This document shows positions 1 through 64,000 of a stretch of DNA of 64,000 bases, piece after piece. Source of the DNA: Saprospiraceae bacterium (GTDB lineage: Bacteria; Bacteroidota; Bacteroidia; Chitinophagales; Saprospiraceae). The notes beneath the pieces are model-generated. The model ran no database searches. It saw only the letters and a program-made list of their open reading frames with translations, and was not told the origin of the DNA. The stretch lies in contig JAQXDE010000035.1 in assembly GCA_029251525.1 (NCBI GenBank), positions 434,001 to 498,000 on the forward strand, given 5' to 3'. How positions within the stretch are numbered: the stretch's first letter is position 1; each line of letters begins with the position of its first letter. Both the position numbers and the translations under genes were made by a program.

Positions 1-187
1 GGAATATTAACAGAATTTAATGGTGGGGTAATTTTTTGCCCTTCAAAATTTAAAGAAATTTCGTCAATGGAGGTCTCAGAATTTATTTCTGAACTTTTTG
101 GATTAGTTGTTCCGGATGTACAATTCTGAAAGGCCAAAGAAAAAGTAATTAAGAGGAAAAAGCAAAACAGAAGAAAAGTTTTCATAA
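1..187 (-). pseudogene. lipoprotein N-terminus, frameshifted in its signal peptide, cut by window edge
   Basis: Reading leftwards from an ATG at 185-187, the start frame (MKKLFFCFAFSS) stops after 12 codons. The frame one base away is open to the window edge and reads as a signal peptide plus lipobox-like Cys (FLLITFSLAFQNC) followed by a Ser/Thr/Asn-rich linker (TSGTTNPKSSEINSE). The ATG is followed by a run of six A; seven would join the two frames as MKKTFLLFCFF. The gene is therefore a secreted lipoprotein that is broken, or whose A-run is miscounted. Function is unknown and the rest lies outside the window. Confidence 0.5.
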
Positions 188-726
188 TTGGTATTTTATT
201 TTAAATGAAAAAATATAAAAAGTAATATTTCAAAATTAAATATGACTAATATTTCTTAGCGCACTAATTTCAGCATGGTTCTGGCAATTTAATAACAAAT
301 TCCTAATGATGAAAAATAAAAAAGTAACATTTTTTGATTAAGAGGGGAGATGAACAAGTGGAGAATTTTCAAAAAAAAGAGGGTAACAACTAAAAGTTGC
401 TACCTCTCTCATACAGAAAACTTATTATATAAAACAACACCCTTTTCTTTACCAATAAAGGATTATTGATATAATTTCTTTTAATATGGGTTCTTGGAAA
501 ACAATTGATTTGGCGACAATTCTAATAACTGTAGATAAAATTCCTTTGCAATGTAAACATAACTCAAAAAAAAACTAACTCAAAAAAAAAATAAAACTTT
601 TTTTAAAATAAATGATCTTTATTCCTGCATTTTGTAAAATATATAGGAGGTGAAACTCAAGATTATCCTTTTATTACTATTTACATCTTTGGTTTCGTAA
701 CAAAGCAAGGTTAGTTCAAAAAATTA
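188..726. other. intergenic region
   Basis: No convincing gene in 539 bases. It holds the hairpin listed at 371-404, an imperfect tandem repeat (two copies of AACTCAAAAAAAAA around 566-590) and a long AT-rich tract. The two-component operon ends at 727, so its transcript may run about 320 nt to the hairpin. Confidence 0.4.
371..404 (-). terminator. intrinsic terminator, leftward
   Basis: On the minus strand a stem GGTAGCAACT / AGTTGTTACC (one mismatch, 3-nt loop) is followed by CTC and then eight T. It could end the two-component operon that finishes at 727. Confidence 0.6.
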
Positions 727-1413
727 TTATTGTAATGCATTAAACTTATAACCAACACCTCGTATTGATAAAAAGTGCTTGGGTTCTCGTGGATTTTTTT
801 CAAAATATTTTCTAAACGAGAGGATAAAATTATCAATTGTTCTAGTCGAAGGATAGACATCATATCCCCAAACTGATTGAAGAATTTGTTGCCTTGATAC
901 TACTTCATCTTTTCTATCGATTAGTAATTTTAGTAACTTAACCTCCTTTTTGGTTAGGTTAAAACTTCCATTGATAGTTTCTGCTACAAAAGTGGTGAAA
1001 TTGATTTTATTGTTGCCAAAGGTGTAAATTTTTAAAACATTTTCGGATGACTTACTGCTTCGTTTTATCAAATTATTGACCCTTAATAGCAACTCTTCCA
1101 AGTGAAAAGGTTTCGTTAAATAATCGTCGGCTCCCTTTTTGAGTCCATTAATCCTGTCTAGCGAAGTGTCTTTGGCTGTTAAAAATATAATGGGTACTTC
1201 CATATTTGATAGACGGACTTGCTCGCATATTTGGTAACCATCGACATCAGGAAGCATTACATCCAAAATCAATAAATCAAAATGTTGTTCTTCAATTTTT
1301 TTTAATGCGTCTTTTCCATTTCCGGAGGTAATAACCTCATAATCTTCTAATTCCAAATTTAGTTTGACGACATCTCTAATATTTTCTTCATCTTCAACAA
1401 GTAAGATTCTCAT
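727..1413 (-). CDS. OmpR/PhoB-family response regulator
   Basis: DNA-binding response regulator of 228 residues. Receiver domain at residues 1-118: acidic pocket E7-D8-E9, phospho-acceptor D51 in LILDVMLPDVDG, switch T79 and conserved K101 (LTKPF). OmpR-type winged helix at about 128-226 (RTIDNFILSFRKYF ... IRGVGYKF). It is transcribed after the histidine kinase at 1442-2440, with 28 nt between them, so it is the cognate output of that kinase. The pair has the layout of RprX/RprY-type systems of Bacteroidota; the signal cannot be read from sequence. The start at 1411-1413 places the receiver strand beta-1 at residue 2, as usual. Confidence 0.93.
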   Translation of the reverse strand: MRILLVEDEENIRDVVKLNLELEDYEVITSGNGKDALKKIEEQHFDLLILDVMLPDVDGYQICEQVRLSNMEVPIIFLTAKDTSLDRINGLKKGADDYLTKPFHLEELLLRVNNLIKRSSKSSENVLKIYTFGNNKINFTTFVAETINGSFNLTKKEVKLLKLLIDRKDEVVSRQQILQSVWGYDVYPSTRTIDNFILSFRKYFEKNPREPKHFLSIRGVGYKFNALQ

Positions 1414-1441
1414 TCTTTGACATTTTAAATTATGATAAAAA

Positions 1442-2440
1442 TTATTTTTTAGGAAGAACTATTTTAAAGATTGTTCCTTTGGGAATATTATCAGCTACCG
1501 TGATCTTACCTTGATGAGCCTTTACAATTTGAGATACAATGTATAAACCTAAACCTGTCCCTTTAGTTCTTCTTGTGTCTTCATTTCCTACTCGATAAAA
1601 ACGTTCAAATATTTTATTTTTTTCTCGATCAGAGATGCCAATTCCGTTATCAGATATATTTAAAAATATTTTTTCATTTCCTTGTTGTAGGTCAATTTCG
1701 ATTTTAGGTTGCGTTGTAAAATTATATTTTATTGCATTTTCAACCAAGTTTGTGATTACTGAAACTATTCCATTTTGATCACCCTCAATAATTGGAATTC
1801 CATTTTGAATGTTTTTTAGGAATATAACTTTTGGATGTTTTTCACTTATTGAATCAACTATATTATTGATAAGATAATCTAATCGAACTGGCTCTAAATG
1901 AGGTTGATAAGCAGATTCTAGCTTAGCAGCAAAGAGCAAATTATTGACTAACTCGTTTAGTCGTTCTGAATCTTTAATTGCATTTTTTCCAAACCGTTCA
2001 ATTTGCTCAGGATTTAATTTTCGTTTAATAAAAGTTTCTAGAACTAATCGAATACTAGCAATAGGAGATTTTAATTCATGAGTAATTGATAAAAGAAAGT
2101 TTCTTCGTTGGTGTGCAATTTCAATTTCCTTATTATATCCTCGATTAATTAACCATATACCTATTACCAAACTAATAATAAAAACACTTGCCTCTCCAAA
2201 AATCATCCATTCTTGTCTCTGGTATTTTTTAGTCAATTCAAGGTATTCTTTTGTATGTAAAAAGTGTTCATTGGAACGATATATTCCTTCCGCAGACATT
2301 CCAATTTTTAATAACTCTATTTTAGCATAATAAGCATCTTTGTTTTTTGAGTATAGTAACACTGACCACCACGCAAAGGCGACGAGCATGTATAAAATAA
2401 CTAAATATGATAAAAGCCGTAGCTTTAGATTTGTTAGCAT
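1442..2440 (-). CDS. two-component sensor histidine kinase
   Basis: Membrane histidine kinase of 332 residues. Two membrane helices (about 8-30 and 83-99) flank a short 50-residue periplasmic loop. HisKA follows with phospho-acceptor H121 in SITHELKSPIASI. The catalytic domain has an N box (ITNLVENAIKYN), G1 (ISDNGIGI), F box (IFERFYRV) and G2 (TGLGLYIV), so all ATP-binding motifs are intact. There is no HAMP or PAS domain. It is first in a two-gene operon with the OmpR-type regulator downstream. The small sensor loop suggests it senses membrane or redox state rather than a bulky ligand, which is inference. Confidence 0.93.
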   Translation of the reverse strand: MLTNLKLRLLSYLVILYMLVAFAWWSVLLYSKNKDAYYAKIELLKIGMSAEGIYRSNEHFLHTKEYLELTKKYQRQEWMIFGEASVFIISLVIGIWLINRGYNKEIEIAHQRRNFLLSITHELKSPIASIRLVLETFIKRKLNPEQIERFGKNAIKDSERLNELVNNLLFAAKLESAYQPHLEPVRLDYLINNIVDSISEKHPKVIFLKNIQNGIPIIEGDQNGIVSVITNLVENAIKYNFTTQPKIEIDLQQGNEKIFLNISDNGIGISDREKNKIFERFYRVGNEDTRRTKGTGLGLYIVSQIVKAHQGKITVADNIPKGTIFKIVLPKK

Positions 2441-2490
2441 ATTTTACTAATGTTTGGTAACTGATCAGTCTATTTAACGAAAATTAATCA

Positions 2491-3798
2491 TTATTTAAAT
2501 ACGATGTGCAAACATTCTGAAATAATAATTGCTGCTTTTTCCAAATCATCTATGGTGTGTGCAGAGGAAATAAAGCCAACTTCATATCCAGATGGTCCAA
2601 GGTAGACTCCCCTTTGCAATAATTCATGATGCAAAATTTTAAATTTCTCCATACTTTTTGGATCAATCTGGTCGGAGATTTGGATTCTTTTGTTCGTAAA
2701 CGCTACCCAAAATATAGAGCCGATAGTTGGAAAAGTAACTTCATAATTATTTATTTGACAGAAAGTTTCTAACAATCGAACAAAGTATTTTGTTTTGTTT
2801 TCCATGGTTTTATAAAAACCATCTTGAACTAATAATTCACAAGCAGCAAAACCAGCAGACATTGCAACTGGATTTGCAGAGAGTGTTCCTGCTTGATAGA
2901 CTGCACCCTCTGGGGCGATATTGCTCATGATTTCTTTACTTGCTCCGTATGCCCCAACTGGCATTCCTCCTCCAATGATTTTTCCATATGTAACGATGTC
3001 TGGCTGGATATTGTAAAGACCAGCAGCGCCCTCATATCCAACTCTAAACCCAGAAATTACCTCATCAAAGATTAATAGTACCCCATACTCTGTGCACTTT
3101 TCACGGAGAAAGACCAAATAATCTTTGTCCTGGAGAAGTAATCCATTATTGGCAGGGATTGGTTCAATAATAATGCAAGCAATTTCGTGTGCATGTTGTT
3201 CTAAAACATCTTCTATTGCATTTCGATTGTTCAAAGGAATAACTAATGTTTCTTTCACAAAACTTTCTGGAATTCCTGCTGATGTACTTTCTCCAAATGT
3301 TGCTAGACCACTTCCAGCTTTAACTAATAGACTGTCGACATGTCCATGATAACATCCTTCAAATTTCACCACTTTACTTTTACCAGTCGCTCCGCGAGCC
3401 AATCGAATAGCACTCATCACAGCCTCTGTTCCTGAACTAACGAAACGAATTTTCTCAATAAATCGATTATTTTCAATAATCAATTTTCCCAGCTCATTTC
3501 CTAATTTGGTTGGTGTTCCAAATGAAGTTCCATGCGCAATTGTTTTGATTACAGACTCTCGGATATGATCGTTATTATGTCCTAAAATCAGTGGTCCCCA
3601 AGAGCAACAAAAGTCGATATAGATATTATCATCTTCATCTGTAATTCTGCAACCTTGTCCATGTTTGATAAAGAGAGGTGGACCTGAAACTGACTTGAAT
3701 GCTCGGACTGGTGAATTAACTCCACCAGGAAAATATTCTTTAGCTTCTGCAAATAAAGCTGCAGATTTTTCTCGTGTTAATACTTGTTTTAATTCCAT
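2491..3798 (-). CDS. hemL: glutamate-1-semialdehyde 2,1-aminomutase
   Basis: PLP-dependent enzyme converting glutamate-1-semialdehyde to 5-aminolevulinate, the C5-route entry to heme. Family hallmarks: FPGGVNSPVRAF near the N-terminus, GTEAVMSAIRLARG, the PLP aspartate in IFDEVISGFRVG and Schiff-base lysine K273 in YGKIIGGGMPVGAYG. The frame stays open upstream to 3897, but the family N-terminus (MELKQVLTREKSAALF) begins at the ATG at 3796-3798, giving 435 residues, the usual length. The gene stands alone and divergent from the glycosyltransferase at 4403. hemE, a later step, is at 44.2 kb in this window. Confidence 0.96.
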   Translation of the reverse strand: MELKQVLTREKSAALFAEAKEYFPGGVNSPVRAFKSVSGPPLFIKHGQGCRITDEDDNIYIDFCCSWGPLILGHNNDHIRESVIKTIAHGTSFGTPTKLGNELGKLIIENNRFIEKIRFVSSGTEAVMSAIRLARGATGKSKVVKFEGCYHGHVDSLLVKAGSGLATFGESTSAGIPESFVKETLVIPLNNRNAIEDVLEQHAHEIACIIIEPIPANNGLLLQDKDYLVFLREKCTEYGVLLIFDEVISGFRVGYEGAAGLYNIQPDIVTYGKIIGGGMPVGAYGASKEIMSNIAPEGAVYQAGTLSANPVAMSAGFAACELLVQDGFYKTMENKTKYFVRLLETFCQINNYEVTFPTIGSIFWVAFTNKRIQISDQIDPKSMEKFKILHHELLQRGVYLGPSGYEVGFISSAHTIDDLEKAAIIISECLHIVFK

Positions 3799-4370
3799 GC
3801 CACAAAGGTAAGTAATGGAAGGTATTTGGCCTTCATGGTAATGTAAAAAAACGAAGCTAATTAATATTATAATCAAAAAATTTTGTGGCAATTTCAAAGT
3901 GAAACAACTTTATATTTTAAGTCACTATCAATTAGCTATGCTTTTGTTTTATTAGGAATGAGTTAGTCATCAAACATTTGTTAAAACTCGGTTAATTTTG
4001 TCTAAACCTCTTTTAGTTTCTTTTATGTGTTCTAAAGATCCAAATGCAAATCAATATGATTTTAAGAATAAAATCATTGATTCTAAATCCAGAAATGTAA
4101 AATTTATCTAAAAAGTCTTGTACAATAAGAACATAGAAAGGCATTTTAAATGCAAATAAGGATATTGGAGGATGTAAATGTTAAGTTTGAATTTAAATTG
4201 TTGGTAAGAAATAGATTGATTGCAGATTAGTGGTTTTTGATTAATTACTTTTAAAAAGTACCAAAAACTATTCCTAATAATAGGGCTATGGTATTTATTG
4301 TTTTTGTAAATGAGTTGTTATTTACATGGAATTAGAAACGGGATTAATCTAATCGGAAGCCTTTTTTTAT

Positions 4371-4378
4371 TACATTTG
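4371..4378 (+). promoter_or_regulatory. putative Bacteroidota -7 promoter element
   Basis: TACATTTG matches TAnnTTTG and lies 25 nt before the chosen ATG at 4403. This supports that internal start over the longer frame from 4310. No clear -33 TTTG was found. Confidence 0.4.
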
Positions 4379-4402
4379 TTTCCATCAAAATTAAACTACT
4401 TC

Positions 4403-5896
4403 ATGTTTTTTTTCAATAGGAAAATTCCAACTCTAATTTTTATCGGTTTATACATAAGCTTCATTGTTTTCTTTTTGTATTCAAAATTCACCTATCATGA
4501 GTTATGGAAAGATGAGTGGCAAGCATGGTTGATGGCTCGCGACATGGGTTGGGGTGAATTGTTAGGTTCATTGTATTATGAAGGTCACCCAGCTCTATGG
4601 TATTTATACTTAAAGGTTTGGAGTTTGCTATCATATGGTGGAAATGATGAGTTGTTTATTCAGTTGGCACATGCCTCTTTAATAATCGGAGCTTATACTT
4701 TAGTTTGGTTTCGGTTTCAAATTCCGATATGGCTAAAAGGATTGATTCTATTGAGTTATTATCCGTTTTTTGAATATGGAATAGTCAGTCGAGGTTACGC
4801 GTTTGTGATGTTAATTGGATTTGCAATTGCACTGTTGTTGCCAAAAGTTATTTCTACTAGGGATGCTCAGGGATCTCGAAATTTAAAGATTCTAGCATTG
4901 CTATTTTTCCTGTTTTGCCAAACTGAAGTTTATGCTGTGATGATGGCTGGTGCATTATTGTTTTATATTTTTTTGGAGAAAAATGGTTTGCAAAAATTCA
5001 GTTCTGTAATGAAAGATAAAACTTTTTCCACCTTGATGTGGAGTTGTTTTGGAGGTGTAATTATTTTTCTGATTTCAGTTTTCCCTCGCACAAATGAGGT
5101 TGATTTATCTAGAGCTTATTTGTCAAAGCCTTTGAGTGGAGAAATATTTTTCAAAGGATTCCAAGGGATGTTGGCCAATACTTTTTGGATCGGATCCATC
5201 CCAGATACGAATGTTTTTGGTGTAAATGAGTTAGGCTTAATTTTTAGTGTTTTAGTTGTAAGTGGTTTGATTTATTTATTTAGAAAAGAGAGGAATATAT
5301 TATATACAGTTTTATTTTTCATGTTTGGATATTTTATTTTTTTGATAACGATTTATACAGGAGGAGTTCGACAATGGGGTATGTTTTTTATTTTTTTTCT
5401 GATGTTGTTGCAATTATTTTTTTTAAAAATAAATAAAAGCGAATCAAAATTAGATTTATTGCAAACTGGTTTTTTGCTCAGTATTTTTATTTTTCAAATT
5501 CATTATTCCTATTTAGCAATGGAAAAGGAAATCAATCATCCATTTTCGAATGCAAAAATGACTGCAGAATTTATAAAAAAGGATGTACCAGAAAAAGCTT
5601 CTATTGTTGCGATTAACAAATTTGAAATTGCTCCAGTTGTCGGATATGCAAATAGGAAGTTTTACTCTTTGCCAGAGGGAGAAACTTTTACATTCTTTAA
5701 GTGGGTAGAAAAAGTTTATTTGCCATCGGAGAAAGAACTTCAACTTTTTGCAGATTATAAGAAGGTAAATCGGATAATAATAATCTCTCCCCAGAAATTA
5801 GATAATAGGCGATATCCCAATGCATTACTTTGGAAAAGTTTTGATAATTATAGTGTGAAAAATGAGAATTATTATTTGTACACTCTAGGAAAATAA
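4403..5896 (+). CDS. GT-C fold membrane glycosyltransferase (GT39/PMT-like)
   Basis: Polytopic membrane protein of 497 residues with about ten hydrophobic helices. The first extracytoplasmic loop carries the acidic motif YHELWKDEWQAWLMARD and then EGHPALWYLYLKVW, the D/E and H-P signature of GT-C enzymes that use polyprenyl-phosphate sugars. A soluble C-terminal domain of about 100 residues follows. The acceptor is unknown. The open frame reaches upstream to 4310, but the ATG at 4403 fits the helix layout (MFFFNRKIPTLIFIGLY) and a TAnnTTTG element just before it. Two more GT-C-like genes occur at 23.5 and 31.0 kb, without shared operon context. Confidence 0.8.
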   Translation: MFFFNRKIPTLIFIGLYISFIVFFLYSKFTYHELWKDEWQAWLMARDMGWGELLGSLYYEGHPALWYLYLKVWSLLSYGGNDELFIQLAHASLIIGAYTLVWFRFQIPIWLKGLILLSYYPFFEYGIVSRGYAFVMLIGFAIALLLPKVISTRDAQGSRNLKILALLFFLFCQTEVYAVMMAGALLFYIFLEKNGLQKFSSVMKDKTFSTLMWSCFGGVIIFLISVFPRTNEVDLSRAYLSKPLSGEIFFKGFQGMLANTFWIGSIPDTNVFGVNELGLIFSVLVVSGLIYLFRKERNILYTVLFFMFGYFIFLITIYTGGVRQWGMFFIFFLMLLQLFFLKINKSESKLDLLQTGFLLSIFIFQIHYSYLAMEKEINHPFSNAKMTAEFIKKDVPEKASIVAINKFEIAPVVGYANRKFYSLPEGETFTFFKWVEKVYLPSEKELQLFADYKKVNRIIIISPQKLDNRRYPNALLWKSFDNYSVKNENYYLYTLGK

Positions 5897-6001
5897 AAAA
5901 GCAGTATTATTTTTATTCGGTGTAAAAAAATAACCTCTCAATTATCATCCTTTCTCCAACATACCTTTTACCTTTAGTTAATAAAACGTAATAGAAAATA
6001 A

Positions 6002-9000
6002 ATGAGAAAAATTAAGTATTTTCAATTCCTAATCCTCTTCCTTTCAGGAATAGTTTTTTTTAGTTGTTTGAAAGAAAAAAAACAAAAATACCCTACCAGG
6101 ATTTTAGAATTTGAATCAACTAAGGCTAAAGAGCTAGCACTAAGAATTCGAGATGAAGTTTCAGTAGAGGTGGCTGATGGATTAGAATTATCACTCTGGG
6201 CATCTGATTCTTTAGTGCAAGATCCAGTAGCAATAAGTGTTGCTCCTAATGGTCAAATCTATTATGCAAGTAGTAAAAGATTAACCAACTCTGAATTTGA
6301 TATTAGAGGCCATAGAGATTGGATGGTCGCTTCTATTTCATTTCAGACGGTGGAAGATCGTCGGGCATTTTTAAGAAAAACCTTTGCCAATGAAAATGAG
6401 GATTCGAAGAGATTTCTTAAAGATTTGAATAACGATGGTGTTCGAGATTGGAAAGACTTGACTGTCGAAAAAGAGGAAATTTGGTTTGTTGAAGATCAGT
6501 CAGGGAATGGATTTGCTGACCGAGCACAAATGTATTTACAAGATTTTTCTGAGGAAATTACAGATTTAGCAAATGGAGTAGAATTTCATAATGGTGAAGT
6601 TTATATTTCGGTTGGCCCAGATTTATGGCGAACAAAAGACGATGACGGTGATGGAATTGCAGATTGGACTCAATCAATTAGTCATGGTTTTGCAGTTCAC
6701 ATTGGTTTTGGTGCTCATGGTATGTCGGGAGTTAAGACTGGACCAGATGGTAGAATTTGGTGGGGCATTGGAGATATTGGGATGAATGTAGTTGATAGAG
6801 AAGGCAAGCATTGGAAATATCCTAATCGAGGAGTTGTCGTTCGTTCAGAACCGGATGGGAGTAATTTTGAGGTCTTTGCACATGGTGTTCGAAATACTCA
6901 TGAATTCGTTTTTGATAAATACGGAAATGTCATCTCGGTAGATAATGATGGAGATCATAAGGGTGAACGAGAGCGATTAGTTTACTTAATTGATGGTTCA
7001 GATACAGGCTGGAGAATTAATTGGCAATTCGGGAAATATACTGACCCGGATAATAATGCATACAAAGTTTGGATGGACGAGAAGATGCACCTTCCTCGTT
7101 GGGAGGGCCAAGCAGCTTATTTTCTTCCTCCAATTATGAATTACGTCAATGGTCCAACGGGAATGGTTTATAATCCTGGTACTGCACTTGGACCAGTATG
7201 GAAAGATCATTTTTTTATTGCTGAATTTAGAGGAGGACCTGCTATTTCACCAATTCATGCTTTTACATTGAAAAAAGATGGAGCGAGTTATTCCTTAGAT
7301 ACTACAATGGAAGTTGTGAAAGGATTACTGCCAACTGGATTGGATTTTGGTCCTGATGGTGCATTATACTTCGGAGATTGGATCAATGGGTGGAGTACTA
7401 AAAATGAAGGTCGGATTTGGAAATTAGATATGCCAAGCGAAAAAAAATCTGATATAAGAATAGAGACTAATCGATTGGTTCAAGAGGATTTTTCAAAAGT
7501 GGATTTCCCAAAATTAAGAGTTTGCTTAGGACATAGAGATATGCGAATTCGGCAAAAAGCTCAATTTGAATTGGTGGAAAGAGGGGAGAAGGGGTATGAT
7601 GTTTTTGTGGATGTTTTGAGGAATTCTGGTTATACACTTGCACGAATTCATTCTATGTGGGGTATAGCACAACTTGCTAGAAATGGAGATAAAGAAAAAG
7701 CTAAAATTTTTATTAATTTTTTAAAAGATAAGGATTTAGAAATTTGTGCTCAAGCTGCAAAAATGCTAGGTGATGTGAAATATAAGCCTGCTGTTCCAAT
7801 TTTGATTGCTGCTCTAAAGAATTTAGACCCGAGAGTTCAAATGTTTTGTACAGAGGCTCTAGGGAGAATTGAGGAACCAAATGCAGTAATTCCTATTTTA
7901 CAAATGTTGGAAAAAGATGAGGGGAAAGATACTTGGTTGCGCGCTGCAGGAATGATTGCATTAGGTAGAATTGGTCGTGCTTCTCCATTATTTGCACTAG
8001 TAGATAGTGATTCAAAATCACAAAGGACAATTGCAGTAGTTGCTCTAAGGAAAATGGGTAATCCTGTAATTGCTGAATTTTTAAATGATCCTGACGAATA
8101 TATTGTAACAGAGGCTGCTCGTGGAATCAACGATGATTTTTCTATCGAGGAAGCCTTACCTGCTTTAGCAAATGTTTTAAAAGAAACTCGGTTCACCTCT
8201 GAGGCCCTTTTGCGAAGAGCAATCAACGCAAATATAAGAGTAGGGGAGAGTGAAAATATCACTTTACTTATTGAGTTCATTAAACGAAAATCTGCCCCTT
8301 CTGATATGCGTGCAGAAGCAATAGAAGCTTTAAGTACATGGGCAAAACCTTCCGTTTTTGATCGTGTTGATGGACGTTATCGAGGCGTGATTGAGCGAGA
8401 TGGTAGTGCTGTTAAGAGTATTTTTTCAGAAAATGTAAATACATTGTTACAAGAAGATGATTATGCTATTCAATATGCAACAGTTAATGCAATCGCAAGG
8501 ATGGGGATAAAAGAAAAATCTCCAGAATTATTGACTTTGATTGGAGTGAGTAAAAACCCTAAAGTTAGAAGTGCTGTTTTGGTTGCCATGAATAAATTGA
8601 GTGCCAATGAATTGGAAGCTGCTTTAGAAATAGGATTAAAAGATAAGGAAAATACTGTTCGGTCAAAAGCATTAGAAATTCTTCCTGACTCAAAAATTGA
8701 AGAGGGGAAAGCAGTTTTACTTTTTGGGAAAATCATTAATAATGGTTCTGTGGAAGAACAGCAAGCTGCATTTACAGCGCTACAAAAATTCAAAAGTAAA
8801 GCCGCATATGATTTAATGGAGAAATATTTAGATGAATTAATTAAAGGAACATTGAAACCTGAATTAAGTTTGGATGTGCTTGTTGCTGTCGAGAAAAATG
8901 GTGACGCAAAGTTGTTAGAGAAGTTAAAAATTTACCATGACTCTAAACCTATGACTGACCCACTGAGCTTATTTCAAGAGACACTTGCTGGTGGAAATGA

Positions 9001-9403
9001 AGAAAAGGGGCAGTTTGTTTTTTATAACAATGAGGCTGCGCAATGTACTAAATGTCATGCGATATTTGAGTATGGAGGGAACGCTGGCCCTGGTTTGGAA
9101 GACTTAGGGAAACGATTGACTAAGAAGCAGATTCTAGCATCTTTGATTACTCCAAGTTCGGAGTATGCCATTGGTTATGAAGTAGTTTCACTTACTTTAA
9201 AAGATGGAACTAACGAAGCGGGAATAGTGATGGAACGAACGAAGGAACACGTGAAGTTGAAATTGGGGAAGGAAGATATTCGAACTATTCCTCAGGTTGA
9301 TATTGCAGAAAGTCAAAGTCTTCCATCTAGCATGTTACCAATGGGTTCGGTTCTAAAGAAAAAAGAAATTAGAGATTTAGTTGCTTTTCTAAAAAAATTA
9401 TAA
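6002..9403 (+). CDS. PVC-type membrane-bound dehydrogenase lipoprotein with HEAT repeats and cytochrome c domain
   Basis: Lipoprotein of 1133 residues: signal with lipobox Cys22 (GIVFFSC). The N-terminal part (about 50-480) is a beta-propeller-like dehydrogenase of the sorbosone/glucose dehydrogenase type (AVADGLELSLWASD-like opening, GPDGRIWWGIGD, FGPDGALYFGDW) with several Asp-rich calcium-type loops (DLNNDGVRDW, DDDGDGIADW). A middle region (about 500-960) is built of alpha-helical HEAT-type repeats. The end is a heme-binding domain with C1015-TK-C1018-H1019. This order is known from Planctomycetes/Verrucomicrobia and some Bacteroidota. Substrate is probably a sugar or polyol oxidised in the periplasm, which is inference. 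The next gene starts one base after the stop. Confidence 0.88.
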   Translation: MRKIKYFQFLILFLSGIVFFSCLKEKKQKYPTRILEFESTKAKELALRIRDEVSVEVADGLELSLWASDSLVQDPVAISVAPNGQIYYASSKRLTNSEFDIRGHRDWMVASISFQTVEDRRAFLRKTFANENEDSKRFLKDLNNDGVRDWKDLTVEKEEIWFVEDQSGNGFADRAQMYLQDFSEEITDLANGVEFHNGEVYISVGPDLWRTKDDDGDGIADWTQSISHGFAVHIGFGAHGMSGVKTGPDGRIWWGIGDIGMNVVDREGKHWKYPNRGVVVRSEPDGSNFEVFAHGVRNTHEFVFDKYGNVISVDNDGDHKGERERLVYLIDGSDTGWRINWQFGKYTDPDNNAYKVWMDEKMHLPRWEGQAAYFLPPIMNYVNGPTGMVYNPGTALGPVWKDHFFIAEFRGGPAISPIHAFTLKKDGASYSLDTTMEVVKGLLPTGLDFGPDGALYFGDWINGWSTKNEGRIWKLDMPSEKKSDIRIETNRLVQEDFSKVDFPKLRVCLGHRDMRIRQKAQFELVERGEKGYDVFVDVLRNSGYTLARIHSMWGIAQLARNGDKEKAKIFINFLKDKDLEICAQAAKMLGDVKYKPAVPILIAALKNLDPRVQMFCTEALGRIEEPNAVIPILQMLEKDEGKDTWLRAAGMIALGRIGRASPLFALVDSDSKSQRTIAVVALRKMGNPVIAEFLNDPDEYIVTEAARGINDDFSIEEALPALANVLKETRFTSEALLRRAINANIRVGESENITLLIEFIKRKSAPSDMRAEAIEALSTWAKPSVFDRVDGRYRGVIERDGSAVKSIFSENVNTLLQEDDYAIQYATVNAIARMGIKEKSPELLTLIGVSKNPKVRSAVLVAMNKLSANELEAALEIGLKDKENTVRSKALEILPDSKIEEGKAVLLFGKIINNGSVEEQQAAFTALQKFKSKAAYDLMEKYLDELIKGTLKPELSLDVLVAVEKNGDAKLLEKLKIYHDSKPMTDPLSLFQETLAGGNEEKGQFVFYNNEAAQCTKCHAIFEYGGNAGPGLEDLGKRLTKKQILASLITPSSEYAIGYEVVSLTLKDGTNEAGIVMERTKEHVKLKLGKEDIRTIPQVDIAESQSLPSSMLPMGSVLKKKEIRDLVAFLKKL

Positions 9404-9404
9404 C

Positions 9405-10793
9405 ATGAAAAAGATTATCGTTATTGAATTAATGGTAGTATTGTTTTTTTATAACATTACTTTAACGTTTTCTCAATGTTTTACAACTGGAGCAGATTTG
9501 TCATATGTGAATGCTGTAGAATCTAATGGTGGAATCTATCAAGATGCAAATGGTGATACGGTTGATCCTTTTGAATTGTTTGCAGCTGAGGGAGCTAAAA
9601 TGATTAGACTTCGACTTTGGCATACTCCTGAAAATCTAACAGACTTTTGTGGTAATTCAATTTCTAATTCTAATTTGAATGATCTATTGATTGCAGCGGA
9701 AAGAATTAAATCGAATGGAATGCAATTTAAACTGTCGATCCATTACAGTGATTATTTTGTTGATCCTTCTAAACAACAAATGCCGAAAATATGGATGGGG
9801 TTAGACCAATCTACATTGTTAGATTCTATTGGAGAATACACGAATGATGTTTTAAATAAATTATATGCCCAGAATACAGTTCCAGATATTGTAAGTGTTG
9901 GGAATGAAACTACTTGGGGGTTCATTGACGAAACTTCGACAACCAATGGTTGGGATTGGCCGAATGATGCAGAGAAATATAATTTTGTTTTTACAATAAT
10001 TGATGATTTTAATCAATTCAATAATACAAATATTAAGAAAGCTATTCATGTAACAGAGTCAACTGCGGTATGGCTATTAGAACTTTTTTATGAAAAAGAA
10101 ATTACGAATTTTGACATTATTGGAGTCTCTTATTATCCATTTTTTTCTCCAGAAAAATCTTTAGCCGATATTGGTCAAATCGTACAAGATTTAGTAAATA
10201 CCTTTTCCAAAGAAGTTATGATTTTTGAAACTGGGTTTAAATGGACAAACTCGAGTGCTGATAGCTACAATAATTTTATAGGGAATAATGGTACAACTAT
10301 AAATTATCCTGTTACTGCAGAAGGACAGAAAAATTTCCTTCTTGATCTGGCTGAAACTGTTGAAATAAATGGTGGTTCTGGAGTTTTATATTGGGAGCCT
10401 GCTTGGATGACTTCTTCACTCTGTGATCAATGGGGGCAAGGGTCATCGTATGAAAATGTGGGTTTTTTCGATTTTAATAATGGTAATAGAATAACGGAAG
10501 CATTTGATTTTTTTAATTTTTGTGGAGTTAACCGAAATGAAGATTTAGTAGAAAATTACAATACAGTTATATCTCCTAATCCAGCTTTGTTTTATGATGC
10601 AATTAAAGTAAAATCTGATTTGAATTTTACTACTTGGAAATTGTTTGATGTTAATGGGAAGATAATAGAAAGTGGTGTTTTCACCTCAAAAGGTATTCAG
10701 AATATAAATTTATCTAAAAAAATGGAAGGTATCCATTTTCTTCATTTGATGGCTAAAGAGAAAGAAGTACTTGTAAGAAAAATAATTTTTTGA
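9405..10793 (+). CDS. secreted GH53 endo-beta-1,4-galactanase with T9SS sorting domain
   Basis: Endo-galactanase of glycoside hydrolase family 53, 462 residues, cleaving beta-1,4-galactan side chains of arabinogalactan or pectin. A Sec signal (ends near TFSQ) precedes the catalytic barrel: GADLSYVNAVESNGG, IRLRLWHTP, acid/base E168 in SVGNETTWG and nucleophile E275 in MIFETGFKW. The last 80 residues (SPNPALF ... KLFDVNGKII ... VRKIIF) form a type A T9SS C-terminal sorting domain, so the enzyme is exported through the outer membrane and probably surface-bound. It starts one base after the dehydrogenase gene, so the two are surely co-transcribed. Confidence 0.9.
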   Translation: MKKIIVIELMVVLFFYNITLTFSQCFTTGADLSYVNAVESNGGIYQDANGDTVDPFELFAAEGAKMIRLRLWHTPENLTDFCGNSISNSNLNDLLIAAERIKSNGMQFKLSIHYSDYFVDPSKQQMPKIWMGLDQSTLLDSIGEYTNDVLNKLYAQNTVPDIVSVGNETTWGFIDETSTTNGWDWPNDAEKYNFVFTIIDDFNQFNNTNIKKAIHVTESTAVWLLELFYEKEITNFDIIGVSYYPFFSPEKSLADIGQIVQDLVNTFSKEVMIFETGFKWTNSSADSYNNFIGNNGTTINYPVTAEGQKNFLLDLAETVEINGGSGVLYWEPAWMTSSLCDQWGQGSSYENVGFFDFNNGNRITEAFDFFNFCGVNRNEDLVENYNTVISPNPALFYDAIKVKSDLNFTTWKLFDVNGKIIESGVFTSKGIQNINLSKKMEGIHFLHLMAKEKEVLVRKIIF

Positions 10794-11207
10794 TATAATT
10801 AAAATCAAAATAAGGAGTAAATTTTCTTTTTATTTCGTACCATTCTTTCAATTGTATCTTTATGACATTGTGGTAATTAGTCAAAAAAATAATAGGTACT
10901 TGTTTCTTCATCTTATCGTTTTTAGCACAGATTTCTCAGAGATTGTGAGCATTAAAAACTGTGTTATTGATGATTGACTATAATGGCTGCAAAAACAAAA
11001 TGTCATGTTAGCTTTTAAATAAACCTGTTCAATTGGTTTAGACTCATTATTTTTTTTAGCCATTCTTTCTAAACCAAAGTCTCCTATTGCTTTATGTCAT
11101 TAATTAACGTCAATATATTATTTTCTAAAAATAAAGTATTAAGTTTAGTGGTTTAAATTAAATGGTTAATACTTAGTTTTATCATTACTCAAAACAAATA
11201 AATATCT
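10794..11207. other. intergenic region, possible small remnant
   Basis: No established gene. On the minus strand a 51-codon frame (10908-11063) begins MAKKNNESKPIEQVYLKAN. Its first half looks coding-like but matches no family I know and its second half does not. No clear terminator or promoter was found. Confidence 0.25.
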
Positions 11208-12638
11208 ATGAGTGCAACTTTAACTTTCCCAGTCGAAACTAATGTCTCAGACATTAATAGAATTTTTGAGCTTCAAAAAAAGAACCAATTCGATATAGCA
11301 AATTCCTCAGCTTCACAACGATACGCTAAATTGGAAAAATTACATAAGGCTGTTTTAAAATATCGAAATGAGATTAAAGATGCTTTGTATAATGATTTTA
11401 GAAAACATCCTAGTGAAGTAGATTTAACAGAAATTTACCCAGTTACAAGTGAATTAAAACATACAAAAAGTCATCTAAATAAATGGATGAGAAAACATAA
11501 AGTGAGTACTCCTATTTCTATGTTGGGCTCTAGTTCCTATATTAAATACGAACCTAAAGGGGTTGTTTTGATCATTGCACCATGGAATTTTCCGTTGAAT
11601 TTGACCTTTGGGCCATTAGTTTCAGCAATTGCTGCAGGTAATACTGTTATGGTTAAACCATCAGAGAATACTCCTCATATATCTGCTTTGATGAAAAAAA
11701 TTATTGAAGAAATTTACGAAGAGAATGAGGTTGCTGTTTTGGAAGGAGGAGTTGCTACTTCTCAAGCATTATTGGCTTTACCATTTAATCATACTTTTTT
11801 TACTGGGGCGCCTCACATTGGAAAAATAGTAATGGAAGCAGCTTCAAAACATTTGACTTCTGTTACTTTGGAGCTTGGTGGGAAATCTCCAACTATCGTT
11901 GATGAAACTGCTAATATTGATATGGCTGCCCGAAGGGTTGCTTGGGGGAAGTTTATAAATAATGGGCAGATTTGTATCGCCCCAGATTACCTATTTGTAC
12001 ACGAAAGTAAAAAGGAAGCATTTATTACTGCGGTAAAAGAACACTTGAAAATTTTCTTTACTGAAAATGCATTAAATGAGAAATCATACAATCGGATTGT
12101 TAATAATCGACATTTTGAGAGAGTGAAAAGTTATGTTGACGACGCTATGGTAAAAGGAGCAAAAATAGAGATCGGTGGAGATTTTGATGGAGATCAAGAT
12201 TATATTTCGCCAACTATCATGACTAATGTCTCTAAGAATTCTTCTTTGATGACTGAAGAGATTTTTGGTCCAGTTTTACCTGTTTATGGTTTTACTGATT
12301 TGCAAGAAGTGATAGATGAAATTAATTCTAAGGAAAAGCCACTAGCACTATATATATATAGTAGTAGTAGGAAAAATCAAAATAGAATCATTGAAAATAC
12401 TAGAGCAGGTGGAACTTGTATAAATCACAATGCAGTCCATTTTTTTAATGCTAATCTTCCTTTTGGTGGCTCGAATAATAGTGGAATTGGAAAAAGTCAC
12501 GGATGGTACGGATTTGAAGCTTTTTCGAATGCCAGAGGAGTACTAAAGCAACATATTCCAAATGCTTTGGATCTTCTAATGCCTCCCTACAATAATTTTA
12601 AACAAAGATTAATTGATTTAACGATTAAGTATTTTTAA
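11208..12638 (+). CDS. aldehyde dehydrogenase family protein (ALDH3-like)
   Basis: NAD(P)-dependent aldehyde dehydrogenase of 476 residues. Motifs: IAPWNFPLNLTFGPL and KPSENTP (cofactor site), FFTGAPHIGK, general base E222 in LELGGKSP, catalytic C256 in NNGQICIAPDY, and EEIFGPVLPV near the C-terminus. The short length without an N-terminal extension, and the hydrophobic/amphipathic end (LMPPYNNFKQRLIDLTIKY), are typical of class 3 fatty or aromatic aldehyde dehydrogenases. The substrate is likely a medium- or long-chain aldehyde, which is inference. The gene is monocistronic, with its own terminator just downstream. Confidence 0.93.
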   Translation: MSATLTFPVETNVSDINRIFELQKKNQFDIANSSASQRYAKLEKLHKAVLKYRNEIKDALYNDFRKHPSEVDLTEIYPVTSELKHTKSHLNKWMRKHKVSTPISMLGSSSYIKYEPKGVVLIIAPWNFPLNLTFGPLVSAIAAGNTVMVKPSENTPHISALMKKIIEEIYEENEVAVLEGGVATSQALLALPFNHTFFTGAPHIGKIVMEAASKHLTSVTLELGGKSPTIVDETANIDMAARRVAWGKFINNGQICIAPDYLFVHESKKEAFITAVKEHLKIFFTENALNEKSYNRIVNNRHFERVKSYVDDAMVKGAKIEIGGDFDGDQDYISPTIMTNVSKNSSLMTEEIFGPVLPVYGFTDLQEVIDEINSKEKPLALYIYSSSRKNQNRIIENTRAGGTCINHNAVHFFNANLPFGGSNNSGIGKSHGWYGFEAFSNARGVLKQHIPNALDLLMPPYNNFKQRLIDLTIKYF

Positions 12639-12658
12639 ATAAAAAAAGTTAATTTTAG

Positions 12659-12693
12659 AAAGCCATTTATGAGTATTTCATGGATGGCTTTTT
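12659..12693 (+). terminator. intrinsic terminator after the ALDH gene
   Basis: AAAGCCAT, 17-nt loop, ATGGCTTTTT: an 8-bp stem followed by a T run, 20 nt after the stop. Confidence 0.6.
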
Positions 12694-12747
12694 ACTTTTA
12701 TAATTAAATAAAAAAAGGTATTAATTAGATTTGAAAATAAATAAATC

Positions 12748-12969
12748 ATGGAAAAAGATACATTTACTTTAAGACCTGATGATGAGTTTATCGAGTTGAT
12801 AAAATTACTTAAGCTCAAAAATATTGCTCAAAGTGGAGGTCACGCTAAAATGATGGTAGAAGAGGGTTCAGTAAAAGTTAATGGGGAGTTAGAGTTTCGA
12901 AAGCGGAAAAAATTAAGAAATGGAGATATTGTTGAAATGGCTGCATTAACTATAAAAATTCAAGAATAA
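12748..12969 (+). CDS. small S4-domain RNA-binding protein (YbcJ-like)
   Basis: Single S4 domain of 73 residues: DEFIELIKLLKLKNIAQSGG, AKMMVEEGSVKVNG, RKRKKLRNGDIVE. The order of a helix, the V-x-V-N-G turn and a basic R-x-R-K-K-L-R-x-G-D patch matches stand-alone YbcJ/RlbA-type proteins that bind structured RNA, probably ribosomal. It stands alone between two terminating units. The ATG at 12748 is the only sensible start. Confidence 0.85.
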   Translation: MEKDTFTLRPDDEFIELIKLLKLKNIAQSGGHAKMMVEEGSVKVNGELEFRKRKKLRNGDIVEMAALTIKIQE

Positions 12970-13042
12970 TAAATTACAACTGATCCAATAAATAATTGTT
13001 GTGTTAGTTAGATCAGTTTAGCAAATAATTAAATCAATATCA

Positions 13043-13756
13043 TTGGCTTCAAATATTACAACACTTACTTTTTTAAAATATAAAAATTGGCGTACCAAAA
13101 TTTGGGCATTCGGAATGATGCAATTTGCTCATACTTATTTGGCTAAAGAATCAGGGATTCAATTTTATAAATTGATGGGAAGTGGTAAAGGAAGAGGTTT
13201 TGATTTATTTCCGGATTGGTCGACTTATGCCTTATTGATTGTTTGGAAAGATGAAAAATGTGCTATTGATTTTTTCGAGAGATCAGAATTATTTCAAAAG
13301 TATAAAAATCATTCCTCAGAGCGTTGGACTATTTTTATGAAAAACATCTTAGCTCGTGGAAGCTGGTCTCAAAGAAATCCATTTCAAATTCACTCGGATT
13401 TGGATACCTCAAACGAGCTGTTGTGTATTATTACTCGAGCAACAATTAGGTGGAATAAGTTATTTTCTTTCTGGAAATATGTCCCCACCTCTGAAAAACC
13501 ACTTTTGAACAATGATGGTTTAATCTACACCAAAGGAATAGGAGAAATCCCAGTGATACAAATGGCAACTTTTAGTATTTGGAAAAATATGGAGGCCTTG
13601 AAAAAATTTGCTTATCAAAGCGAAGCCCATAAAGTTGCTATTCAAAAAACAAGAGAATTAGACTGGTATAGTGAAGAAATGTTTTGCCGTTTTCAGCCAT
13701 ACCAATCATTAGGAACATGGGAAGGAAAAAATCCATTGAGTAATTTGAATCAATAA
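13043..13756 (+). CDS. crtA: CrtA-like (spheroidene monooxygenase family) carotenoid ketolase
   Basis: Protein of 237 residues that resembles spheroidene monooxygenase: ITTLTFLKYKNWRTKIWAF, GMMQFAH, FYKLMGSGKGRGFDLFPDW and YALLIVWKDEKCAIDFF follow the CrtA pattern closely. CrtA adds a 2-oxo group next to a 1-hydroxy or 1-methoxy end of acyclic carotenoids. The context agrees: cruF and crtD lie on the opposite strand immediately downstream (8 nt to the methyltransferase stop). No ATG fits; the frame opens after a TAG at 13019 and the likely start is TTG at 13043. Family assignment is by recognised motifs and the exact product is inferred. Confidence 0.72.
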   Translation: MASNITTLTFLKYKNWRTKIWAFGMMQFAHTYLAKESGIQFYKLMGSGKGRGFDLFPDWSTYALLIVWKDEKCAIDFFERSELFQKYKNHSSERWTIFMKNILARGSWSQRNPFQIHSDLDTSNELLCIITRATIRWNKLFSFWKYVPTSEKPLLNNDGLIYTKGIGEIPVIQMATFSIWKNMEALKKFAYQSEAHKVAIQKTRELDWYSEEMFCRFQPYQSLGTWEGKNPLSNLNQ

Positions 13757-13764
13757 AATAGTAT

Positions 13765-14694
13765 TTATTGAGGAGAAGCCACTACTGTCATAAAACCCAA
13801 GGATTTCTTTTTCTGAAAAATTGACTTTGGGATAAATCCAATCATACCGATTACAAATCTTATAAATTTACTTTCCATGGATAGAGACCAATCTATCCCT
13901 TCTGCTTCTTTTCGACTCATCCAATCTAAAATATATGGGTCTAAACTACCATAAGAAAATGTAGATTCCACCTTCCATCCATTGCGATGCATAAGATTAG
14001 TCATAGTCTTTGGAGTGTATAAGGCTGTGTGCCGAGGGGTATGATATCCAGCCCAATTTGCACCATATTTTTTTCGAGTATAAGAATCATAGTTAGGAAC
14101 CTCAACGATTAGACGAGTAGTTGGTTTGGATATGGAAAGTAATTTTTGTAAAGTTTTTGCAGGATCATAATCATGTTCTAAATAATGCCACATCGTAATT
14201 ATATCTGCTTTAGGTAAAGTATTTAATTCATGAATATCGCCTTCTATAAGTTCTAAATCCTTATAATCGGAGGGATTTTTTTTCCAACCAAAATTACTAA
14301 AGTCAGTACCAATCGATCGACATTTAAATTGTTCAGAAAGCATTTTTAAAAAAGTAGGCTTTCCACAACCCACATCTAAAATAGTTGCCTCAGTTATATT
14401 TCTAACATGTTTTTCTACTATTGATACTCTCTTTTTGTCAACTGTTTTTTGACTACTTGCTACAAAATTGGCATATTTCCCCCAGGCTTGATCACCTCGA
14501 TAAGGCAAATAAAAGTCAGTATAAAATTCACCTAATTTATGCTCAGGAACTCTTGGGTTTAAAAAAACTAATCCACAATTTTGACATTGGTCAAAGTTAA
14601 AAATATCATCCGAAGGATGCATCATTGCTTTCGATTTCTGAACTGATAGAAGTTGTGGTGATTTGCATGAAAGGCAAGTATTAAGTTCTTCCAT
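13765..14694 (-). CDS. class I SAM-dependent methyltransferase with N-terminal zinc ribbon
   Basis: 309 residues. N-terminal zinc-ribbon-like cysteines C7/C10 and C37/C40 (CLSC ... CQNCGLVFLNPRV), then a Rossmann SAM-binding domain (ILDVGCGKPTFLKML, then D/E-rich strands, ADIITMWHYLEHDYDP, LIVEVPNYDS) and a hydrophobic C-terminal helix (FIRFVIGMIGFIPKSIF). The Methyltransf_23-type fold with this ribbon is common for enzymes acting on sugars or lipids. It is the last gene of the operon crtD-cruF-MT, 4 nt after cruF, which suggests it methylates a carotenoid hydroxyl or a glycosyl group on it. That role is inference; a general surface-polysaccharide role is the alternative. Confidence 0.8.
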   Translation of the reverse strand: MEELNTCLSCKSPQLLSVQKSKAMMHPSDDIFNFDQCQNCGLVFLNPRVPEHKLGEFYTDFYLPYRGDQAWGKYANFVASSQKTVDKKRVSIVEKHVRNITEATILDVGCGKPTFLKMLSEQFKCRSIGTDFSNFGWKKNPSDYKDLELIEGDIHELNTLPKADIITMWHYLEHDYDPAKTLQKLLSISKPTTRLIVEVPNYDSYTRKKYGANWAGYHTPRHTALYTPKTMTNLMHRNGWKVESTFSYGSLDPYILDWMSRKEAEGIDWSLSMESKFIRFVIGMIGFIPKSIFQKKKSLGFMTVVASPQ

Positions 14695-14698
14695 TTTT

Positions 14699-15334
14699 TT
14701 AAAAAAGAATTAAATTACATGATCCAAAAAAAATAACTTGCGATATAAAAAGATGAATTGGATAATATGAATCCTCAAAGACTATTGTTTTTCGAATCAA
14801 GGTTTGCAATAAAAAAGAAGTTATAAACCAAGCTATGTAGTTTTTGATTGGAATAATACCACCTTCAAAATGCCAAAAGTCAAAAATACTAGCCAGGGGT
14901 TCCATCAAAAAATCTAAACCTAACATCAGGCAAGATCCGATTATAACCGATCCCCAAAAATTTGAGGTTAGTCGTGAACTAATTGCAGCGGTTATAAAAG
15001 AAATTACAGCCCAATTGATTCCTATCATATATGGAACCTCTTTAAATTTTATACCTAAATTTTCACCATAATAGTAATCGCCGAAGATATTACCTGTTTG
15101 TACACCGATGATTTCTATTAGCATACCTACGGAAAAAGCAATACACCATATTCCTATTTTTTTTAGAGAATTAATGGGAATATTCCAAAATAGTAATCCA
15201 GCTCCCAACAGCAAATTCAGAGGAGTTTTTGGAATAAACCAACCCAGGTAGCCCAAGTAGATACCAACAATGGCGGATATAACAAACAGCCAAATTATAA
15301 AAACAGAAATAGTTTGTTTATTGAATGTAAGCAT
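14699..15334 (-). CDS. cruF: CruF-type carotenoid 1,2-hydratase (DUF422 membrane protein)
   Basis: Integral membrane protein of 211 residues with about seven helices. It carries the family core GDYYYGENLGIKFKEVPYMI, then GINWAVISF, and MEPLASIFDFWHFEGG, typical of CruF-like proteins that hydrate the psi-end double bond of lycopene or gamma-carotene to a 1-hydroxy group. The frame is open up to 15439, but that part lies inside crtD; the ATG at 15332-15334 (MLTFNKQTISVF) sits 8 nt after the crtD stop and is the natural start. It is transcribed with crtD upstream and the methyltransferase downstream. Confidence 0.82.
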   Translation of the reverse strand: MLTFNKQTISVFIIWLFVISAIVGIYLGYLGWFIPKTPLNLLLGAGLLFWNIPINSLKKIGIWCIAFSVGMLIEIIGVQTGNIFGDYYYGENLGIKFKEVPYMIGINWAVISFITAAISSRLTSNFWGSVIIGSCLMLGLDFLMEPLASIFDFWHFEGGIIPIKNYIAWFITSFLLQTLIRKTIVFEDSYYPIHLFISQVIFFGSCNLILF

Positions 15335-15342
15335 TTTATCAT

Positions 15343-16818
15343 TTAACGATTTTTGATTTCTTTGATTTGATCTGCTACGATTTTTGCAGAAAGTAAACAT
15401 AATGGAATGCCACCTCCTGGGTGAACAGAACCGCCACAAAAATAAAGATTTTTTATTTTTTGACTAAAATTAGGATGCCTCAGGAAAGCCGCGAACTTTG
15501 AATTACTTGCAGCCCCATATAGCGATCCTCGATAGGAACTTGTTTTTTCCTCAATTAATTTGGGGTTAAGAATTTCTTCTGTAACGATCCATTTTTCAAT
15601 TGATACGCCTAAGGTTCTTTTTATCTTTTTTAAAATTTGTTGTTTGGTTAAAGCAATTATTTTTTCCCAATTTTGACCATAATCGCCAGGCGTATTTACC
15701 ATCACAAACCAGTTCTCACTTCCTTTTGGTGCATCATTTTTTTCTTCCTTGCAGGTAATATTTATATAAATAGTAGGATCATCGCTAATATTTTTTTTCT
15801 CAAAAATAGTTTTAAACTCATCTTTATAATTTTTGGAAAATAAAATATTATGTAAATCTAACTCTGGAAATATACGATTAATTCCCCAATAAAAAATCAA
15901 GGCGGAACTCGATCTTTCTTGTTTTAGGGTTTGTTCAGGATGCTTTTCATCAGGCATCAATTTCTTATAGCTAGGGAAAATATCCATGTTAGAAATTACC
16001 AAATCTGCTTTAACTGTTTCTTGCTCTGTTTCAATGCCTATAGCTCTTTTATTTTCTATTAAAATACGTTTTACCCTTTTTGAAAAATGAAAATTAACTC
16101 CCTTTTTTGTAGCTAATTCATATAAACTATTTGTGATGTTTTGCATACCTCCTTTTGGAAAAAAAGTACCTAGGTGCAATTCCAAATGAGGGATCATCGA
16201 CATGATGCCAGGAGTTTTGTAGGGAGAGGAACCATTGTAAGTCGCATATCTATTAAACATTTGAACTAAGTGAGGTTCCTGAAAACTCTTTTTATTCAAG
16301 TAGTTTAAATTATTCATAATATCCATCGAACCTAATTGCAAGAACGATCTTAGCGTTTCCTTGGAGAAATAAGTACTGGATTGATGTAAGGATTTTTCTA
16401 AAAAAATCGGGGCAGTCAATTCGTATTTTTTTCGACTACGATTTAGATAATTGGTTATTTTACCTTCAGCAACCCCAAATTTTTTGCTAGCATCTTTGGC
16501 AAATTTTTGAGCATCAGCATCAACAGAAAAAATAGTTCCATCTTCCCAAAAATAGTTACAAACTACTTCCTTTTTTTTATACTGAAAATATTGACTTGCA
16601 TCCTCTTCAAACAATTCAAATAATTCTTCCACCAAATTTGGCATAGTAAGCAAGGACGGTCCAGCATCAAATCGAAAACCGTTTTTAATAAAGGAAGTTA
16701 ACTTTCCACCAGGATAGTTATTTGCTTCAAAAACGTCAACATTATAACCTTTTTTTCGCAATCGAATACTCGTTGCGATGCCTGCTATTCCAGAACCGAT
16801 AACTACAGCTGATTTCAT
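15343..16818 (-). CDS. crtD: CrtD-type 1-hydroxycarotenoid 3,4-desaturase (CrtI family)
   Basis: FAD-dependent desaturase of 491 residues. N-terminal dinucleotide motif VIGSGIAGIATSIRLRKKG with FEANNYPGGK and the substrate-channel stretch FRFDAGPSLLTMP. The C-terminal FAD motif is NLYFCGGSVHPGGGIP. The central NRYATYNGSSPYKTPGIMS and HLGTFFPKGGM look like CrtD, not phytoene desaturase CrtI, and the adjacent cruF supports a 3',4'-desaturation of the hydrated psi end, as in saproxanthin/myxol-type carotenoids. It is first in a three-gene operon. No crtB, crtI or lycopene cyclase is in this window, so the backbone must come from elsewhere in the genome. Confidence 0.85.
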   Translation of the reverse strand: MKSAVVIGSGIAGIATSIRLRKKGYNVDVFEANNYPGGKLTSFIKNGFRFDAGPSLLTMPNLVEELFELFEEDASQYFQYKKKEVVCNYFWEDGTIFSVDADAQKFAKDASKKFGVAEGKITNYLNRSRKKYELTAPIFLEKSLHQSSTYFSKETLRSFLQLGSMDIMNNLNYLNKKSFQEPHLVQMFNRYATYNGSSPYKTPGIMSMIPHLELHLGTFFPKGGMQNITNSLYELATKKGVNFHFSKRVKRILIENKRAIGIETEQETVKADLVISNMDIFPSYKKLMPDEKHPEQTLKQERSSSALIFYWGINRIFPELDLHNILFSKNYKDEFKTIFEKKNISDDPTIYINITCKEEKNDAPKGSENWFVMVNTPGDYGQNWEKIIALTKQQILKKIKRTLGVSIEKWIVTEEILNPKLIEEKTSSYRGSLYGAASNSKFAAFLRHPNFSQKIKNLYFCGGSVHPGGGIPLCLLSAKIVADQIKEIKNR

Positions 16819-17384
16819 ATAAAATGGAACACAGTAAAATATTTATAGTTTAAAAAAAACCTAATGAAAAAATTAAAGGAGGGTACATCATGAAAGTAAT
16901 TTTTGAAAAATAATAATTAAAAGGGAATACTTTGATTTAAAGATGAATTTAAATTATTCGTTAATTTTTTTTCAGTGAAATCAATATTTTACTTTACTCA
17001 CTTATTTTGTTATTTTTTTTAATTAAACCCAAATATAGAAAATGCTATCTCCACCTTTGAAGGATAACTCATCTTTTCTATTGTGTTGAATTCTTTAAAC
17101 AATTTAGTCATCATCAATTTCGATTATAAGTAAAGCTTAGGCAGCGAATCATTATACGAGCAAAGGAAATGTAATCGGGAGATATAAAAGCTACGGATCA
17201 GGTTTTCCATTACAATTTGAGATGACTAACAATCTAAAACAAAAAATTTAGTTTTACATTTTGATCATGAAAAATCGATAACTTACTGGCTCACTATTTT
17301 TACTATTATAGAAAAAGGGAAGCAGCTAATCATTTAAATTATCTGCTTCTCTTTTGAAGAATAATGGAGAAATAAATTGTTTTC
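16819..17384. other. intergenic region with terminator and possible remnant
   Basis: 566 bases without an intact gene. A 36-codon frame on the plus strand (17141-17251) starts directly after a stop and reads NHYTSKGNVIGRYKSYG and so on, which looks coding-like but has no start codon. A terminator for the gene at 17385 lies at 17312-17355. Confidence 0.3.
17312..17355 (-). terminator. intrinsic terminator, leftward
   Basis: Stem GAAGCAG / CTGCTTC extended by A/T pairs, loop of about 17 nt. On the minus strand CTGCTTC is followed by CCCTTTTT. It lies 30 nt past the stop of the S15 hydrolase. Confidence 0.6.
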
Positions 17385-19256
17385 TTATTTTCCAATCCGA
17401 ATTTCACTACTACCCATCACTTTAATTATTCCTTTAACAAAATCTTTCTCCTCTGCTTTATAAATATTTTCAATATAAGTTTGCGGATTTCGATCAATGT
17501 ATGGGAACCAAGTACTGTGAATTTGAATCATCACTTTGTGACCTTTTTTAAAAGTGTGTAAAATATCTTGAAGCGGAATATTTACTGATTCCATTTCACC
17601 CGGAGTAAATGGTTCTGGTTTTTCGAAGCTATTCCTAAATCGTCCTCTAAATACTTCTGAGCGAACTAATTGCTGATAACCTGCCATGGTAACATAATCA
17701 GGAGTAGCTTTAGTTGCTTTTGCGTTAGCAGGATAAACGTCAATTAATTTGACAACAAAATCAGCATCAGTTACAGAGAGAATAACATTTAGTTTCGCTA
17801 AAATTTCTCCAGAGAGTGTGAAGTCTTCTAATAAAGTATCAGTTGAAAAAGTCAAAACATCAGGACGCATAGAAGCATGTCTTTGATCATCTGTCATAAA
17901 TGGCCTTGGTGTGAAACGTACCGGTATGATTTCTGAGCGATACGGAACCGGCTTATTTGGATCACTTAAATAATCAAATGCAGCATCAGTATCAACTGGT
18001 TGATTGACAGTTAATTTTCCACTCTTTTCAAAACGTAATGAAACTGGTAAATTATTTTTTGGAGGCCATATATCAAATTTTTTCCATTCCTTAATTCCTG
18101 TATCAAACATAAATGCTTCAGGTAAATTTAGGTTTCCTTCCTGTTTTAAATGATGCCGAAAAAAAGGTTCCTCTATATTTTTTTGATAGTAGGTAGAAAT
18201 ACTATCGCCAAAGTAAATATGATTGACTGATTGCATTCCTTTTTCTCTTGCCCAATCTCCATGACTCCAGGGTCCCATCACAATTGTATTTTTTATTCCT
18301 GGATTGTTGGCCTCTAAATTTTTGTAAATATTTAATGGACCATATAAATCCTCTGCATCAAACCAACCACCTACAGTCATCACAGCATGGTCTATCTCTT
18401 TTAGATGAGGAAGAATAGATCTTTTTTGCCAAAATTCATCATAATTTGGATGTTCAACTATTTGTTCCCAAAAGAAGTTTTGTGGATAAATTTTCTCTGT
18501 AACATTTTTCAAAGATCCAATACCCAAATTATATTCATAGCCATTTGATGGGTCACCTGCTTTTTCAAATGGATCCCATTCATGCTCATACCAACTCTTG
18601 GTTGTGGGCATTTCTTTGTTGACCCCAAAAACTGGGAAAGCATACAAGTAACTTTGCAAAAATGCCCCCATATGGTGAAAGTCATCAAAAAAGAAATCCG
18701 CAATAGGAGCTTGAGGGGAAGATGCTTTCAATGCAGGGTGAGCTTCTGGTAATGCAGCGGCTGTATAGAATCCCGGATATGAAATCCCCCATTGTCCAAC
18801 ACGCCCATTGTGATTTTTTAGATTTTTCATCAACCAATCTACTGTATCATATGTGTCAGAGCTTTCATCAATATCTTTTTTGTTTTTGAATTTATTTCCT
18901 TTTATATGTGGTCTCATATTGTCAAACCTTCCTCCTGACATCCATCGACCTCGAACATCTTGATAAACGAAAATGTATTTGTCACGCATTAAAAAACTAT
19001 TAGGACCTAAACGTTTTTTATATTCTCCTTCTTTGTAAGGCCGGACACTGTAGCAAGTTCTCTGCAAAAGAACAGGGTATAATTGACTTCTGTCTTTTGG
19101 TGAATAAATTACTGTATATAGTTTTACTCCGTCTCTCATTGGGATTTCAAAAACAGTCTTATCATAATTTTCCACAATGAAAGTGGAGTCAGGAATTTTT
19201 TGAGAATAAAGATTTATTGAAAAAAGAAAAGGCAATAAAAGGAAAATGTATTTCAT
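17385..19256 (-). CDS. secreted CocE/NonD-family (peptidase S15) hydrolase
   Basis: 623 residues. Sec signal (KYIFLLLPFLFSINLYSQ). Alpha/beta-hydrolase domain of the X-Pro dipeptidyl-peptidase/alpha-amino-acid ester hydrolase family: oxyanion-region tyrosine in QRTCYSVRPY, QDVRGRWMSGG, nucleophile S159 in QWGISYPGFY, an Asp in VGGWFDAEDLYGP and the His in GPWSHGDWAREKG. The C-terminal third is the jelly-roll PepX_C domain (KVMIQIHSTWFPYIDRNP). It acts in the periplasm or outside on acyl amino acid or peptide-like esters/amides, and the natural substrate cannot be read. The gene is monocistronic with its own terminator. Confidence 0.9.
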   Translation of the reverse strand: MKYIFLLLPFLFSINLYSQKIPDSTFIVENYDKTVFEIPMRDGVKLYTVIYSPKDRSQLYPVLLQRTCYSVRPYKEGEYKKRLGPNSFLMRDKYIFVYQDVRGRWMSGGRFDNMRPHIKGNKFKNKKDIDESSDTYDTVDWLMKNLKNHNGRVGQWGISYPGFYTAAALPEAHPALKASSPQAPIADFFFDDFHHMGAFLQSYLYAFPVFGVNKEMPTTKSWYEHEWDPFEKAGDPSNGYEYNLGIGSLKNVTEKIYPQNFFWEQIVEHPNYDEFWQKRSILPHLKEIDHAVMTVGGWFDAEDLYGPLNIYKNLEANNPGIKNTIVMGPWSHGDWAREKGMQSVNHIYFGDSISTYYQKNIEEPFFRHHLKQEGNLNLPEAFMFDTGIKEWKKFDIWPPKNNLPVSLRFEKSGKLTVNQPVDTDAAFDYLSDPNKPVPYRSEIIPVRFTPRPFMTDDQRHASMRPDVLTFSTDTLLEDFTLSGEILAKLNVILSVTDADFVVKLIDVYPANAKATKATPDYVTMAGYQQLVRSEVFRGRFRNSFEKPEPFTPGEMESVNIPLQDILHTFKKGHKVMIQIHSTWFPYIDRNPQTYIENIYKAEEKDFVKGIIKVMGSSEIRIGK

Positions 19257-20037
19257 GTTTTTTAATTTATTTTAAGGGTAAATTTAGTTAAAATACTTTG
19301 TTTATGGATAATAATTAGTCTAGCGAATGTTAAAGAAATAGTCACATGCATTTTAATTTAGGTGGTGATCTTTTTAATTCATCTAAATGTCAGTTATTCT
19401 TAAACTATAGTTAGGTTATAAAATTGATCAGGTAGAAATGATAAAGGAAATAACAGTAATGGTATTTAAAACCTATTAGAGACTTTTTTATAGAGTGTAG
19501 CAGTTGTAAATATTAGGATCATGAACTCTGTTTTTTATATTACTTCCATAAGGATTGATATTGGCATCTCGTTTTCCTATTTGTCTTTTTCCTTCATACA
19601 TTTCGCATAATCAGATTCATTCCTTTTTTTCCACTAATACTTGTGAAAGGTCGCCAATTATATCTTTTTCGAATTTAAAAGGTGTTTAAAAACATAAATA
19701 CTCGCTGAACTTCAATTCCTGTGATTTTTTCTCATAAAAAACAGTAAAATGTTAGTCCCTAATATTGGTTTTATAAGTTAGCTTGTTTTTAAGCGACTTT
19801 TTTTCATTAAATACCTCGTTACATAATAACAAATGTTTAAAACCTGTTTTGAAGGAGATAATTATGGAAAGCTTCAAAAAAAGCAAACAAAACTCTAAAT
19901 CATATTGTTTTTATGTAATCCAACAATGTAATTACATGTACTGCTAAACTGAAACATATTTTGAAAAACTCGTAAAGAATTAGTGGTGGATAACTAATTG
20001 TTTTTGATAAGTCAATCAAAATTAACAAATAATAAAA
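19257..20037. other. long intergenic region with a small gene remnant
   Basis: 781 bases between divergent genes. No intact gene and no clear RNA. The only coding-like stretch is the minus-strand fragment listed at 19488-19607. Confidence 0.4.
19488..19607 (-). pseudogene. coding-like remnant, unknown family
   Basis: A 39-codon minus-strand frame reads CEMYEGKRQIGKRDANINP, then YGSNIKNRVHDPNIYN. Just upstream, the frame one base off reads NESDYAKC, which would join smoothly to YEGKRQIG. The composition and the D/N/G/R-rich stretch look like a conserved C-terminus broken by a frameshift. I do not recognise the family. Confidence 0.35.
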
Positions 20038-20721
20038 ATGACATTAATTCCCGAAAGAACTGTTCAAAACAATGCCCAAGAATATTTAGAGAAGAAATAC
20101 CGTCGAAAAGCAAGAGGCAATCGGGTTTTTTCTAAAATAGAAATGGCTACAAAAAAGAAATATGGAAGTAAAAGAGCTGATGGATTTTTGGCATTTAAAC
20201 ATTACTTTTGGGGAAATATTGTGGTTAGTTTAGAAGCTAAATCTAAAAAAACATTACCTGCTCTCAAACCTTATCGGGATGAGTTTATTATGATAAAGAA
20301 CTGCCTAGAAATGGGTTTCTATTGTTGCCTAGGTTCAGGCGCTTTTTTTGCTTTTTTTAAAATGGATAATCTATTACTTCGATTTTTAATCCCTACCTAT
20401 ACTCTTTTGATTAGCGCTTTAATATATGGATTACTTACTTGGAGGAGCTATCGTCATCAAACAATGGATGTAATTGATCAACTTAAACAATACCCGGCTA
20501 ACGAAAAATGGTTAGCATTTTCGAAAGATAGCTTTGAATCTTTGAGTAAAAACAACCAAACTGATTTGAAGAAAATTTGTAAGGCAAGAGGAATCGGATT
20601 AATGCTTTACGGAAGAAAGATAAAAGTTATCCATAGACCCAGGTTTCATTGGAACTTAGGAAAAGATTTTATCAAATACTATAGTCGGGAAAAAGATGTC
20701 AGAGAAGCTTTAAAGAATTGA
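20038..20721 (+). CDS. membrane-anchored PD-(D/E)XK-like protein
   Basis: 227 residues. The first 70 residues carry a restriction-endonuclease-like signature: D48 in SKRADGFLAF and E66-A-K68 in VVSLEAKS, with the D-x17-ExK spacing and flanking hydrophobic strands of that fold; an N-terminal helix has a conserved-type Gln/Glu face. Two membrane helices follow (about 88-108 and 113-132), then a basic cytoplasmic tail. A nuclease core on a short two-helix membrane protein is uncommon. It is convergent with the AddB-like nuclease gene (21 nt apart), which may be coincidence. Nuclease activity is inference from the motif. Confidence 0.6.
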   Translation: MTLIPERTVQNNAQEYLEKKYRRKARGNRVFSKIEMATKKKYGSKRADGFLAFKHYFWGNIVVSLEAKSKKTLPALKPYRDEFIMIKNCLEMGFYCCLGSGAFFAFFKMDNLLLRFLIPTYTLLISALIYGLLTWRSYRHQTMDVIDQLKQYPANEKWLAFSKDSFESLSKNNQTDLKKICKARGIGLMLYGRKIKVIHRPRFHWNLGKDFIKYYSREKDVREALKN

Positions 20722-20742
20722 TAAATTATTTTAATTTAGTAG

Positions 20743-23484
20743 CTATTCTAAAACATCAATTAAAGTTCGATAATCGTCAAAAAACGCTCCACTATCCTTC
20801 ATTTCTAAAAGTTCAAATAAATTTCCTGAATATTCCTCTTCTAAGTCTATTTTAGTGTTTTCCGTTCTTACTTCGATTTGGCCTTTTTTTAGTTGAGCTA
20901 GTCTCCAGCTATATGTTTTTTTCATTTTCTCTAAAATGGATTGATTTATATTGATATGATCTGAATCTGGAGAAACTGCTTCTACTTCTTTAATTGCCAA
21001 TGAATTACGAGCAATCATTTTACCTTCTTCAAGGATAAAATAAGCGGTGTGAGCCCAAGTTTCATCAGATGTCAATAATTTAGAATACATCACGAGTTGT
21101 AGGTCCTCTTCGTTTTTTATCATCATTTTTCGTCGAGTTGCACCTCGCCACTTTAGATCTATTACTAATTTTTCGTTGCCTTTTTCTAACACTAAATCAG
21201 CTTTAGCTCTGATATCAATATGATTGAATTGACCTTGCAAATCCATCTCAGATTCAAAAACTTTCCATCCGTTTTTTTGTATCAGTGAGACTAAACTCCA
21301 GGAAGCATATTTTATTTTATTTAAAAAACGTATTCTCTCAGGACCTCTTCCGTACATTAACAAAACTGCTCCTTCTCTCGCAAGCAAGGAATTTGCTTTT
21401 GTGTCAATCCAAAGTTCAACTTGGCGTTTGTTCCAGCCTTGAAGGTCTTCTCTAAATAATAATTCAAAAAAACGATGTGATAGATTTCCCATCATTGTAG
21501 TATCTTGGACAATACTTAAAATAGAGGATTTGTGTAATTTTATTTTATGTCGGAAAACCCATTGGTAAGGGTAATAAAAGAGTGATTCTAAACTAGTGAA
21601 GGTTTCAAAATTTCGACCCGATTCATCTTGGTAATTAGGTAGTAATCTGCCAGGATTTTGAATATTAATAAAGGCCTTTGGGCGTCCAAAATTTTGTTTT
21701 TCTAACAGGATTTTTTCGGGAGTGTTGAAATGCTTTTTTATTAGTTCTTTTCCTTTTTCTGAGTCAACACTGAATGTAATAATGTCCATATTATTAAAGG
21801 TTGCTTCTAGGACATCATTTAGTGGATGGGGAAAAACTGGAGATCCATCAACCATTTCAGGCATCACTAAAATTAAACGTTTTTGGGTACTTAAAACTGG
21901 TCTGCTACGTTGCCAAATTAAAAGCCGATTCTTATCCTCAGGAGACATTAATATGACTTTATTTTTCCTCAAAAAGTCTAACTCTTTTTGATACCATCTA
22001 GAAAAAAAATGATCAGGTTCATTACTTGAAAAATTCCACCATACCAGATCATCTACACTATCTAATATAGCACTTGAATCATGGATAAATGGAAAATTTT
22101 CCATTTCAGTATCCCTAAATTGAATTGGAGATGGTTCATAAATTGTTCGGACAATTCTTTCTAGTTCAAGATTCGTTAAGTGAGTTTCAGAGTCAGGAAG
22201 TGCCATCAATAAATCTTTAACCCTGGTTGCTTGGCTACTTAAAACTTGCATGGAAGTATTTTTATCATTTGAATCTTTGAACTGTTGGTTTGCCCAGTTT
22301 TCCAAATAATTAAATATTACAATTGCTTCCACTTTTGGTACCTTTTGATCAATTCGGTATCTAGTTCTTCCAAACCAAAAATCATATTGATTTTTTATTT
22401 CTCTGATATCAATTGTGTTATCCTTTTTTGCTATCTCTTCTAAATTTTTAAAATAGTTAGAAGTCATTGCATGCCAACGATCACTATTTATTCCTGGGGT
22501 TTGAGCCATGACTCTAGCAATCTCTAATGCTAAATCATTAGCTAATGGCTTGACGGAAAGAGACACAAATTCTAATATTTTATATGGGTCAATTGGTTGC
22601 CATAAAAATGTGGTCACAAGTTTTAATATCTGTAAACTTGGTCGGGCTAAGGAAGCTGATAAAATTCCAAGACTTGGAAGCCCTTCTTGAATAAAAGCAT
22701 TATCTAAAGCTCTACTTTTTTCGGGGATCAAACAAACAGGATGAAATGATTTATTTTTCAGGAAAAAGTTAGCTAACCAAGCAGCAGCAAGTGTCTCTCT
22801 TTTTGATTTTATCAGCAATAAACTTCCGTCATTTTTTAAGGTATATTTTTTTACAATGGAAATGTCTTTTTTTAACACTTTTTGAAATACGGAAAGGTCT
22901 GAATATTCAGAATTTTTTAAATCCTGCTGACTTATTAATTGAGCACCATTAGCTTTTAGTTTTTTTAATAGAATCTGAAAATGTTGCGGAAGAAAATCTA
23001 AAGGTTCATTTAAGTTAATACGTGTAAAAGGCTGATTATGATTGTCTAAAAGTAAAATTACTTCCTTATATCGATCAGCAAATCCTGGTGATAATACTAG
23101 TTCATTCTCTTTACTTTTGAAAATATTTTCAATGGCAGCTATAGTTCTTAAACGCTGGGGGGTATTTGCGTCAAAGTCAAATTTCCATCCTGCTAACACT
23201 AATTCATCTCTCATTAAAAGCAGAGTAGTTGAAGTTGCAAATTGATCAGCATCAAATGAAACTTTGTAGAACGCATTGTCTTGATTTCTCAAATGAATTT
23301 GTAATGCTTGTCGGTATTGTTCGATTCTTAGATGCTCGTTGTTATTAGGATGACCTGACAAACCTAAATGTAATTCAAGGCAGTGAAGTAAACCTTGTTT
23401 TCCTAAATAAGAAGTGTTTCCAGTGGTTGTTTCACTTTTTGGGAAAACTAAATCATCTAATTGTAAACCGAAATGTATAGTCAT
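20743..23484 (-). CDS. AddB-like / RecB-family PD-(D/E)XK nuclease
   Basis: 913 residues. The N-terminal two thirds resemble a degenerate helicase of the AddB type with no Walker A motif visible. The C-terminal RecB-type nuclease domain shows D763, D776 and K778 (KADLVLE ... VIDLKWRG) and the QLVMYSKLL motif at about 795. The usual S-x-L-x-x-[FY]-x-x-C-P before the nuclease reads SLESLFYYPYQW here, so the first iron-sulfur cysteine of AddB is absent. Such proteins normally work with a UvrD-like AddA helicase in double-strand-break repair. No such helicase is in this window. Confidence 0.8.
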   Translation of the reverse strand: MTIHFGLQLDDLVFPKSETTTGNTSYLGKQGLLHCLELHLGLSGHPNNNEHLRIEQYRQALQIHLRNQDNAFYKVSFDADQFATSTTLLLMRDELVLAGWKFDFDANTPQRLRTIAAIENIFKSKENELVLSPGFADRYKEVILLLDNHNQPFTRINLNEPLDFLPQHFQILLKKLKANGAQLISQQDLKNSEYSDLSVFQKVLKKDISIVKKYTLKNDGSLLLIKSKRETLAAAWLANFFLKNKSFHPVCLIPEKSRALDNAFIQEGLPSLGILSASLARPSLQILKLVTTFLWQPIDPYKILEFVSLSVKPLANDLALEIARVMAQTPGINSDRWHAMTSNYFKNLEEIAKKDNTIDIREIKNQYDFWFGRTRYRIDQKVPKVEAIVIFNYLENWANQQFKDSNDKNTSMQVLSSQATRVKDLLMALPDSETHLTNLELERIVRTIYEPSPIQFRDTEMENFPFIHDSSAILDSVDDLVWWNFSSNEPDHFFSRWYQKELDFLRKNKVILMSPEDKNRLLIWQRSRPVLSTQKRLILVMPEMVDGSPVFPHPLNDVLEATFNNMDIITFSVDSEKGKELIKKHFNTPEKILLEKQNFGRPKAFINIQNPGRLLPNYQDESGRNFETFTSLESLFYYPYQWVFRHKIKLHKSSILSIVQDTTMMGNLSHRFFELLFREDLQGWNKRQVELWIDTKANSLLAREGAVLLMYGRGPERIRFLNKIKYASWSLVSLIQKNGWKVFESEMDLQGQFNHIDIRAKADLVLEKGNEKLVIDLKWRGATRRKMMIKNEEDLQLVMYSKLLTSDETWAHTAYFILEEGKMIARNSLAIKEVEAVSPDSDHININQSILEKMKKTYSWRLAQLKKGQIEVRTENTKIDLEEEYSGNLFELLEMKDSGAFFDDYRTLIDVLE

Positions 23485-23518
23485 ATTTTATGCTTAAAAA
23501 ATATTTTTTATGAAAGTC

Positions 23519-25156
23519 TTAATTGTCTTGTGGCTCCACAATTGGTCTTAGGTCGAAAACAAAAATACTATTTTCAAAACTACCCAAGGGATGTTTAATG
23601 AAATCTTTTAAATGTTCGTGTTTTAAATATTCTTCATCAGTTACGATCAAAAATTCAGCTCCCATTTTTTTAAACTGATAAAAGGTCCATGGAGTAAATG
23701 GCCGAGGTGAAATAGCATATTCGTTCCATCCTTTTAGGTTGAAATAATTCAAACTGAAGTTAGGGCTTATATCAGGAATGGAAATTACACTTTGAGGGTA
23801 TTCGATTCCAAGTTTTTTCAAAAAAACTCTAGCTTCTAGTTTTTTGGAATAACTTGGGTCATAGGACTTATTGAAAATATAGGATTCCTGGTATTTGTTA
23901 TCTATAAATTTTTGTGCATTTATCAAGTTGAATATAATAAAAATCAATATGACCGATTTAGTTAAAATATGATTTCCAACCTTCAAAAATTGATTTTTTA
24001 ATAAATAAAAAGAGGAGATAAATACTGAAGTAGGGAAAACCATCATCTCAATAGCGTAATACTCATGAACAAAGAATTGTCGGTAAAAAACGAGGAATGT
24101 TCCAATCATCCCAAGAAAAATGAAGAGGTTAAAAAAATATAAAATTTTAGGTTGCTTTTTCCTTAAAAATATAAGTAGAATTATAGCTAAACTAAAAATG
24201 ACATATCTAGAGATGCGATGATAATAATCAGGTGCTCCATCTATTGTTACCCATTGCCAAGTTTCAATAATAGCAGATTTTGAAAGTGACCAGATTGGTC
24301 GAGTTTTGGTAATGAAAATTGTGCAACTGTGTAGATCATTATAATATTTTACCCAAAAAATCCACGATATAATTATTGCAGAAACACTAAAAAATAGAAA
24401 AAGATTAATCCGTCCTCTTTTAAAAATTTTCCCTCGTTTTTTGAATTTGATTAGATGGAATTTTTCAAAAAAGAAGATTATCAAAATCGTTATGAATGGA
24501 ATTAAAACGGTCACTTTTAAAAGTCCTGCAAATAAGAAAGTTACACAACTAAAAAATAGCCATTTCTGTTTTTCTGTTTTAAAAAAATAATAGAAAAAGA
24601 GTGTGCCTGTTAAAGATAATCCTAATGCTGGAATATTTGGGATATAATTGAATCCATAAAAAGCAAGAATGGGAGATCCCATCAAAAGTAGAGGAACAGA
24701 AATAGCATAAAAAAGGTCATTAGTCAAATGTAAGGTTATCCTTGAAGCTGAAAAATATCCCAAACTTAAAATAGAAAAATTGACTAATCTTAAGATACCA
24801 TCATGTGGTTGAAATAGATTCCAAATGATAGCAGATAAATAATACAAGATTGGAAACTCGCTGGGACTTCCAAATCCTTCCCCAAATATATTATGATGTA
24901 TTCTTGGTTGAAAAAAATCCAATCCATGATTATAGTAAGTTTGAACGAAGGCACATGAATCTGTCTGTCTCCAGCTATGTGGACCGAATGGTGCGAAATT
25001 AAAAATCTCAAAATAATTGTAAAACCAACTCACTCCTAGGATGGATAGTAAAAATAAAATAACATGGATTACTCCTTTATTGCTCATCCATTTATTTTTA
25101 TTATTTACAAAGCGATTAATATTGATCATTCTGAGAGAAAACTTCTTATGGTTCAT
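23519..25156 (-). CDS. GT-C fold membrane glycosyltransferase
   Basis: 545 residues as drawn, with about eleven hydrophobic helices. The first extracytoplasmic loop has FAPFGPHSWRQTDSCAF and, further on, GFGSPSEFPILYYLSAI, a layout seen in dolichyl/undecaprenyl-phosphate sugar-dependent enzymes, though the acidic residues differ from the GT39-like gene at 4403. The start is uncertain: the ATG at 25156 gives a basic 23-residue leader, and the ATG at 25087 (MSNKGVIHVILFLL) starts just before the first helix. It lies 34 nt upstream of the nuclease gene on the same strand, so the two may share a transcript. Confidence 0.7.
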   Translation of the reverse strand: MNHKKFSLRMININRFVNNKNKWMSNKGVIHVILFLLSILGVSWFYNYFEIFNFAPFGPHSWRQTDSCAFVQTYYNHGLDFFQPRIHHNIFGEGFGSPSEFPILYYLSAIIWNLFQPHDGILRLVNFSILSLGYFSASRITLHLTNDLFYAISVPLLLMGSPILAFYGFNYIPNIPALGLSLTGTLFFYYFFKTEKQKWLFFSCVTFLFAGLLKVTVLIPFITILIIFFFEKFHLIKFKKRGKIFKRGRINLFLFFSVSAIIISWIFWVKYYNDLHSCTIFITKTRPIWSLSKSAIIETWQWVTIDGAPDYYHRISRYVIFSLAIILLIFLRKKQPKILYFFNLFIFLGMIGTFLVFYRQFFVHEYYAIEMMVFPTSVFISSFYLLKNQFLKVGNHILTKSVILIFIIFNLINAQKFIDNKYQESYIFNKSYDPSYSKKLEARVFLKKLGIEYPQSVISIPDISPNFSLNYFNLKGWNEYAISPRPFTPWTFYQFKKMGAEFLIVTDEEYLKHEHLKDFIKHPLGSFENSIFVFDLRPIVEPQDN

Positions 25157-25304
25157 TTTAAAAAGGCCAAGATAAAACTTAATTCTTAATTTAAGAGTTT
25201 AAGAATATAAAGAAGAGTGGTATATATAGTATTTATTATATATTTTTGATTGATCTTTGGCCTAATACGTAATCTCTTTTTTAATTAAAAAACGATTTCT
25301 AATT

Positions 25305-25775
25305 ATGAAAAAATGCTTTCAACTAACCTTCCTATGCTCAATGCTTTTTGTTTTGATTCCAGATGCTAATTCATTTGTGCTTGATGTAAAACCTAAAATA
25401 GAAAAGAGTGGGTCAGATGATTTTTCTGATGAACTATCTAAAACAAATCTTTCCAAAAAGCAAACTAGAAAATTAAAAAGAAAAAATAGAAAAGTAAAAA
25501 GGTTGGAAAAAAAAATAGCAATGTTTCAACATAAATGGGAGATGAGAGGAATGAAAAAAAGAATAATAAGGAATAATAAGCAAAGGAGATTTTTTGGAGG
25601 AGTAACGGATGATAGTAGATTCAGGATTGGAGTGTTATTGATTATTGCATCATTAGTAATTGGGGTCTTAGCAAGGGTGCCACTTTTCGGAGGATTATTC
25701 GGACTATTGTCTGGGCTTTGTGGATTAGTTGGAATAGTTCTGATTATTTTAGCATTTGTAGCATTTTATCAGTAA
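25305..25775 (+). CDS. hypothetical membrane protein with basic coiled-coil-like linker
   Basis: 156 residues, not recognised. A Sec-type signal (FLCSMLFVLIPDANS) is followed by a very basic, Lys/Arg-rich helical stretch (about 45-98) and by two hydrophobic, Gly/Leu-rich helices at the C-terminus (IGVLLIIASLVIGVLA, LSGLCGLVGIVLIILAF). The body would sit in the periplasm with the tail in the inner membrane. It stands alone and is convergent with the acyltransferase gene. Confidence 0.65.
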   Translation: MKKCFQLTFLCSMLFVLIPDANSFVLDVKPKIEKSGSDDFSDELSKTNLSKKQTRKLKRKNRKVKRLEKKIAMFQHKWEMRGMKKRIIRNNKQRRFFGGVTDDSRFRIGVLLIIASLVIGVLARVPLFGGLFGLLSGLCGLVGIVLIILAFVAFYQ

Positions 25776-25811
25776 CAAATTAGATCGATCCAATAATAGA
25801 TTATTTTATCT

Positions 25812-26927
25812 TTAATGATGGATCTTGTTTCTCCATTTTAGAAAAGGTTTTTCTAAAAAATGGAATGATAATACACTCACTATAACAGTTCCTCCAAAAG
25901 TCAAAATTATAAATATAATTATAGTAAACCAGTCATCTAGAAGTATATTTTCTTTTAAGAAATACTGGAATAAAAGATGGACAAAGATTAAATGATAAAC
26001 ATATAACCCAAAACTTATCCTTCCCAAATAGGATGTCAGATTTGTATCCTTAATTTTCAACTTAGATTTTGGTGGGATAAAAATGGCAATTAAACCTGTA
26101 AATATTATTGCAATTATTGTGGGACGAATTATCGAAAGAAAGAAAAGTTGTTCCGGTAAAATCTGGCTCTGGAATAAAACAAAAACAATTACTCCAAGTA
26201 TGTAAATATATTTTTTTAATAAGGAAATACTCTCTATAAACTTTACAACCCTATCATATTTTGTTGTAACCATCCAACCTAGTATTCCTCCGACTGCAAA
26301 GTAGTCCATATTTGTAAATAAATCATTTTGCTGGATTATTGAGTTTTGCCAAATTATGTGATCTAAATAACGTGCTGTCCAAGCTAAAAAAATACAAGAA
26401 AATAGGAATTCTAGAGTCCGTTTTTGGGGAATTAAGAAAAGTACAACCATCCAAGTAATATAAAAATGTTCCTCTATGCATAATGACCAAAAAACAGAAA
26501 GAGGAGTCGTTTTTGGAAAGTTGTCCATTAAAAGCATTTTATAGTTTTCCATAAATGTGAAAGAGAATTTCCAATCAAGATCGTATCCTCCACCTATCAT
26601 GTGGAATCCAATTGCATCTTTTATGTCATTTGGTAGTAGAAACGTAGTTCCAACTAAAAAAAAGAATATTGGGTATATCCGTAAACTTCGTCGAATGAAA
26701 AACTTTCGAAGGTTAATTTTCCCCTTTTGTGCTTTTTCAAAAACTAATAAGTATGTAATTAGGAATCCACTCAGAACGAAAAAGAAACTAACTCCAATTC
26801 CTCCTCCACTTTTTAAAAATGAAAAAAATGGAAATTGCCCTTGTAAGGGAATATGTAACAAATAAACCTTAAGAAAGGCAAAAAATCGAAGCGCGTCTAT
26901 AGTATGAAATCGTTTTTTTTGTTCCAT
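25812..26927 (-). CDS. acyltransferase family 3 (OafA/YrhL-type) membrane protein
   Basis: 371 residues with about ten helices. The N-terminus has the family start FHTIDALRFFAFLKVYLLHI with the conserved His, then GGIGVSFFFVLSGFLITYLL and RRSLRIYPIFFFLV. These are hallmarks of integral-membrane O-acyltransferases that put acetyl or other acyl groups on surface sugars. FWSLCIEEHFYITWM is the second family signature. The acceptor is probably a cell-surface polysaccharide or lipid, which is inference. It stands alone. Confidence 0.9.
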   Translation of the reverse strand: MEQKKRFHTIDALRFFAFLKVYLLHIPLQGQFPFFSFLKSGGGIGVSFFFVLSGFLITYLLVFEKAQKGKINLRKFFIRRSLRIYPIFFFLVGTTFLLPNDIKDAIGFHMIGGGYDLDWKFSFTFMENYKMLLMDNFPKTTPLSVFWSLCIEEHFYITWMVVLFLIPQKRTLEFLFSCIFLAWTARYLDHIIWQNSIIQQNDLFTNMDYFAVGGILGWMVTTKYDRVVKFIESISLLKKYIYILGVIVFVLFQSQILPEQLFFLSIIRPTIIAIIFTGLIAIFIPPKSKLKIKDTNLTSYLGRISFGLYVYHLIFVHLLFQYFLKENILLDDWFTIIIFIILTFGGTVIVSVLSFHFLEKPFLKWRNKIHH

Positions 26928-27169
26928 TTATATCAATTTAGGAATCTAACATCGACCGATAAAACCATCAAATTCCTTTTTTTAGACAAATTTAAAATAA
27001 TAATTAAGATGATTTTTTTCAAAAAACAGGTGATTGTGAAAAGATATATGCAAACGGCATCAAATTTGTTTATTTATAATGTGACTTAAGGTGAAAGATG
27101 TGCTTTGCACTTTTTCTTAATTAAATCAGTCAAAAGACTTATAAACCCAATAAAATCTAAACGAATAAG

Positions 27170-29746
27170 ATGAAGAAATTTTCCTTAATTACTTTGTTAA
27201 CATTTCTTTTTGCTAGTTCATTCTTCGCAAATAGTAATATATCTGTAGATAGTCTTAGATCCACTTTTTTAGGGCAGACTGGGGATGTCTATGTGAATAG
27301 TTTAAATGAAGCTTCAATGGCTTTATTAAATAATGGGCAATTAGATGACGCAAATCTCTTCGCAAATGAGGCGTTGAATGTAGCAAGAGTTTCAAATTAC
27401 TCAATAGGGGCGGCAACAGCATTTGATAGGCTAGGAATGGTTTGTCAGGCCAAGTATGACTACACCAATGCAATGAAATTTTTTGTAAATAGTTTGAAAG
27501 TCAGAAATAATAATGATGATAAATTTGGGATTGCTACGTCTAAAAATTTCATTGGAGTAGTTTTTTTTCAACAAGAAAATCCTGAAAGTAGTGAAGAGAA
27601 CTTAGTCAATTCCTTAATTATTAGAGAGGAGTTAAAAGATTGGAAAGGCTGTGCTGAAACGAATAAAAATCTAGCTGATTTATATTTATTTAAAAAACTT
27701 TATGGAAAATCTCAGGAGCATTATGATAAGGCATTTCAATTGCAGCGAGATTTGGAGGATTATAAAAGCGCAGCAGAAACAGCAAGTCATATTGGCGGAA
27801 TTTTGACAGATCTTGGTAATTTTGATGGTGCTTTAGTCTATTACAGAATGTCTTTGGATTTGAATAGTTCTATTGAAGATTTGCAAGGGATTTCAAACGA
27901 CTTTAATAATATCTCACTTGCAAATATTGAACAAGGGACGTATTACGAAGCCGAAGACGCTAATATGAGAGCAATGGGTATACGGCAGGAATTGGAAGAT
28001 AAGTTAGGGGTTGCGGAATGTTATAAAAACTATGGAATTATATATAGCAATCTTGGACTTAATGATAAAGCAAAAGAAAACTTGGTAAAGAGTATTGAGC
28101 TATTGAATGTTATAAAAACTCAACCAGGAAAACAAGAGATATATAGAAGTATTTCTGATACATATTATAAGTTAAATGATTATAAAAAAGCTTATGTTAA
28201 TCAATTAGCATATGTAAAAGAAAAAGAAGAGTTATTTAGCTTTGAAAAGTCGACTGCACTTCTAGAGTTAACCACAAAATATGAATCTGAATTTGCTGCT
28301 GAAAAACAAACTGCTGAAATAGCCATTCTAAAGCAAAGTGAAACCTATAACCAGAAATTCAATTATTTTCTTTTTGCTCTTCTAGGTTTAGGTATTCTGT
28401 TTATGACATGTTTATTCAAAGGTTATGATCGTAAGAAAAGGGATAATGCTACTTTGATTATTAAGAATGATGAAATTAAAAAGCAAAGTGAGGAAATTTC
28501 TTTACAACATAGTATGTTGGAAGAAAAGAATGTTAACCTTGATGATTTAAATAGTAAGCTCGTTGATGAAATGGCGGAAAGAGAAAGTATTGAACAATCA
28601 TCTTTTGCTAGAGACAGATTTTTAGCTACCATGGCACATGAGATGAGAACTCCGATGAATATTATTACTGGTTTAACTCATTTATTGCTAGAAGAAAATC
28701 CGAGACCTGAACAAGTTGAACATTTGAGAACGTTACAATTCTCAGCGAATAATTTAGTTGTGTTTATAAATGATGTTTTGGATTATTCTAAAATTGAGGC
28801 AGGTAGAATCACTTTGGAAAAACGTGATTTTTCTATTCGACAAACTTTTGAAGATGTATTGACAAGATTTAAATTACCGGCAGAGGATAAAGGGATTGGT
28901 CTTAATATTACAATGGATGCCAAAATTCCAGAGATGGTAACTGGGGATTCAGTTCGATTAAATCAGATCATGACAAACTTAATTGCAAATAGTATTTCGT
29001 CAACTGAAAATGGAGCAATTGAAATCAATGCTAAGTTATATGAGATGTCTAAAAAGTATATGACCATTGTTTTGTCAATAGCAGATACTGGTGAGGGAAT
29101 GGATCAAGAACAATTAGAGGAAATGTTTACTGATTTTAATCGAAAATCTTCTGATACCTTTGAAGGATATGGAAATTCAGGATTGGAATTAGCTATTACA
29201 AAAAGATTAGTTGATTTGCAAAATGGAAGAATTGAAGCAACTTCAAAAGTTGGTGTAGGCACTAGTTATGTTCTTTACCTTCCATTCAAAATGGCAGATG
29301 GTAAATCCAAAGGAAATAAAAACAAAAAAGCAGAAAAGAAATCATTTACACATTTAGCAGGCAATAGAGTTTTGCTCGTAGAAGATAATAAAATCAATCA
29401 ATTGGTTGTGGCGAAATTATTACGGAAACTTGATATAGAGGTAATAACTGCAGATAATGGTCTGGAAGCATTAGAGGCTATTGGAAGAATGTATTTCGAT
29501 CTTTGTTTAATGGACATTCAAATGCCAAAAATGGATGGTTATCGAGCAACTGCTGAAATTAGAAAAAATTTAGATCCACGGAAACGAGATCTGCCAATTA
29601 TTGCTTTAACAGCTTCAGCATTTTTGACGGAGAAAGAAAAGGCGAAATTATTTGGTATGAATGACCATGTTGGAAAACCATTTGGCCAAGAAGACTTATT
29701 AGAAAAAATTAGCGATTGTTTAGCTGTACATGCCAAATTATTGTAG
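27170..29746 (+). CDS. TPR-containing hybrid sensor histidine kinase/response regulator
   Basis: 858 residues. A Sec signal precedes about seven TPR repeats in the periplasm (about 45-360), then one membrane helix (about 397-415, FLFALLGLGILFMTCLF), a coiled-coil linker, HisKA with phospho-acceptor H490 (ATMAHEMRTPMNII), HATPase_c, and a receiver domain with D782 (LCLMDIQMPKMDGY). The ATPase has an intact N box (NLIANSIS) and G1 (ADTGEGM), but G2 reads YGNSGLELAI instead of G-x-G-L-G-L. There is no DNA-binding domain, so output goes by phosphorelay to an unknown partner or by protein contact. It is monocistronic with a strong terminator. Confidence 0.92.
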   Translation: MKKFSLITLLTFLFASSFFANSNISVDSLRSTFLGQTGDVYVNSLNEASMALLNNGQLDDANLFANEALNVARVSNYSIGAATAFDRLGMVCQAKYDYTNAMKFFVNSLKVRNNNDDKFGIATSKNFIGVVFFQQENPESSEENLVNSLIIREELKDWKGCAETNKNLADLYLFKKLYGKSQEHYDKAFQLQRDLEDYKSAAETASHIGGILTDLGNFDGALVYYRMSLDLNSSIEDLQGISNDFNNISLANIEQGTYYEAEDANMRAMGIRQELEDKLGVAECYKNYGIIYSNLGLNDKAKENLVKSIELLNVIKTQPGKQEIYRSISDTYYKLNDYKKAYVNQLAYVKEKEELFSFEKSTALLELTTKYESEFAAEKQTAEIAILKQSETYNQKFNYFLFALLGLGILFMTCLFKGYDRKKRDNATLIIKNDEIKKQSEEISLQHSMLEEKNVNLDDLNSKLVDEMAERESIEQSSFARDRFLATMAHEMRTPMNIITGLTHLLLEENPRPEQVEHLRTLQFSANNLVVFINDVLDYSKIEAGRITLEKRDFSIRQTFEDVLTRFKLPAEDKGIGLNITMDAKIPEMVTGDSVRLNQIMTNLIANSISSTENGAIEINAKLYEMSKKYMTIVLSIADTGEGMDQEQLEEMFTDFNRKSSDTFEGYGNSGLELAITKRLVDLQNGRIEATSKVGVGTSYVLYLPFKMADGKSKGNKNKKAEKKSFTHLAGNRVLLVEDNKINQLVVAKLLRKLDIEVITADNGLEALEAIGRMYFDLCLMDIQMPKMDGYRATAEIRKNLDPRKRDLPIIALTASAFLTEKEKAKLFGMNDHVGKPFGQEDLLEKISDCLAVHAKLL

Positions 29747-29768
29747 ATGTTCCCAAATTGTAGAAGGT

Positions 29769-29806
29769 AAAGCCCAAATATTCATAATGAATATTTGGGC
29801 TTTTTT
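29769..29806 (+). terminator. strong intrinsic terminator
   Basis: A 17-bp near-perfect stem AAAGCCCAAATATTCAT / ATGAATATTTGGGCTTT with a one-base loop and TTTTTT on the right. It lies between the convergent kinase and MFS genes. Confidence 0.9.
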
Positions 29807-29840
29807 ATTCCGAATATTTAGTTGTCTTTTTGGGTTGGAA

Positions 29841-31028
29841 TTATTTTAAAGGAGGAACGTCGGATGTGTTTTTAGCTAAAGCGATTAAACCTATAATTGG
29901 ACCTATTGCTAAAGTAATATAGATATACCTTGAGTCAATTTGACTTTCTAAACTATTTAATAACTGGATACTAAAAATTGTAATGAAAAAACCAATGCAA
30001 TTAACGATAGTCAACGCTGTCCCCTTTGATTCTGCTATTGCATTTTGAGCTACCAAGGTGGAGAATAATGGAGAGTCAGCAATGACCACTATCCCCCAAA
30101 TGATAAGAAATAAAATTAAGAATATCTTAGAAGAAAAGAAAAAAATTATTGGTGAAAGGATGCAAAGAATGCATGATAATAGAAGAGCTGAAAAAGCAGT
30201 TTTTTTTATTCCATAATGTTGAGAAATATATCCCCCGATCACACATCCAATTCCACCGACTGCAATGATTATAAATGATAATAGAGATATATTTATCTCT
30301 TCTTCAGGATTTAATTTTAAAAAAGTTGCAATAATAACAGGAACAAATGCCCAAAAAGCATATAACTCCCACATATGTCCAAAATATCCGAAGGCTGATG
30401 AACGAAACTCTTTGTTTTTAAAGACGGTCAAAAAAGCAGATAAATCAATCCTTTTACTTTGTTTACGAAATGGGCCGTTGGGAACTAGAGTAAACATTAA
30501 GAAACCACCTAAGGTTGCTAGTCCAGAGGTGACAAAAATAATTAATCTCCAAGGGGAATTAGTCCCTAATCCTTTTAATAAATGTGGCAATGCAGTTCCT
30601 AAAACTAAGGCTCCAACTAAAAACCCTAACGATTTCCCTAAACCCTTTTTAAAGAAATCAGATGCTATTTTCATTCCAACAGGATAAATACCAGCCAAAA
30701 AAAAGCCAGTCATAAATCGAAAGAAAAATAAACTCGGAAATGTATTGTTATTGAAAGTTGTTCCAAGATTAAATACGGCTCCTAAAACTGCGCTTATTAA
30801 AAAAACTTTAGACGTTGCAAATCGGTCTGCTATTGTTAGAATTGCAAAAATTAAAGTTCCAAAAATAAATCCAATTTGTACAGCAGATGTTAGATGCCCC
30901 AATGCACTACTTTCTAAACTAAAAGATTCTAGTAGGTCACCCATCACAGCGTTACCCGCAAACCAAAGAGAAGTACAGCAGAATTGTGAGAAAACAATAA
31001 TAGGTAAAACTCGATTTTGAATTGACAT
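29841..31028 (-). CDS. major facilitator superfamily transporter
   Basis: 395 residues, twelve predicted helices in two halves. The loop between helices 2 and 3 has a weak MFS motif (ADRFATSK). The opening QNRVLPIIVFSQFCCTSLWFAGNAV resembles MFS carriers annotated as general permeases in Bacteroidota. The substrate is not evident. The ATG directly follows the TAA of the upstream glycosyltransferase gene, so the two are translated from one message; the pairing may mean export of a lipid-linked or free saccharide, which is inference. Confidence 0.85.
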   Translation of the reverse strand: MSIQNRVLPIIVFSQFCCTSLWFAGNAVMGDLLESFSLESSALGHLTSAVQIGFIFGTLIFAILTIADRFATSKVFLISAVLGAVFNLGTTFNNNTFPSLFFFRFMTGFFLAGIYPVGMKIASDFFKKGLGKSLGFLVGALVLGTALPHLLKGLGTNSPWRLIIFVTSGLATLGGFLMFTLVPNGPFRKQSKRIDLSAFLTVFKNKEFRSSAFGYFGHMWELYAFWAFVPVIIATFLKLNPEEEINISLLSFIIIAVGGIGCVIGGYISQHYGIKKTAFSALLLSCILCILSPIIFFFSSKIFLILFLIIWGIVVIADSPLFSTLVAQNAIAESKGTALTIVNCIGFFITIFSIQLLNSLESQIDSRYIYITLAIGPIIGLIALAKNTSDVPPLK

Positions 31029-32402
31029 TTATTGTTTTTTCTGATACAAAATGAGGCTAACGTTAAGTTTTTTTATTTCTTTTAGCATTGTCCAATTTTG
31101 TTCTAAATCATCAATTTCATCATCTGTAAAATCATTGAAAATATTAGAATAGAATATATATTCTTGTTTAGATAAATCTTTTTCTGCGAAGTGTTTCTCC
31201 GATTCATTTAAATCGATATAACTTAGGGACAAAAGATTAGGAAACGCAGAGCCGATTTCTTCTAGAGGTATTTTCTCTTTTTTGATAAAATCAATCATCT
31301 GAGTTCTTAATTCGTAATAGGGTAGATGTGCCAATGTTGAATCCCATCCTTGAGATATTTTTTTAGGATAAACCCAAAGGTTTCCAGAGAGTAAACCAAG
31401 AAAGCAAATGGTAAAAAAAGCAGTCTTTAATTTTTGTCTTTCCACATACTTATAAATCAGGTAAAGAATAAGGCAATCAATAATTATATAAATTGGTAAC
31501 AAATAACGATGTCCCAAAAGCATTCTATGGATAACTAAAGCCGGGGTCAAAAAGAAAATTAGGGTTGAAAATAAAATTAATATTTGCTTGATCTTTAAAT
31601 CAAGTTGCAACTTTGCTTTGAAAATACTAGAACTTAAAATTAATAAAACTAGGAATAAAATAATTCTCCCAAAATCAAGTAATCGCCATCCTAAGACTAC
31701 TATGTTTTTTAAAACTCCTTGAAAATCAACTTTCTCAAAAGCAGGCGCCCATGGAGAATTTTCATGATAACCAATCCAACCGGTATTTAAATAATGTAAA
31801 ATTAAGAAGATCAATCCTATACCTACACCAAATGAATAAGGTAGGATGTTTACCGAAATGTGTTTAAATTTTAATTCTTTTCTCAAAATGAAAAAATAAT
31901 TAATAAAGTCAAATGAAAAAATTGCAGCAGCAACCATAATTCCTCTCATGCTAATCAAACATAATCCAGCTACTCCAATGGCTAATATTTTTCTTTTCTG
32001 GTTGAAGGCTCCATCTAAACTCATCAAGAAGAAAAAAGCAATAGCAATATCAGGAGTTACTAAAATAGCTTGACCGGCTAAACAAGGATCGACAATTAAT
32101 AACAATATAAATGCAAAAGTGAAAATGGAGTCTTGGAAAAAGTATTTCCCTAGTTTCTCTGCATAAAAAATTATTCCCATTAAAAATGGTAACATGGCAA
32201 AATGACTCGTAACTAAACTTTTTCCAAATATTTTCCAAATAAGTGCAATGTAAATACCAAAGGTGGGAGGATGTCCACTATCAATATTTTCAGGAAGAAA
32301 AAAGAAGCTAAAATTATTATCAAAATAGAATTGAGCATGAATAGATCCGAGTTGAACGGTATCCCAAAAGAAGAAATTATCGCGAACTATAAAAGTTAAC
32401 AA
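31029..32402 (-). CDS. GT-C fold membrane glycosyltransferase, start unclear
   Basis: At least 457 residues with about ten helices. Loop 1 carries FFWDTVQLGSIHAQFYFDN and then IDSGHPPTFGIYIALIW, the D and H-P-P-x-F signature of GT39-like enzymes. As drawn it starts at a TTG at 32400-32402, which cuts into the first helix. The frame continues upstream to a TGA and reads IKQKFQRYGILLFYASAVLL from an ATT at 32454-32456, a complete first helix. Just before that, an ATG followed by AAAA lies one base out of frame. The true start is therefore the ATT or a frameshifted ATG. The MFS gene follows without a gap. Confidence 0.75.
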   Translation of the reverse strand: MLTFIVRDNFFFWDTVQLGSIHAQFYFDNNFSFFFLPENIDSGHPPTFGIYIALIWKIFGKSLVTSHFAMLPFLMGIIFYAEKLGKYFFQDSIFTFAFILLLIVDPCLAGQAILVTPDIAIAFFFLMSLDGAFNQKRKILAIGVAGLCLISMRGIMVAAAIFSFDFINYFFILRKELKFKHISVNILPYSFGVGIGLIFLILHYLNTGWIGYHENSPWAPAFEKVDFQGVLKNIVVLGWRLLDFGRIILFLVLLILSSSIFKAKLQLDLKIKQILILFSTLIFFLTPALVIHRMLLGHRYLLPIYIIIDCLILYLIYKYVERQKLKTAFFTICFLGLLSGNLWVYPKKISQGWDSTLAHLPYYELRTQMIDFIKKEKIPLEEIGSAFPNLLSLSYIDLNESEKHFAEKDLSKQEYIFYSNIFNDFTDDEIDDLEQNWTMLKEIKKLNVSLILYQKKQ

Positions 32403-32540
32403 TACAGCCGAGGCGTAAAATAAGAGTATACCGTAACGTTGAAATTTTTGCTTAATGACTTTTCATTTTGAATTGAATAATATTTTTTAGTCCTTAGAAG
32501 AAAATTTGAAGACACAAAGTAAAATGAAAAAATCAAGAAC

Positions 32541-34145
32541 ATGACTCAATTTTTAAGTTTTTTCGCATTTACAGCCTTTGTAGCATTTTTTGCTGCTTGG
32601 CAACTTCGTAAAGATAGCTTAAATACTACTGATGGATATTTCTTAGGAGGAAGGAGTTTAACTGGTGTGGTGATAGCTGGTTCGCTTTTGTTGACAAATA
32701 TTTCAACAGAGCATTTAATTGGGATGAATGGTTCAGCATATGAAAATGGTGCAATAATTATTGCTTGGGAAGTAACCTCAGCCTTGGCATTGGTTGCAGC
32801 TGCTTTGTATTTTGTTCCACGATATTTACAAATGGGTTTGACAACTATTCCTGAGTTTTTAGAAAAACGATTTGATGGACTTACTAGGACTATAATTGCC
32901 TTGATGTTAATTATTTCATTTGTGACCACACTTTTGCCGATAGTTCTTTATTCTGGTGCATTGAGTATAGAAAGTGTTTTTGAGATATCTAGCTCTTTAG
33001 GGATTTCTCAAAATCAAGGACTTTGGTTAACCGTCGTTGTTGTCGGAACTATCGGTTCGATTTATGCAATTTTTGGTGGTTTAAAAATGGTAGTTTATAC
33101 CGATACAATAAATGGATTTGGTTTATTAATTGCTGGTTTAGCCATTCCTATCTTTGCACTACTAGATATAGGGGATGGAAATATGGTTGATGGTTTAACA
33201 AAAGTATTTAACCATGCTCCAGAAAAATTTAAGGTAATTAGTAATGAAAATTCAATTGGTCAAGGTTCACGTGATGCTACACTTCCTTTTAGTGTATTAT
33301 TTACGGGGCTGATAATTAACCAGTTATATTTTTGGACAATGCATCAATCGATTATTCAACGGGCACTTGGAGCGGTAAGCATCAAAGAAGCACAAAAAGG
33401 ATTGCTCTATACAGGAGTTTTGAAAATATTAATTCCATTGGTCATAGTTTTACCTGGAATAATAGGGTTTTATTATTTTGGAGACAGTCTTTATGGAGAT
33501 GCAAGAGATACAGTTTATCCTCAATTGGTCAAAAGAGTTTTGCCCGTTTGGATGACTGGATTTTTTGTGGCTGTCATGGTAGGTGCAATTTTAAGTACCT
33601 TTAATAGTGCCTTAAATAGTGCAGCTACAATTTGGAGTTTAGGAATTTATAAAAGATATATCTCACCATTAGCTAATGAAAAGAGGACTGTATGGATGGG
33701 AAAAATGGTTTCTGCTGGCTTGGCAATATTTGCAATCTTGATTGCCCCATTCGTGGCAAATGCACCCGACGGCTTATATCAATTATTGCAGCAATTGAAT
33801 GGAATATTTTTCATTCCTATGGCAACGGTAATTTTAGCGGGGTTCTTTTTTCCTAAAGTTTCTGCATTGGGAGCAAAGGTGGGTTTGATATTTGGATTAA
33901 TATTTTATGTGACGTTGAATTTTGTATTGGAAGTTGATCTACATTTTGTTCATATTTGGGGGATCGAGTTTGTATTAAATGTTGGTGTAATGCATTTAGT
34001 TTCTAATGTGTACCCACGAACCAATATGTTTAAAATCACTAACTCCGGAGTTGTTGAAATTGAACAATGGAAATATGCAAAATTATTAAGCTGGATTTTG
34101 TTAGTTGTTACAGTACTCATATATGTATTACTAGGTTTCCTCTAA
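32541..34145 (+). CDS. sodium/solute symporter (SSS family, SGLT-like)
   Basis: 534 residues with about fourteen helices. Family motifs: GYFLGGRSLTGVVIAGSLLL with TNISTEHLIGMNG (sodium-site helix), and the conserved middle stretch TINGFGLLIAG. The pattern is closest to sugar-type SSS carriers (vSGLT-like) of Bacteroidota, so sodium-coupled uptake of a monosaccharide or similar solute is likely but not proven. It is monocistronic, divergent from the glycosyltransferase at 32402 and followed by its own terminator. Confidence 0.9.
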   Translation: MTQFLSFFAFTAFVAFFAAWQLRKDSLNTTDGYFLGGRSLTGVVIAGSLLLTNISTEHLIGMNGSAYENGAIIIAWEVTSALALVAAALYFVPRYLQMGLTTIPEFLEKRFDGLTRTIIALMLIISFVTTLLPIVLYSGALSIESVFEISSSLGISQNQGLWLTVVVVGTIGSIYAIFGGLKMVVYTDTINGFGLLIAGLAIPIFALLDIGDGNMVDGLTKVFNHAPEKFKVISNENSIGQGSRDATLPFSVLFTGLIINQLYFWTMHQSIIQRALGAVSIKEAQKGLLYTGVLKILIPLVIVLPGIIGFYYFGDSLYGDARDTVYPQLVKRVLPVWMTGFFVAVMVGAILSTFNSALNSAATIWSLGIYKRYISPLANEKRTVWMGKMVSAGLAIFAILIAPFVANAPDGLYQLLQQLNGIFFIPMATVILAGFFFPKVSALGAKVGLIFGLIFYVTLNFVLEVDLHFVHIWGIEFVLNVGVMHLVSNVYPRTNMFKITNSGVVEIEQWKYAKLLSWILLVVTVLIYVLLGFL

Positions 34146-34146
34146 T

Positions 34147-34192
34147 ATTAAGAGTTTGGTTTTGGTTGTTATCCGGAACCAAACTTTTAATA
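34147..34192 (+). terminator. intrinsic terminator after the symporter gene
   Basis: Stem TTAAGAGTTTGGTT / AACCAAACTTTTAA with a loop of about 14 nt. It begins two bases after the stop. Confidence 0.65.
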
Positions 34193-34453
34193 TTTAGAAT
34201 TTAATAATTATAATTTAATAGTAATATTTTGAAATATTGTTTCCTGCTTTTTTGATAAATGTCATTAAGCACAGGAAAAATGTGTTATAGGTATTAAAGA
34301 GTTAGCTATAACATTTGTTATTACTAGCTATACGATTTCATAGAAATTGATAGGTCAGGTTTTATTTTATTATTTCTCTGTTATTTTACTTAAACTTGTC
34401 AAATAATAATCTGATTGAATCAGTATTTATTGTTTAACCAATAATAATTTTAT

Positions 34454-35368
34454 ATGGAATTATCAACAGCTATCCAAGAACTATCACAAGATGTATTATT
34501 AATAGTTGCGTTACCCATTTTTTTATTAGCCGTTGCTGCAGAGTGGTATTATGAGAAGTATAAAGATTTAGAAATATATAAAGGTAAAGATTTTTTGGCT
34601 TCACTTTCTATGGCAATGATTACAGCTGTAGTTGAATTTTTGCCTAAAGTATTGGCTTTTGTCGCTTTTTATTATTTGCATGAATGGTCTCCATTAAGAG
34701 ACTTAATAGGAAGACAATGGTGGGCATTTGGATTATTATTTTTCTTAGATGATTTTGCATATTATTGGTTTCATAGAATGAATCATGAAGTTCGACTGTT
34801 TTGGGCAGGTCATGTTTCACACCATTCATCAGAATATATGAATTTTGGAACTGCGTTGCGTCAAGGGGCAGGAGAACGTTTGCATAAATATTTCTTTTGG
34901 TTGTGGATTCCTCTTTTGGGTTTCGATCCATTAATGATATTCGTGGTACATTCATTTAATCTTTTATATCAATTTTGGACACATACAGAGTTGATAAAAA
35001 AAGCTCATCCATTAATTGAATTTTTTATGAATACTCCTTCCCACCATCGTGTGCATCACGCTAGTAATATTCGTTATTTGGATAGAAATCATGGAGGGGT
35101 ATTAATTATTTGGGATCGATTATTTGGAACGTTTTCTGAGGAAAAAGATTTTGAAAAACCTATTTATGGATTGACTGTAAATATTGAAACATATAATCCA
35201 ATAAAAGTAGCGAGCCATGAATATGGTGCTATATGGAAAGATGTCCGACGTGCTAAAACTTGGAAAGATCGATGGAATTATATTTTTAATGCACCAGGTT
35301 GGAGTCATGATGGAGAAGATTTAAGAGCAGTAACCTTGAGGAAGAAGATTTATGAAAGTGGAAAATAA
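34454..35368 (+). CDS. fatty acid hydroxylase / sterol desaturase family membrane protein
   Basis: 304 residues, di-iron membrane hydroxylase. The histidine boxes are complete: H107-RMN-H111, H120-VS-H123-H124, and H197-H198-RV-H201-H202, plus H177 and H213 (RNHGGVLIIWDRLFGTF). Four to five membrane helices surround them. The family hydroxylates or desaturates lipids such as sphingoid bases, sterols or alkyl chains. The substrate here is unknown. The next gene starts 9 nt downstream, so it is co-transcribed with the FAD/iron-sulfur dehydrogenase. Confidence 0.9.
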   Translation: MELSTAIQELSQDVLLIVALPIFLLAVAAEWYYEKYKDLEIYKGKDFLASLSMAMITAVVEFLPKVLAFVAFYYLHEWSPLRDLIGRQWWAFGLLFFLDDFAYYWFHRMNHEVRLFWAGHVSHHSSEYMNFGTALRQGAGERLHKYFFWLWIPLLGFDPLMIFVVHSFNLLYQFWTHTELIKKAHPLIEFFMNTPSHHRVHHASNIRYLDRNHGGVLIIWDRLFGTFSEEKDFEKPIYGLTVNIETYNPIKVASHEYGAIWKDVRRAKTWKDRWNYIFNAPGWSHDGEDLRAVTLRKKIYESGK

Positions 35369-35377
35369 AAAGATTGA

Positions 35378-38287
35378 ATGAATTTAGTTCAACTAAAAAA
35401 TAACTTAGATGGTGAATTCTATTATGATCATCTTCTCCGAGTATTATATGCAACCGATGCTTCTGTTTACCGAGAGCTCCCTCTCGCTGTTGCTCTGCCC
35501 AAAAATGTTCAGGATTTAAAACACCTTATTCTTTTTGCTATTCAAAACAAAACTTCCCTTATTCCAAGAGCAGCAGGAACATCTCTCGCAGGTCAATGTG
35601 TAGGTGACGGAATTGTTGTTGATATTTCTAAAAATTTTACAAAAATTTTAGATTTTAATAAAAAGGAAAAATGGGTTAGAGTGCAACCTGGAGTTGTTCG
35701 AGATGAGTTAAATGCATTTCTGAAACCGCATGGTTTATTTTTTTCACCAATAACATCAACTGCGAATAGGGCAACTATAGGAGGTATGGTGGGGAACAAT
35801 TCTTGTGGAACTACCTCTATTGTTTATGGTTCAACTCGTGAGCATGTGCTAGAAATGACAACTATTCTTGCGGATGGATCAGAAGTTGTTTTTGGAGAAA
35901 CAACTAAATCTGATTTTGATGATAAATTGAAAATTGAAAATCTCGAAGGGAGTTTATACAAACATGTTTTTGAGGTTTTACAAGATGTTAAAAATAAGAA
36001 TAACATTCGTAAACATTTTCCAAAAGTAAATATTCATCGAAGGAATACTGGTTATGCTTTAGATTATTTGTTAAATTCTGAAATATTCTCTGAATCTGAG
36101 GAACCTTTTAATTTTTGTAAATTATTATGTGGATCAGAGGGGACATTGGCATTTACAACGGAGGTTAAACTGAATCTAGATGAATTACCATTGCCGGACA
36201 ATGTAGTTTTGGCAGCTCATTTTAACACTATAGATGAGAGTTTACGGGCGACACAGATTGCAATGAAACATCAGCCAACTGCTTGTGAGTTGATGGATAA
36301 AATTATTTTAGACTGTACAAAGGAAAATATAGGACAACGTAAAAATAGATTTTTTGTAGAGGGTGACCCTCAAGTAATTTTAATGGTTGAATTTCGAGGA
36401 GAAACTATTTTGGATGCAGAAAATCAGGCTTCTGAATTAATTCAAGACTTTAAAAATAATAATTTAGGTTACGCATTTCCAATAATTCCTGCAGAAAAAA
36501 CAAAACAAGTTTGGAAACTACGGAGTGCTGGGTTGGGGCTTTTAGCCAATATTCCGGGTGATAAAAAAGCAGTTGCTTGCATTGAAGATACAGCTGTAGC
36601 AATTGATGATTTACCCAATTATATTGCTGAGTTTTCAGAAATGATGAAAGGATATGGGCAAAGATCCGTTTATTACGCTCATGCTGGGGCAGGTGAAATT
36701 CATTTACGTCCGATTCTTAATTTAAAAAAATCGGAGGATGTCAAACAATTTTATAAAATTAGTAAAGCCTCAGCCGAATTAGTGAAAAAATATAATGGTT
36801 CGCTAAGTGGTGAGCATGGAGATGGAAGAGTGCGTGCAGCATTTATACCTTTGATGGTTGGTGATGAGAACTATCAATTATTTTGTAGCATTAAAAATAC
36901 GTGGGATCCAAATAATATTTTCAATCCTGGTAAAATTGTTAATGCTGCTCCAATGAATACTTCTTTACGATATGAACCAGAGCAAAAATATGTTGAAATT
37001 AAAACTATTTTTGATTATTCTAGAGAAGGAGGGATTCTTCGTGCAGCTGAAAAATGTAATGGCTCTGGAGATTGTCGGAAGTTACCAGTTTCAGGAGGGA
37101 CTATGTGTCCAAGCTATCAAGCTACACGAAATGAGAAAGAAACTACTAGAGGACGCGCAAATATCTTAAGAGAATTTTTAACAAAAAGTAAAAAAGATAA
37201 CCCTTTCGATCATCCCGAAATAAAAGAAGTCATGGATTTGTGCCTGTCATGTAAGGGGTGTACATCTGAATGTCCCTCTAATGTAGATATGTCAAGTTTG
37301 AGAGCTGAATTTCTACACCAATATTACCAAACAAATGGTATTCCTCTTCGAGCAAGAGCTTTTGCCTACATTAATAATATAAATCATATAGGAGGCGTTT
37401 TTCCAAAGCTCTTTAACTTTTTTTTGACTAATTCAATATTAAGTGGGATCACAAAAAAAGCATTAGGAATAGCTTCGCAAAGATCCTTGCCAATAATTCA
37501 TTCTGTAAGTTTACGAGAATGGTATAAAAAAAATTACACGGCGAATATGAATAGTTCCAGAAAAGTTTATCTCTTTTGCGATGAATTCACAAACTGGAAT
37601 GATACTGAAATTGGAATTAAAAGTTTAAAATTACTCGCTACTTTAGGTTATAATGTCGAGATAGTTGATCATCCTGAAAGTGGTCGAGCTTCAATCTCTA
37701 AGGGGTTATTAACTCGTGCACAAAAAATCGCTAAAGAGAATGTTTCTATTTTTTCCAAGATAGTTAATTCAGAAACTCCTCTGATAGGGGTTGAACCTTC
37801 AGCAATTTTATCGTTTAGAGACGAGTATCCTCGACTAATGGAAAAGGATAAGATCGAGTCAGCAAATGAACTAGCGGAGAACTGTTTTTTAATTGATGAA
37901 TTTCTTTCTAGTGAAATTAAAAATGGAAAGATCAACTCTGATTTATTCACTAAAGAAAAAAAGGATATATTGCTTCATGGGCATTGTCATCAAAAGGCGT
38001 TGTCTAATATTGAAGACACTATTTGGTTATTGTCTCTGCCTCAAAATTATTCTGTAGAAGTTATACCCTCTGGTTGTTGTGGTATGGCTGGATCATTTGG
38101 CTATGAAAAAGAACATTATGAAATCAGTCAGCAGATAGGTAATTTAGTACTTTTTCCAAAAGTTAAAAATGCAAAAACTGATGTAGAAATTGTGGCTCCA
38201 GGTACAAGTTGTAGGCATCAGATATTAGAGGGAACAGGCAAGAATGTGAAGCACCCTGTAGAGGTTTTGTATGATGCAATTGTCTAA
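35378..38287 (+). CDS. FAD-linked dehydrogenase fused to 4Fe-4S / CCG domain (YdiJ/D-2-hydroxyacid type)
   Basis: 969 residues. An FAD-binding PCMH domain comes first (about 20-270: RAAGTSLAGQCVGDGIVVD, NRATIGGMVGNNSCGT), then the FAD-oxidase C domain with SGEHGDGRVRAAFIP. Next is a ferredoxin-like region with CNGSGDC, TMCPSY and CLSCKGCTSECPSNVD for two 4Fe-4S clusters. The C-terminus is a CCG-type domain (LHGHCHQKA, PSGCCGMAGSFGYE). This is the layout of glycolate/D-lactate/D-2-hydroxyglutarate dehydrogenases that oxidise a 2-hydroxyacid and reduce quinone. The exact acid is not determined. It is second in an operon with the hydroxylase. Confidence 0.92.
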   Translation: MNLVQLKNNLDGEFYYDHLLRVLYATDASVYRELPLAVALPKNVQDLKHLILFAIQNKTSLIPRAAGTSLAGQCVGDGIVVDISKNFTKILDFNKKEKWVRVQPGVVRDELNAFLKPHGLFFSPITSTANRATIGGMVGNNSCGTTSIVYGSTREHVLEMTTILADGSEVVFGETTKSDFDDKLKIENLEGSLYKHVFEVLQDVKNKNNIRKHFPKVNIHRRNTGYALDYLLNSEIFSESEEPFNFCKLLCGSEGTLAFTTEVKLNLDELPLPDNVVLAAHFNTIDESLRATQIAMKHQPTACELMDKIILDCTKENIGQRKNRFFVEGDPQVILMVEFRGETILDAENQASELIQDFKNNNLGYAFPIIPAEKTKQVWKLRSAGLGLLANIPGDKKAVACIEDTAVAIDDLPNYIAEFSEMMKGYGQRSVYYAHAGAGEIHLRPILNLKKSEDVKQFYKISKASAELVKKYNGSLSGEHGDGRVRAAFIPLMVGDENYQLFCSIKNTWDPNNIFNPGKIVNAAPMNTSLRYEPEQKYVEIKTIFDYSREGGILRAAEKCNGSGDCRKLPVSGGTMCPSYQATRNEKETTRGRANILREFLTKSKKDNPFDHPEIKEVMDLCLSCKGCTSECPSNVDMSSLRAEFLHQYYQTNGIPLRARAFAYINNINHIGGVFPKLFNFFLTNSILSGITKKALGIASQRSLPIIHSVSLREWYKKNYTANMNSSRKVYLFCDEFTNWNDTEIGIKSLKLLATLGYNVEIVDHPESGRASISKGLLTRAQKIAKENVSIFSKIVNSETPLIGVEPSAILSFRDEYPRLMEKDKIESANELAENCFLIDEFLSSEIKNGKINSDLFTKEKKDILLHGHCHQKALSNIEDTIWLLSLPQNYSVEVIPSGCCGMAGSFGYEKEHYEISQQIGNLVLFPKVKNAKTDVEIVAPGTSCRHQILEGTGKNVKHPVEVLYDAIV

Positions 38288-38491
38288 TTTAATCTTTTCT
38301 TTTGATGGATGATTTGACTTAATTCAATTTTCAATAAATGAATCCATCAATTGTCTTTAAAAATGTATTATTCATCTTAATTTTTTATCCCTTCTTATAA
38401 CTTTCCATTTCTTTGTTTAACAAGATACAGACTCTGTAATTATTGTCGCCCTTTAAAGTATTTGTTTAATAAATGCCTAAAGCAAAAATCG

Positions 38492-39517
38492 ATGAAAAAT
38501 TTAATCATATTAAGATCAATATTTTTGATCACCCTTTTTCTTTTTTCTGTTCAACTTAAAGCTAATAAATATGCTGATACTAAAAATAGTATATTTGATG
38601 AACTCCATTATCAAGAAGTAATAGAGGTGAATTTAGTATTAAATAAAGCTGAAATTTTTAATAATAGAAAGAACCAAGAAAAGCATAACGCAATTTTTTC
38701 TTTTCATAATCAAAAAGGAGAATTACAAACTTGGAATATTAAAGTAGAACAAAGAGGTAAGTTTCGAAGAATGAAATGTGAAAATCTACCTCCACTTAAG
38801 CTCAATTTTAAAAATCAAGATTTAGTTGAAGCGGACTTAACTGAGTTTAATGACATGAAGCTAGTGACTCATTGTGTAAATGATCAAGAGGTTGCAAAAC
38901 AGCTTTTGGCTAAAGAATATTTGGCATATAAAATTTACAACCAGATTACTAATTTGAGCTATCGAGTACAATTTGTTAAAATAAACTATAAAGATGTCAT
39001 TTCTGGAAATACAGATACCCAATATGGTATATTGATTGAAGATACTGCTCAGCTACGAGATCGAATTCATGCAGAAAAAGTTGAAAATGCCTACAATTTA
39101 GCTCCTGAAAAATATAATACTAACCAAATTAAAGCCGTCGCATTATTTAATTATATGATTGGGAATTCTGATTGGTCTATTCAAGAAATGCGGAATGTAA
39201 AAGTCTTAATCAGTAATGGTCAGCATATTCTAATTCCGTTCGATTTTGATTTTTCAGGTTTGGTTGATGCTCCCTATGTCCGTTTGAGACCAGAACATAG
39301 GTTAGCCTCATCAAGGGAAAGAATTTTTTTGGGGTTTAGAAGTGATGCATCAGATTTAAAATCTGCGAGGAGGTTTTTAAAAATTAAAAGGAAGGCCATT
39401 ATTAAAACAATCAAAGATTGTTCTATCATTTCAACCAAAAATAAAAAAGAAATGATTCGGTATATTAATTCATTTTATGATGAAGATAAATTGATGAAAC
39501 TACCTTTTGTGCAATAG
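38492..39517 (+). CDS. secreted CotH-like (protein-kinase fold) protein
   Basis: 341 residues from the ATG at 38492, which starts a Sec signal (MKNLIILRSIFLITLFLF); the frame is open upstream to 38462 only through a TTG. The body follows the order of CotH kinases: a glycine-loop-like QRGKFRRMKCENLPPLKLNF, then LAKEYLAYKIYNQI, a YGILIEDT strand, MIGNSDWS in the catalytic-loop position and IPFDFDFSGLVDAPY with a DFD metal-type motif. Similar proteins are common in Bacteroidota as hypothetical proteins. Kinase activity is inference from motif order. It stands alone upstream of smc. Confidence 0.6.
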   Translation: MKNLIILRSIFLITLFLFSVQLKANKYADTKNSIFDELHYQEVIEVNLVLNKAEIFNNRKNQEKHNAIFSFHNQKGELQTWNIKVEQRGKFRRMKCENLPPLKLNFKNQDLVEADLTEFNDMKLVTHCVNDQEVAKQLLAKEYLAYKIYNQITNLSYRVQFVKINYKDVISGNTDTQYGILIEDTAQLRDRIHAEKVENAYNLAPEKYNTNQIKAVALFNYMIGNSDWSIQEMRNVKVLISNGQHILIPFDFDFSGLVDAPYVRLRPEHRLASSRERIFLGFRSDASDLKSARRFLKIKRKAIIKTIKDCSIISTKNKKEMIRYINSFYDEDKLMKLPFVQ

Positions 39518-39733
39518 GTAATTATATTTTTTGTTGAGTAGAATATCTGTCTAAATATTTTTTTACCTAACAATGAAAATTGGCTTTTGATATTAGATGG
39601 GTATTTATATTGCAAAAAAATATATGTAAAATATATTTTAGTTTAATTTGCTCATTTTCAGGTAGTTATTTTCTTCCTGTTTTTCGCTCAAAACTTTCCC
39701 AAGTAAAATGTTCTTTTCAGTTTTTAAAAATGT

Positions 39734-39741
39734 TATTTTTG
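39734..39741 (+). promoter_or_regulatory. putative -7 element giving a near-leaderless smc transcript
   Basis: TATTTTTG fits TAnnTTTG and ends 6 nt before the smc ATG at 39748, so the message would start at or next to the start codon. Confidence 0.4.
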
Positions 39742-39747
39742 CAAGCT

Positions 39748-42700
39748 ATGCGATTAAAAACATTAGAAATTAAAGGGTTCAAAAGTTTCGCCAATGAAAC
39801 TGTAATCAATTTTAGTGAGGACGTTATTGGAATTGTGGGGCCAAATGGTTCAGGTAAGTCGAATATTGTGGACGCCATTCGATGGGTATTAGGTGAGCAA
39901 AAAAGCAAAGAGTTGCGTTTGGATAAGATGTCAAGCGTGATTTTTAATGGAACTAAGAAGAAGAAAAAAGGGAATACTGCTCAAGTTACCTTAACCTTTG
40001 AAAATACTAAAAATCTCCTTCCCACAGAATATCATACTGTATCAATCAGTCGTATTTTATACAGGAGTGGGGATTCTGAATATCGTCTTAATAATGTCCC
40101 TTGTCGGTTAAAAGATATTACTACTCTATTCTTGGATACTGGAATTGGTTCCAATTCTTATGCAATAATTGCTTTAGGAATGGTTGATGACCTTCTGAAT
40201 GACAAGGATAATTCTCGTCGTAAAATGTTTGAGCAGGCGGCTGGTATTTCAAAATATAAGAGACGAAAACATGAGACACTTAATAAGTTGAAAAATACTA
40301 CGGAGGATTTGGATCGTGTTGAGGATTTATTGTTTGAAATCGAAGGTAATTTGAAATCGCTTGAGAAACAAGCCAAACGAGCAAAAAAATACTACGAACT
40401 CAAAAATGATTACAAATCATTTAGTGTCGAATTATCAAAATTTAAGCTATCAGCATTTAGTGGAAAGAACAAAGATTTTACAGAAAAAATCCAAATAGAG
40501 GAAGATCAAATTCGAGAGATGGATGTCCAACTTCGAACCATGGAAGCAACTTTGGAATCTGAAAAAAAATCGAATTTAGATTCTGAAAAGTTGTTATCTG
40601 ATTCTCAAAGAGAATTAAACGAATTGGTTAATTCTATTCGAGAAATGGAAAACCAAAAAAATATTGCGGTACAAAAAGTTGGTTTTATTAATCAAAGTAA
40701 AACAAAGTTAACAGAACAAATTACTTCAGCTGATTCCAAAGTTTTAGAACTTCAAAAAGCAATTGATATCAATCGTAGTGATTTGAATCTTGATAAACAA
40801 TTGGAGGTCCAATTGGAGGATGAGTTAGAAAAAGCAAAACAACGACTGGATCAAATCAAAACGAATCATGGAGATTTGAAAACTGAGTTGGATGATTTTT
40901 TGCAGAGTCAACAGCTGGTGGAGCGCGAAATTTTTGAGTTGGAAAAAAATAAAGCAATTAACTCTAATCAAATTGAAAATTTGTCGGCAGAAATTAAAAG
41001 GAGTGCAGGAGATGTTGAGGGGCGACAATCTGAAATTGGTTCATTGGAATCAAAATTGAAGGAAATCCGAGAAAGCGAATCTTTCAAATTGAATATGCTA
41101 AAGGCATTAGAAGAGGAGGAAACACAGCGGCAGCAGGATATTGAAGGGGCAGAAAAGGAATTAGAAGACTTGACAAAGCATATGGCAAATGTAAATCGGT
41201 CTCTGGATGCTAAGCGTAATGAATTTAAACTCACCAAGGACATGGTGGATAATTTGGAAGGATTCCCTGAGTCTATTAAATTTTTGAAAAACCATAAAAA
41301 TTGGGCAAGTAAATCCACTTTGCTATCGGATTTAATTTATGTAAATGAAGATGTTCGAGTAGCTATTGAAAACTATTTGAGTCCTTATTTGAATTATTAT
41401 GTAGTTCAGAAAATGGACGATGCGTTTGAGGCGATTAAGTTGTTGGGTAATTCACAAAAAGGAAAGGCTAATTTTTTTGTACTTGATGCTTTTCAAAATT
41501 ATGTTCCTCCAATGACTATGGTTCCTGGTACTAAACGAGCCATTGATATGGTTCAAACGGACATGGAGTATTTAAATATGTTCAGTCATTTATTGGAAAA
41601 TGTCATCGTGTCGGATTCGGATAATTTACAACCTGAGTTAATTAACAAAAATGTAACAATACTTTCCCGTAGTGGAAGAGTAGTTCAAAGAAAGTATTCA
41701 ATCTCTGGTGGCTCTGTAGGGTTGTTCGAAGGGAAGAAAATAGGGAGGAAAAAGAATTTGGAGGTGTTAGAGTTAGAAATAAAAAAATTAGAGAAAGAAG
41801 AAAATAAGTTTTCTGCAGTTTTTTATAATCTAAAGTCAAGAATTGAAAATTTAAAAACAGCAAGAAAAGACAACCAAATCTCTGAAGAAAAGGATGCTTT
41901 GAGTCAGATTGCTCAGAATAAAGTTTCTTTGATGACACGCTTAGAAAACTTTGAATCTTTTATTATCGAAGTAAATGACAAATCAGCTCAAGCAAACAAG
42001 TTAATTGAAAGTTTAGTAATTGCAAATGATCGTTTTGAACAAAGTCTTTTTGAAAAAAGAGCGGTGGCTGATCACTCCAAAAAGCAAATTTCCGAAAAAG
42101 ATGATGGTTATAGAGTACTGGCTGATCAACTGAGTTCGGCTTCTCAAATTTATAATGAAAAGAATATTGAATTTATTCGCCAGCAGAATAAAGTGACAAC
42201 CATTCAGCGAGATTTGAAATTTAAGGAATCAACTTTAGCGGAAACTAAGTTTCGATTAACTCGAAACCAAAAAGTTTTAGAAGAAAATTCTGAGGAGTTA
42301 GATTTTTTGAGAGAAGATATTGGAAAACTTGAACAAGAATTACTTGTTCATTATGGTTTCAAAGAGGAAAAGGAAAAGAATCTTTCTGAAGCGGAACAGA
42401 TCTATTTTAAAGCTCGAGGTGGGATTAATGAGATTGATGATGAGTTAAGAAACTTGAATCGGAAAAAACAAAATTCGATTACATTGCTTTCATCTCTTAA
42501 GGAAAAGTATAGTGAACTGAAACTGAATATGGCTTCCATCGGGGAACGATTAAAAATTGAATTTAATATTGCTATCGATGAAATTATAAACGAGATTCCT
42601 GATGAGAATTTAAACCCAAAAGATTTAGAAGAGAAAGTGTCAAAACTTAAAAGGCGCTTAGATAATTATGGAGAAATAAATCCAATGGCTGTTGAAGCAT

Positions 42701-43305
42701 ATGATGAAATGAAAGTTCGTTATGATACAATATCAGGACAGCGTAATGATATTTTAGATGCCAAAAAGTCTTTACTCGAAACTATAAAGGAGATCGAACT
42801 CAAGGCTACTACTCAATTTATGGAAGCATTTGAGAAAGTTAGAGGTTACTTTAAGGAAGCATTCCGAACACTTTTCTCAGAGGATGATGATTGTGATATC
42901 ACTTTGGAAGATGAGGAGAATCCTTTGGACTCCAAAATTAGAATACTAGCCAAACCAAAAGGGAAACGACCTCAATCAATCAGTCAATTATCCGGAGGAG
43001 AGAAAACTTTGACAGCAACTGCTTTGTTGTTTTCATTGTACCTTTTAAAACCTGCACCTTTTTGTATTTTTGATGAGGTTGATGCACCACTGGATGATGC
43101 GAACATTGAAAAGTTTAATAAAATTATTCGTCGGTTTTCTGTTGATTCCCAATTTATTATTGTGACTCATAATAAAATGACTATGGCAGCAGTTGATGTA
43201 ATTTACGGAGTCTACATGGCTGAACCAGGAATTTCAGGAGTTAGTGAAGTTGATTTTAGAGATCTTGAAGAGACGAGCCAATTAGAGGAAATTATACAGA
43301 ATTAA
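39748..43305 (+). CDS. smc: chromosome segregation SMC protein
   Basis: 1185 residues, the normal SMC length. Walker A G31-PNGSGKS-38 with IVDAIRWVLGEQ, a long N-terminal coiled coil (about 170-500), the hinge (about 520-660, LLSDLIYVNEDVRVAIENYL), a second coiled coil, then the ABC signature QLSGGEKTLTATAL at about 1080 and Walker B FCIFDEVDAPLDDAN. It organises and segregates the chromosome as a dimer with ScpA/ScpB, which are not in this window. The frame is open to 39580, but the family start MRLKTLEIKGFKSFA is at the ATG at 39748, right behind a TAnnTTTG box. Confidence 0.97.
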   Translation: MRLKTLEIKGFKSFANETVINFSEDVIGIVGPNGSGKSNIVDAIRWVLGEQKSKELRLDKMSSVIFNGTKKKKKGNTAQVTLTFENTKNLLPTEYHTVSISRILYRSGDSEYRLNNVPCRLKDITTLFLDTGIGSNSYAIIALGMVDDLLNDKDNSRRKMFEQAAGISKYKRRKHETLNKLKNTTEDLDRVEDLLFEIEGNLKSLEKQAKRAKKYYELKNDYKSFSVELSKFKLSAFSGKNKDFTEKIQIEEDQIREMDVQLRTMEATLESEKKSNLDSEKLLSDSQRELNELVNSIREMENQKNIAVQKVGFINQSKTKLTEQITSADSKVLELQKAIDINRSDLNLDKQLEVQLEDELEKAKQRLDQIKTNHGDLKTELDDFLQSQQLVEREIFELEKNKAINSNQIENLSAEIKRSAGDVEGRQSEIGSLESKLKEIRESESFKLNMLKALEEEETQRQQDIEGAEKELEDLTKHMANVNRSLDAKRNEFKLTKDMVDNLEGFPESIKFLKNHKNWASKSTLLSDLIYVNEDVRVAIENYLSPYLNYYVVQKMDDAFEAIKLLGNSQKGKANFFVLDAFQNYVPPMTMVPGTKRAIDMVQTDMEYLNMFSHLLENVIVSDSDNLQPELINKNVTILSRSGRVVQRKYSISGGSVGLFEGKKIGRKKNLEVLELEIKKLEKEENKFSAVFYNLKSRIENLKTARKDNQISEEKDALSQIAQNKVSLMTRLENFESFIIEVNDKSAQANKLIESLVIANDRFEQSLFEKRAVADHSKKQISEKDDGYRVLADQLSSASQIYNEKNIEFIRQQNKVTTIQRDLKFKESTLAETKFRLTRNQKVLEENSEELDFLREDIGKLEQELLVHYGFKEEKEKNLSEAEQIYFKARGGINEIDDELRNLNRKKQNSITLLSSLKEKYSELKLNMASIGERLKIEFNIAIDEIINEIPDENLNPKDLEEKVSKLKRRLDNYGEINPMAVEAYDEMKVRYDTISGQRNDILDAKKSLLETIKEIELKATTQFMEAFEKVRGYFKEAFRTLFSEDDDCDITLEDEENPLDSKIRILAKPKGKRPQSISQLSGGEKTLTATALLFSLYLLKPAPFCIFDEVDAPLDDANIEKFNKIIRRFSVDSQFIIVTHNKMTMAAVDVIYGVYMAEPGISGVSEVDFRDLEETSQLEEIIQN

Positions 43306-43320
43306 AAAAAAATGAAATTT

Positions 43321-43360
43321 AAAATGCATTTTGGATTATTTTTCAAAATGCATTTTTTTT
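43321..43360 (+). terminator. intrinsic terminator after smc
   Basis: Two copies of the self-complementary AAAATGCATTTT separated by about 12 nt form a stem followed by eight T. It lies 16 nt past the stop. Confidence 0.7.
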
Positions 43361-43387
43361 AGTTTCCCCGTAAAGGAAAATGTTAAT

Positions 43388-43406
43388 ATTTTACAACTTG
43401 TAAAAT
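43388..43406. promoter_or_regulatory. perfect 19-bp palindrome, possible operator
   Basis: ATTTTACAA-C-TTGTAAAAT: nine complementary bases on each side of a central C, with no T run after it. It has the size of a dimeric repressor site. It lies far (about 780 nt) upstream of hemE, and no adjacent regulator gene is present, so its target is unknown. Confidence 0.35.
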
Positions 43407-43694
43407 TGATAGTTGATATTATTTAGTCTTTTTTGTTTTAGGAAAAGTGTTGTTCCTGATGGTAGATAACTGTCTACTGTTGGTTTATTTTAAAAATTTT
43501 ACCTCAATAGGAAATTGAAAATATTTAGTTAATGGTAAAATAATTATTAGGTTGTTAAATCACTAAAAATTTATTTCCCAGCCAAATGAAGCCAATTTAA
43601 GAATAATAATAGCCATCATGATAATTTCCAACTAAGCTTGTAATAAATATTCCTCAAAGATTTCGGCTATATTCTTATTCCTCAAAATGTTCTT

Positions 43695-43805
43695 TTATTG
43701 AATATCTATTTCTTTTATTCCTTCAATATACCAATCAAAAATATCCCCATACAAAGGCACCGTTATTGGCAAGGTATTTATCCAAAGATGCTGAATAATA
43801 TTTAG
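43695..43805 (-). pseudogene. coding-like remnant, unknown family
   Basis: A 36-residue frame reads WINTLPITVPLYGDIFDWYI and ends EGIKEIDIQ before a stop. It is preceded by a stop with no start codon, and the same frame continues past the stop with further short coding-like pieces (NIAEIFEEYLLQA, SFGWEINF). This looks like the decayed end of a gene. I cannot name the family. Confidence 0.25.
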
Positions 43806-44172
43806 CTAGTATTTGACCATTTCTGCTGTTATTGTCAGCATTAACCCTTTGAAGGGAGGATGAGTTACTAAGTTTATAGCAAAAGTTGTTAAGAAGCTAA
43901 TAGAATCTAAACCAAATCGAGAATCGATTCCCTGTATTTAGAATTATGAATCAATAATTTTAGGAATTTGTGAAAAATTTAAATGAGTCTTAGAGGAAGC
44001 CGCATTTTCGCAGAGAAACACTTCGTAATACAAATTATGAATTGTTGAAAAATACCTAGAGATTATTTAATGAATTACATTATTACTCATTTGTAAAAAT
44101 CTTGTCTCGATTTAATAAAAAATCTGACATAAAAGTGAATATCAAAAAGCCAAAATCTACATTTAAAAAACT

Positions 44173-44180
44173 TAATTTTA
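44173..44180 (+). promoter_or_regulatory. putative -7-like element for hemE
   Basis: TAATTTTA is one base off TAnnTTTG and ends 4 nt before the ATG at 44185, the same close spacing as at smc. Confidence 0.25.
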
Positions 44181-44184
44181 CATT

Positions 44185-45213
44185 ATGAAAATAGAAAACG
44201 ATCTTTTACTTAGAACAGCTAACGGAGAGCAAGTTGAGCGTCCGCCAGTTTGGTTAATGCGGCAAGCAGGAAGAATTTTGCCACAGTATAGAGCACTTCG
44301 AGGCAGGCTTTCTGGATTTAAAGAGTTAGTAGAAACTCCTCAACTGGCTGCCGAGGTAACTATCCAACCAGTGGATGAACTGGGCGTAGATGCTGCTATT
44401 ATTTTTTCTGACATTCTAGTTATTCCAGAAGCAATGGGACTAACATACGAAATGGTGGAAAAGAAAGGCCCCTGGTTTCCAAAAACTATCGAATCATTAA
44501 GTGATGTTGAAAAATTAGGCGTGGGAGAAAATGTATTGGGTGAATTACAATATGTTTTTGATGCATTGGAGGTAACTAAAAAAGAATTGAATGGAAGAGT
44601 TCCCTTGATTGGATTTGCAGGTGCGCCTTGGACTATTTTTTCATATATGTTAGAGGGATCAGGGAGTAAAACGTTTTCAAAAGCTCGAAAATTTTTATAC
44701 CAGAATCCAAAAGCAGCTCATTTATTATTAGATAAAATAACTCAAACGACAATTGCATATCTGAAGCAGAAAGTCCATTCTGGTGCAAATATGATCCAGG
44801 TATTTGATTCTTGGGCGGGTATTTTGCCACCTCATCAATATTCAGAATTTGCCATCCCATACATCAAAAAAATTGTAGATGCAATTGAGGGTGTTCCTGT
44901 TATTGTTTTTGCAAAAGGTGCTTGGTTCGCGATGGAAGAGATTTCAAAATTAGACTGTCAAGTTTTGGGAGTAGATTGGAATACAAAGGTAGGTGATTTA
45001 AGAGATAAACTAAATGTACAACAAGTTTTACAGGGGAATTTAGATCCTTGTATGCTTTATTCTTCTCAGGAAAATATACAAACTGCAACATTAAAGATGC
45101 TGAAAGAATTTGGTGGGGGACATATTGCAAATTTGGGCCATGGTGTATATCCCGACACACCCTTGGATAATGTTAAAGTATTTGTAAATACAGTAAAAGG
45201 CTTTTCTTACTAG
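44185..45213 (+). CDS. hemE: uroporphyrinogen decarboxylase
   Basis: 342 residues. Decarboxylates uroporphyrinogen III to coproporphyrinogen III in heme synthesis. The active-site signature [20 protein letters not shown] lies at residues 20-39. The catalytic aspartate region is [33 protein letters not shown] and [10 protein letters not shown] are further family blocks, as is [14 protein letters not shown] near the end. It is followed after 47 nt by a small secreted protein gene. Together with hemL at 2.5 kb it shows a complete-looking C5 heme route, but the intermediate genes are elsewhere. Confidence 0.97.
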
Positions 45214-45260
45214 TTTAATTGAACTAGATTCCGGTTATTTAGTAGTAAAACAGACTATAC

Positions 45261-45737
45261 ATGAGACAAGTCCTGTCAATTTTATTGATATTTCTTTCAC
45301 TAATTGCTTTTTCGCAATCAAAACAAGACTTCTTAACTTGTTTTGAGATAATTACAGAACATGATGATTTTAAGCCAGCTTATGAAAATAGGGAGGTAAC
45401 GGGGCAAGATTTAGTTATAGTAAACAATATTAGGCGAAATATTAATAGAAATGAATTTCAGAAAATATTCCATTCGATAACAAGCGACGATTTCTATGAC
45501 TTTAGTAGAAAGGTTTTGGTAATACAAGGAGATGATAAGCAGGTCAGAAATCTAGGTTATAGTCCTAGAAACACCTTAAATGTAGGGTTCGTAGGAAAAG
45601 AGGAAATGCTGATTTTTGCATTATCAACTGTTGTTGAGAATCGGAATTTGAATTATAATTGGAATTACAAATTTGTGAAAGAAGCCGGAGAATGGAATTT
45701 AACTGCCAATAATACTAAAAGAAGTAAAACTAGGTAA
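45261..45737 (+). CDS. hypothetical secreted protein
   Basis: 158 residues, not recognised. A Sec signal peptide (RQVLSILLIFLSLIAFSQ) is followed by a mixed alpha/beta body with a central run of charged helices (NIRRNINRNEFQKIFHSI) and an aromatic-rich strand (NLNYNWNYKFVKEAGEWNL). There is no lipobox and no T9SS domain, so it is probably periplasmic. It lies 47 nt after hemE on the same strand and may be read through from it. No function is proposed. Confidence 0.7.
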   Translation: MRQVLSILLIFLSLIAFSQSKQDFLTCFEIITEHDDFKPAYENREVTGQDLVIVNNIRRNINRNEFQKIFHSITSDDFYDFSRKVLVIQGDDKQVRNLGYSPRNTLNVGFVGKEEMLIFALSTVVENRNLNYNWNYKFVKEAGEWNLTANNTKRSKTR

Positions 45738-45960
45738 ATAACATTTATTTTCAATCTATTCATTCACTTTTCTATTATTTCGTGTATTTATCTATATTTG
45801 CGGAGTGAGATGATTCAGAGAAAATAGTTTATATATCTCACCTTTTAAATAATAATTACCCAGGAACATATTTTATTAATAAAATAAAGATGATTCAGTA
45901 AATAATAGAGTTTACATTTCGAATTATAACAATATTTAAACTACTAAAAATCAAAAACTT

Positions 45961-46797
45961 ATGGGTTGGTTTAGGAGGCTTAAAGATGGTATTACTACCA
46001 AAACGGTAAATAAGAAAGATGCCCCAGATGGTGTGTGGTATAAATGTAAAAAGTGCAAAGAAGCAAGTACAACTAAGGAGTTTAAGGAAAACTTTTATAA
46101 ATGCCCAAAGTGTAATGCACACGCGAGAATTGGTTCTGAAGATTATTTTGATTTAATTTTTGATGGAAAATACACAGAGCTATTCGATGATTTAGTATCT
46201 AAAGATTTCTTAAGTTTTACAGATTTAAAACCGTACGATAAGCGGTTGGAAGTGGCAAAGAAAAAAACAGGCTTGCTAGATGCAATGACTGTTGCAACTG
46301 GAAAAACAAATAAAAAGTCTTTAACTATTGCAGCGATGGACTTTTCTTTTATTGGGGGTTCTATGGGGTCAGTGGTAGGAGAAAAAATTGCAAAAGCGAT
46401 TGATTACTCCATTGAAAATCGAACCGCTTTTATGATTATCTCTAAATCTGGAGGTGCTCGGATGATGGAGTCTGCTTTTTCTTTGATGCAAATGGCGAAA
46501 ACTTCTGTAAAGCTGGCTCAATTAGCGGATGCTAAACTACCATATTTTTCATTCATGACTGATCCTACAACTGGAGGAGTAACTGCCTCATTTGCAATGT
46601 TGGGAGATATTAACTTCGCTGAGCCTGAGGCCTTAATTGGTTTCGCAGGGCCTCGAGTAATTAGGGAAACAATCAAACAAGATCTCCCCGAAGGATTCCA
46701 AACTTCAGAGTTTTTACTTGATCATGGATTTCTTGATTTTATCGTTGATAGAAAAGATTTAAAACAAAAGATAGGAGATTTGGTTTGTTATTTTTAG
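45961..46797 (+). CDS. accD: acetyl-CoA carboxylase carboxyltransferase subunit beta
   Basis: 278 residues. Transfers the carboxyl group from biotin to acetyl-CoA, the first committed step of fatty acid synthesis, together with AccA, which is elsewhere. N-terminal zinc ribbon C29/C32 and C48/C51 (YKCKKC ... YKCPKC). The crotonase-fold core shows FIGGSMGSVVGEKIAKAID, ISKSGGARMMESAFSLMQMA, TDPTTGGVTASFAMLGD and GFAGPRVIRETI. The length is standard. The ATG at 45961 follows a 223-nt gap without a clear promoter box. A strong bidirectional terminator separates it from bshC. Confidence 0.97.
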   Translation: MGWFRRLKDGITTKTVNKKDAPDGVWYKCKKCKEASTTKEFKENFYKCPKCNAHARIGSEDYFDLIFDGKYTELFDDLVSKDFLSFTDLKPYDKRLEVAKKKTGLLDAMTVATGKTNKKSLTIAAMDFSFIGGSMGSVVGEKIAKAIDYSIENRTAFMIISKSGGARMMESAFSLMQMAKTSVKLAQLADAKLPYFSFMTDPTTGGVTASFAMLGDINFAEPEALIGFAGPRVIRETIKQDLPEGFQTSEFLLDHGFLDFIVDRKDLKQKIGDLVCYF

Positions 46798-46814
46798 GTG
46801 ATAAGTAAATTTTT

Positions 46815-46860
46815 AAAAAAGATCCCGATATTTGATTTATCAAATATCGGGATCTTTTTT
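46815..46860. terminator. bidirectional intrinsic terminator
   Basis: AAAAAAGATCCCGATATTTG ... CAAATATCGGGATCTTTTTT: a stem of about 20 bp with a short loop, A run left and T run right. It serves accD (+) and bshC (-), which converge here. Confidence 0.9.
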
Positions 46861-46895
46861 ATTTATTTTCAAAAGATGGGTGAATCCAAATAAAA

Positions 46896-48521
46896 CTATT
46901 CTTCAATTACAATAAAACTTTTCTCCAATGGGTCAAAAGTATCCTTTAATGTCTCTAAATACGACTCTCCATGTTTTAAATAAAAGGCCATAAAGTTATC
47001 CTTCCGTTCCTGTAACCCATTAGCTGGAAAAAGTTTTTCCTTTAAATTGCGTATTTGATTAATAGAGACTTCATGCTTTTGTTTTTCGGCTCGCATCACT
47101 CGAGATTCAAGATTTTCTAAACTTTTAATTTGCTTAACAGATTCGGCCAAAACTGTTTTCCCCAAACTTGCATCAACTTCAATAGTTTTGTTTTTTACTT
47201 TTTCAAAAATAGCTTCTAGCTCTTTTTTTTCTGATGAAAAACTTAATTCACCTTCCGAATTTTTTTTCACGAAATTTTTAATTAAATCTTCTGTTGCTTG
47301 AAAAAGGGTAGATGGATTCAAACCTAGTTTATTCATACGTTTCTTTGTTCCCTTATCAATCCAAACTGCAGAATTTCTACGAATCAACATTGGGAAATTT
47401 AATTGAAAATATTCAAACTGAGTTTTTCTTTCCAACCAATATGCTAATTCACCACCACCGCCGATATAAGCTAAATTAGGTAGGATCAATTCTTGGAATA
47501 AAGGTCTCATAATTACATTTGGGGAGAAATGCTCTGGGTGGTTTTCTATTTCATTCTCCATTTCTTCTTTTGAGAATGAAATTTCAGTATTCAAAATATG
47601 ATATCTGTCATTTTTAATAACAATCCTTTCACGTATTTGATGATTAAGGTAAAAGAAATTTATTTCTCTGGGAGAAGCTTGTGTTTTAAATCCAACTTCA
47701 TTTAGCTTTTCAGCTGTCGCTAATACTAATGGTTGAGAAACTTGGTTGAAAATTTCGTCCCTAATGATAGGAATAAATTCTCGTTTGAGATCTGCTTGGT
47801 TCATATTTAAACAAACTAGTCCATCCTTACCGAATAATTCATTTACCAATGATAGTGCAGCATCAGAATAAGTATCAAAATTAGTATGAGTCTGTTCCAT
47901 TAACTCGTAAATTTTTTTACCATTCAATGTTTCGCCGAGGATTACTTTTAATTCTTTCAAAACATTTTTCAAGCTACTTGTTTTCATTGCCCCAACGGAT
48001 CCAGTTTCATTATTTTCCCAGACTAATTGATTTGAAAATAAGTTTACGTGATTCATTTCTTCAAAATCATGATCTTCACCTCCAGTAATAAATATCGGAA
48101 CAAACTGATAATTTGGTAAATATGTATTTAACTTTTTTACTAAGTTTATTGTAGATATGATTTTGTATATATAATACAATGGCCCAGTAAAGAGGCTTGG
48201 CTGGTGTGCAGTGACGATTGTAAAGGTATTTTCTGACTTTAATTTATTGATATTAGATTTTACTTCTTCAGGTACTCCCAATTTTGAATATTGTCGCTGC
48301 AAGGCTTTGAAAAGAACATCTCGATTAGTATAATCATTTTTTTTATCCTCAATTACTTGAGCAAAAGAAGCATATTCAGTTGGGTATTTATAAAATGGTC
48401 TTAAGCAGCTATCCTCTCTGGCATAAGCTTTGTCTCGAGAGGAAACTTGAGGAACCTCTTCGTAAGGAATTAGTGTGATTTTTACGCCCAACTTATTTTT
48501 TGTTTCAGATTCAATTGTCAT
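46896..48521 (-). CDS. bshC: bacillithiol biosynthesis cysteine-adding enzyme BshC
   Basis: 541 residues. Adds cysteine to glucosaminyl-malate, the last step of bacillithiol synthesis. Family blocks: FTIVTAHQPSLFTGPLYYIY (nucleotide-type site), VPIFITGGEDHDFEEMNH, PNLAYIGGGGELAYWLERK, and a C-terminal coiled coil (about 420-510) that mediates dimerisation in the known enzyme. The length equals the family's. It is divergent from glpK, and its own upstream region is shared with that gene. bshA and bshB are not in this window. Confidence 0.95.
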   Translation of the reverse strand: MTIESETKNKLGVKITLIPYEEVPQVSSRDKAYAREDSCLRPFYKYPTEYASFAQVIEDKKNDYTNRDVLFKALQRQYSKLGVPEEVKSNINKLKSENTFTIVTAHQPSLFTGPLYYIYKIISTINLVKKLNTYLPNYQFVPIFITGGEDHDFEEMNHVNLFSNQLVWENNETGSVGAMKTSSLKNVLKELKVILGETLNGKKIYELMEQTHTNFDTYSDAALSLVNELFGKDGLVCLNMNQADLKREFIPIIRDEIFNQVSQPLVLATAEKLNEVGFKTQASPREINFFYLNHQIRERIVIKNDRYHILNTEISFSKEEMENEIENHPEHFSPNVIMRPLFQELILPNLAYIGGGGELAYWLERKTQFEYFQLNFPMLIRRNSAVWIDKGTKKRMNKLGLNPSTLFQATEDLIKNFVKKNSEGELSFSSEKKELEAIFEKVKNKTIEVDASLGKTVLAESVKQIKSLENLESRVMRAEKQKHEVSINQIRNLKEKLFPANGLQERKDNFMAFYLKHGESYLETLKDTFDPLEKSFIVIEE

Positions 48522-48554
48522 ATTTTTTATTTTCTCGATAGTTTATTTTTTACC

Positions 48555-48562
48555 TATATTTG
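48555..48562 (+). promoter_or_regulatory. putative -7 element for glpK
   Basis: TATATTTG matches TAnnTTTG in the bshC-glpK intergenic region. It would leave a leader of about 120 nt before the ATG at 48689. No matching -33 box was found. Confidence 0.3.
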
Positions 48563-48616
48563 GCATCCTCAATTTGAGAATATTTATTTACTACAAATTT
48601 ACATTAGCGAGTTTGA

Positions 48617-50170
<1,554 letters not shown>

Positions 50171-50247
50171 ACTCAACGGGGAAAATGATGTGTGGTCTTT
50201 TATTGGTTATATTGCAATAATTAAAGTTTATATATAAATAATGTTGG

Positions 50248-51306
50248 ATGTTAAGATATATTCTTAGAAAGTTAGCTTACGGAATTGTTGTACTATTATT
50301 GGTAGTACTAACCATATCATCTATTATATATTTATCTCCAGTTGATCCAGCTACTTTGACTCAAGGACAAAGGACTGATACTCAGACCGTTGAAGCAGTT
50401 CAAAAACAATATGGTTTAGATCAGCCTTTGCATGTTCAATTAGGAAGATATCTAAGAGATATTTCTCCCATTGATATCCTAAACAGTAATACTTTCACAA
50501 ATGAAAAATATAGTTTTATACCTCTTATTCCAGTTGGTAACGAAAAATATTTTTCATTAAAGTTACCTTTCTTAAGGAAATCTTATCAAACCGGTGAGCG
50601 TGTAAGTGTCATGTTAAGTAAAGCCATTCCACAAACTATTGTCTTGGCATTTTCATCCATTTTGTTAGCCTGTGTGATAGGCGTAATTTTAGGAGTAGTT
50701 GCAGCATTGAGGAAAAATACCTGGTTGGATAGCACAGCTATTGTATCTTCTGTGATGGGATATTCTTTGCCAAGTTATGTTTCAGCCATTTTATTGGCCT
50801 TGGTTTTTGGTTACTATTTACAAGCATGGACCGGATTGAATGTGCAGGGAAGTTTATTTGGAATTGATGATTTTGGTGACGATAAAATCTTTTGGAAAAA
50901 TTTAATTCTTCCGGCCATTGCATTAGGCATTCGTCCTATTGGGATTATTACTCAGTTGACTCGTAGTTCAATGTTGGATGTTTTATCTCAAGATTATATT
51001 CGAACGGCCAAGGCAAAAGGACTGCCTAAAGCAAAAGTTATTTTTAAACATGGATTAAGAAATGCTTTGAACCCTGTTGTAACAGCTGTCTCTGGTTGGT
51101 TTGCAGCTTTGTTAGCAGGTGCATTTTTTGTGGAGAATGTTTTTAGCTACAATGGTCTAGGTAAAATTACCGTTGATGCATTATTGACAAGAGATATTCC
51201 TGTGGTTCTTGGAGCGATCTTATTTACCGCATTTTTATTTGTGATAATAAATTTAATGGTTGATATTTTATATACATTTTTAGACCCAAGAGTCAAACTA
51301 AGTTAA
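50248..51306 (+). CDS. ABC transporter permease, DppB/OppB type
   Basis: 352 residues with six membrane helices. N-terminal family block YILRKLAYGIVVLLLVVLTI, then VDPATLTQGQRTDTQTVEAV and the standard QYGLDQPLHVQLGRYL. The cytoplasmic EAA-type coupling loop reads DYIRTAKAKGLPKAKVIFKH before GLRNALNPVVT. A periplasmic insertion between helices 1 and 2 (about 70-120) is typical of Bacteroidota members. It imports dipeptides, oligopeptides or nickel in known relatives. The partner permease, ATPases and binding protein are not adjacent, which is usual in this phylum. It ends inside the inverted-repeat element. Confidence 0.9.
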   Translation: MLRYILRKLAYGIVVLLLVVLTISSIIYLSPVDPATLTQGQRTDTQTVEAVQKQYGLDQPLHVQLGRYLRDISPIDILNSNTFTNEKYSFIPLIPVGNEKYFSLKLPFLRKSYQTGERVSVMLSKAIPQTIVLAFSSILLACVIGVILGVVAALRKNTWLDSTAIVSSVMGYSLPSYVSAILLALVFGYYLQAWTGLNVQGSLFGIDDFGDDKIFWKNLILPAIALGIRPIGIITQLTRSSMLDVLSQDYIRTAKAKGLPKAKVIFKHGLRNALNPVVTAVSGWFAALLAGAFFVENVFSYNGLGKITVDALLTRDIPVVLGAILFTAFLFVIINLMVDILYTFLDPRVKLS

Positions 51307-51522
51307 CCCCCAACCCTAAAGGGGAGGCTTTTTTCTTTGTCTTTCGGCAATGAAAAAAGTTAAACTAAATAGTATGACGATATCATAGAAAAATGTGCTT
51401 TGAAATTAAAATTCAATGTGCATTTTTTAATTGAAAATCATTTGTGGGATCAAACAGGATTTAACTTTTTCAAATGCCAAAGGCATATTTGAAAAAAGCT
51501 CCCTCTTTAGGGGGTGGGGTAT
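51304..51522. repeat. 219-bp intergenic element with imperfect terminal inverted repeats and hairpins
   Basis: The left end AACCCCCAACCCTAAAGGGG and the right end (reverse complement TACCCCACCCCCTAAAGAGG) are imperfect inverted copies, each continuing with a G-rich bit and CTTTTTTC. Each arm can fold as CCC-TAAA-GGG followed by T's, so each also works as a terminator for the gene pointing at it. Inside there is a hairpin TTTTTCAAATGCC / GGCATATTTGAAAAA (about 51464-51498) and ATGTGC direct repeats around TTGAA/TTCAA. It fills the whole gap between the convergent permease and regulator genes. It could be a MITE-like element or a pair of family-repeated terminators. Confidence 0.55.
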
Positions 51523-52257
51523 TTACTGGTCAATCTTATACCCAATCCCCTTAACTGTTTTTATAATCTCCGAACCAACCTTTTCCCTCAATTTACTAAT
51601 GTGAACGTCAATCGTTCGATTTCCAACAATAACATTTGAACCCCAAACCTTCCTATAAATTTCTTCTCGTCCAAATACTTTCCCAGGTTTTTGAGCTAGC
51701 AACCATAGGATATCAAATTCCTTTTTAGCGAGGTCTATTTTTTCACCAGATTTGAATACTTCAAACCTTTCTTTGTCAATTGATAAAACTCCAATTTGAA
51801 GATTGGTAGGAGACTCTGTTCCATTTTCACTATTCCCTAATCTTCGTAACAATGCTTTTACACGGGAAATTAATAATCTTGGACGAATTGGTTTTTGAAT
51901 ATAATCATCAGCTCCAGCTTCAAGTCCAGCAATTTGTGAATATTCTTCCCCTCGAGCGGAAAGAAATGTAATCAAAGTATTTTTTAATTCAGGTATTTCA
52001 CGGAGTTTATGGCAAATTTCTACACCATCCATTTCAGGCATCATTACGTCCAAAATGATTAAATTAGGAATTTCCTTCTCGGCAATCTTAATACCATCCA
52101 AGCCATTTTCGGCGGAGAATACCTGATAATCTTCTTTCAATAAATTGTATTTCAAGAAAGATAAAATATCAGTTTCATCGTCCACTATTAAAATTTTAAT
52201 TGGAGTCATTGTATCGTTTGTTTTCGTAGTCGTTGCAGTTTCTAATATATTTTCCAT
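51523..52257 (-). CDS. PhoB-like OmpR-family response regulator
   Basis: 244 residues. Receiver with acidic pocket D26-D27-E28 (ILIVDDETD), phospho-acceptor D70 (LIILDVMMPEMDG) and K in DDYIQKPIRPRLL, then a winged-helix output (RTIDVHISKLREKVG, VKGIGYKID). There is no histidine kinase next to it. An alternative start at M17 (MTPIKILIVDDE) would remove a Thr-rich leader. The 319-nt region upstream, shared with a divergent T9SS gene, is full of 11-bp-spaced TTAAC/TTTAC/GTAAA repeats, the geometry of PhoB-type sites, so the protein probably controls itself and its neighbours. A link to phosphate is inference. Confidence 0.9.
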   Translation of the reverse strand: MENILETATTTKTNDTMTPIKILIVDDETDILSFLKYNLLKEDYQVFSAENGLDGIKIAEKEIPNLIILDVMMPEMDGVEICHKLREIPELKNTLITFLSARGEEYSQIAGLEAGADDYIQKPIRPRLLISRVKALLRRLGNSENGTESPTNLQIGVLSIDKERFEVFKSGEKIDLAKKEFDILWLLAQKPGKVFGREEIYRKVWGSNVIVGNRTIDVHISKLREKVGSEIIKTVKGIGYKIDQ

Positions 52258-52318
52258 TTGCTAAAAATACTAGATTTCCATTTTGGAAGGGAGTGATTGA
52301 GTCAGACTTAAACATAAG

Positions 52319-52436
52319 TTAACTTCAAATTAACTTTGAAAATGAATTTCTTAACACAAAGTTTACAATAATAAATGTTTAATTTCTAGGTTTAAATTTT
52401 TGTAAAAAAAAGCCTGAAATGTAAACCTATAGTAAA
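52319..52436. promoter_or_regulatory. 11-bp-spaced direct repeats, PHO-box-like operator cluster
   Basis: TTAAC at 52319 and 52330 (11 bp apart), TTAAC at 52351 and TTTAC at 52362 (11 bp apart) on the plus strand. On the minus strand TTTAC occurs at 52432-52436 and 52421-52425 (11 bp apart). Paired half-sites one helical turn apart are the binding geometry of OmpR/PhoB-family regulators, and such a regulator is encoded next door. Confidence 0.55.
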
Positions 52437-52511
52437 GGAAAATAATCTGTTTGCACATCATAATTTACTTTAAATTATTCTCCCATTCATTACCTGTTAA
52501 TCTTACCCATA

Positions 52512-52519
52512 TACTTTTG
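52512..52519 (+). promoter_or_regulatory. putative -7 element of the T9SS gene
   Basis: TACTTTTG matches TAnnTTTG 57 nt before the ATG at 52577, downstream of the repeat cluster. No -33 TTTG is evident, as expected for an activator-dependent promoter. Confidence 0.4.
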
Positions 52520-52576
52520 TAGCATAATTTATTACGAAGAACTTTTTAAAAATTAATCTTTCAAACAATTAAAATT

Positions 52577-55573
52577 ATGTACAAGAAATTCTACGCTTTA
52601 TTTACATTTTTATTCTTAGTATTAGGAAATCTATCTGCTCAAGTTACTATTGGTGATGGTGATTTAATTGCAGGCGAAACCTACAATTGGACGAATGATA
52701 AAGAGTACATTCTAGATGGATATGTTTATTTGGAAGCAGGCGGGTTACTAAATATTCAGGCTGGGACTGTTATCAAGGGAATGGAAGTTCCTTCAACTGC
52801 TGATGCAGCTTCTGCATTAATAATAACAAAAGATGCTCAAATTTTTGCAGAAGGAACGGTAAGTCAGCCAATTATCTTTACATCAACTGCTGATGATGGA
52901 AATTTGATTGAAGCTGATAATGGATTTTGGGGAGGATTAATTATTCTTGGAAATGGGACAGTTGCTCGACCAGGTGGATCTGATTTTATTGAGGGTATTC
53001 CTAATGAATCAAGAACAGAATTTGGAGGTGGAGCAACTCCTAATGACACAGAAAGCTCTGGTGTCATAAAATATATTTCTATTCGACATGGAGGAGCAGA
53101 ATTAGCTCCAGGTTCTGAAATCAATGGCTTGACATTAGGAGCAGTAGGTTCTGGAACTGAGATTGACTATGTTGAGATTTTTGCCAACTCTGATGATGGT
53201 GTTGAATTTTTTGGAGGAACGGTTGGTGTGAAACATTTAGTTTCTGCATTTTGTGGTGATGATGGAACAGATTATGATTTTGGTTGGAGAGGAAAAGGTC
53301 AATACTGGTTGATGATTCAAAGAGAAGATGAAGGTGGAAATGGAGGAGAGCATGATGGAGCAAAGCCAGATGGAGAAACACCATTTTCAAATCCAACTAT
53401 TTACAATGCAACTTATATTGGTTCAGGTGCTAATAGCGGACAAGTTGATAATGAGTTTGCTTTATTATTTAGAGATAATGCAGGAGGAACTTATGCGAAT
53501 TCAATTTTTACAGACTTTGCTGACAAGGCATTAAGTATTGAAGATTTAGCTCCTGGAGAAGGAGATTCTTATCAAAATTTAACCAATGGTGATTTAGTTT
53601 TGAAAAATAATCTTTGGTTTGGTTTCGGTGCAGGTTTAACTTTAGCTGATATTGTTGATACTTATTCTGGAGGAGATGACTCAGATGCTTCTGAAGTTAT
53701 TGCAAATTTAGGAAATAATGTCAATCAATTAGCTGATCCTTCTATCGCTGGGATTTCTCGAACTGCTGATGGTCAATTAGATCCAAGGTTGAATGCTGGA
53801 AGTCCTGGATTAAATGCAGGTGCAACTCCAACTGATGATTTCTTTGATAATGTATTTTATCAGGGTGCTTTTGACAACTCTACCAACTGGGCATTAGGTT
53901 GGACTGCCTTGGATGAAAAAGGATATTTCGGAGACTTGGTAACTCCAATTCAAGGACAAACTATCTGTATCAAAGATGATGACTTACTTGGAGGTCAAAC
54001 TTACTTTTGGACAAAAGAAAATACCTACTGCCTAGATGGATATGTATATTTAGAAGCAGGAGGTGTATTGAATATCGAAGCAGGAACCACTATTTATGGG
54101 ATGGAATCACCAAATACGAATGATGCAGCATCTGCTTTAATTATTGCAAAAGATGCTCAAATATTTGCAGAAGGTACAGCAGCTAATCCAATTATTTTTA
54201 CTGCCGAAGCTGTTGAGGATGGAACAATTACTCCAGATGAAACAGTCAACGGACTTTGGGGTGGATTGGTAGTTTTAGGAAACGGTACGGTTGCTAGACC
54301 AGGTGGATCTGATTTCATTGAAGGTATTCCTAATGAATCACGAACAGAGTTTGGAGGTGGAGCAACTCCTAATGATACAGAAAATTCAGGGGTTTTAAAA
54401 TATATATCTATTCGGCATGGTGGAGCAGAGTTAGCTCCTGGATCTGAAATTAATGGATTGACACTAGGTGCTGTTGGTTCAGGAACTGAGATCGACTATG
54501 TTGAAATTTATGCCAACTCAGATGATGGAATCGAATGGTTTGGAGGAACAGTTGGTGTAAAACATTTGGTTTCTGCTTTTTGTGGAGATGATGGAATGGA
54601 TTATGATTTTGGTTGGAGAGGAAATGGACAATTTTGGTTTATGATTCAAGGAGAAGACGAAGGTGGAAATGGTGGAGAACATGATGGAGCAAAACCAGAT
54701 GGAGAAGCACCATTTTCAAAACCAACTATCTACAATGCAACTTACATCGGTTCAGGTGCTAATAGTGGAAATGTTGACAATGAATTTGCTCTTTTATTCA
54801 GAGACAATGCTGGTGGAACTTATGGAAATTCAATTTTTACAGACTTTTACGACAAAGCAATTAGTGTTGAAGATTTAGCTCCAGGAGAAGGAGATTCTCA
54901 TAATAACTTGGTGAATGGTGACTTGAATTTATTAAATAATATTTGGTATGAATTCGGTGCAGGTTCATCTTTAGAGGATATTGTTGACACTTATTCAGGA
55001 GGAGATGATCCAGATGCTTTAGATGTAATTGCTCATTTAACTAACAATAACAATACTCTTGAAAATCCTGAAATTTGTCAGATTAGCCGAACAGGTGACG
55101 GTGGATTGAACCCAATCTTATCAGCTTTCAGTCCTGCAGCTAATAATGCTATATCACCTACTGATCCTTTCTTTACAAATGTATCATATAGTGGAGCATT
55201 TAGCCAAGGATTTAACTGGGCCGCTGGATGGACAGCACTTTCAGCTTATGGGCACTTTGGAAATGAATGTGATTTTGATGTAGCAACAGAAAATTTATTT
55301 GTAGCAAACAAAGGATTTATTTTAAATCAAAATACTCCGAATCCAGCTATGAATTTGACTTCTTTCGAATTTGTTATTCCAACAAAATCTGACTTGACAA
55401 TTGAAGTTTACAACCTAAACGGACAATTGATGACTACCTTATTGAATGAGGAAGTTCAGGAAGGAACGTACAATGTAGAATTGAATGTAACTAACTTTGT
55501 CAACGGAACTTACTTTGTAAAATTAAGATCTGACTCAGTTGTTTTAACTCGAAAAATGACTGTTTTAAAATAA
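52577..55573 (+). CDS. T9SS-exported protein with two near-identical ~430-residue domains
   Basis: 998 residues. A Sec signal (ends NLSAQ) precedes domain 1 (about 22-455) and domain 2 (about 460-905), which are tandem copies: ILDGYVYLEAGGLLNIQAGT against CLDGYVYLEAGGVLNIEAGT, and both carry VARPGGSDFIEGIPNESRTE unchanged. The repeat body is Gly/Asp/Asn-rich and strand-rich, probably a right-handed beta-helix or solenoid. The last 80 residues (NTPNPAMN ... YNLNGQLMTTLL ... LTRKMTVLK) are a type A T9SS sorting domain. It precedes a TonB-dependent receptor gene, with similar repeats in both promoters, so it probably binds or presents the receptor's substrate. The substrate is unknown. Confidence 0.85.
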   Translation: MYKKFYALFTFLFLVLGNLSAQVTIGDGDLIAGETYNWTNDKEYILDGYVYLEAGGLLNIQAGTVIKGMEVPSTADAASALIITKDAQIFAEGTVSQPIIFTSTADDGNLIEADNGFWGGLIILGNGTVARPGGSDFIEGIPNESRTEFGGGATPNDTESSGVIKYISIRHGGAELAPGSEINGLTLGAVGSGTEIDYVEIFANSDDGVEFFGGTVGVKHLVSAFCGDDGTDYDFGWRGKGQYWLMIQREDEGGNGGEHDGAKPDGETPFSNPTIYNATYIGSGANSGQVDNEFALLFRDNAGGTYANSIFTDFADKALSIEDLAPGEGDSYQNLTNGDLVLKNNLWFGFGAGLTLADIVDTYSGGDDSDASEVIANLGNNVNQLADPSIAGISRTADGQLDPRLNAGSPGLNAGATPTDDFFDNVFYQGAFDNSTNWALGWTALDEKGYFGDLVTPIQGQTICIKDDDLLGGQTYFWTKENTYCLDGYVYLEAGGVLNIEAGTTIYGMESPNTNDAASALIIAKDAQIFAEGTAANPIIFTAEAVEDGTITPDETVNGLWGGLVVLGNGTVARPGGSDFIEGIPNESRTEFGGGATPNDTENSGVLKYISIRHGGAELAPGSEINGLTLGAVGSGTEIDYVEIYANSDDGIEWFGGTVGVKHLVSAFCGDDGMDYDFGWRGNGQFWFMIQGEDEGGNGGEHDGAKPDGEAPFSKPTIYNATYIGSGANSGNVDNEFALLFRDNAGGTYGNSIFTDFYDKAISVEDLAPGEGDSHNNLVNGDLNLLNNIWYEFGAGSSLEDIVDTYSGGDDPDALDVIAHLTNNNNTLENPEICQISRTGDGGLNPILSAFSPAANNAISPTDPFFTNVSYSGAFSQGFNWAAGWTALSAYGHFGNECDFDVATENLFVANKGFILNQNTPNPAMNLTSFEFVIPTKSDLTIEVYNLNGQLMTTLLNEEVQEGTYNVELNVTNFVNGTYFVKLRSDSVVLTRKMTVLK
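52640..55270 (+). repeat. in-gene tandem duplication, two units of about 1.3 kb
   Basis: Unit 1 (about 52640-53945) and unit 2 (about 53955-55270) align from end to end. The DNA of the core (52970-53270 against 54297-54600) differs mostly at third codon positions while the protein is almost unchanged, so the duplication is not brand new and both copies are under purifying selection. Confidence 0.8.
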
Positions 55574-55627
55574 AATATTTGAGTGGGACTTGTTCCCACC
55601 CATTTTTATTCCCCCCATTTTTGTAAT

Positions 55628-55685
55628 GTAAAAAAAATGTAAACTCAACCTCTATTTTTTAACGAACAATTTACAGAAGGTTAAT
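55628..55685 (+). promoter_or_regulatory. 11-bp-spaced repeat cluster upstream of the TonB receptor
   Basis: TTAAC 55659, TTTAC 55670 and TTAAT 55681 are each exactly 11 bp apart. On the other strand GTAAA occurs at 55628 and 55639, also 11 bp apart. This is the same composition and architecture as the cluster at 52319-52436, about 135-190 nt before the receptor ATG. Confidence 0.55.
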
Positions 55686-55818
55686 GCGGAGTTTCCTGCT
55701 TTTCCAAAATTTAACCTCAAATTTGTATTGTAATTAATAAGAATACAAAACATTACTTCTTACAGCTAACATTTACTTATTAAAATTTCAAGTTAACAAT
55801 TTAAATTATAGTGCAATT

Positions 55819-58689
55819 ATGAAAAATTACAATTTCAAATTAGGAACATTATCTTTCCTTTTTGTTTTGCTTTCTTTCACTTCTATCTTTTCTCAAGGAA
55901 CAATTTCAGGAACTGTATTAGACAAAGAATCTGGCGAGACAATGATCAGTGCAACGGTCTTAGTTGAAGGTACAGATGCAGGTGAAGTAACTGATTTTGA
56001 TGGAAAATATCAAATTAAAATAGATGCTGGAACTTACGATATAGTTTTTTCTTATGTAGGATATCCAGAAATGAAGATTGAAGGAGTTGTAGTAAAAGAT
56101 GGAGGGGTAACAGTTATAGATGCATTACTTACCATGGAAAAGGGCGGTGTTCAAATTGAGGAGATAGTAGTTCAAGCAGAGGCAATTAAGACTACTGAAA
56201 ATGCAATCTTAGTAACTAGGCTAAATGCCAATCGATTTACAGATGGTATTTCTCAAGGTGAAATGGCTAAATTAAACATTAGTAGCGCAGATCAAGCTGT
56301 AGCCAAAGTAGTTGGAGTTTCTATAGCTGATGGGAGTGTGGTAGTTCGAGGATTAGGAGATAGATATTCAACAGCTCAATTAAATGGTGCCTCTATTCCA
56401 AGTGCTAATCCCTACAAAAATAGTGTAAATTTAGATCTAATTCCTGCAGGACTTTTATCAAATATAATTACTTCCAAAACATTTACTCCAGACCAACCTG
56501 GAACTTTTACTGGAGGAAATGTAAATATCGAAACGAAGAGTTTTCCAGAAACTAAAAGTTTTAAAATTTCACTCTCTACAGGATATAATACACAATCCTC
56601 TTTTCAAAATAATTTTCTAACACACGACGGTGGAGATTTAGATTGGTTAGGATATGATGATGGATACCGATCTAGATCTTCTTTATATGATGATGAAAAT
56701 TATGCAGATGCGCTTTTAAGAAGTGCTGGAACGAAGGCAAGAAATGATGATGCTATGGCAGCTAAAGTAGAAGAATTGTATGACGCTACTTTGACGAATA
56801 TGGTTCCTACAACTACGACGACTCCGATGAATCATGGAATTGGATTTTCATTTGGAAATCAATATGAAGTTGGTGGAAGAGATTTGGGGGTTATTCTTTC
56901 TGCTAATTATTCAAGAAGTTTTAGACATTATGATGCTGGTTTGAGAAATTATGCTTTGGAATCTACTACTTCTCAGAACCTAAACCAAAACTTTAATTTG
57001 GGAGGAACTACCAGTATTGAAAGTCCAACAGTAGGTGGAATGGTAGGATTGTCTTATAAGATTAATCCATCAAATAGAATTTCTTTCAATACGCTGTATA
57101 ACCATTCAGCTGATAAAAGTACAAGATCCTTTTCTGGGGAACACAATACTTACCAAGTTACGTTTCCAGAGATTTTTGAATTTAGAGAGCTATATTGGCT
57201 GGAAAGATCATTATTAAATAATATGTTGTTAGGTCAGCATTTATTCGGTTCTGATGGGGTAAAATTGGAATGGATAGCGAGTGCTTCCGTTGCAACGCAA
57301 AGGGAGCCAGAGTTAAGATATTTTGGAAATGAATTTGATCCAAAAGATTTAGATGACCCAACAGATGATAGATATGCTATTCGAGCACCTTCTGAATATG
57401 ATTATCCTAATCATTTTTTTAGAAAACTGAGCGATGAACAATTTGAAGGGAAACTTGATTTAACTTTTCCAGTTTTACATAATCTAAGCAAAGGCAATAA
57501 AATTAAAACGGGTATTCTTTACTCCCTAAAAAATAGAATATTTGATGAAAGAAGGTATTCTGTACAAGAAAAAAGTGCTGAAAATTATAATGGAGATGCA
57601 GCTGCTTTTTTTAGCGATGAAAATAGTGGGGTAATTGAAAAAGATGCGAATGTTAGAAATGTAATTGGAAATTATATCGTAGATGATACTCGTGCTTCTA
57701 ATTCTTATATTGGTTCAGAAAAGGTGATGGCCATTTATGCTATGGGAACAATTGAACCAATAGAGAATTTAGATATTGTTTTTGGGACAAGAATTGAAAA
57801 TGCATCTTTACCTGTTGAAAGTGCAGATTCATTATACACTGCTGGAAAATTAAGTGTATTGCCTTCTATAAATTTACGATATGCATTGCGCAATAAGATG
57901 AACTTAAGAGCAGCTTTTACACAAACTGTTGCTAGACCAAACTTAAGAGAGTTAGCACCGTTTTCAAATTTTGATTTTCGAACAGGAGCCTTCATTGTTG
58001 GTAACCCCAAATTGAAAATTACTTCGATTACAAATTTAGATTTAAGATGGGAATGGATGCCAAGAATTGGTGAAATTTTAGCAATAAGTACTTATCTTAA
58101 ATCATTTATAAATCCCATCGTTTTAGTTAATTTAGGAAAGTCAAATCCTGAATTTCAATATCAAAATGTTGATAAAGCCACTGTTTATGGAGTTGAGTTG
58201 GAATATCGAAAAAACCTAGGATTCATTTCACCAGCCTTGAATAATTTCAAATTGGGTGCTAATCTATCATGTATTTATTCTGAAGTTGATATTGATGCAG
58301 AGGAGTTGGCAGATATTCGATCAATTAATCCTGATGCCAGCGATAAAAGAACTTTCTTCAATCAATCACCATATATAGTTAATACTAATTTGGTTTATTC
58401 TAATTCTGAGAAGAATATTGATGCAACACTTTCATTTAATATATTTGGAGATCGCTTGGTGATTGTTGGTCAAGAAGGAACTCCTGATATTTTTGAACAA
58501 ACTAGACCAAAATTAGATTTTACAATTTCTAAAAAAATAAAAGAAAATCTTTCGGTAAGATTATCTGCTAAAAATTTATTAGATCCGGAGTACAAACTAC
58601 AATCTTCCTTTAATGGAAATGATTATATCTATTCAAATTATAATTTAGGAAGAACCATTTCGATGAGTCTTTCCTACACAATTAATTAA
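55819..58689 (+). CDS. TonB-dependent outer-membrane receptor with CarboxypepD-regulatory-like N-terminus
   Basis: 956 residues. Sec signal (ends SIFSQ), then a CarbopepD_reg-like domain (GTISGTVLDKESGETMISAT, YDIVFSYVGYPEMKI, about 25-120), the plug (about 150-260, VVVRGLGDRYSTAQLNGASI, FTPDQPGTFTGGNVNIETKS) and a 22-strand barrel ending SMSLSYTIN. No SusD partner follows, so it is not a classical Sus pair. The preceding gene encodes a T9SS surface protein, and both have 11-bp repeat clusters upstream. This suggests one uptake system for a phosphorus-containing or metal-containing ligand under the PhoB-like regulator, which is inference. Confidence 0.92.
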   Translation: MKNYNFKLGTLSFLFVLLSFTSIFSQGTISGTVLDKESGETMISATVLVEGTDAGEVTDFDGKYQIKIDAGTYDIVFSYVGYPEMKIEGVVVKDGGVTVIDALLTMEKGGVQIEEIVVQAEAIKTTENAILVTRLNANRFTDGISQGEMAKLNISSADQAVAKVVGVSIADGSVVVRGLGDRYSTAQLNGASIPSANPYKNSVNLDLIPAGLLSNIITSKTFTPDQPGTFTGGNVNIETKSFPETKSFKISLSTGYNTQSSFQNNFLTHDGGDLDWLGYDDGYRSRSSLYDDENYADALLRSAGTKARNDDAMAAKVEELYDATLTNMVPTTTTTPMNHGIGFSFGNQYEVGGRDLGVILSANYSRSFRHYDAGLRNYALESTTSQNLNQNFNLGGTTSIESPTVGGMVGLSYKINPSNRISFNTLYNHSADKSTRSFSGEHNTYQVTFPEIFEFRELYWLERSLLNNMLLGQHLFGSDGVKLEWIASASVATQREPELRYFGNEFDPKDLDDPTDDRYAIRAPSEYDYPNHFFRKLSDEQFEGKLDLTFPVLHNLSKGNKIKTGILYSLKNRIFDERRYSVQEKSAENYNGDAAAFFSDENSGVIEKDANVRNVIGNYIVDDTRASNSYIGSEKVMAIYAMGTIEPIENLDIVFGTRIENASLPVESADSLYTAGKLSVLPSINLRYALRNKMNLRAAFTQTVARPNLRELAPFSNFDFRTGAFIVGNPKLKITSITNLDLRWEWMPRIGEILAISTYLKSFINPIVLVNLGKSNPEFQYQNVDKATVYGVELEYRKNLGFISPALNNFKLGANLSCIYSEVDIDAEELADIRSINPDASDKRTFFNQSPYIVNTNLVYSNSEKNIDATLSFNIFGDRLVIVGQEGTPDIFEQTRPKLDFTISKKIKENLSVRLSAKNLLDPEYKLQSSFNGNDYIYSNYNLGRTISMSLSYTIN

Positions 58690-58722
58690 TAGTCTTGCAC
58701 TAGATTATTTTGTTAGCATTCT

Positions 58723-58758
58723 AAGCCTCGGTGAATATATTTCTCCTGGGCTTTTTTG
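58723..58758 (+). terminator. intrinsic terminator after the TonB receptor gene
   Basis: AAGCCTCGG ... CCTGGGCTT, stem with two mismatches, then TTTT. It lies about 35 nt past the stop. Confidence 0.6.
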
Positions 58759-58765
58759 TTTTTAT

Positions 58766-58795
58766 TTTGAATTCAATTGGATTAGACTATTTTTG
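58766..58795 (+). promoter_or_regulatory. complete Bacteroidota promoter (-33 TTTG, -7 TAnnTTTG)
   Basis: TTTG at 58766-58769, 18 nt spacer, TATTTTTG at 58788-58795, then ATG at 58808. This is the best -33/-7 match seen in the window. Confidence 0.55.
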
Positions 58796-58807
58796 TGAAA
58801 AAAAAAC

Positions 58808-60196
58808 ATGTTTGGAAAAGAAACTTATATTCAAAGAAGAAATATTTTAAAAGAAAAGGTTGGTTCAGGATTAGTTCTCTTGATGGGAAATGATTATTCG
58901 CCAATGAACTATGAAGATAATATTTATAATTTTAGACAAGACAGTACATTTTTATATTATGCAGGAATTGATGTAGCTCATGTCGCAGTAATTATTGATA
59001 TCGATGCAAATAAAACGATTCTTTTTGGAAAAGATTTATCTGTTGAATATATTGTTTGGATGGGGATTCAACCAACGATGAGTGAGCTAGCTGACAAAAG
59101 TGGTATAGAGAAATTACAAGACTATAACAATATATCTACGTTTTTGAAAAATGCTAAATCAAAAGGGCGGGATGTTCATTTCCTTCCTCCGTATCGAGCA
59201 GAGAATAAATTGAAGATGGAAGAATGGTTGGATATAAGAGCGAAAGATTTGAAAAAAAATACTTCAAAGAAATTAATTCAAGCAGTCATAGTTCAGAGAT
59301 CCATAAAGTCTGCAGAGGAAGTTATTGAAATGGAGCATGCGGTTGCAATAACTAAAGAAATGCATGTTGCTGCTATGCAAGCAGCGAGAGAGGGAAGAAA
59401 GGAACATGACCTTGCAGGGATAGTTCAGGGTATCGCGAAAGGTTGTGGAGGTGATCTTGCATATCCAATTATAATGACTGTTAATGGGCAAACTTTACAC
59501 AACCACTACCATGGGAACACTTTAAAAGAGGGGCAGCTAGTTTTGGGAGATTTTGGTGCTGAAAATGGAATGCATTATGCAGGTGACATCACTCGTACAT
59601 TTCCAGTTGCAAAGAAATTTACTCAAAAGCAAAGAGAAATTTATCAAATAGTTTTAGATGCTGAGGAAGCGGCTATTCAAGCTTTAAAACCAAGTGTGGC
59701 TTACAAAACAATACATTTACAAGCTGCAAGAGATATGGCTGAAGGTTTGAAATCCATAGGGTTGATGAAGGGGAATATTGATGAGGCAGTTGAAGAAGGA
59801 GCACATGCTTTGTTTTTTCCACATGGTTTAGGGCACATGATAGGATTAGATGTTCATGATATGGAAGACCTTGGTGAAGATTTAGTTGGCTATGGAGAAG
59901 GTGTAAAAAGAAGTAAGCAATTTGGTTTGAAATCTTTAAGGCTTGGAAAAGAGTTGGAGGAGGGAAATGTTTTAACCGTTGAGCCTGGAATTTATTTTAT
60001 TCCAGAATTAATTGACCAATGGCAGGCTGATGGTAAATATGTTGATTTTTTAAATTATGATAAAATAAATAGTTACAGAGATTTTGGAGGTGTAAGGATC
60101 GAAGATAATATTTTAGTAACTAATTATGGTCATCAAGTTTTAGGCCCAAAGATTCCAAAAACTATTGAAGAGGTAGAAGCTGAAAGAATTCGATAG
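58808..60196 (+). CDS. pepP: Xaa-Pro aminopeptidase (M24B, PepP-like)
   Basis: 462 residues. Cytosolic metallo-aminopeptidase that removes an N-terminal residue before proline. Creatinase N-like domain (about 1-165: YNFRQDSTFLYYAGID), then the pita-bread domain with metal ligands in GDFGAENGMHYAGDITRTFP (two Asp), FFPHGLGHMIGLDVHD (His), LTVEPGIYF (Glu) and DFGGVRIEDNIL (Glu). HNHYHGNTL supplies the substrate-site His. It is monocistronic with a strong promoter match just upstream. The role is probably general peptide turnover; the RiPP genes downstream belong to another unit. Confidence 0.93.
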   Translation: MFGKETYIQRRNILKEKVGSGLVLLMGNDYSPMNYEDNIYNFRQDSTFLYYAGIDVAHVAVIIDIDANKTILFGKDLSVEYIVWMGIQPTMSELADKSGIEKLQDYNNISTFLKNAKSKGRDVHFLPPYRAENKLKMEEWLDIRAKDLKKNTSKKLIQAVIVQRSIKSAEEVIEMEHAVAITKEMHVAAMQAAREGRKEHDLAGIVQGIAKGCGGDLAYPIIMTVNGQTLHNHYHGNTLKEGQLVLGDFGAENGMHYAGDITRTFPVAKKFTQKQREIYQIVLDAEEAAIQALKPSVAYKTIHLQAARDMAEGLKSIGLMKGNIDEAVEEGAHALFFPHGLGHMIGLDVHDMEDLGEDLVGYGEGVKRSKQFGLKSLRLGKELEEGNVLTVEPGIYFIPELIDQWQADGKYVDFLNYDKINSYRDFGGVRIEDNILVTNYGHQVLGPKIPKTIEEVEAERIR

Positions 60197-60411
60197 TGTT
60201 TTTGGAAAATAAAGAAACGATTTTAATATTGACTGATTTTATCAGACAATTCAGTTTGTTGTATAGTATAGATTGAATCCGATGTAAAGCTTGAGTTATT
60301 ACTCTAGATATTAAAAATTGGCTAGCCACAATTCAAATTATAAATTCAATATTTATTTTGAATAAAACAATATGGTTATTTGTTCACTGCCCTAAATTAA
60401 ATTGGTTTTAA

Positions 60412-60638
60412 TTAGTAATAAATGTTTGAATAAAATCTTTTATACCGTTTAGCCGTTGAAAGCAAATTGGGATATTTTGCATATTCATTTAATTTAAAAC
60501 TTATTTCGTTCTTTTAAATAGAGACCATATCCCATAAATCGACCATTTTGATTTCCACGAGCAACTTAAAAGATAATTATCATTTAACAATAGTTTCTTA
60601 AAATCCTGCACCTTATAACCCAAATGCTCATTTGATAT
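60412..60638 (-). pseudogene. frameshifted gene remnant next to the RiPP locus
   Basis: On the minus strand a 45-codon frame reads ISNEHLGYKVQDFKKLLLN, then NYLLSCSWKSKWSIYGIWSL before a stop. The next frame continues without a break as NEISFKLNEYAKYPNLLSTA and ends FYSNIYY, about 77 codons in all. Upstream is a stop, with no start codon. The content is coding-like and consistent with the C-terminus of a decayed enzyme. Family not recognised. Confidence 0.4.
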
Positions 60639-60655
60639 TTAATAGGGGTTGAACT

Positions 60656-61173
60656 ATGTATAAGAAACAAACGGTTATGATTCCTGAATTTCCTTTTCAT
60701 AGACAATTAGGTGAATTATATTGTGGTTTGACTTGTATCAAAATGATATCTGATCATCTTTGGTATTTCATTTTGGTTACTTTAATTTTTTATTTACTTA
60801 ATAAAATGGTATTTCACTCAATGATATTAGTGATGTGGCAATTGAAATTGGTTTAAAGACCATTGGAGGAAAACATACCTTTTAGCATCTAGCTGAAGAT
60901 ATTTCTTGAATTTCATATTGTAAGCAACTACATTTTGTTGTTGTTTTTCACGTTAACAAGGAATAAATTTTAATTGCTGACCTAGTATCTAGAAGTATTT
61001 ATGTCCAGCCAAAAGAAGTTCTTCATGAAGGATGGGTTTGTGATTCTAAAACTCAGATTGGTATTTTATTATTGTTAGAAAGAACTTTAAGTCCAAAAAA
61101 TCTTAAAGCCTTGAGTTTAGTATTTGGACAAACTATCAGAGAGCAGAATCAATTCAATTATCAATTGATTTAG
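60656..61173 (+). pseudogene. decayed C39-peptidase domain of a peptidase-containing ABC exporter
   Basis: The first frame opens at ATG 60656 with FPFHRQLGELYCGLTCIKM, the C39 leader-peptidase start with catalytic C23 (usual D-C-G reads Y-C-G) and C27. After about 40 codons the homology moves to another frame: GISLNDISDVAIEIGLKTIG, then stops, then LHFVVVFHVNKE (catalytic His block), ILIADLVSRSIYVQPKEVLH, EGW and IGILLLLERT, the known end of the domain. At least four in-frame stops and one frameshift interrupt it, and the membrane and ATPase domains are gone. In live form it would cut a leader and export a modified peptide. It lies directly before the LanB-like gene. Confidence 0.8.
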
Positions 61174-61270
61174 AAATAATAAAATTCTAAGGTATTTGAT
61201 GGTAGATAGTGCATAACTATTCTGTCATTTTTTTAATTTTGAATATGTATCGAATAACTAATATATTAAT

Positions 61271-63781
61271 TTGATTTTTTTTCCACACATAATCGCTAGA
61301 GTAGGGGGCACTTCTTTTTCGCAACTAAAGACTTTATCAATAAATGAAATTTCATTTGTTGTCCTGTTAGAGCAAGTCTTAGAAAATGAAATTAGCCTTC
61401 AATTGAAATTCAATGACATTCTTTTATGCTTCAGTGCAACTTTTAAAAAGACTGATAATTATCGATTACGAGCTATTCTAAAAAATTGGAAAAAGGATTT
61501 TGAAAATAAGCGACTTTCCTTTTTGAAAAAATTAGAAAAAAATGATAAAAGAGAGTTGTTAAGGGAATTACTAATAAAAATTTCTATTTATTCGGATTCG
61601 ATATCGGAGCATGAAAAATTAAAAAAAGAATTTGATGCTGTTTTTAAGAAAGTTGAACTATATCAGTATAATTTTTTGATCAATTTTTTTCAAAATGAAT
61701 ACATTCAAAAAGGAATTTTGCAATCTAGTCATTCATTATTTTATCAAAATAATAAATTACCGCTAAGGCAAGCACAAGATTATAAAAAAAAAGAGAGACA
61801 AACACTTAGAGCCTTAGCGCAATATTTTTATAGAATTGGTGGGAAAACATCACCTTTAAGTCATTTTACAACGGTTGATGTTTTAAGTAAAAATGAGGGG
61901 GTTTTCCAAAGTAATAATTTAGAGAGTGGAAGAATTTTTTTCCAATACAATAACTTTATTTTGACAGAAATGAAAATTCTGTTACTAAAGGAGCCTACTT
62001 TTTTCGGACAATTACACTTGAAATTGAATCCATCAACTTTACTTTTAAGTGGTGAGCTTCATTTTATTAAAAACTCTAATAATATTGAAACTTATCAACA
62101 AGTAGAAACCTCCGAAATCCTTTTATATCTTAATCAATTAATTATTACTAATCAAGATTTGACTTTTGATTCTGTCGTGTCTTTATTGATAGAATCGGTA
62201 GAATCGGATAAGGAAAGCATTGAAGGGTATTTACTAGAATTAATTGAAATTGGATTATTGGAATGGCAATGGGACTTTTCAGGATTAACTTTTAATTGGG
62301 AATACAAGCTATTAGATTTTTTAACTAGGGTTGATTTTTTTAACAATAAAGATGCTTGGATAATTTGCTTGGATATGATGGTTCAGGGTAAAATACAATT
62401 AGAATTTGAGGATGCGAAATATCGATTTTTATTTCAAAAAAAATTAAAAACGGATTTAGAAAAATTAGGCTTAAAGAAAATTAATATAGAATTATTGTTT
62501 TTTGAGGATGTCAGAAAGGTCACTCAAGTTAAACTTTCTGAAAATGAAATTGAGCCAATTGTTCAATCATTAGACTTTTTGTTAAATCTTATTGAACCAT
62601 TAACTGAAGATAAAATAAAAGATAAAATTAAGTATTGTTACTCTCAAAATTTTAAAGGGAGGATATCTGTTCCTTTGTTGATATTTTATCAAACATATTA
62701 CCAACTTAATTTTAATAATATTACGCCCGAAAATGAGGGAAGAGATGAAAAAGTAGAATGGTTAAAATCAGAAATAAAGAAAACTGGTAGGGTTAATCAA
62801 TTTGGTGATTTAGTTTTTAATCTAAAAGATTTAGAGAATATTCTATTGGAGAAACCATCGAATCCAATGAAATGTTATAGTGGACTTTTTCAATTTTACA
62901 AAAAAGAAGAGAAAGTAAAAGCGGTGATTAATGGTTTGGCCCCTGGTTATGGGAAATTATTTGGCCGATTTTTACCCTTGTTTGACGATGAAATAACAAC
63001 ACAATTGCAAGAATGGAATATTGGAAATCAAGAAGAAGATTTATGGGTTGAAAATATAGATGCATCTGTCTTTAATGCTAATTTGCACCCACCACTTTTG
63101 ATTAATGAAATAAAAAATTCTAATAGTCAAAATAACTTACCTAGTGGATCTCAAATCTTAATTAAAGACATTGAAGTAATGATTGATGAAGACACAAAGG
63201 AAGTAATTTTGGTTTATTCCAAAACGAAAAAAAGAATTTATATTTTCGACTTTGGATCTGAGTATCCTGGGCATCGCTCACCAATGTTTCAACTTTTAAA
63301 CGGTTTTAACAAACCTCACTATACCTATCAATTTTTTATTAAAATTGTAAATGAAATGTTTATTGATATCCAACCTAACGACATTAAGAATTTTAGGCGA
63401 GTTGTAATTGATGATCATTTAATATTGCAACGAAAATCAAAGGAGGTTCCTCATTCCTTTTTTCCAGAAAAAGAAAAAAACGAATCAAATAGTTCTTATT
63501 TTGTAAAGGTTCAAAAGTGGAAATCTATCCATCATTTTCCACAATATGTCTTCATTAAGCCAAGTCAATTTTCTGAAAGTACAAGTGTAGTTTTAAATGA
63601 TGATATTTATAAACCTCAATTAATAGATTTGAACTCTCCAATTGCAATTGTGTTGTTACAGAAGTTTTTAAAAAAATATTTAGGTAGAGTGAAAATTGAG
63701 GAAATATTGCCAAGTGAAGAAGAATTTTTTGGAGATTCAGTTTCTGAATTCGTGGTTCAATGGAAAAATATTAGGGATTAG
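61271..63781 (+). CDS. LanB-type lantibiotic dehydratase (N-terminal/glutamylation part only)
   Basis: 836 residues. N-terminus FPHIIARVGGTSFSQLKTLS matches the family start (usual R-T-P replaced). The signature around residue 185-200, YFYRIGGKTSPLSHFTTVDV, is the R-x3-[RK]-T-x-P block of LanB proteins that use glutamyl-tRNA. The C-terminal part has NANLHPPLLINEI and EYPGHRSPMFQLL, seen near the end of this domain. There is no separate elimination (SpaB_C-like) domain, as in split LanB pairs of Bacteroidota or in peptide aminoacyl-tRNA ligases. The start is TTG at 61271 (stop at 61259 upstream, no in-frame ATG). The reading frame is intact although the exporter before it is dead. No LanC or precursor gene was found. 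Confidence 0.75.
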   Translation: MIFFPHIIARVGGTSFSQLKTLSINEISFVVLLEQVLENEISLQLKFNDILLCFSATFKKTDNYRLRAILKNWKKDFENKRLSFLKKLEKNDKRELLRELLIKISIYSDSISEHEKLKKEFDAVFKKVELYQYNFLINFFQNEYIQKGILQSSHSLFYQNNKLPLRQAQDYKKKERQTLRALAQYFYRIGGKTSPLSHFTTVDVLSKNEGVFQSNNLESGRIFFQYNNFILTEMKILLLKEPTFFGQLHLKLNPSTLLLSGELHFIKNSNNIETYQQVETSEILLYLNQLIITNQDLTFDSVVSLLIESVESDKESIEGYLLELIEIGLLEWQWDFSGLTFNWEYKLLDFLTRVDFFNNKDAWIICLDMMVQGKIQLEFEDAKYRFLFQKKLKTDLEKLGLKKINIELLFFEDVRKVTQVKLSENEIEPIVQSLDFLLNLIEPLTEDKIKDKIKYCYSQNFKGRISVPLLIFYQTYYQLNFNNITPENEGRDEKVEWLKSEIKKTGRVNQFGDLVFNLKDLENILLEKPSNPMKCYSGLFQFYKKEEKVKAVINGLAPGYGKLFGRFLPLFDDEITTQLQEWNIGNQEEDLWVENIDASVFNANLHPPLLINEIKNSNSQNNLPSGSQILIKDIEVMIDEDTKEVILVYSKTKKRIYIFDFGSEYPGHRSPMFQLLNGFNKPHYTYQFFIKIVNEMFIDIQPNDIKNFRRVVIDDHLILQRKSKEVPHSFFPEKEKNESNSSYFVKVQKWKSIHHFPQYVFIKPSQFSESTSVVLNDDIYKPQLIDLNSPIAIVLLQKFLKKYLGRVKIEEILPSEEEFFGDSVSEFVVQWKNIRD

Positions 63782-63788
63782 TTTTTAT

Positions 63789-63847
63789 AAATATTGAAGT
63801 ATTTCGTAAAACTTCTTTAAGATACTTTGCGAAGTACTTCAATATTT
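63789..63847. terminator. long hairpin between convergent genes
   Basis: AAATATTGAAGTA / TACTTCAATATTT, a perfect 13-bp stem extended by further pairs (TTCG/CGAA), loop about 25 nt. T-rich flanks are weak. It probably serves both the LanB-like gene and the gene ending at 63859. Confidence 0.55.
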
Positions 63848-63858
63848 GGGATAAAGAA

Positions 63859-64000
63859 TCAATCATTAATTTCTTCTAAGTCTAGTAAGAATGCATATTC
63901 TAGAGCAGTTTCTTTATGCTTTTCAAAACGACCTGCTAATCCTCCATGTCCAGCTACCATATCACAATGCATAACTAAGATGTTATTATCAGTTTTTAAA
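63859..64000 (-). CDS. ptrB: oligopeptidase B (S9 family), C-terminal fragment
   Basis: Only the last 46 codons are in the window. They read VMHCDMVAGHGGLAGRFEKH and then ETALEYAFLLDLEEIND, the conserved end of prolyl-oligopeptidase-family protease II, with the catalytic His in AGHGG. It is convergent with the LanB-like gene. The protein cuts short peptides after basic residues. The start lies beyond the window edge. Confidence 0.88.
   Translation of the reverse strand, partial: LKTDNNILVMHCDMVAGHGGLAGRFEKHKETALEYAFLLDLEEIND

Follow-up and report, generated by a model that had tools for sequence, protein, structure and literature searches.

Within the 64,000-nucleotide window analyzed here, from a Saprospiraceae bacterium (genome G000), a C39-peptidase reading broken by stops and a frameshift precedes an uninterrupted LanB-type gene. 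The initial annotation took this for a decaying RiPP locus, in which the enzyme had outlived a leader-peptidase exporter and was either in early decay or had acquired a new role. We asked whether the LanB gene is such an orphan, or belongs to a pathway whose other parts lie elsewhere in the genome.

The LanB gene runs through 836 codons without a stop in the ORF list, and its product matches Lant_dehydr_N with 46.6 bits against a cut-off of 28 (PF04738, E 2e-12), while Pfam gave no SpaB_C part in this frame. Its start codon occupies a position shared with three congeners, being TTG in G000, G001 and G003, and ATG in G002. The predicted model (pLDDT 90.4) matched TbtB (6ec8) over residues 3-832 of 836 (Z 28.5) and GodF over nearly the whole chain (Z 22.4); alignment with NisB was limited to NisB residues 6..706. 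Structural matches below the LanB family were background, namely glutathione synthetases from E 0.02 and helical bundles. TbtB and GodF were also the two PDB sequence matches of the LanB profile. The NCBIfam search with LanB returned one weak citrate-synthase row, far under its cut-off, and PHROGs at E 0.01 had no match for LanB or SpaB_C.

TbtB (thiomuracin, 861 aa) and GodF (goadsporin, 867 aa) are stand-alone LanB_B enzymes that share with the window LanB the fold, a [KP]-x-SP-type motif and the lack of an elimination domain in cis, which is supplied by a separate SpaB_C protein; identity in the structural alignments is 13-17%. GodF and GodG are described as a split pair yielding Dha (PMC5303826). 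Judged by sequence and model, the window LanB is a complete glutamylation-only (LanB_B) enzyme of the split class I type, in line with the split, pinensin-type LanB that the initial annotation had recognized.

Table 1. Features of the LanB locus and of the putative pathway elsewhere in genome G000
Feature	Coordinates	Strand	Basis
M24 aminopeptidase P, syntenic flank, rate control	58808..60196	+	PF00557/PF05195
Dead free-standing C39 peptidase gene	60656..61127	+	Codon comparison with G001, PF03412, intact orthologues
Terminator-like hairpin and T-run between dead C39 gene and LanB	61198..61236	+	Four-way alignment, folds
LanB-type gene, glutamylation domain only, intact, 836 aa, TTG start	61271..63781	+	ORF, PF04738, model, selection
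SpaB_C elimination gene, intact, orphan, adjoining fabD	Contig C58:80065-81105		PF14028, E 8e-42
Type A precursor candidate, 39 aa, ends GG|YTWVG	Contig C44:83620-83736		A4 profile
Type B precursor candidate, core ..NWIADTIVDIR..	Contig C61		A4 profile

As for the neighboring gene, codon comparison with the intact G001 gene confirmed the broken reading: the C39 remnant has six in-register stops, has lost its stop codon, and carries deletions of 7 nt and 10 nt, both frameshifting, and of 6 nt. The PF03412 genome scan also matches the remnant, with stops inside the match. Its orthologues are intact and free-standing in three of four congeners (G001-G003), where the gene ends after 157-165 aa and is followed by LanB; no membrane or ATPase part was seen between the remnant and LanB. 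A dead exporter at this locus is thus rejected, leaving none that LanB could have outlived. Two intact C39-ABC exporters are encoded on contigs C48 and C57. The sole part that died at the locus is a former accessory protease of the free-standing C39 kind, whose loss was perhaps tolerated since the exporters have C39 domains of their own.

The M24 aminopeptidase P gene is a neighbor in G001 also. The hairpin and T-run between C39 and LanB recur in three congeners in the alignment of four, with fold z-scores of −5.3 in G001, −4.3 in G002 and −1.1 in the window (three folded). A tiny ORF in the same interval (9-12 codons, ATGAGAA...) was considered as a precursor and is likely due to chance: by eye in the alignment, its sequence is not conserved in G001-G003, and its start is gone in G000. 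An Rfam search of 57000-64000 gave no match at gathering scores.

Plain early decay of LanB, in the wake of C39, would be in keeping with the dead neighbor and the weaker hairpin fold of the window. Eight disabling changes were counted in 474 nt of the C39 remnant, so that about 42 would be expected in LanB by proportion, were both genes neutral for equally long; its 2,511 nt have none. Among residues invariant in the three congeners, LanB of G000 retains 208 of 232 and the C39 remnant 47 of 77. Against G001, LanB has dN 0.32 and dS 1.39, the latter near saturation, and the G000 branch is not faster for LanB (85:56, 69:58) than for the housekeeping genes M24 (37:11) and FabD (19:4). With the SpaB_C gene described below also intact, early decay is very improbable. 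LanB appears to be under purifying selection, as the initial annotation had supposed from the intact frame, with no sign of relaxation or decay; neither a disabled frame nor relaxed selection marks it as a pseudogene.

A genome search for an elimination partner found the intact SpaB_C gene on C58 (Table 1), which retains all 21 columns invariant in 21 homologues (the G000 row not among them). The missing elimination domain of LanB is, by this evidence, encoded in trans. For LanB, the collection scan with the single protein gave 0, and the alignment-based scan 79 loci. Outside the loci labelled Saprospiraceae, SpaB_C directly follows LanB in 38 of 45 loci from relatives, and a C39-ABC exporter is present in 30 of the 45 (L029-L088 without L037, a Phaeodactylibacter locus with SpaB_C adjacent; L089-L107, mostly Actinomycetota, excluded). 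SpaB_C stood inside the LanB locus in none of 14 loci labelled Saprospiraceae.

The two proteins co-diverge. In a set of 39 LanB-SpaB_C pairs and two controls, hand-chosen from the fetched loci, adjacent pairs gave r 0.91, and adding eight unlinked pairs gave r 0.75, a value reached by 0 of 2000 permutations; other SpaB_C copies in two genomes did not correlate with LanB. Across 398 Saprospiraceae genomes, SpaB_C is found in 61 of the 69 with LanB (p 7e-43), ten of the 69 being weak or divergent matches that a strict set drops. The eight LanB genomes with no SpaB_C match are G002, G111, G137, G236, G238, G248, G262 and G435; among genomes with SpaB_C, 24 give no LanB match.

The precursor search, with the profile A4 built in this analysis, gave two candidates in G000, type A and type B, both Cys-free. 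A third A4 match, inside an 868-aa frame, was dropped (E 0.36), and sub-threshold NF038180 matches to a 25-aa frame (C18) and a piece of a 622-aa frame (C32) were not taken. The G000 precursors themselves fall below the cut-off of NF038180, the NCBIfam pinensin-leader model; it was this leader-only model that first picked up two of the type A sequences. Stops flagged in the type A matches of G000 and G004 lie downstream of the natural stop codon.

Full-length type A matches occur in 27 of the 398 genomes, from 15 genera; these are the matches that reach the core, the other 17 of 44 matched genomes having leader-only or partial ones. The exact YTWVG core is present in 23 of the 27, although as many as four synonymous codons are used for a single residue of it. 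In the 18 sequences of 39 aa compared (G004 and eight others excluded), pairwise identity is 0.98 in the core and 0.20 in the linker. Variants are few: GGYIWVG in G150, where Ile replaces Thr, FTWIS in G114, and type A without GG in G026 and G170. The nearly invariant ending may point to a small conserved peptide product that has not been described before.

Of the 27 genomes with type A, 23 have LanB (p 1e-15); by genus, LanB is present in 14 of 15 with type A against 26 of 112 overall (p 5e-10). With the seven seed genomes removed it is found in 17 of 20, with the stricter LanB set in 19 of 27, and with G115 and G210 added as type A extras in 24 of 29. G002 has LanB and type B with no type A match. 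Could the enzyme pair be real and act on an unseen precursor, types A and B being exported unmodified or otherwise modified? G004 (96% complete) keeps intact type A and type B precursors with no LanB or SpaB_C match, as G102 and G284 keep type A; G160 has type A and SpaB_C with no LanB match; and the G150 core has no Thr. Yet the co-occurrence across genera is strong, the leader resembles those of pinensin-type LanB substrates, and type A of G053 exceeds the NF038180 cut-off. We regard another substrate as unlikely.

A further alternative is that LanB is PEARL-like and uses aminoacyl-tRNA to extend a scaffold peptide by an amino acid at its C-terminus, with YTWVG as the docking end, in the manner of PLALA in known PEARL substrates. 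LanB, like BhaBC and TglB, has no elimination domain in cis; the stop codon directly follows most type A cores; and a conserved C-terminal motif is described for several PEARL substrates (PMC11962472). PEARLs differ from the present system in that it has a SpaB_C partner, whose frequent co-occurrence and co-divergence with LanB make this alternative less likely, and in the Gly-Gly ahead of the conserved end, which suits C39 release rather than a retained scaffold. LanB_B enzymes that glutamylate head the matches by structure and by profile, with no PEARL among the hits, in a comparison that included no PEARL sequence. We consider this scheme rather unlikely too, slightly more so than another substrate.

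We favor, as the probable reading, a genome-dispersed split-LanB pathway whose products would be dehydrated peptides without lanthionine, among them one in which the pentapeptide core hardly varies. LanB would bind the leader (KLxxLKVKS) of the scattered precursors and transfer glutamate from Glu-tRNA to Thr/Ser of the Cys-free core; SpaB_C would eliminate it to give dehydrobutyrine or dehydroalanine; and the C48 or C57 exporter would cleave after Gly-Gly and export the core. For type A, the predicted product is Tyr-Dhb-Trp-Val-Gly. G004 and other genomes that have no LanB carry C39-ABC exporters too, so those of G000 are candidate members of the pathway. LanC (PF05147), which the initial annotation had suggested seeking, gave nothing at E <= 0.001 in any of G000-G004, and since the cores also have no Cys, no lanthionine would form. 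With partner, exporters and candidate precursors elsewhere and LanB showing no decay, there is no call to invoke a new role or early decay; of the decaying locus, the dead C39 gene stands.

The system resembles pinensin-type Bacteroidota clusters in its split LanB and SpaB_C, its GG leader with a KxxSFVT-type motif and, in relatives of G000, the C39-ABC exporter. It differs from them, and from a pinensin-family lanthipeptide, in the missing LanC match and Cys-free precursors, in its free-standing C39 and in parts spread over six contigs; likewise, TbtB and GodF differ in that here the SpaB_C gene is on another contig and the precursors are scattered. With the enzyme, its partner, the exporters and the precursors spread over separate contigs, gene-cluster logic would call LanB a decaying orphan and miss the pathway. 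If our reading holds, Saprospiraceae use LanB-dependent chemistry for short Cys-free dehydropeptides, one of them with a core that scarcely changes over 15 genera.

Antibiotics tend to diversify, and a core that stays fixed points instead to a signal or cofactor. PQQ and mycofactocin, too, derive from short precursors whose core is almost constant, through enzymes that differ from LanB/SpaB_C. We tentatively propose that the dehydrated YTWVG pentapeptide may be a conserved signal- or cofactor-like molecule; the candidate product is small enough for synthesis and mass search, the calculated [M+H]+ being 625.30 for YTWVG and 607.29 once dehydrated. The type A gene stood head-to-head with a D-cysteine-desulfhydrase-like PLP enzyme gene at 15 of the 16 loci examined among the 27.

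The profile search called for in the initial annotation placed the window's LanB gene in Lant_dehydr_N, while no NCBIfam model matched it above any cut-off. Its start codon is TTG, as in the congeners G001 and G003. We modeled the protein with AlphaFold (mean pLDDT 90.4, 38-row alignment), and residues 3-832 were matched by the glutamylation protein TbtB (Z 28.5, 746 residues aligned); further structural matches were GodF (Z 22.4), MadB, NisB, and MibB. NisB aligned only over its residues 6-706, the glutamylation part, which agrees with the earlier remark that the elimination domain is missing, and the LanB profile found two PDB sequences, TbtB and GodF. Because of the extent of the TbtB match, the restricted NisB alignment, and these two profile matches, the predicted structure indicates a complete, glutamylation-only LanB and not a truncated one.

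Features of the LanB pathway and its surroundings (locations without a contig or locus prefix are in the window; C44 and C61 are contigs of the window's genome; L numbers are fetched loci)
Feature	Location	Strand	Description
M24 aminopeptidase P gene	58808-60196	+	syntenic flank, rate control
Dead C39 peptidase gene	60656-61127	+	
Terminator-like hairpin	61198-61236		followed by T-run, between dead C39 and LanB
LanB-type gene	61271-63781	+	open 836 codons; PF04738 Lant_dehydr_N, E 2e-12
Type A candidate precursor	C44:83620-83736		39 aa, C-terminal end KNDGGYTWVG
Type A / PLP enzyme locus, C44	L298:6472-7737		head-to-head
Type B candidate precursor	C61:165764-165964		GG; core contains NWIADTIVDIR
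MORN-repeat protein gene, G002	L019:11425-12555		adjoins C39
MORN-repeat protein gene, G003	L020:8812-9831		adjoins C39; PF02493, run on this copy only
Free-standing C39 protein, G004 C29	L141:8051-8572		173 aa, lipoprotein-like start
Second split LanB cluster, G003	L143:4058-9078		741 aa LanB, 270 aa SpaB_C

The C39-peptidase remnant upstream of LanB carries six in-register stops and two frameshifting deletions, and its stop codon is gone. At the same place, G001, G002, and G003 have an intact C39 gene (157-165 aa) followed by LanB, with no membrane or ATPase part at the locus. Sequence comparison therefore indicates that a free-standing protease, not an exporter, died in the window's genome, so that of the "dead leader-peptidase exporter" proposed initially the dead peptidase stands and the exporter does not. 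A MORN-repeat gene adjoins C39 in G002 and G003 and is absent from the locus in the window and G001. No LanB match was obtained in G004, the fourth congener, which encodes a free-standing C39 protein on its contig C29. The hairpin is also seen in the alignment rows of G001-G003, its stems changed yet pairing (folded for the window, G001, and G002); since it can still fold although C39 is dead, it may regulate LanB.

We then compared LanB (dN 0.32 and dS 1.39 against G001, dS being near saturation) with rate controls. Unique changes on the window's branch versus the G001 branch numbered 85 versus 56 with G003 as outgroup and 69 versus 58 with G002, compared with 37 versus 11 for M24 and 19 versus 4 for FabD; by these counts LanB is not accelerated beyond the controls. 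LanB retains 208/232 residues invariant in three congeners (C39 remnant, 47/77) and 13/13 columns invariant in 37 relatives. Scaled from the C39 remnant, neutrality over an equal period would predict about 42 disabling changes in LanB; none was observed. The intact frame thus reflects selection, as first suggested, and the suggested early decay is not borne out.

A whole-genome search, also suggested initially, yielded a SpaB_C partner and candidate precursors, and no LanC (PF05147) in the window's genome or G001-G004. The genome holds one PF04738 match and one PF14028 match, the latter a 346-aa gene adjoining fabD on contig C58. SpaB_C likewise adjoins fabD in G003; in G001 it is found as two pieces that lie at contig ends, and in G053 and G020 an orphan copy is beside dnaK. 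The window genome's copy retains all 21 columns invariant in 21 homologues, including FxR, GxHxRLR, YxxExxRY, and HxxxNRxG, which probably correspond to NisB catalytic residues. LanB and SpaB_C identity distances were correlated in adjacent pairs (r 0.91, 465 comparisons), in all 39 genomes (r 0.75, reached by 0/2000 permutations), and when only the eight unlinked pairs were used (r 0.76, reached by 14/40320); the other SpaB_C copies of G003 and G053 showed no correlation with LanB distances. In G003, a 48-aa candidate precursor of GG type lies upstream of a second split LanB cluster.

Among 45 loci of relatives not labelled Saprospiraceae, SpaB_C directly follows LanB in 38, a C39-ABC exporter is present in 30, and HlyD in 24; SpaB_C was in the locus in 0/14 Saprospiraceae-labelled loci, some of them cut by contig ends. 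Within the family, the two genes are adjacent in G024 (L037), G042, G114, and G193, and a full C39-ABC exporter with HlyD precedes LanB in G053, G020, and G026. Across 398 Saprospiraceae genomes, LanB was found in 69, PF14028 in 85, and both in 61. The unlinking is not an assembly artefact in G349 (9 contigs) and G378 (7 contigs), because a single contig carries both genes in each, separated by about 89 and 95 kb. The window's genome also encodes two intact C39-ABC exporters accompanied by HlyD (contigs C48 and C57; 94% and 90% identical to the G001 copies), which may serve the LanB pathway.

Relatives' clusters contain small ORFs with a pinensin leader (KxxSFVT..GG; NF038180); those of Saprospiraceae lie scattered, and many lack Cys. 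A profile built from nine of these Saprospiraceae ORFs gave two Cys-free candidates in the window's genome, type A and type B, both below the NF038180 cut-off. The type B core is common to the window's genome, G001, and G004, with variants in G002 and G003. Further Saprospiraceae precursors, at type B-like loci (e.g. L168, L169, L170, L239-L241), share [RK][WF]T..[ED].R-like or WT-containing cores, mostly Cys-free.

Core-reaching type A matches occurred in 27/398 genomes from 15 genera. In 25 of the 27, GG is followed by five residues and a stop, with exact YTWVG in 23; the variants are YIWVG (G150), FTWIS (G114), TDYTWVGR (G026), and TDYTWVGKN (G170). Identity is 98% in the core versus 20% in the linker before GG (18 equal-length sequences), and synonymous codons of the core vary among genomes. 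The search was biased towards this core because its seven seeds carried it; beyond the seeds, 17/20 matches end in exact GGYTWVG plus stop, and it was a leader-only model that first detected the members in G020 and G053. Ignoring shared ancestry, LanB accompanies type A in 23/27 genomes (p 1e-15; strict LanB set, 19/27) and 14/15 genera; SpaB_C does so in 20/27 genomes.

Most likely, LanB would glutamylate Thr/Ser in the Cys-free cores, SpaB_C would eliminate glutamate to give Dhb/Dha, and the C39 domain of an exporter would cut after GG. PMC5303826 offers a precedent in goadsporin, where the split pair GodF/GodG, homologous to the two domains of LanB, makes Dha, and Walker et al. (PMC7268733) describe, for Bacteroidetes class I clusters, split LanBs, GG leaders, and C39 proteases. 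Against this reading, type A occurs in G004, G102, and G284 with neither LanB nor SpaB_C detected and in G160 with no LanB match; eight LanB genomes, including G002, have no SpaB_C match, and the G150 core lacks Thr. The main enzymatic rival is a PEARL-type enzyme, a LanB-like C-terminal amino-acid ligase (PMC11962472).

In the open-access literature searched, YTWVG does not occur and no paper joins lanthipeptide with Saprospiraceae. Among the matches listed there for pinensin, for PEARL or lantibiotic dehydratase, for LanB in the absence of lanthionine, for LanB pathways outside clusters, for C39 combined with a split LanB, and for Saprospiraceae RiPPs, no title or opening of an abstract describes such a system. 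The enzyme kinds are already known; what is new is that the layout is dispersed and that the Cys-free pentapeptide core is nearly invariant. In 15/16 loci examined, type A lies head-to-head with a D-cysteine desulfhydrase-family PLP enzyme (TIGR01275, score below cut-off), at a distance of about 128-457 nt.
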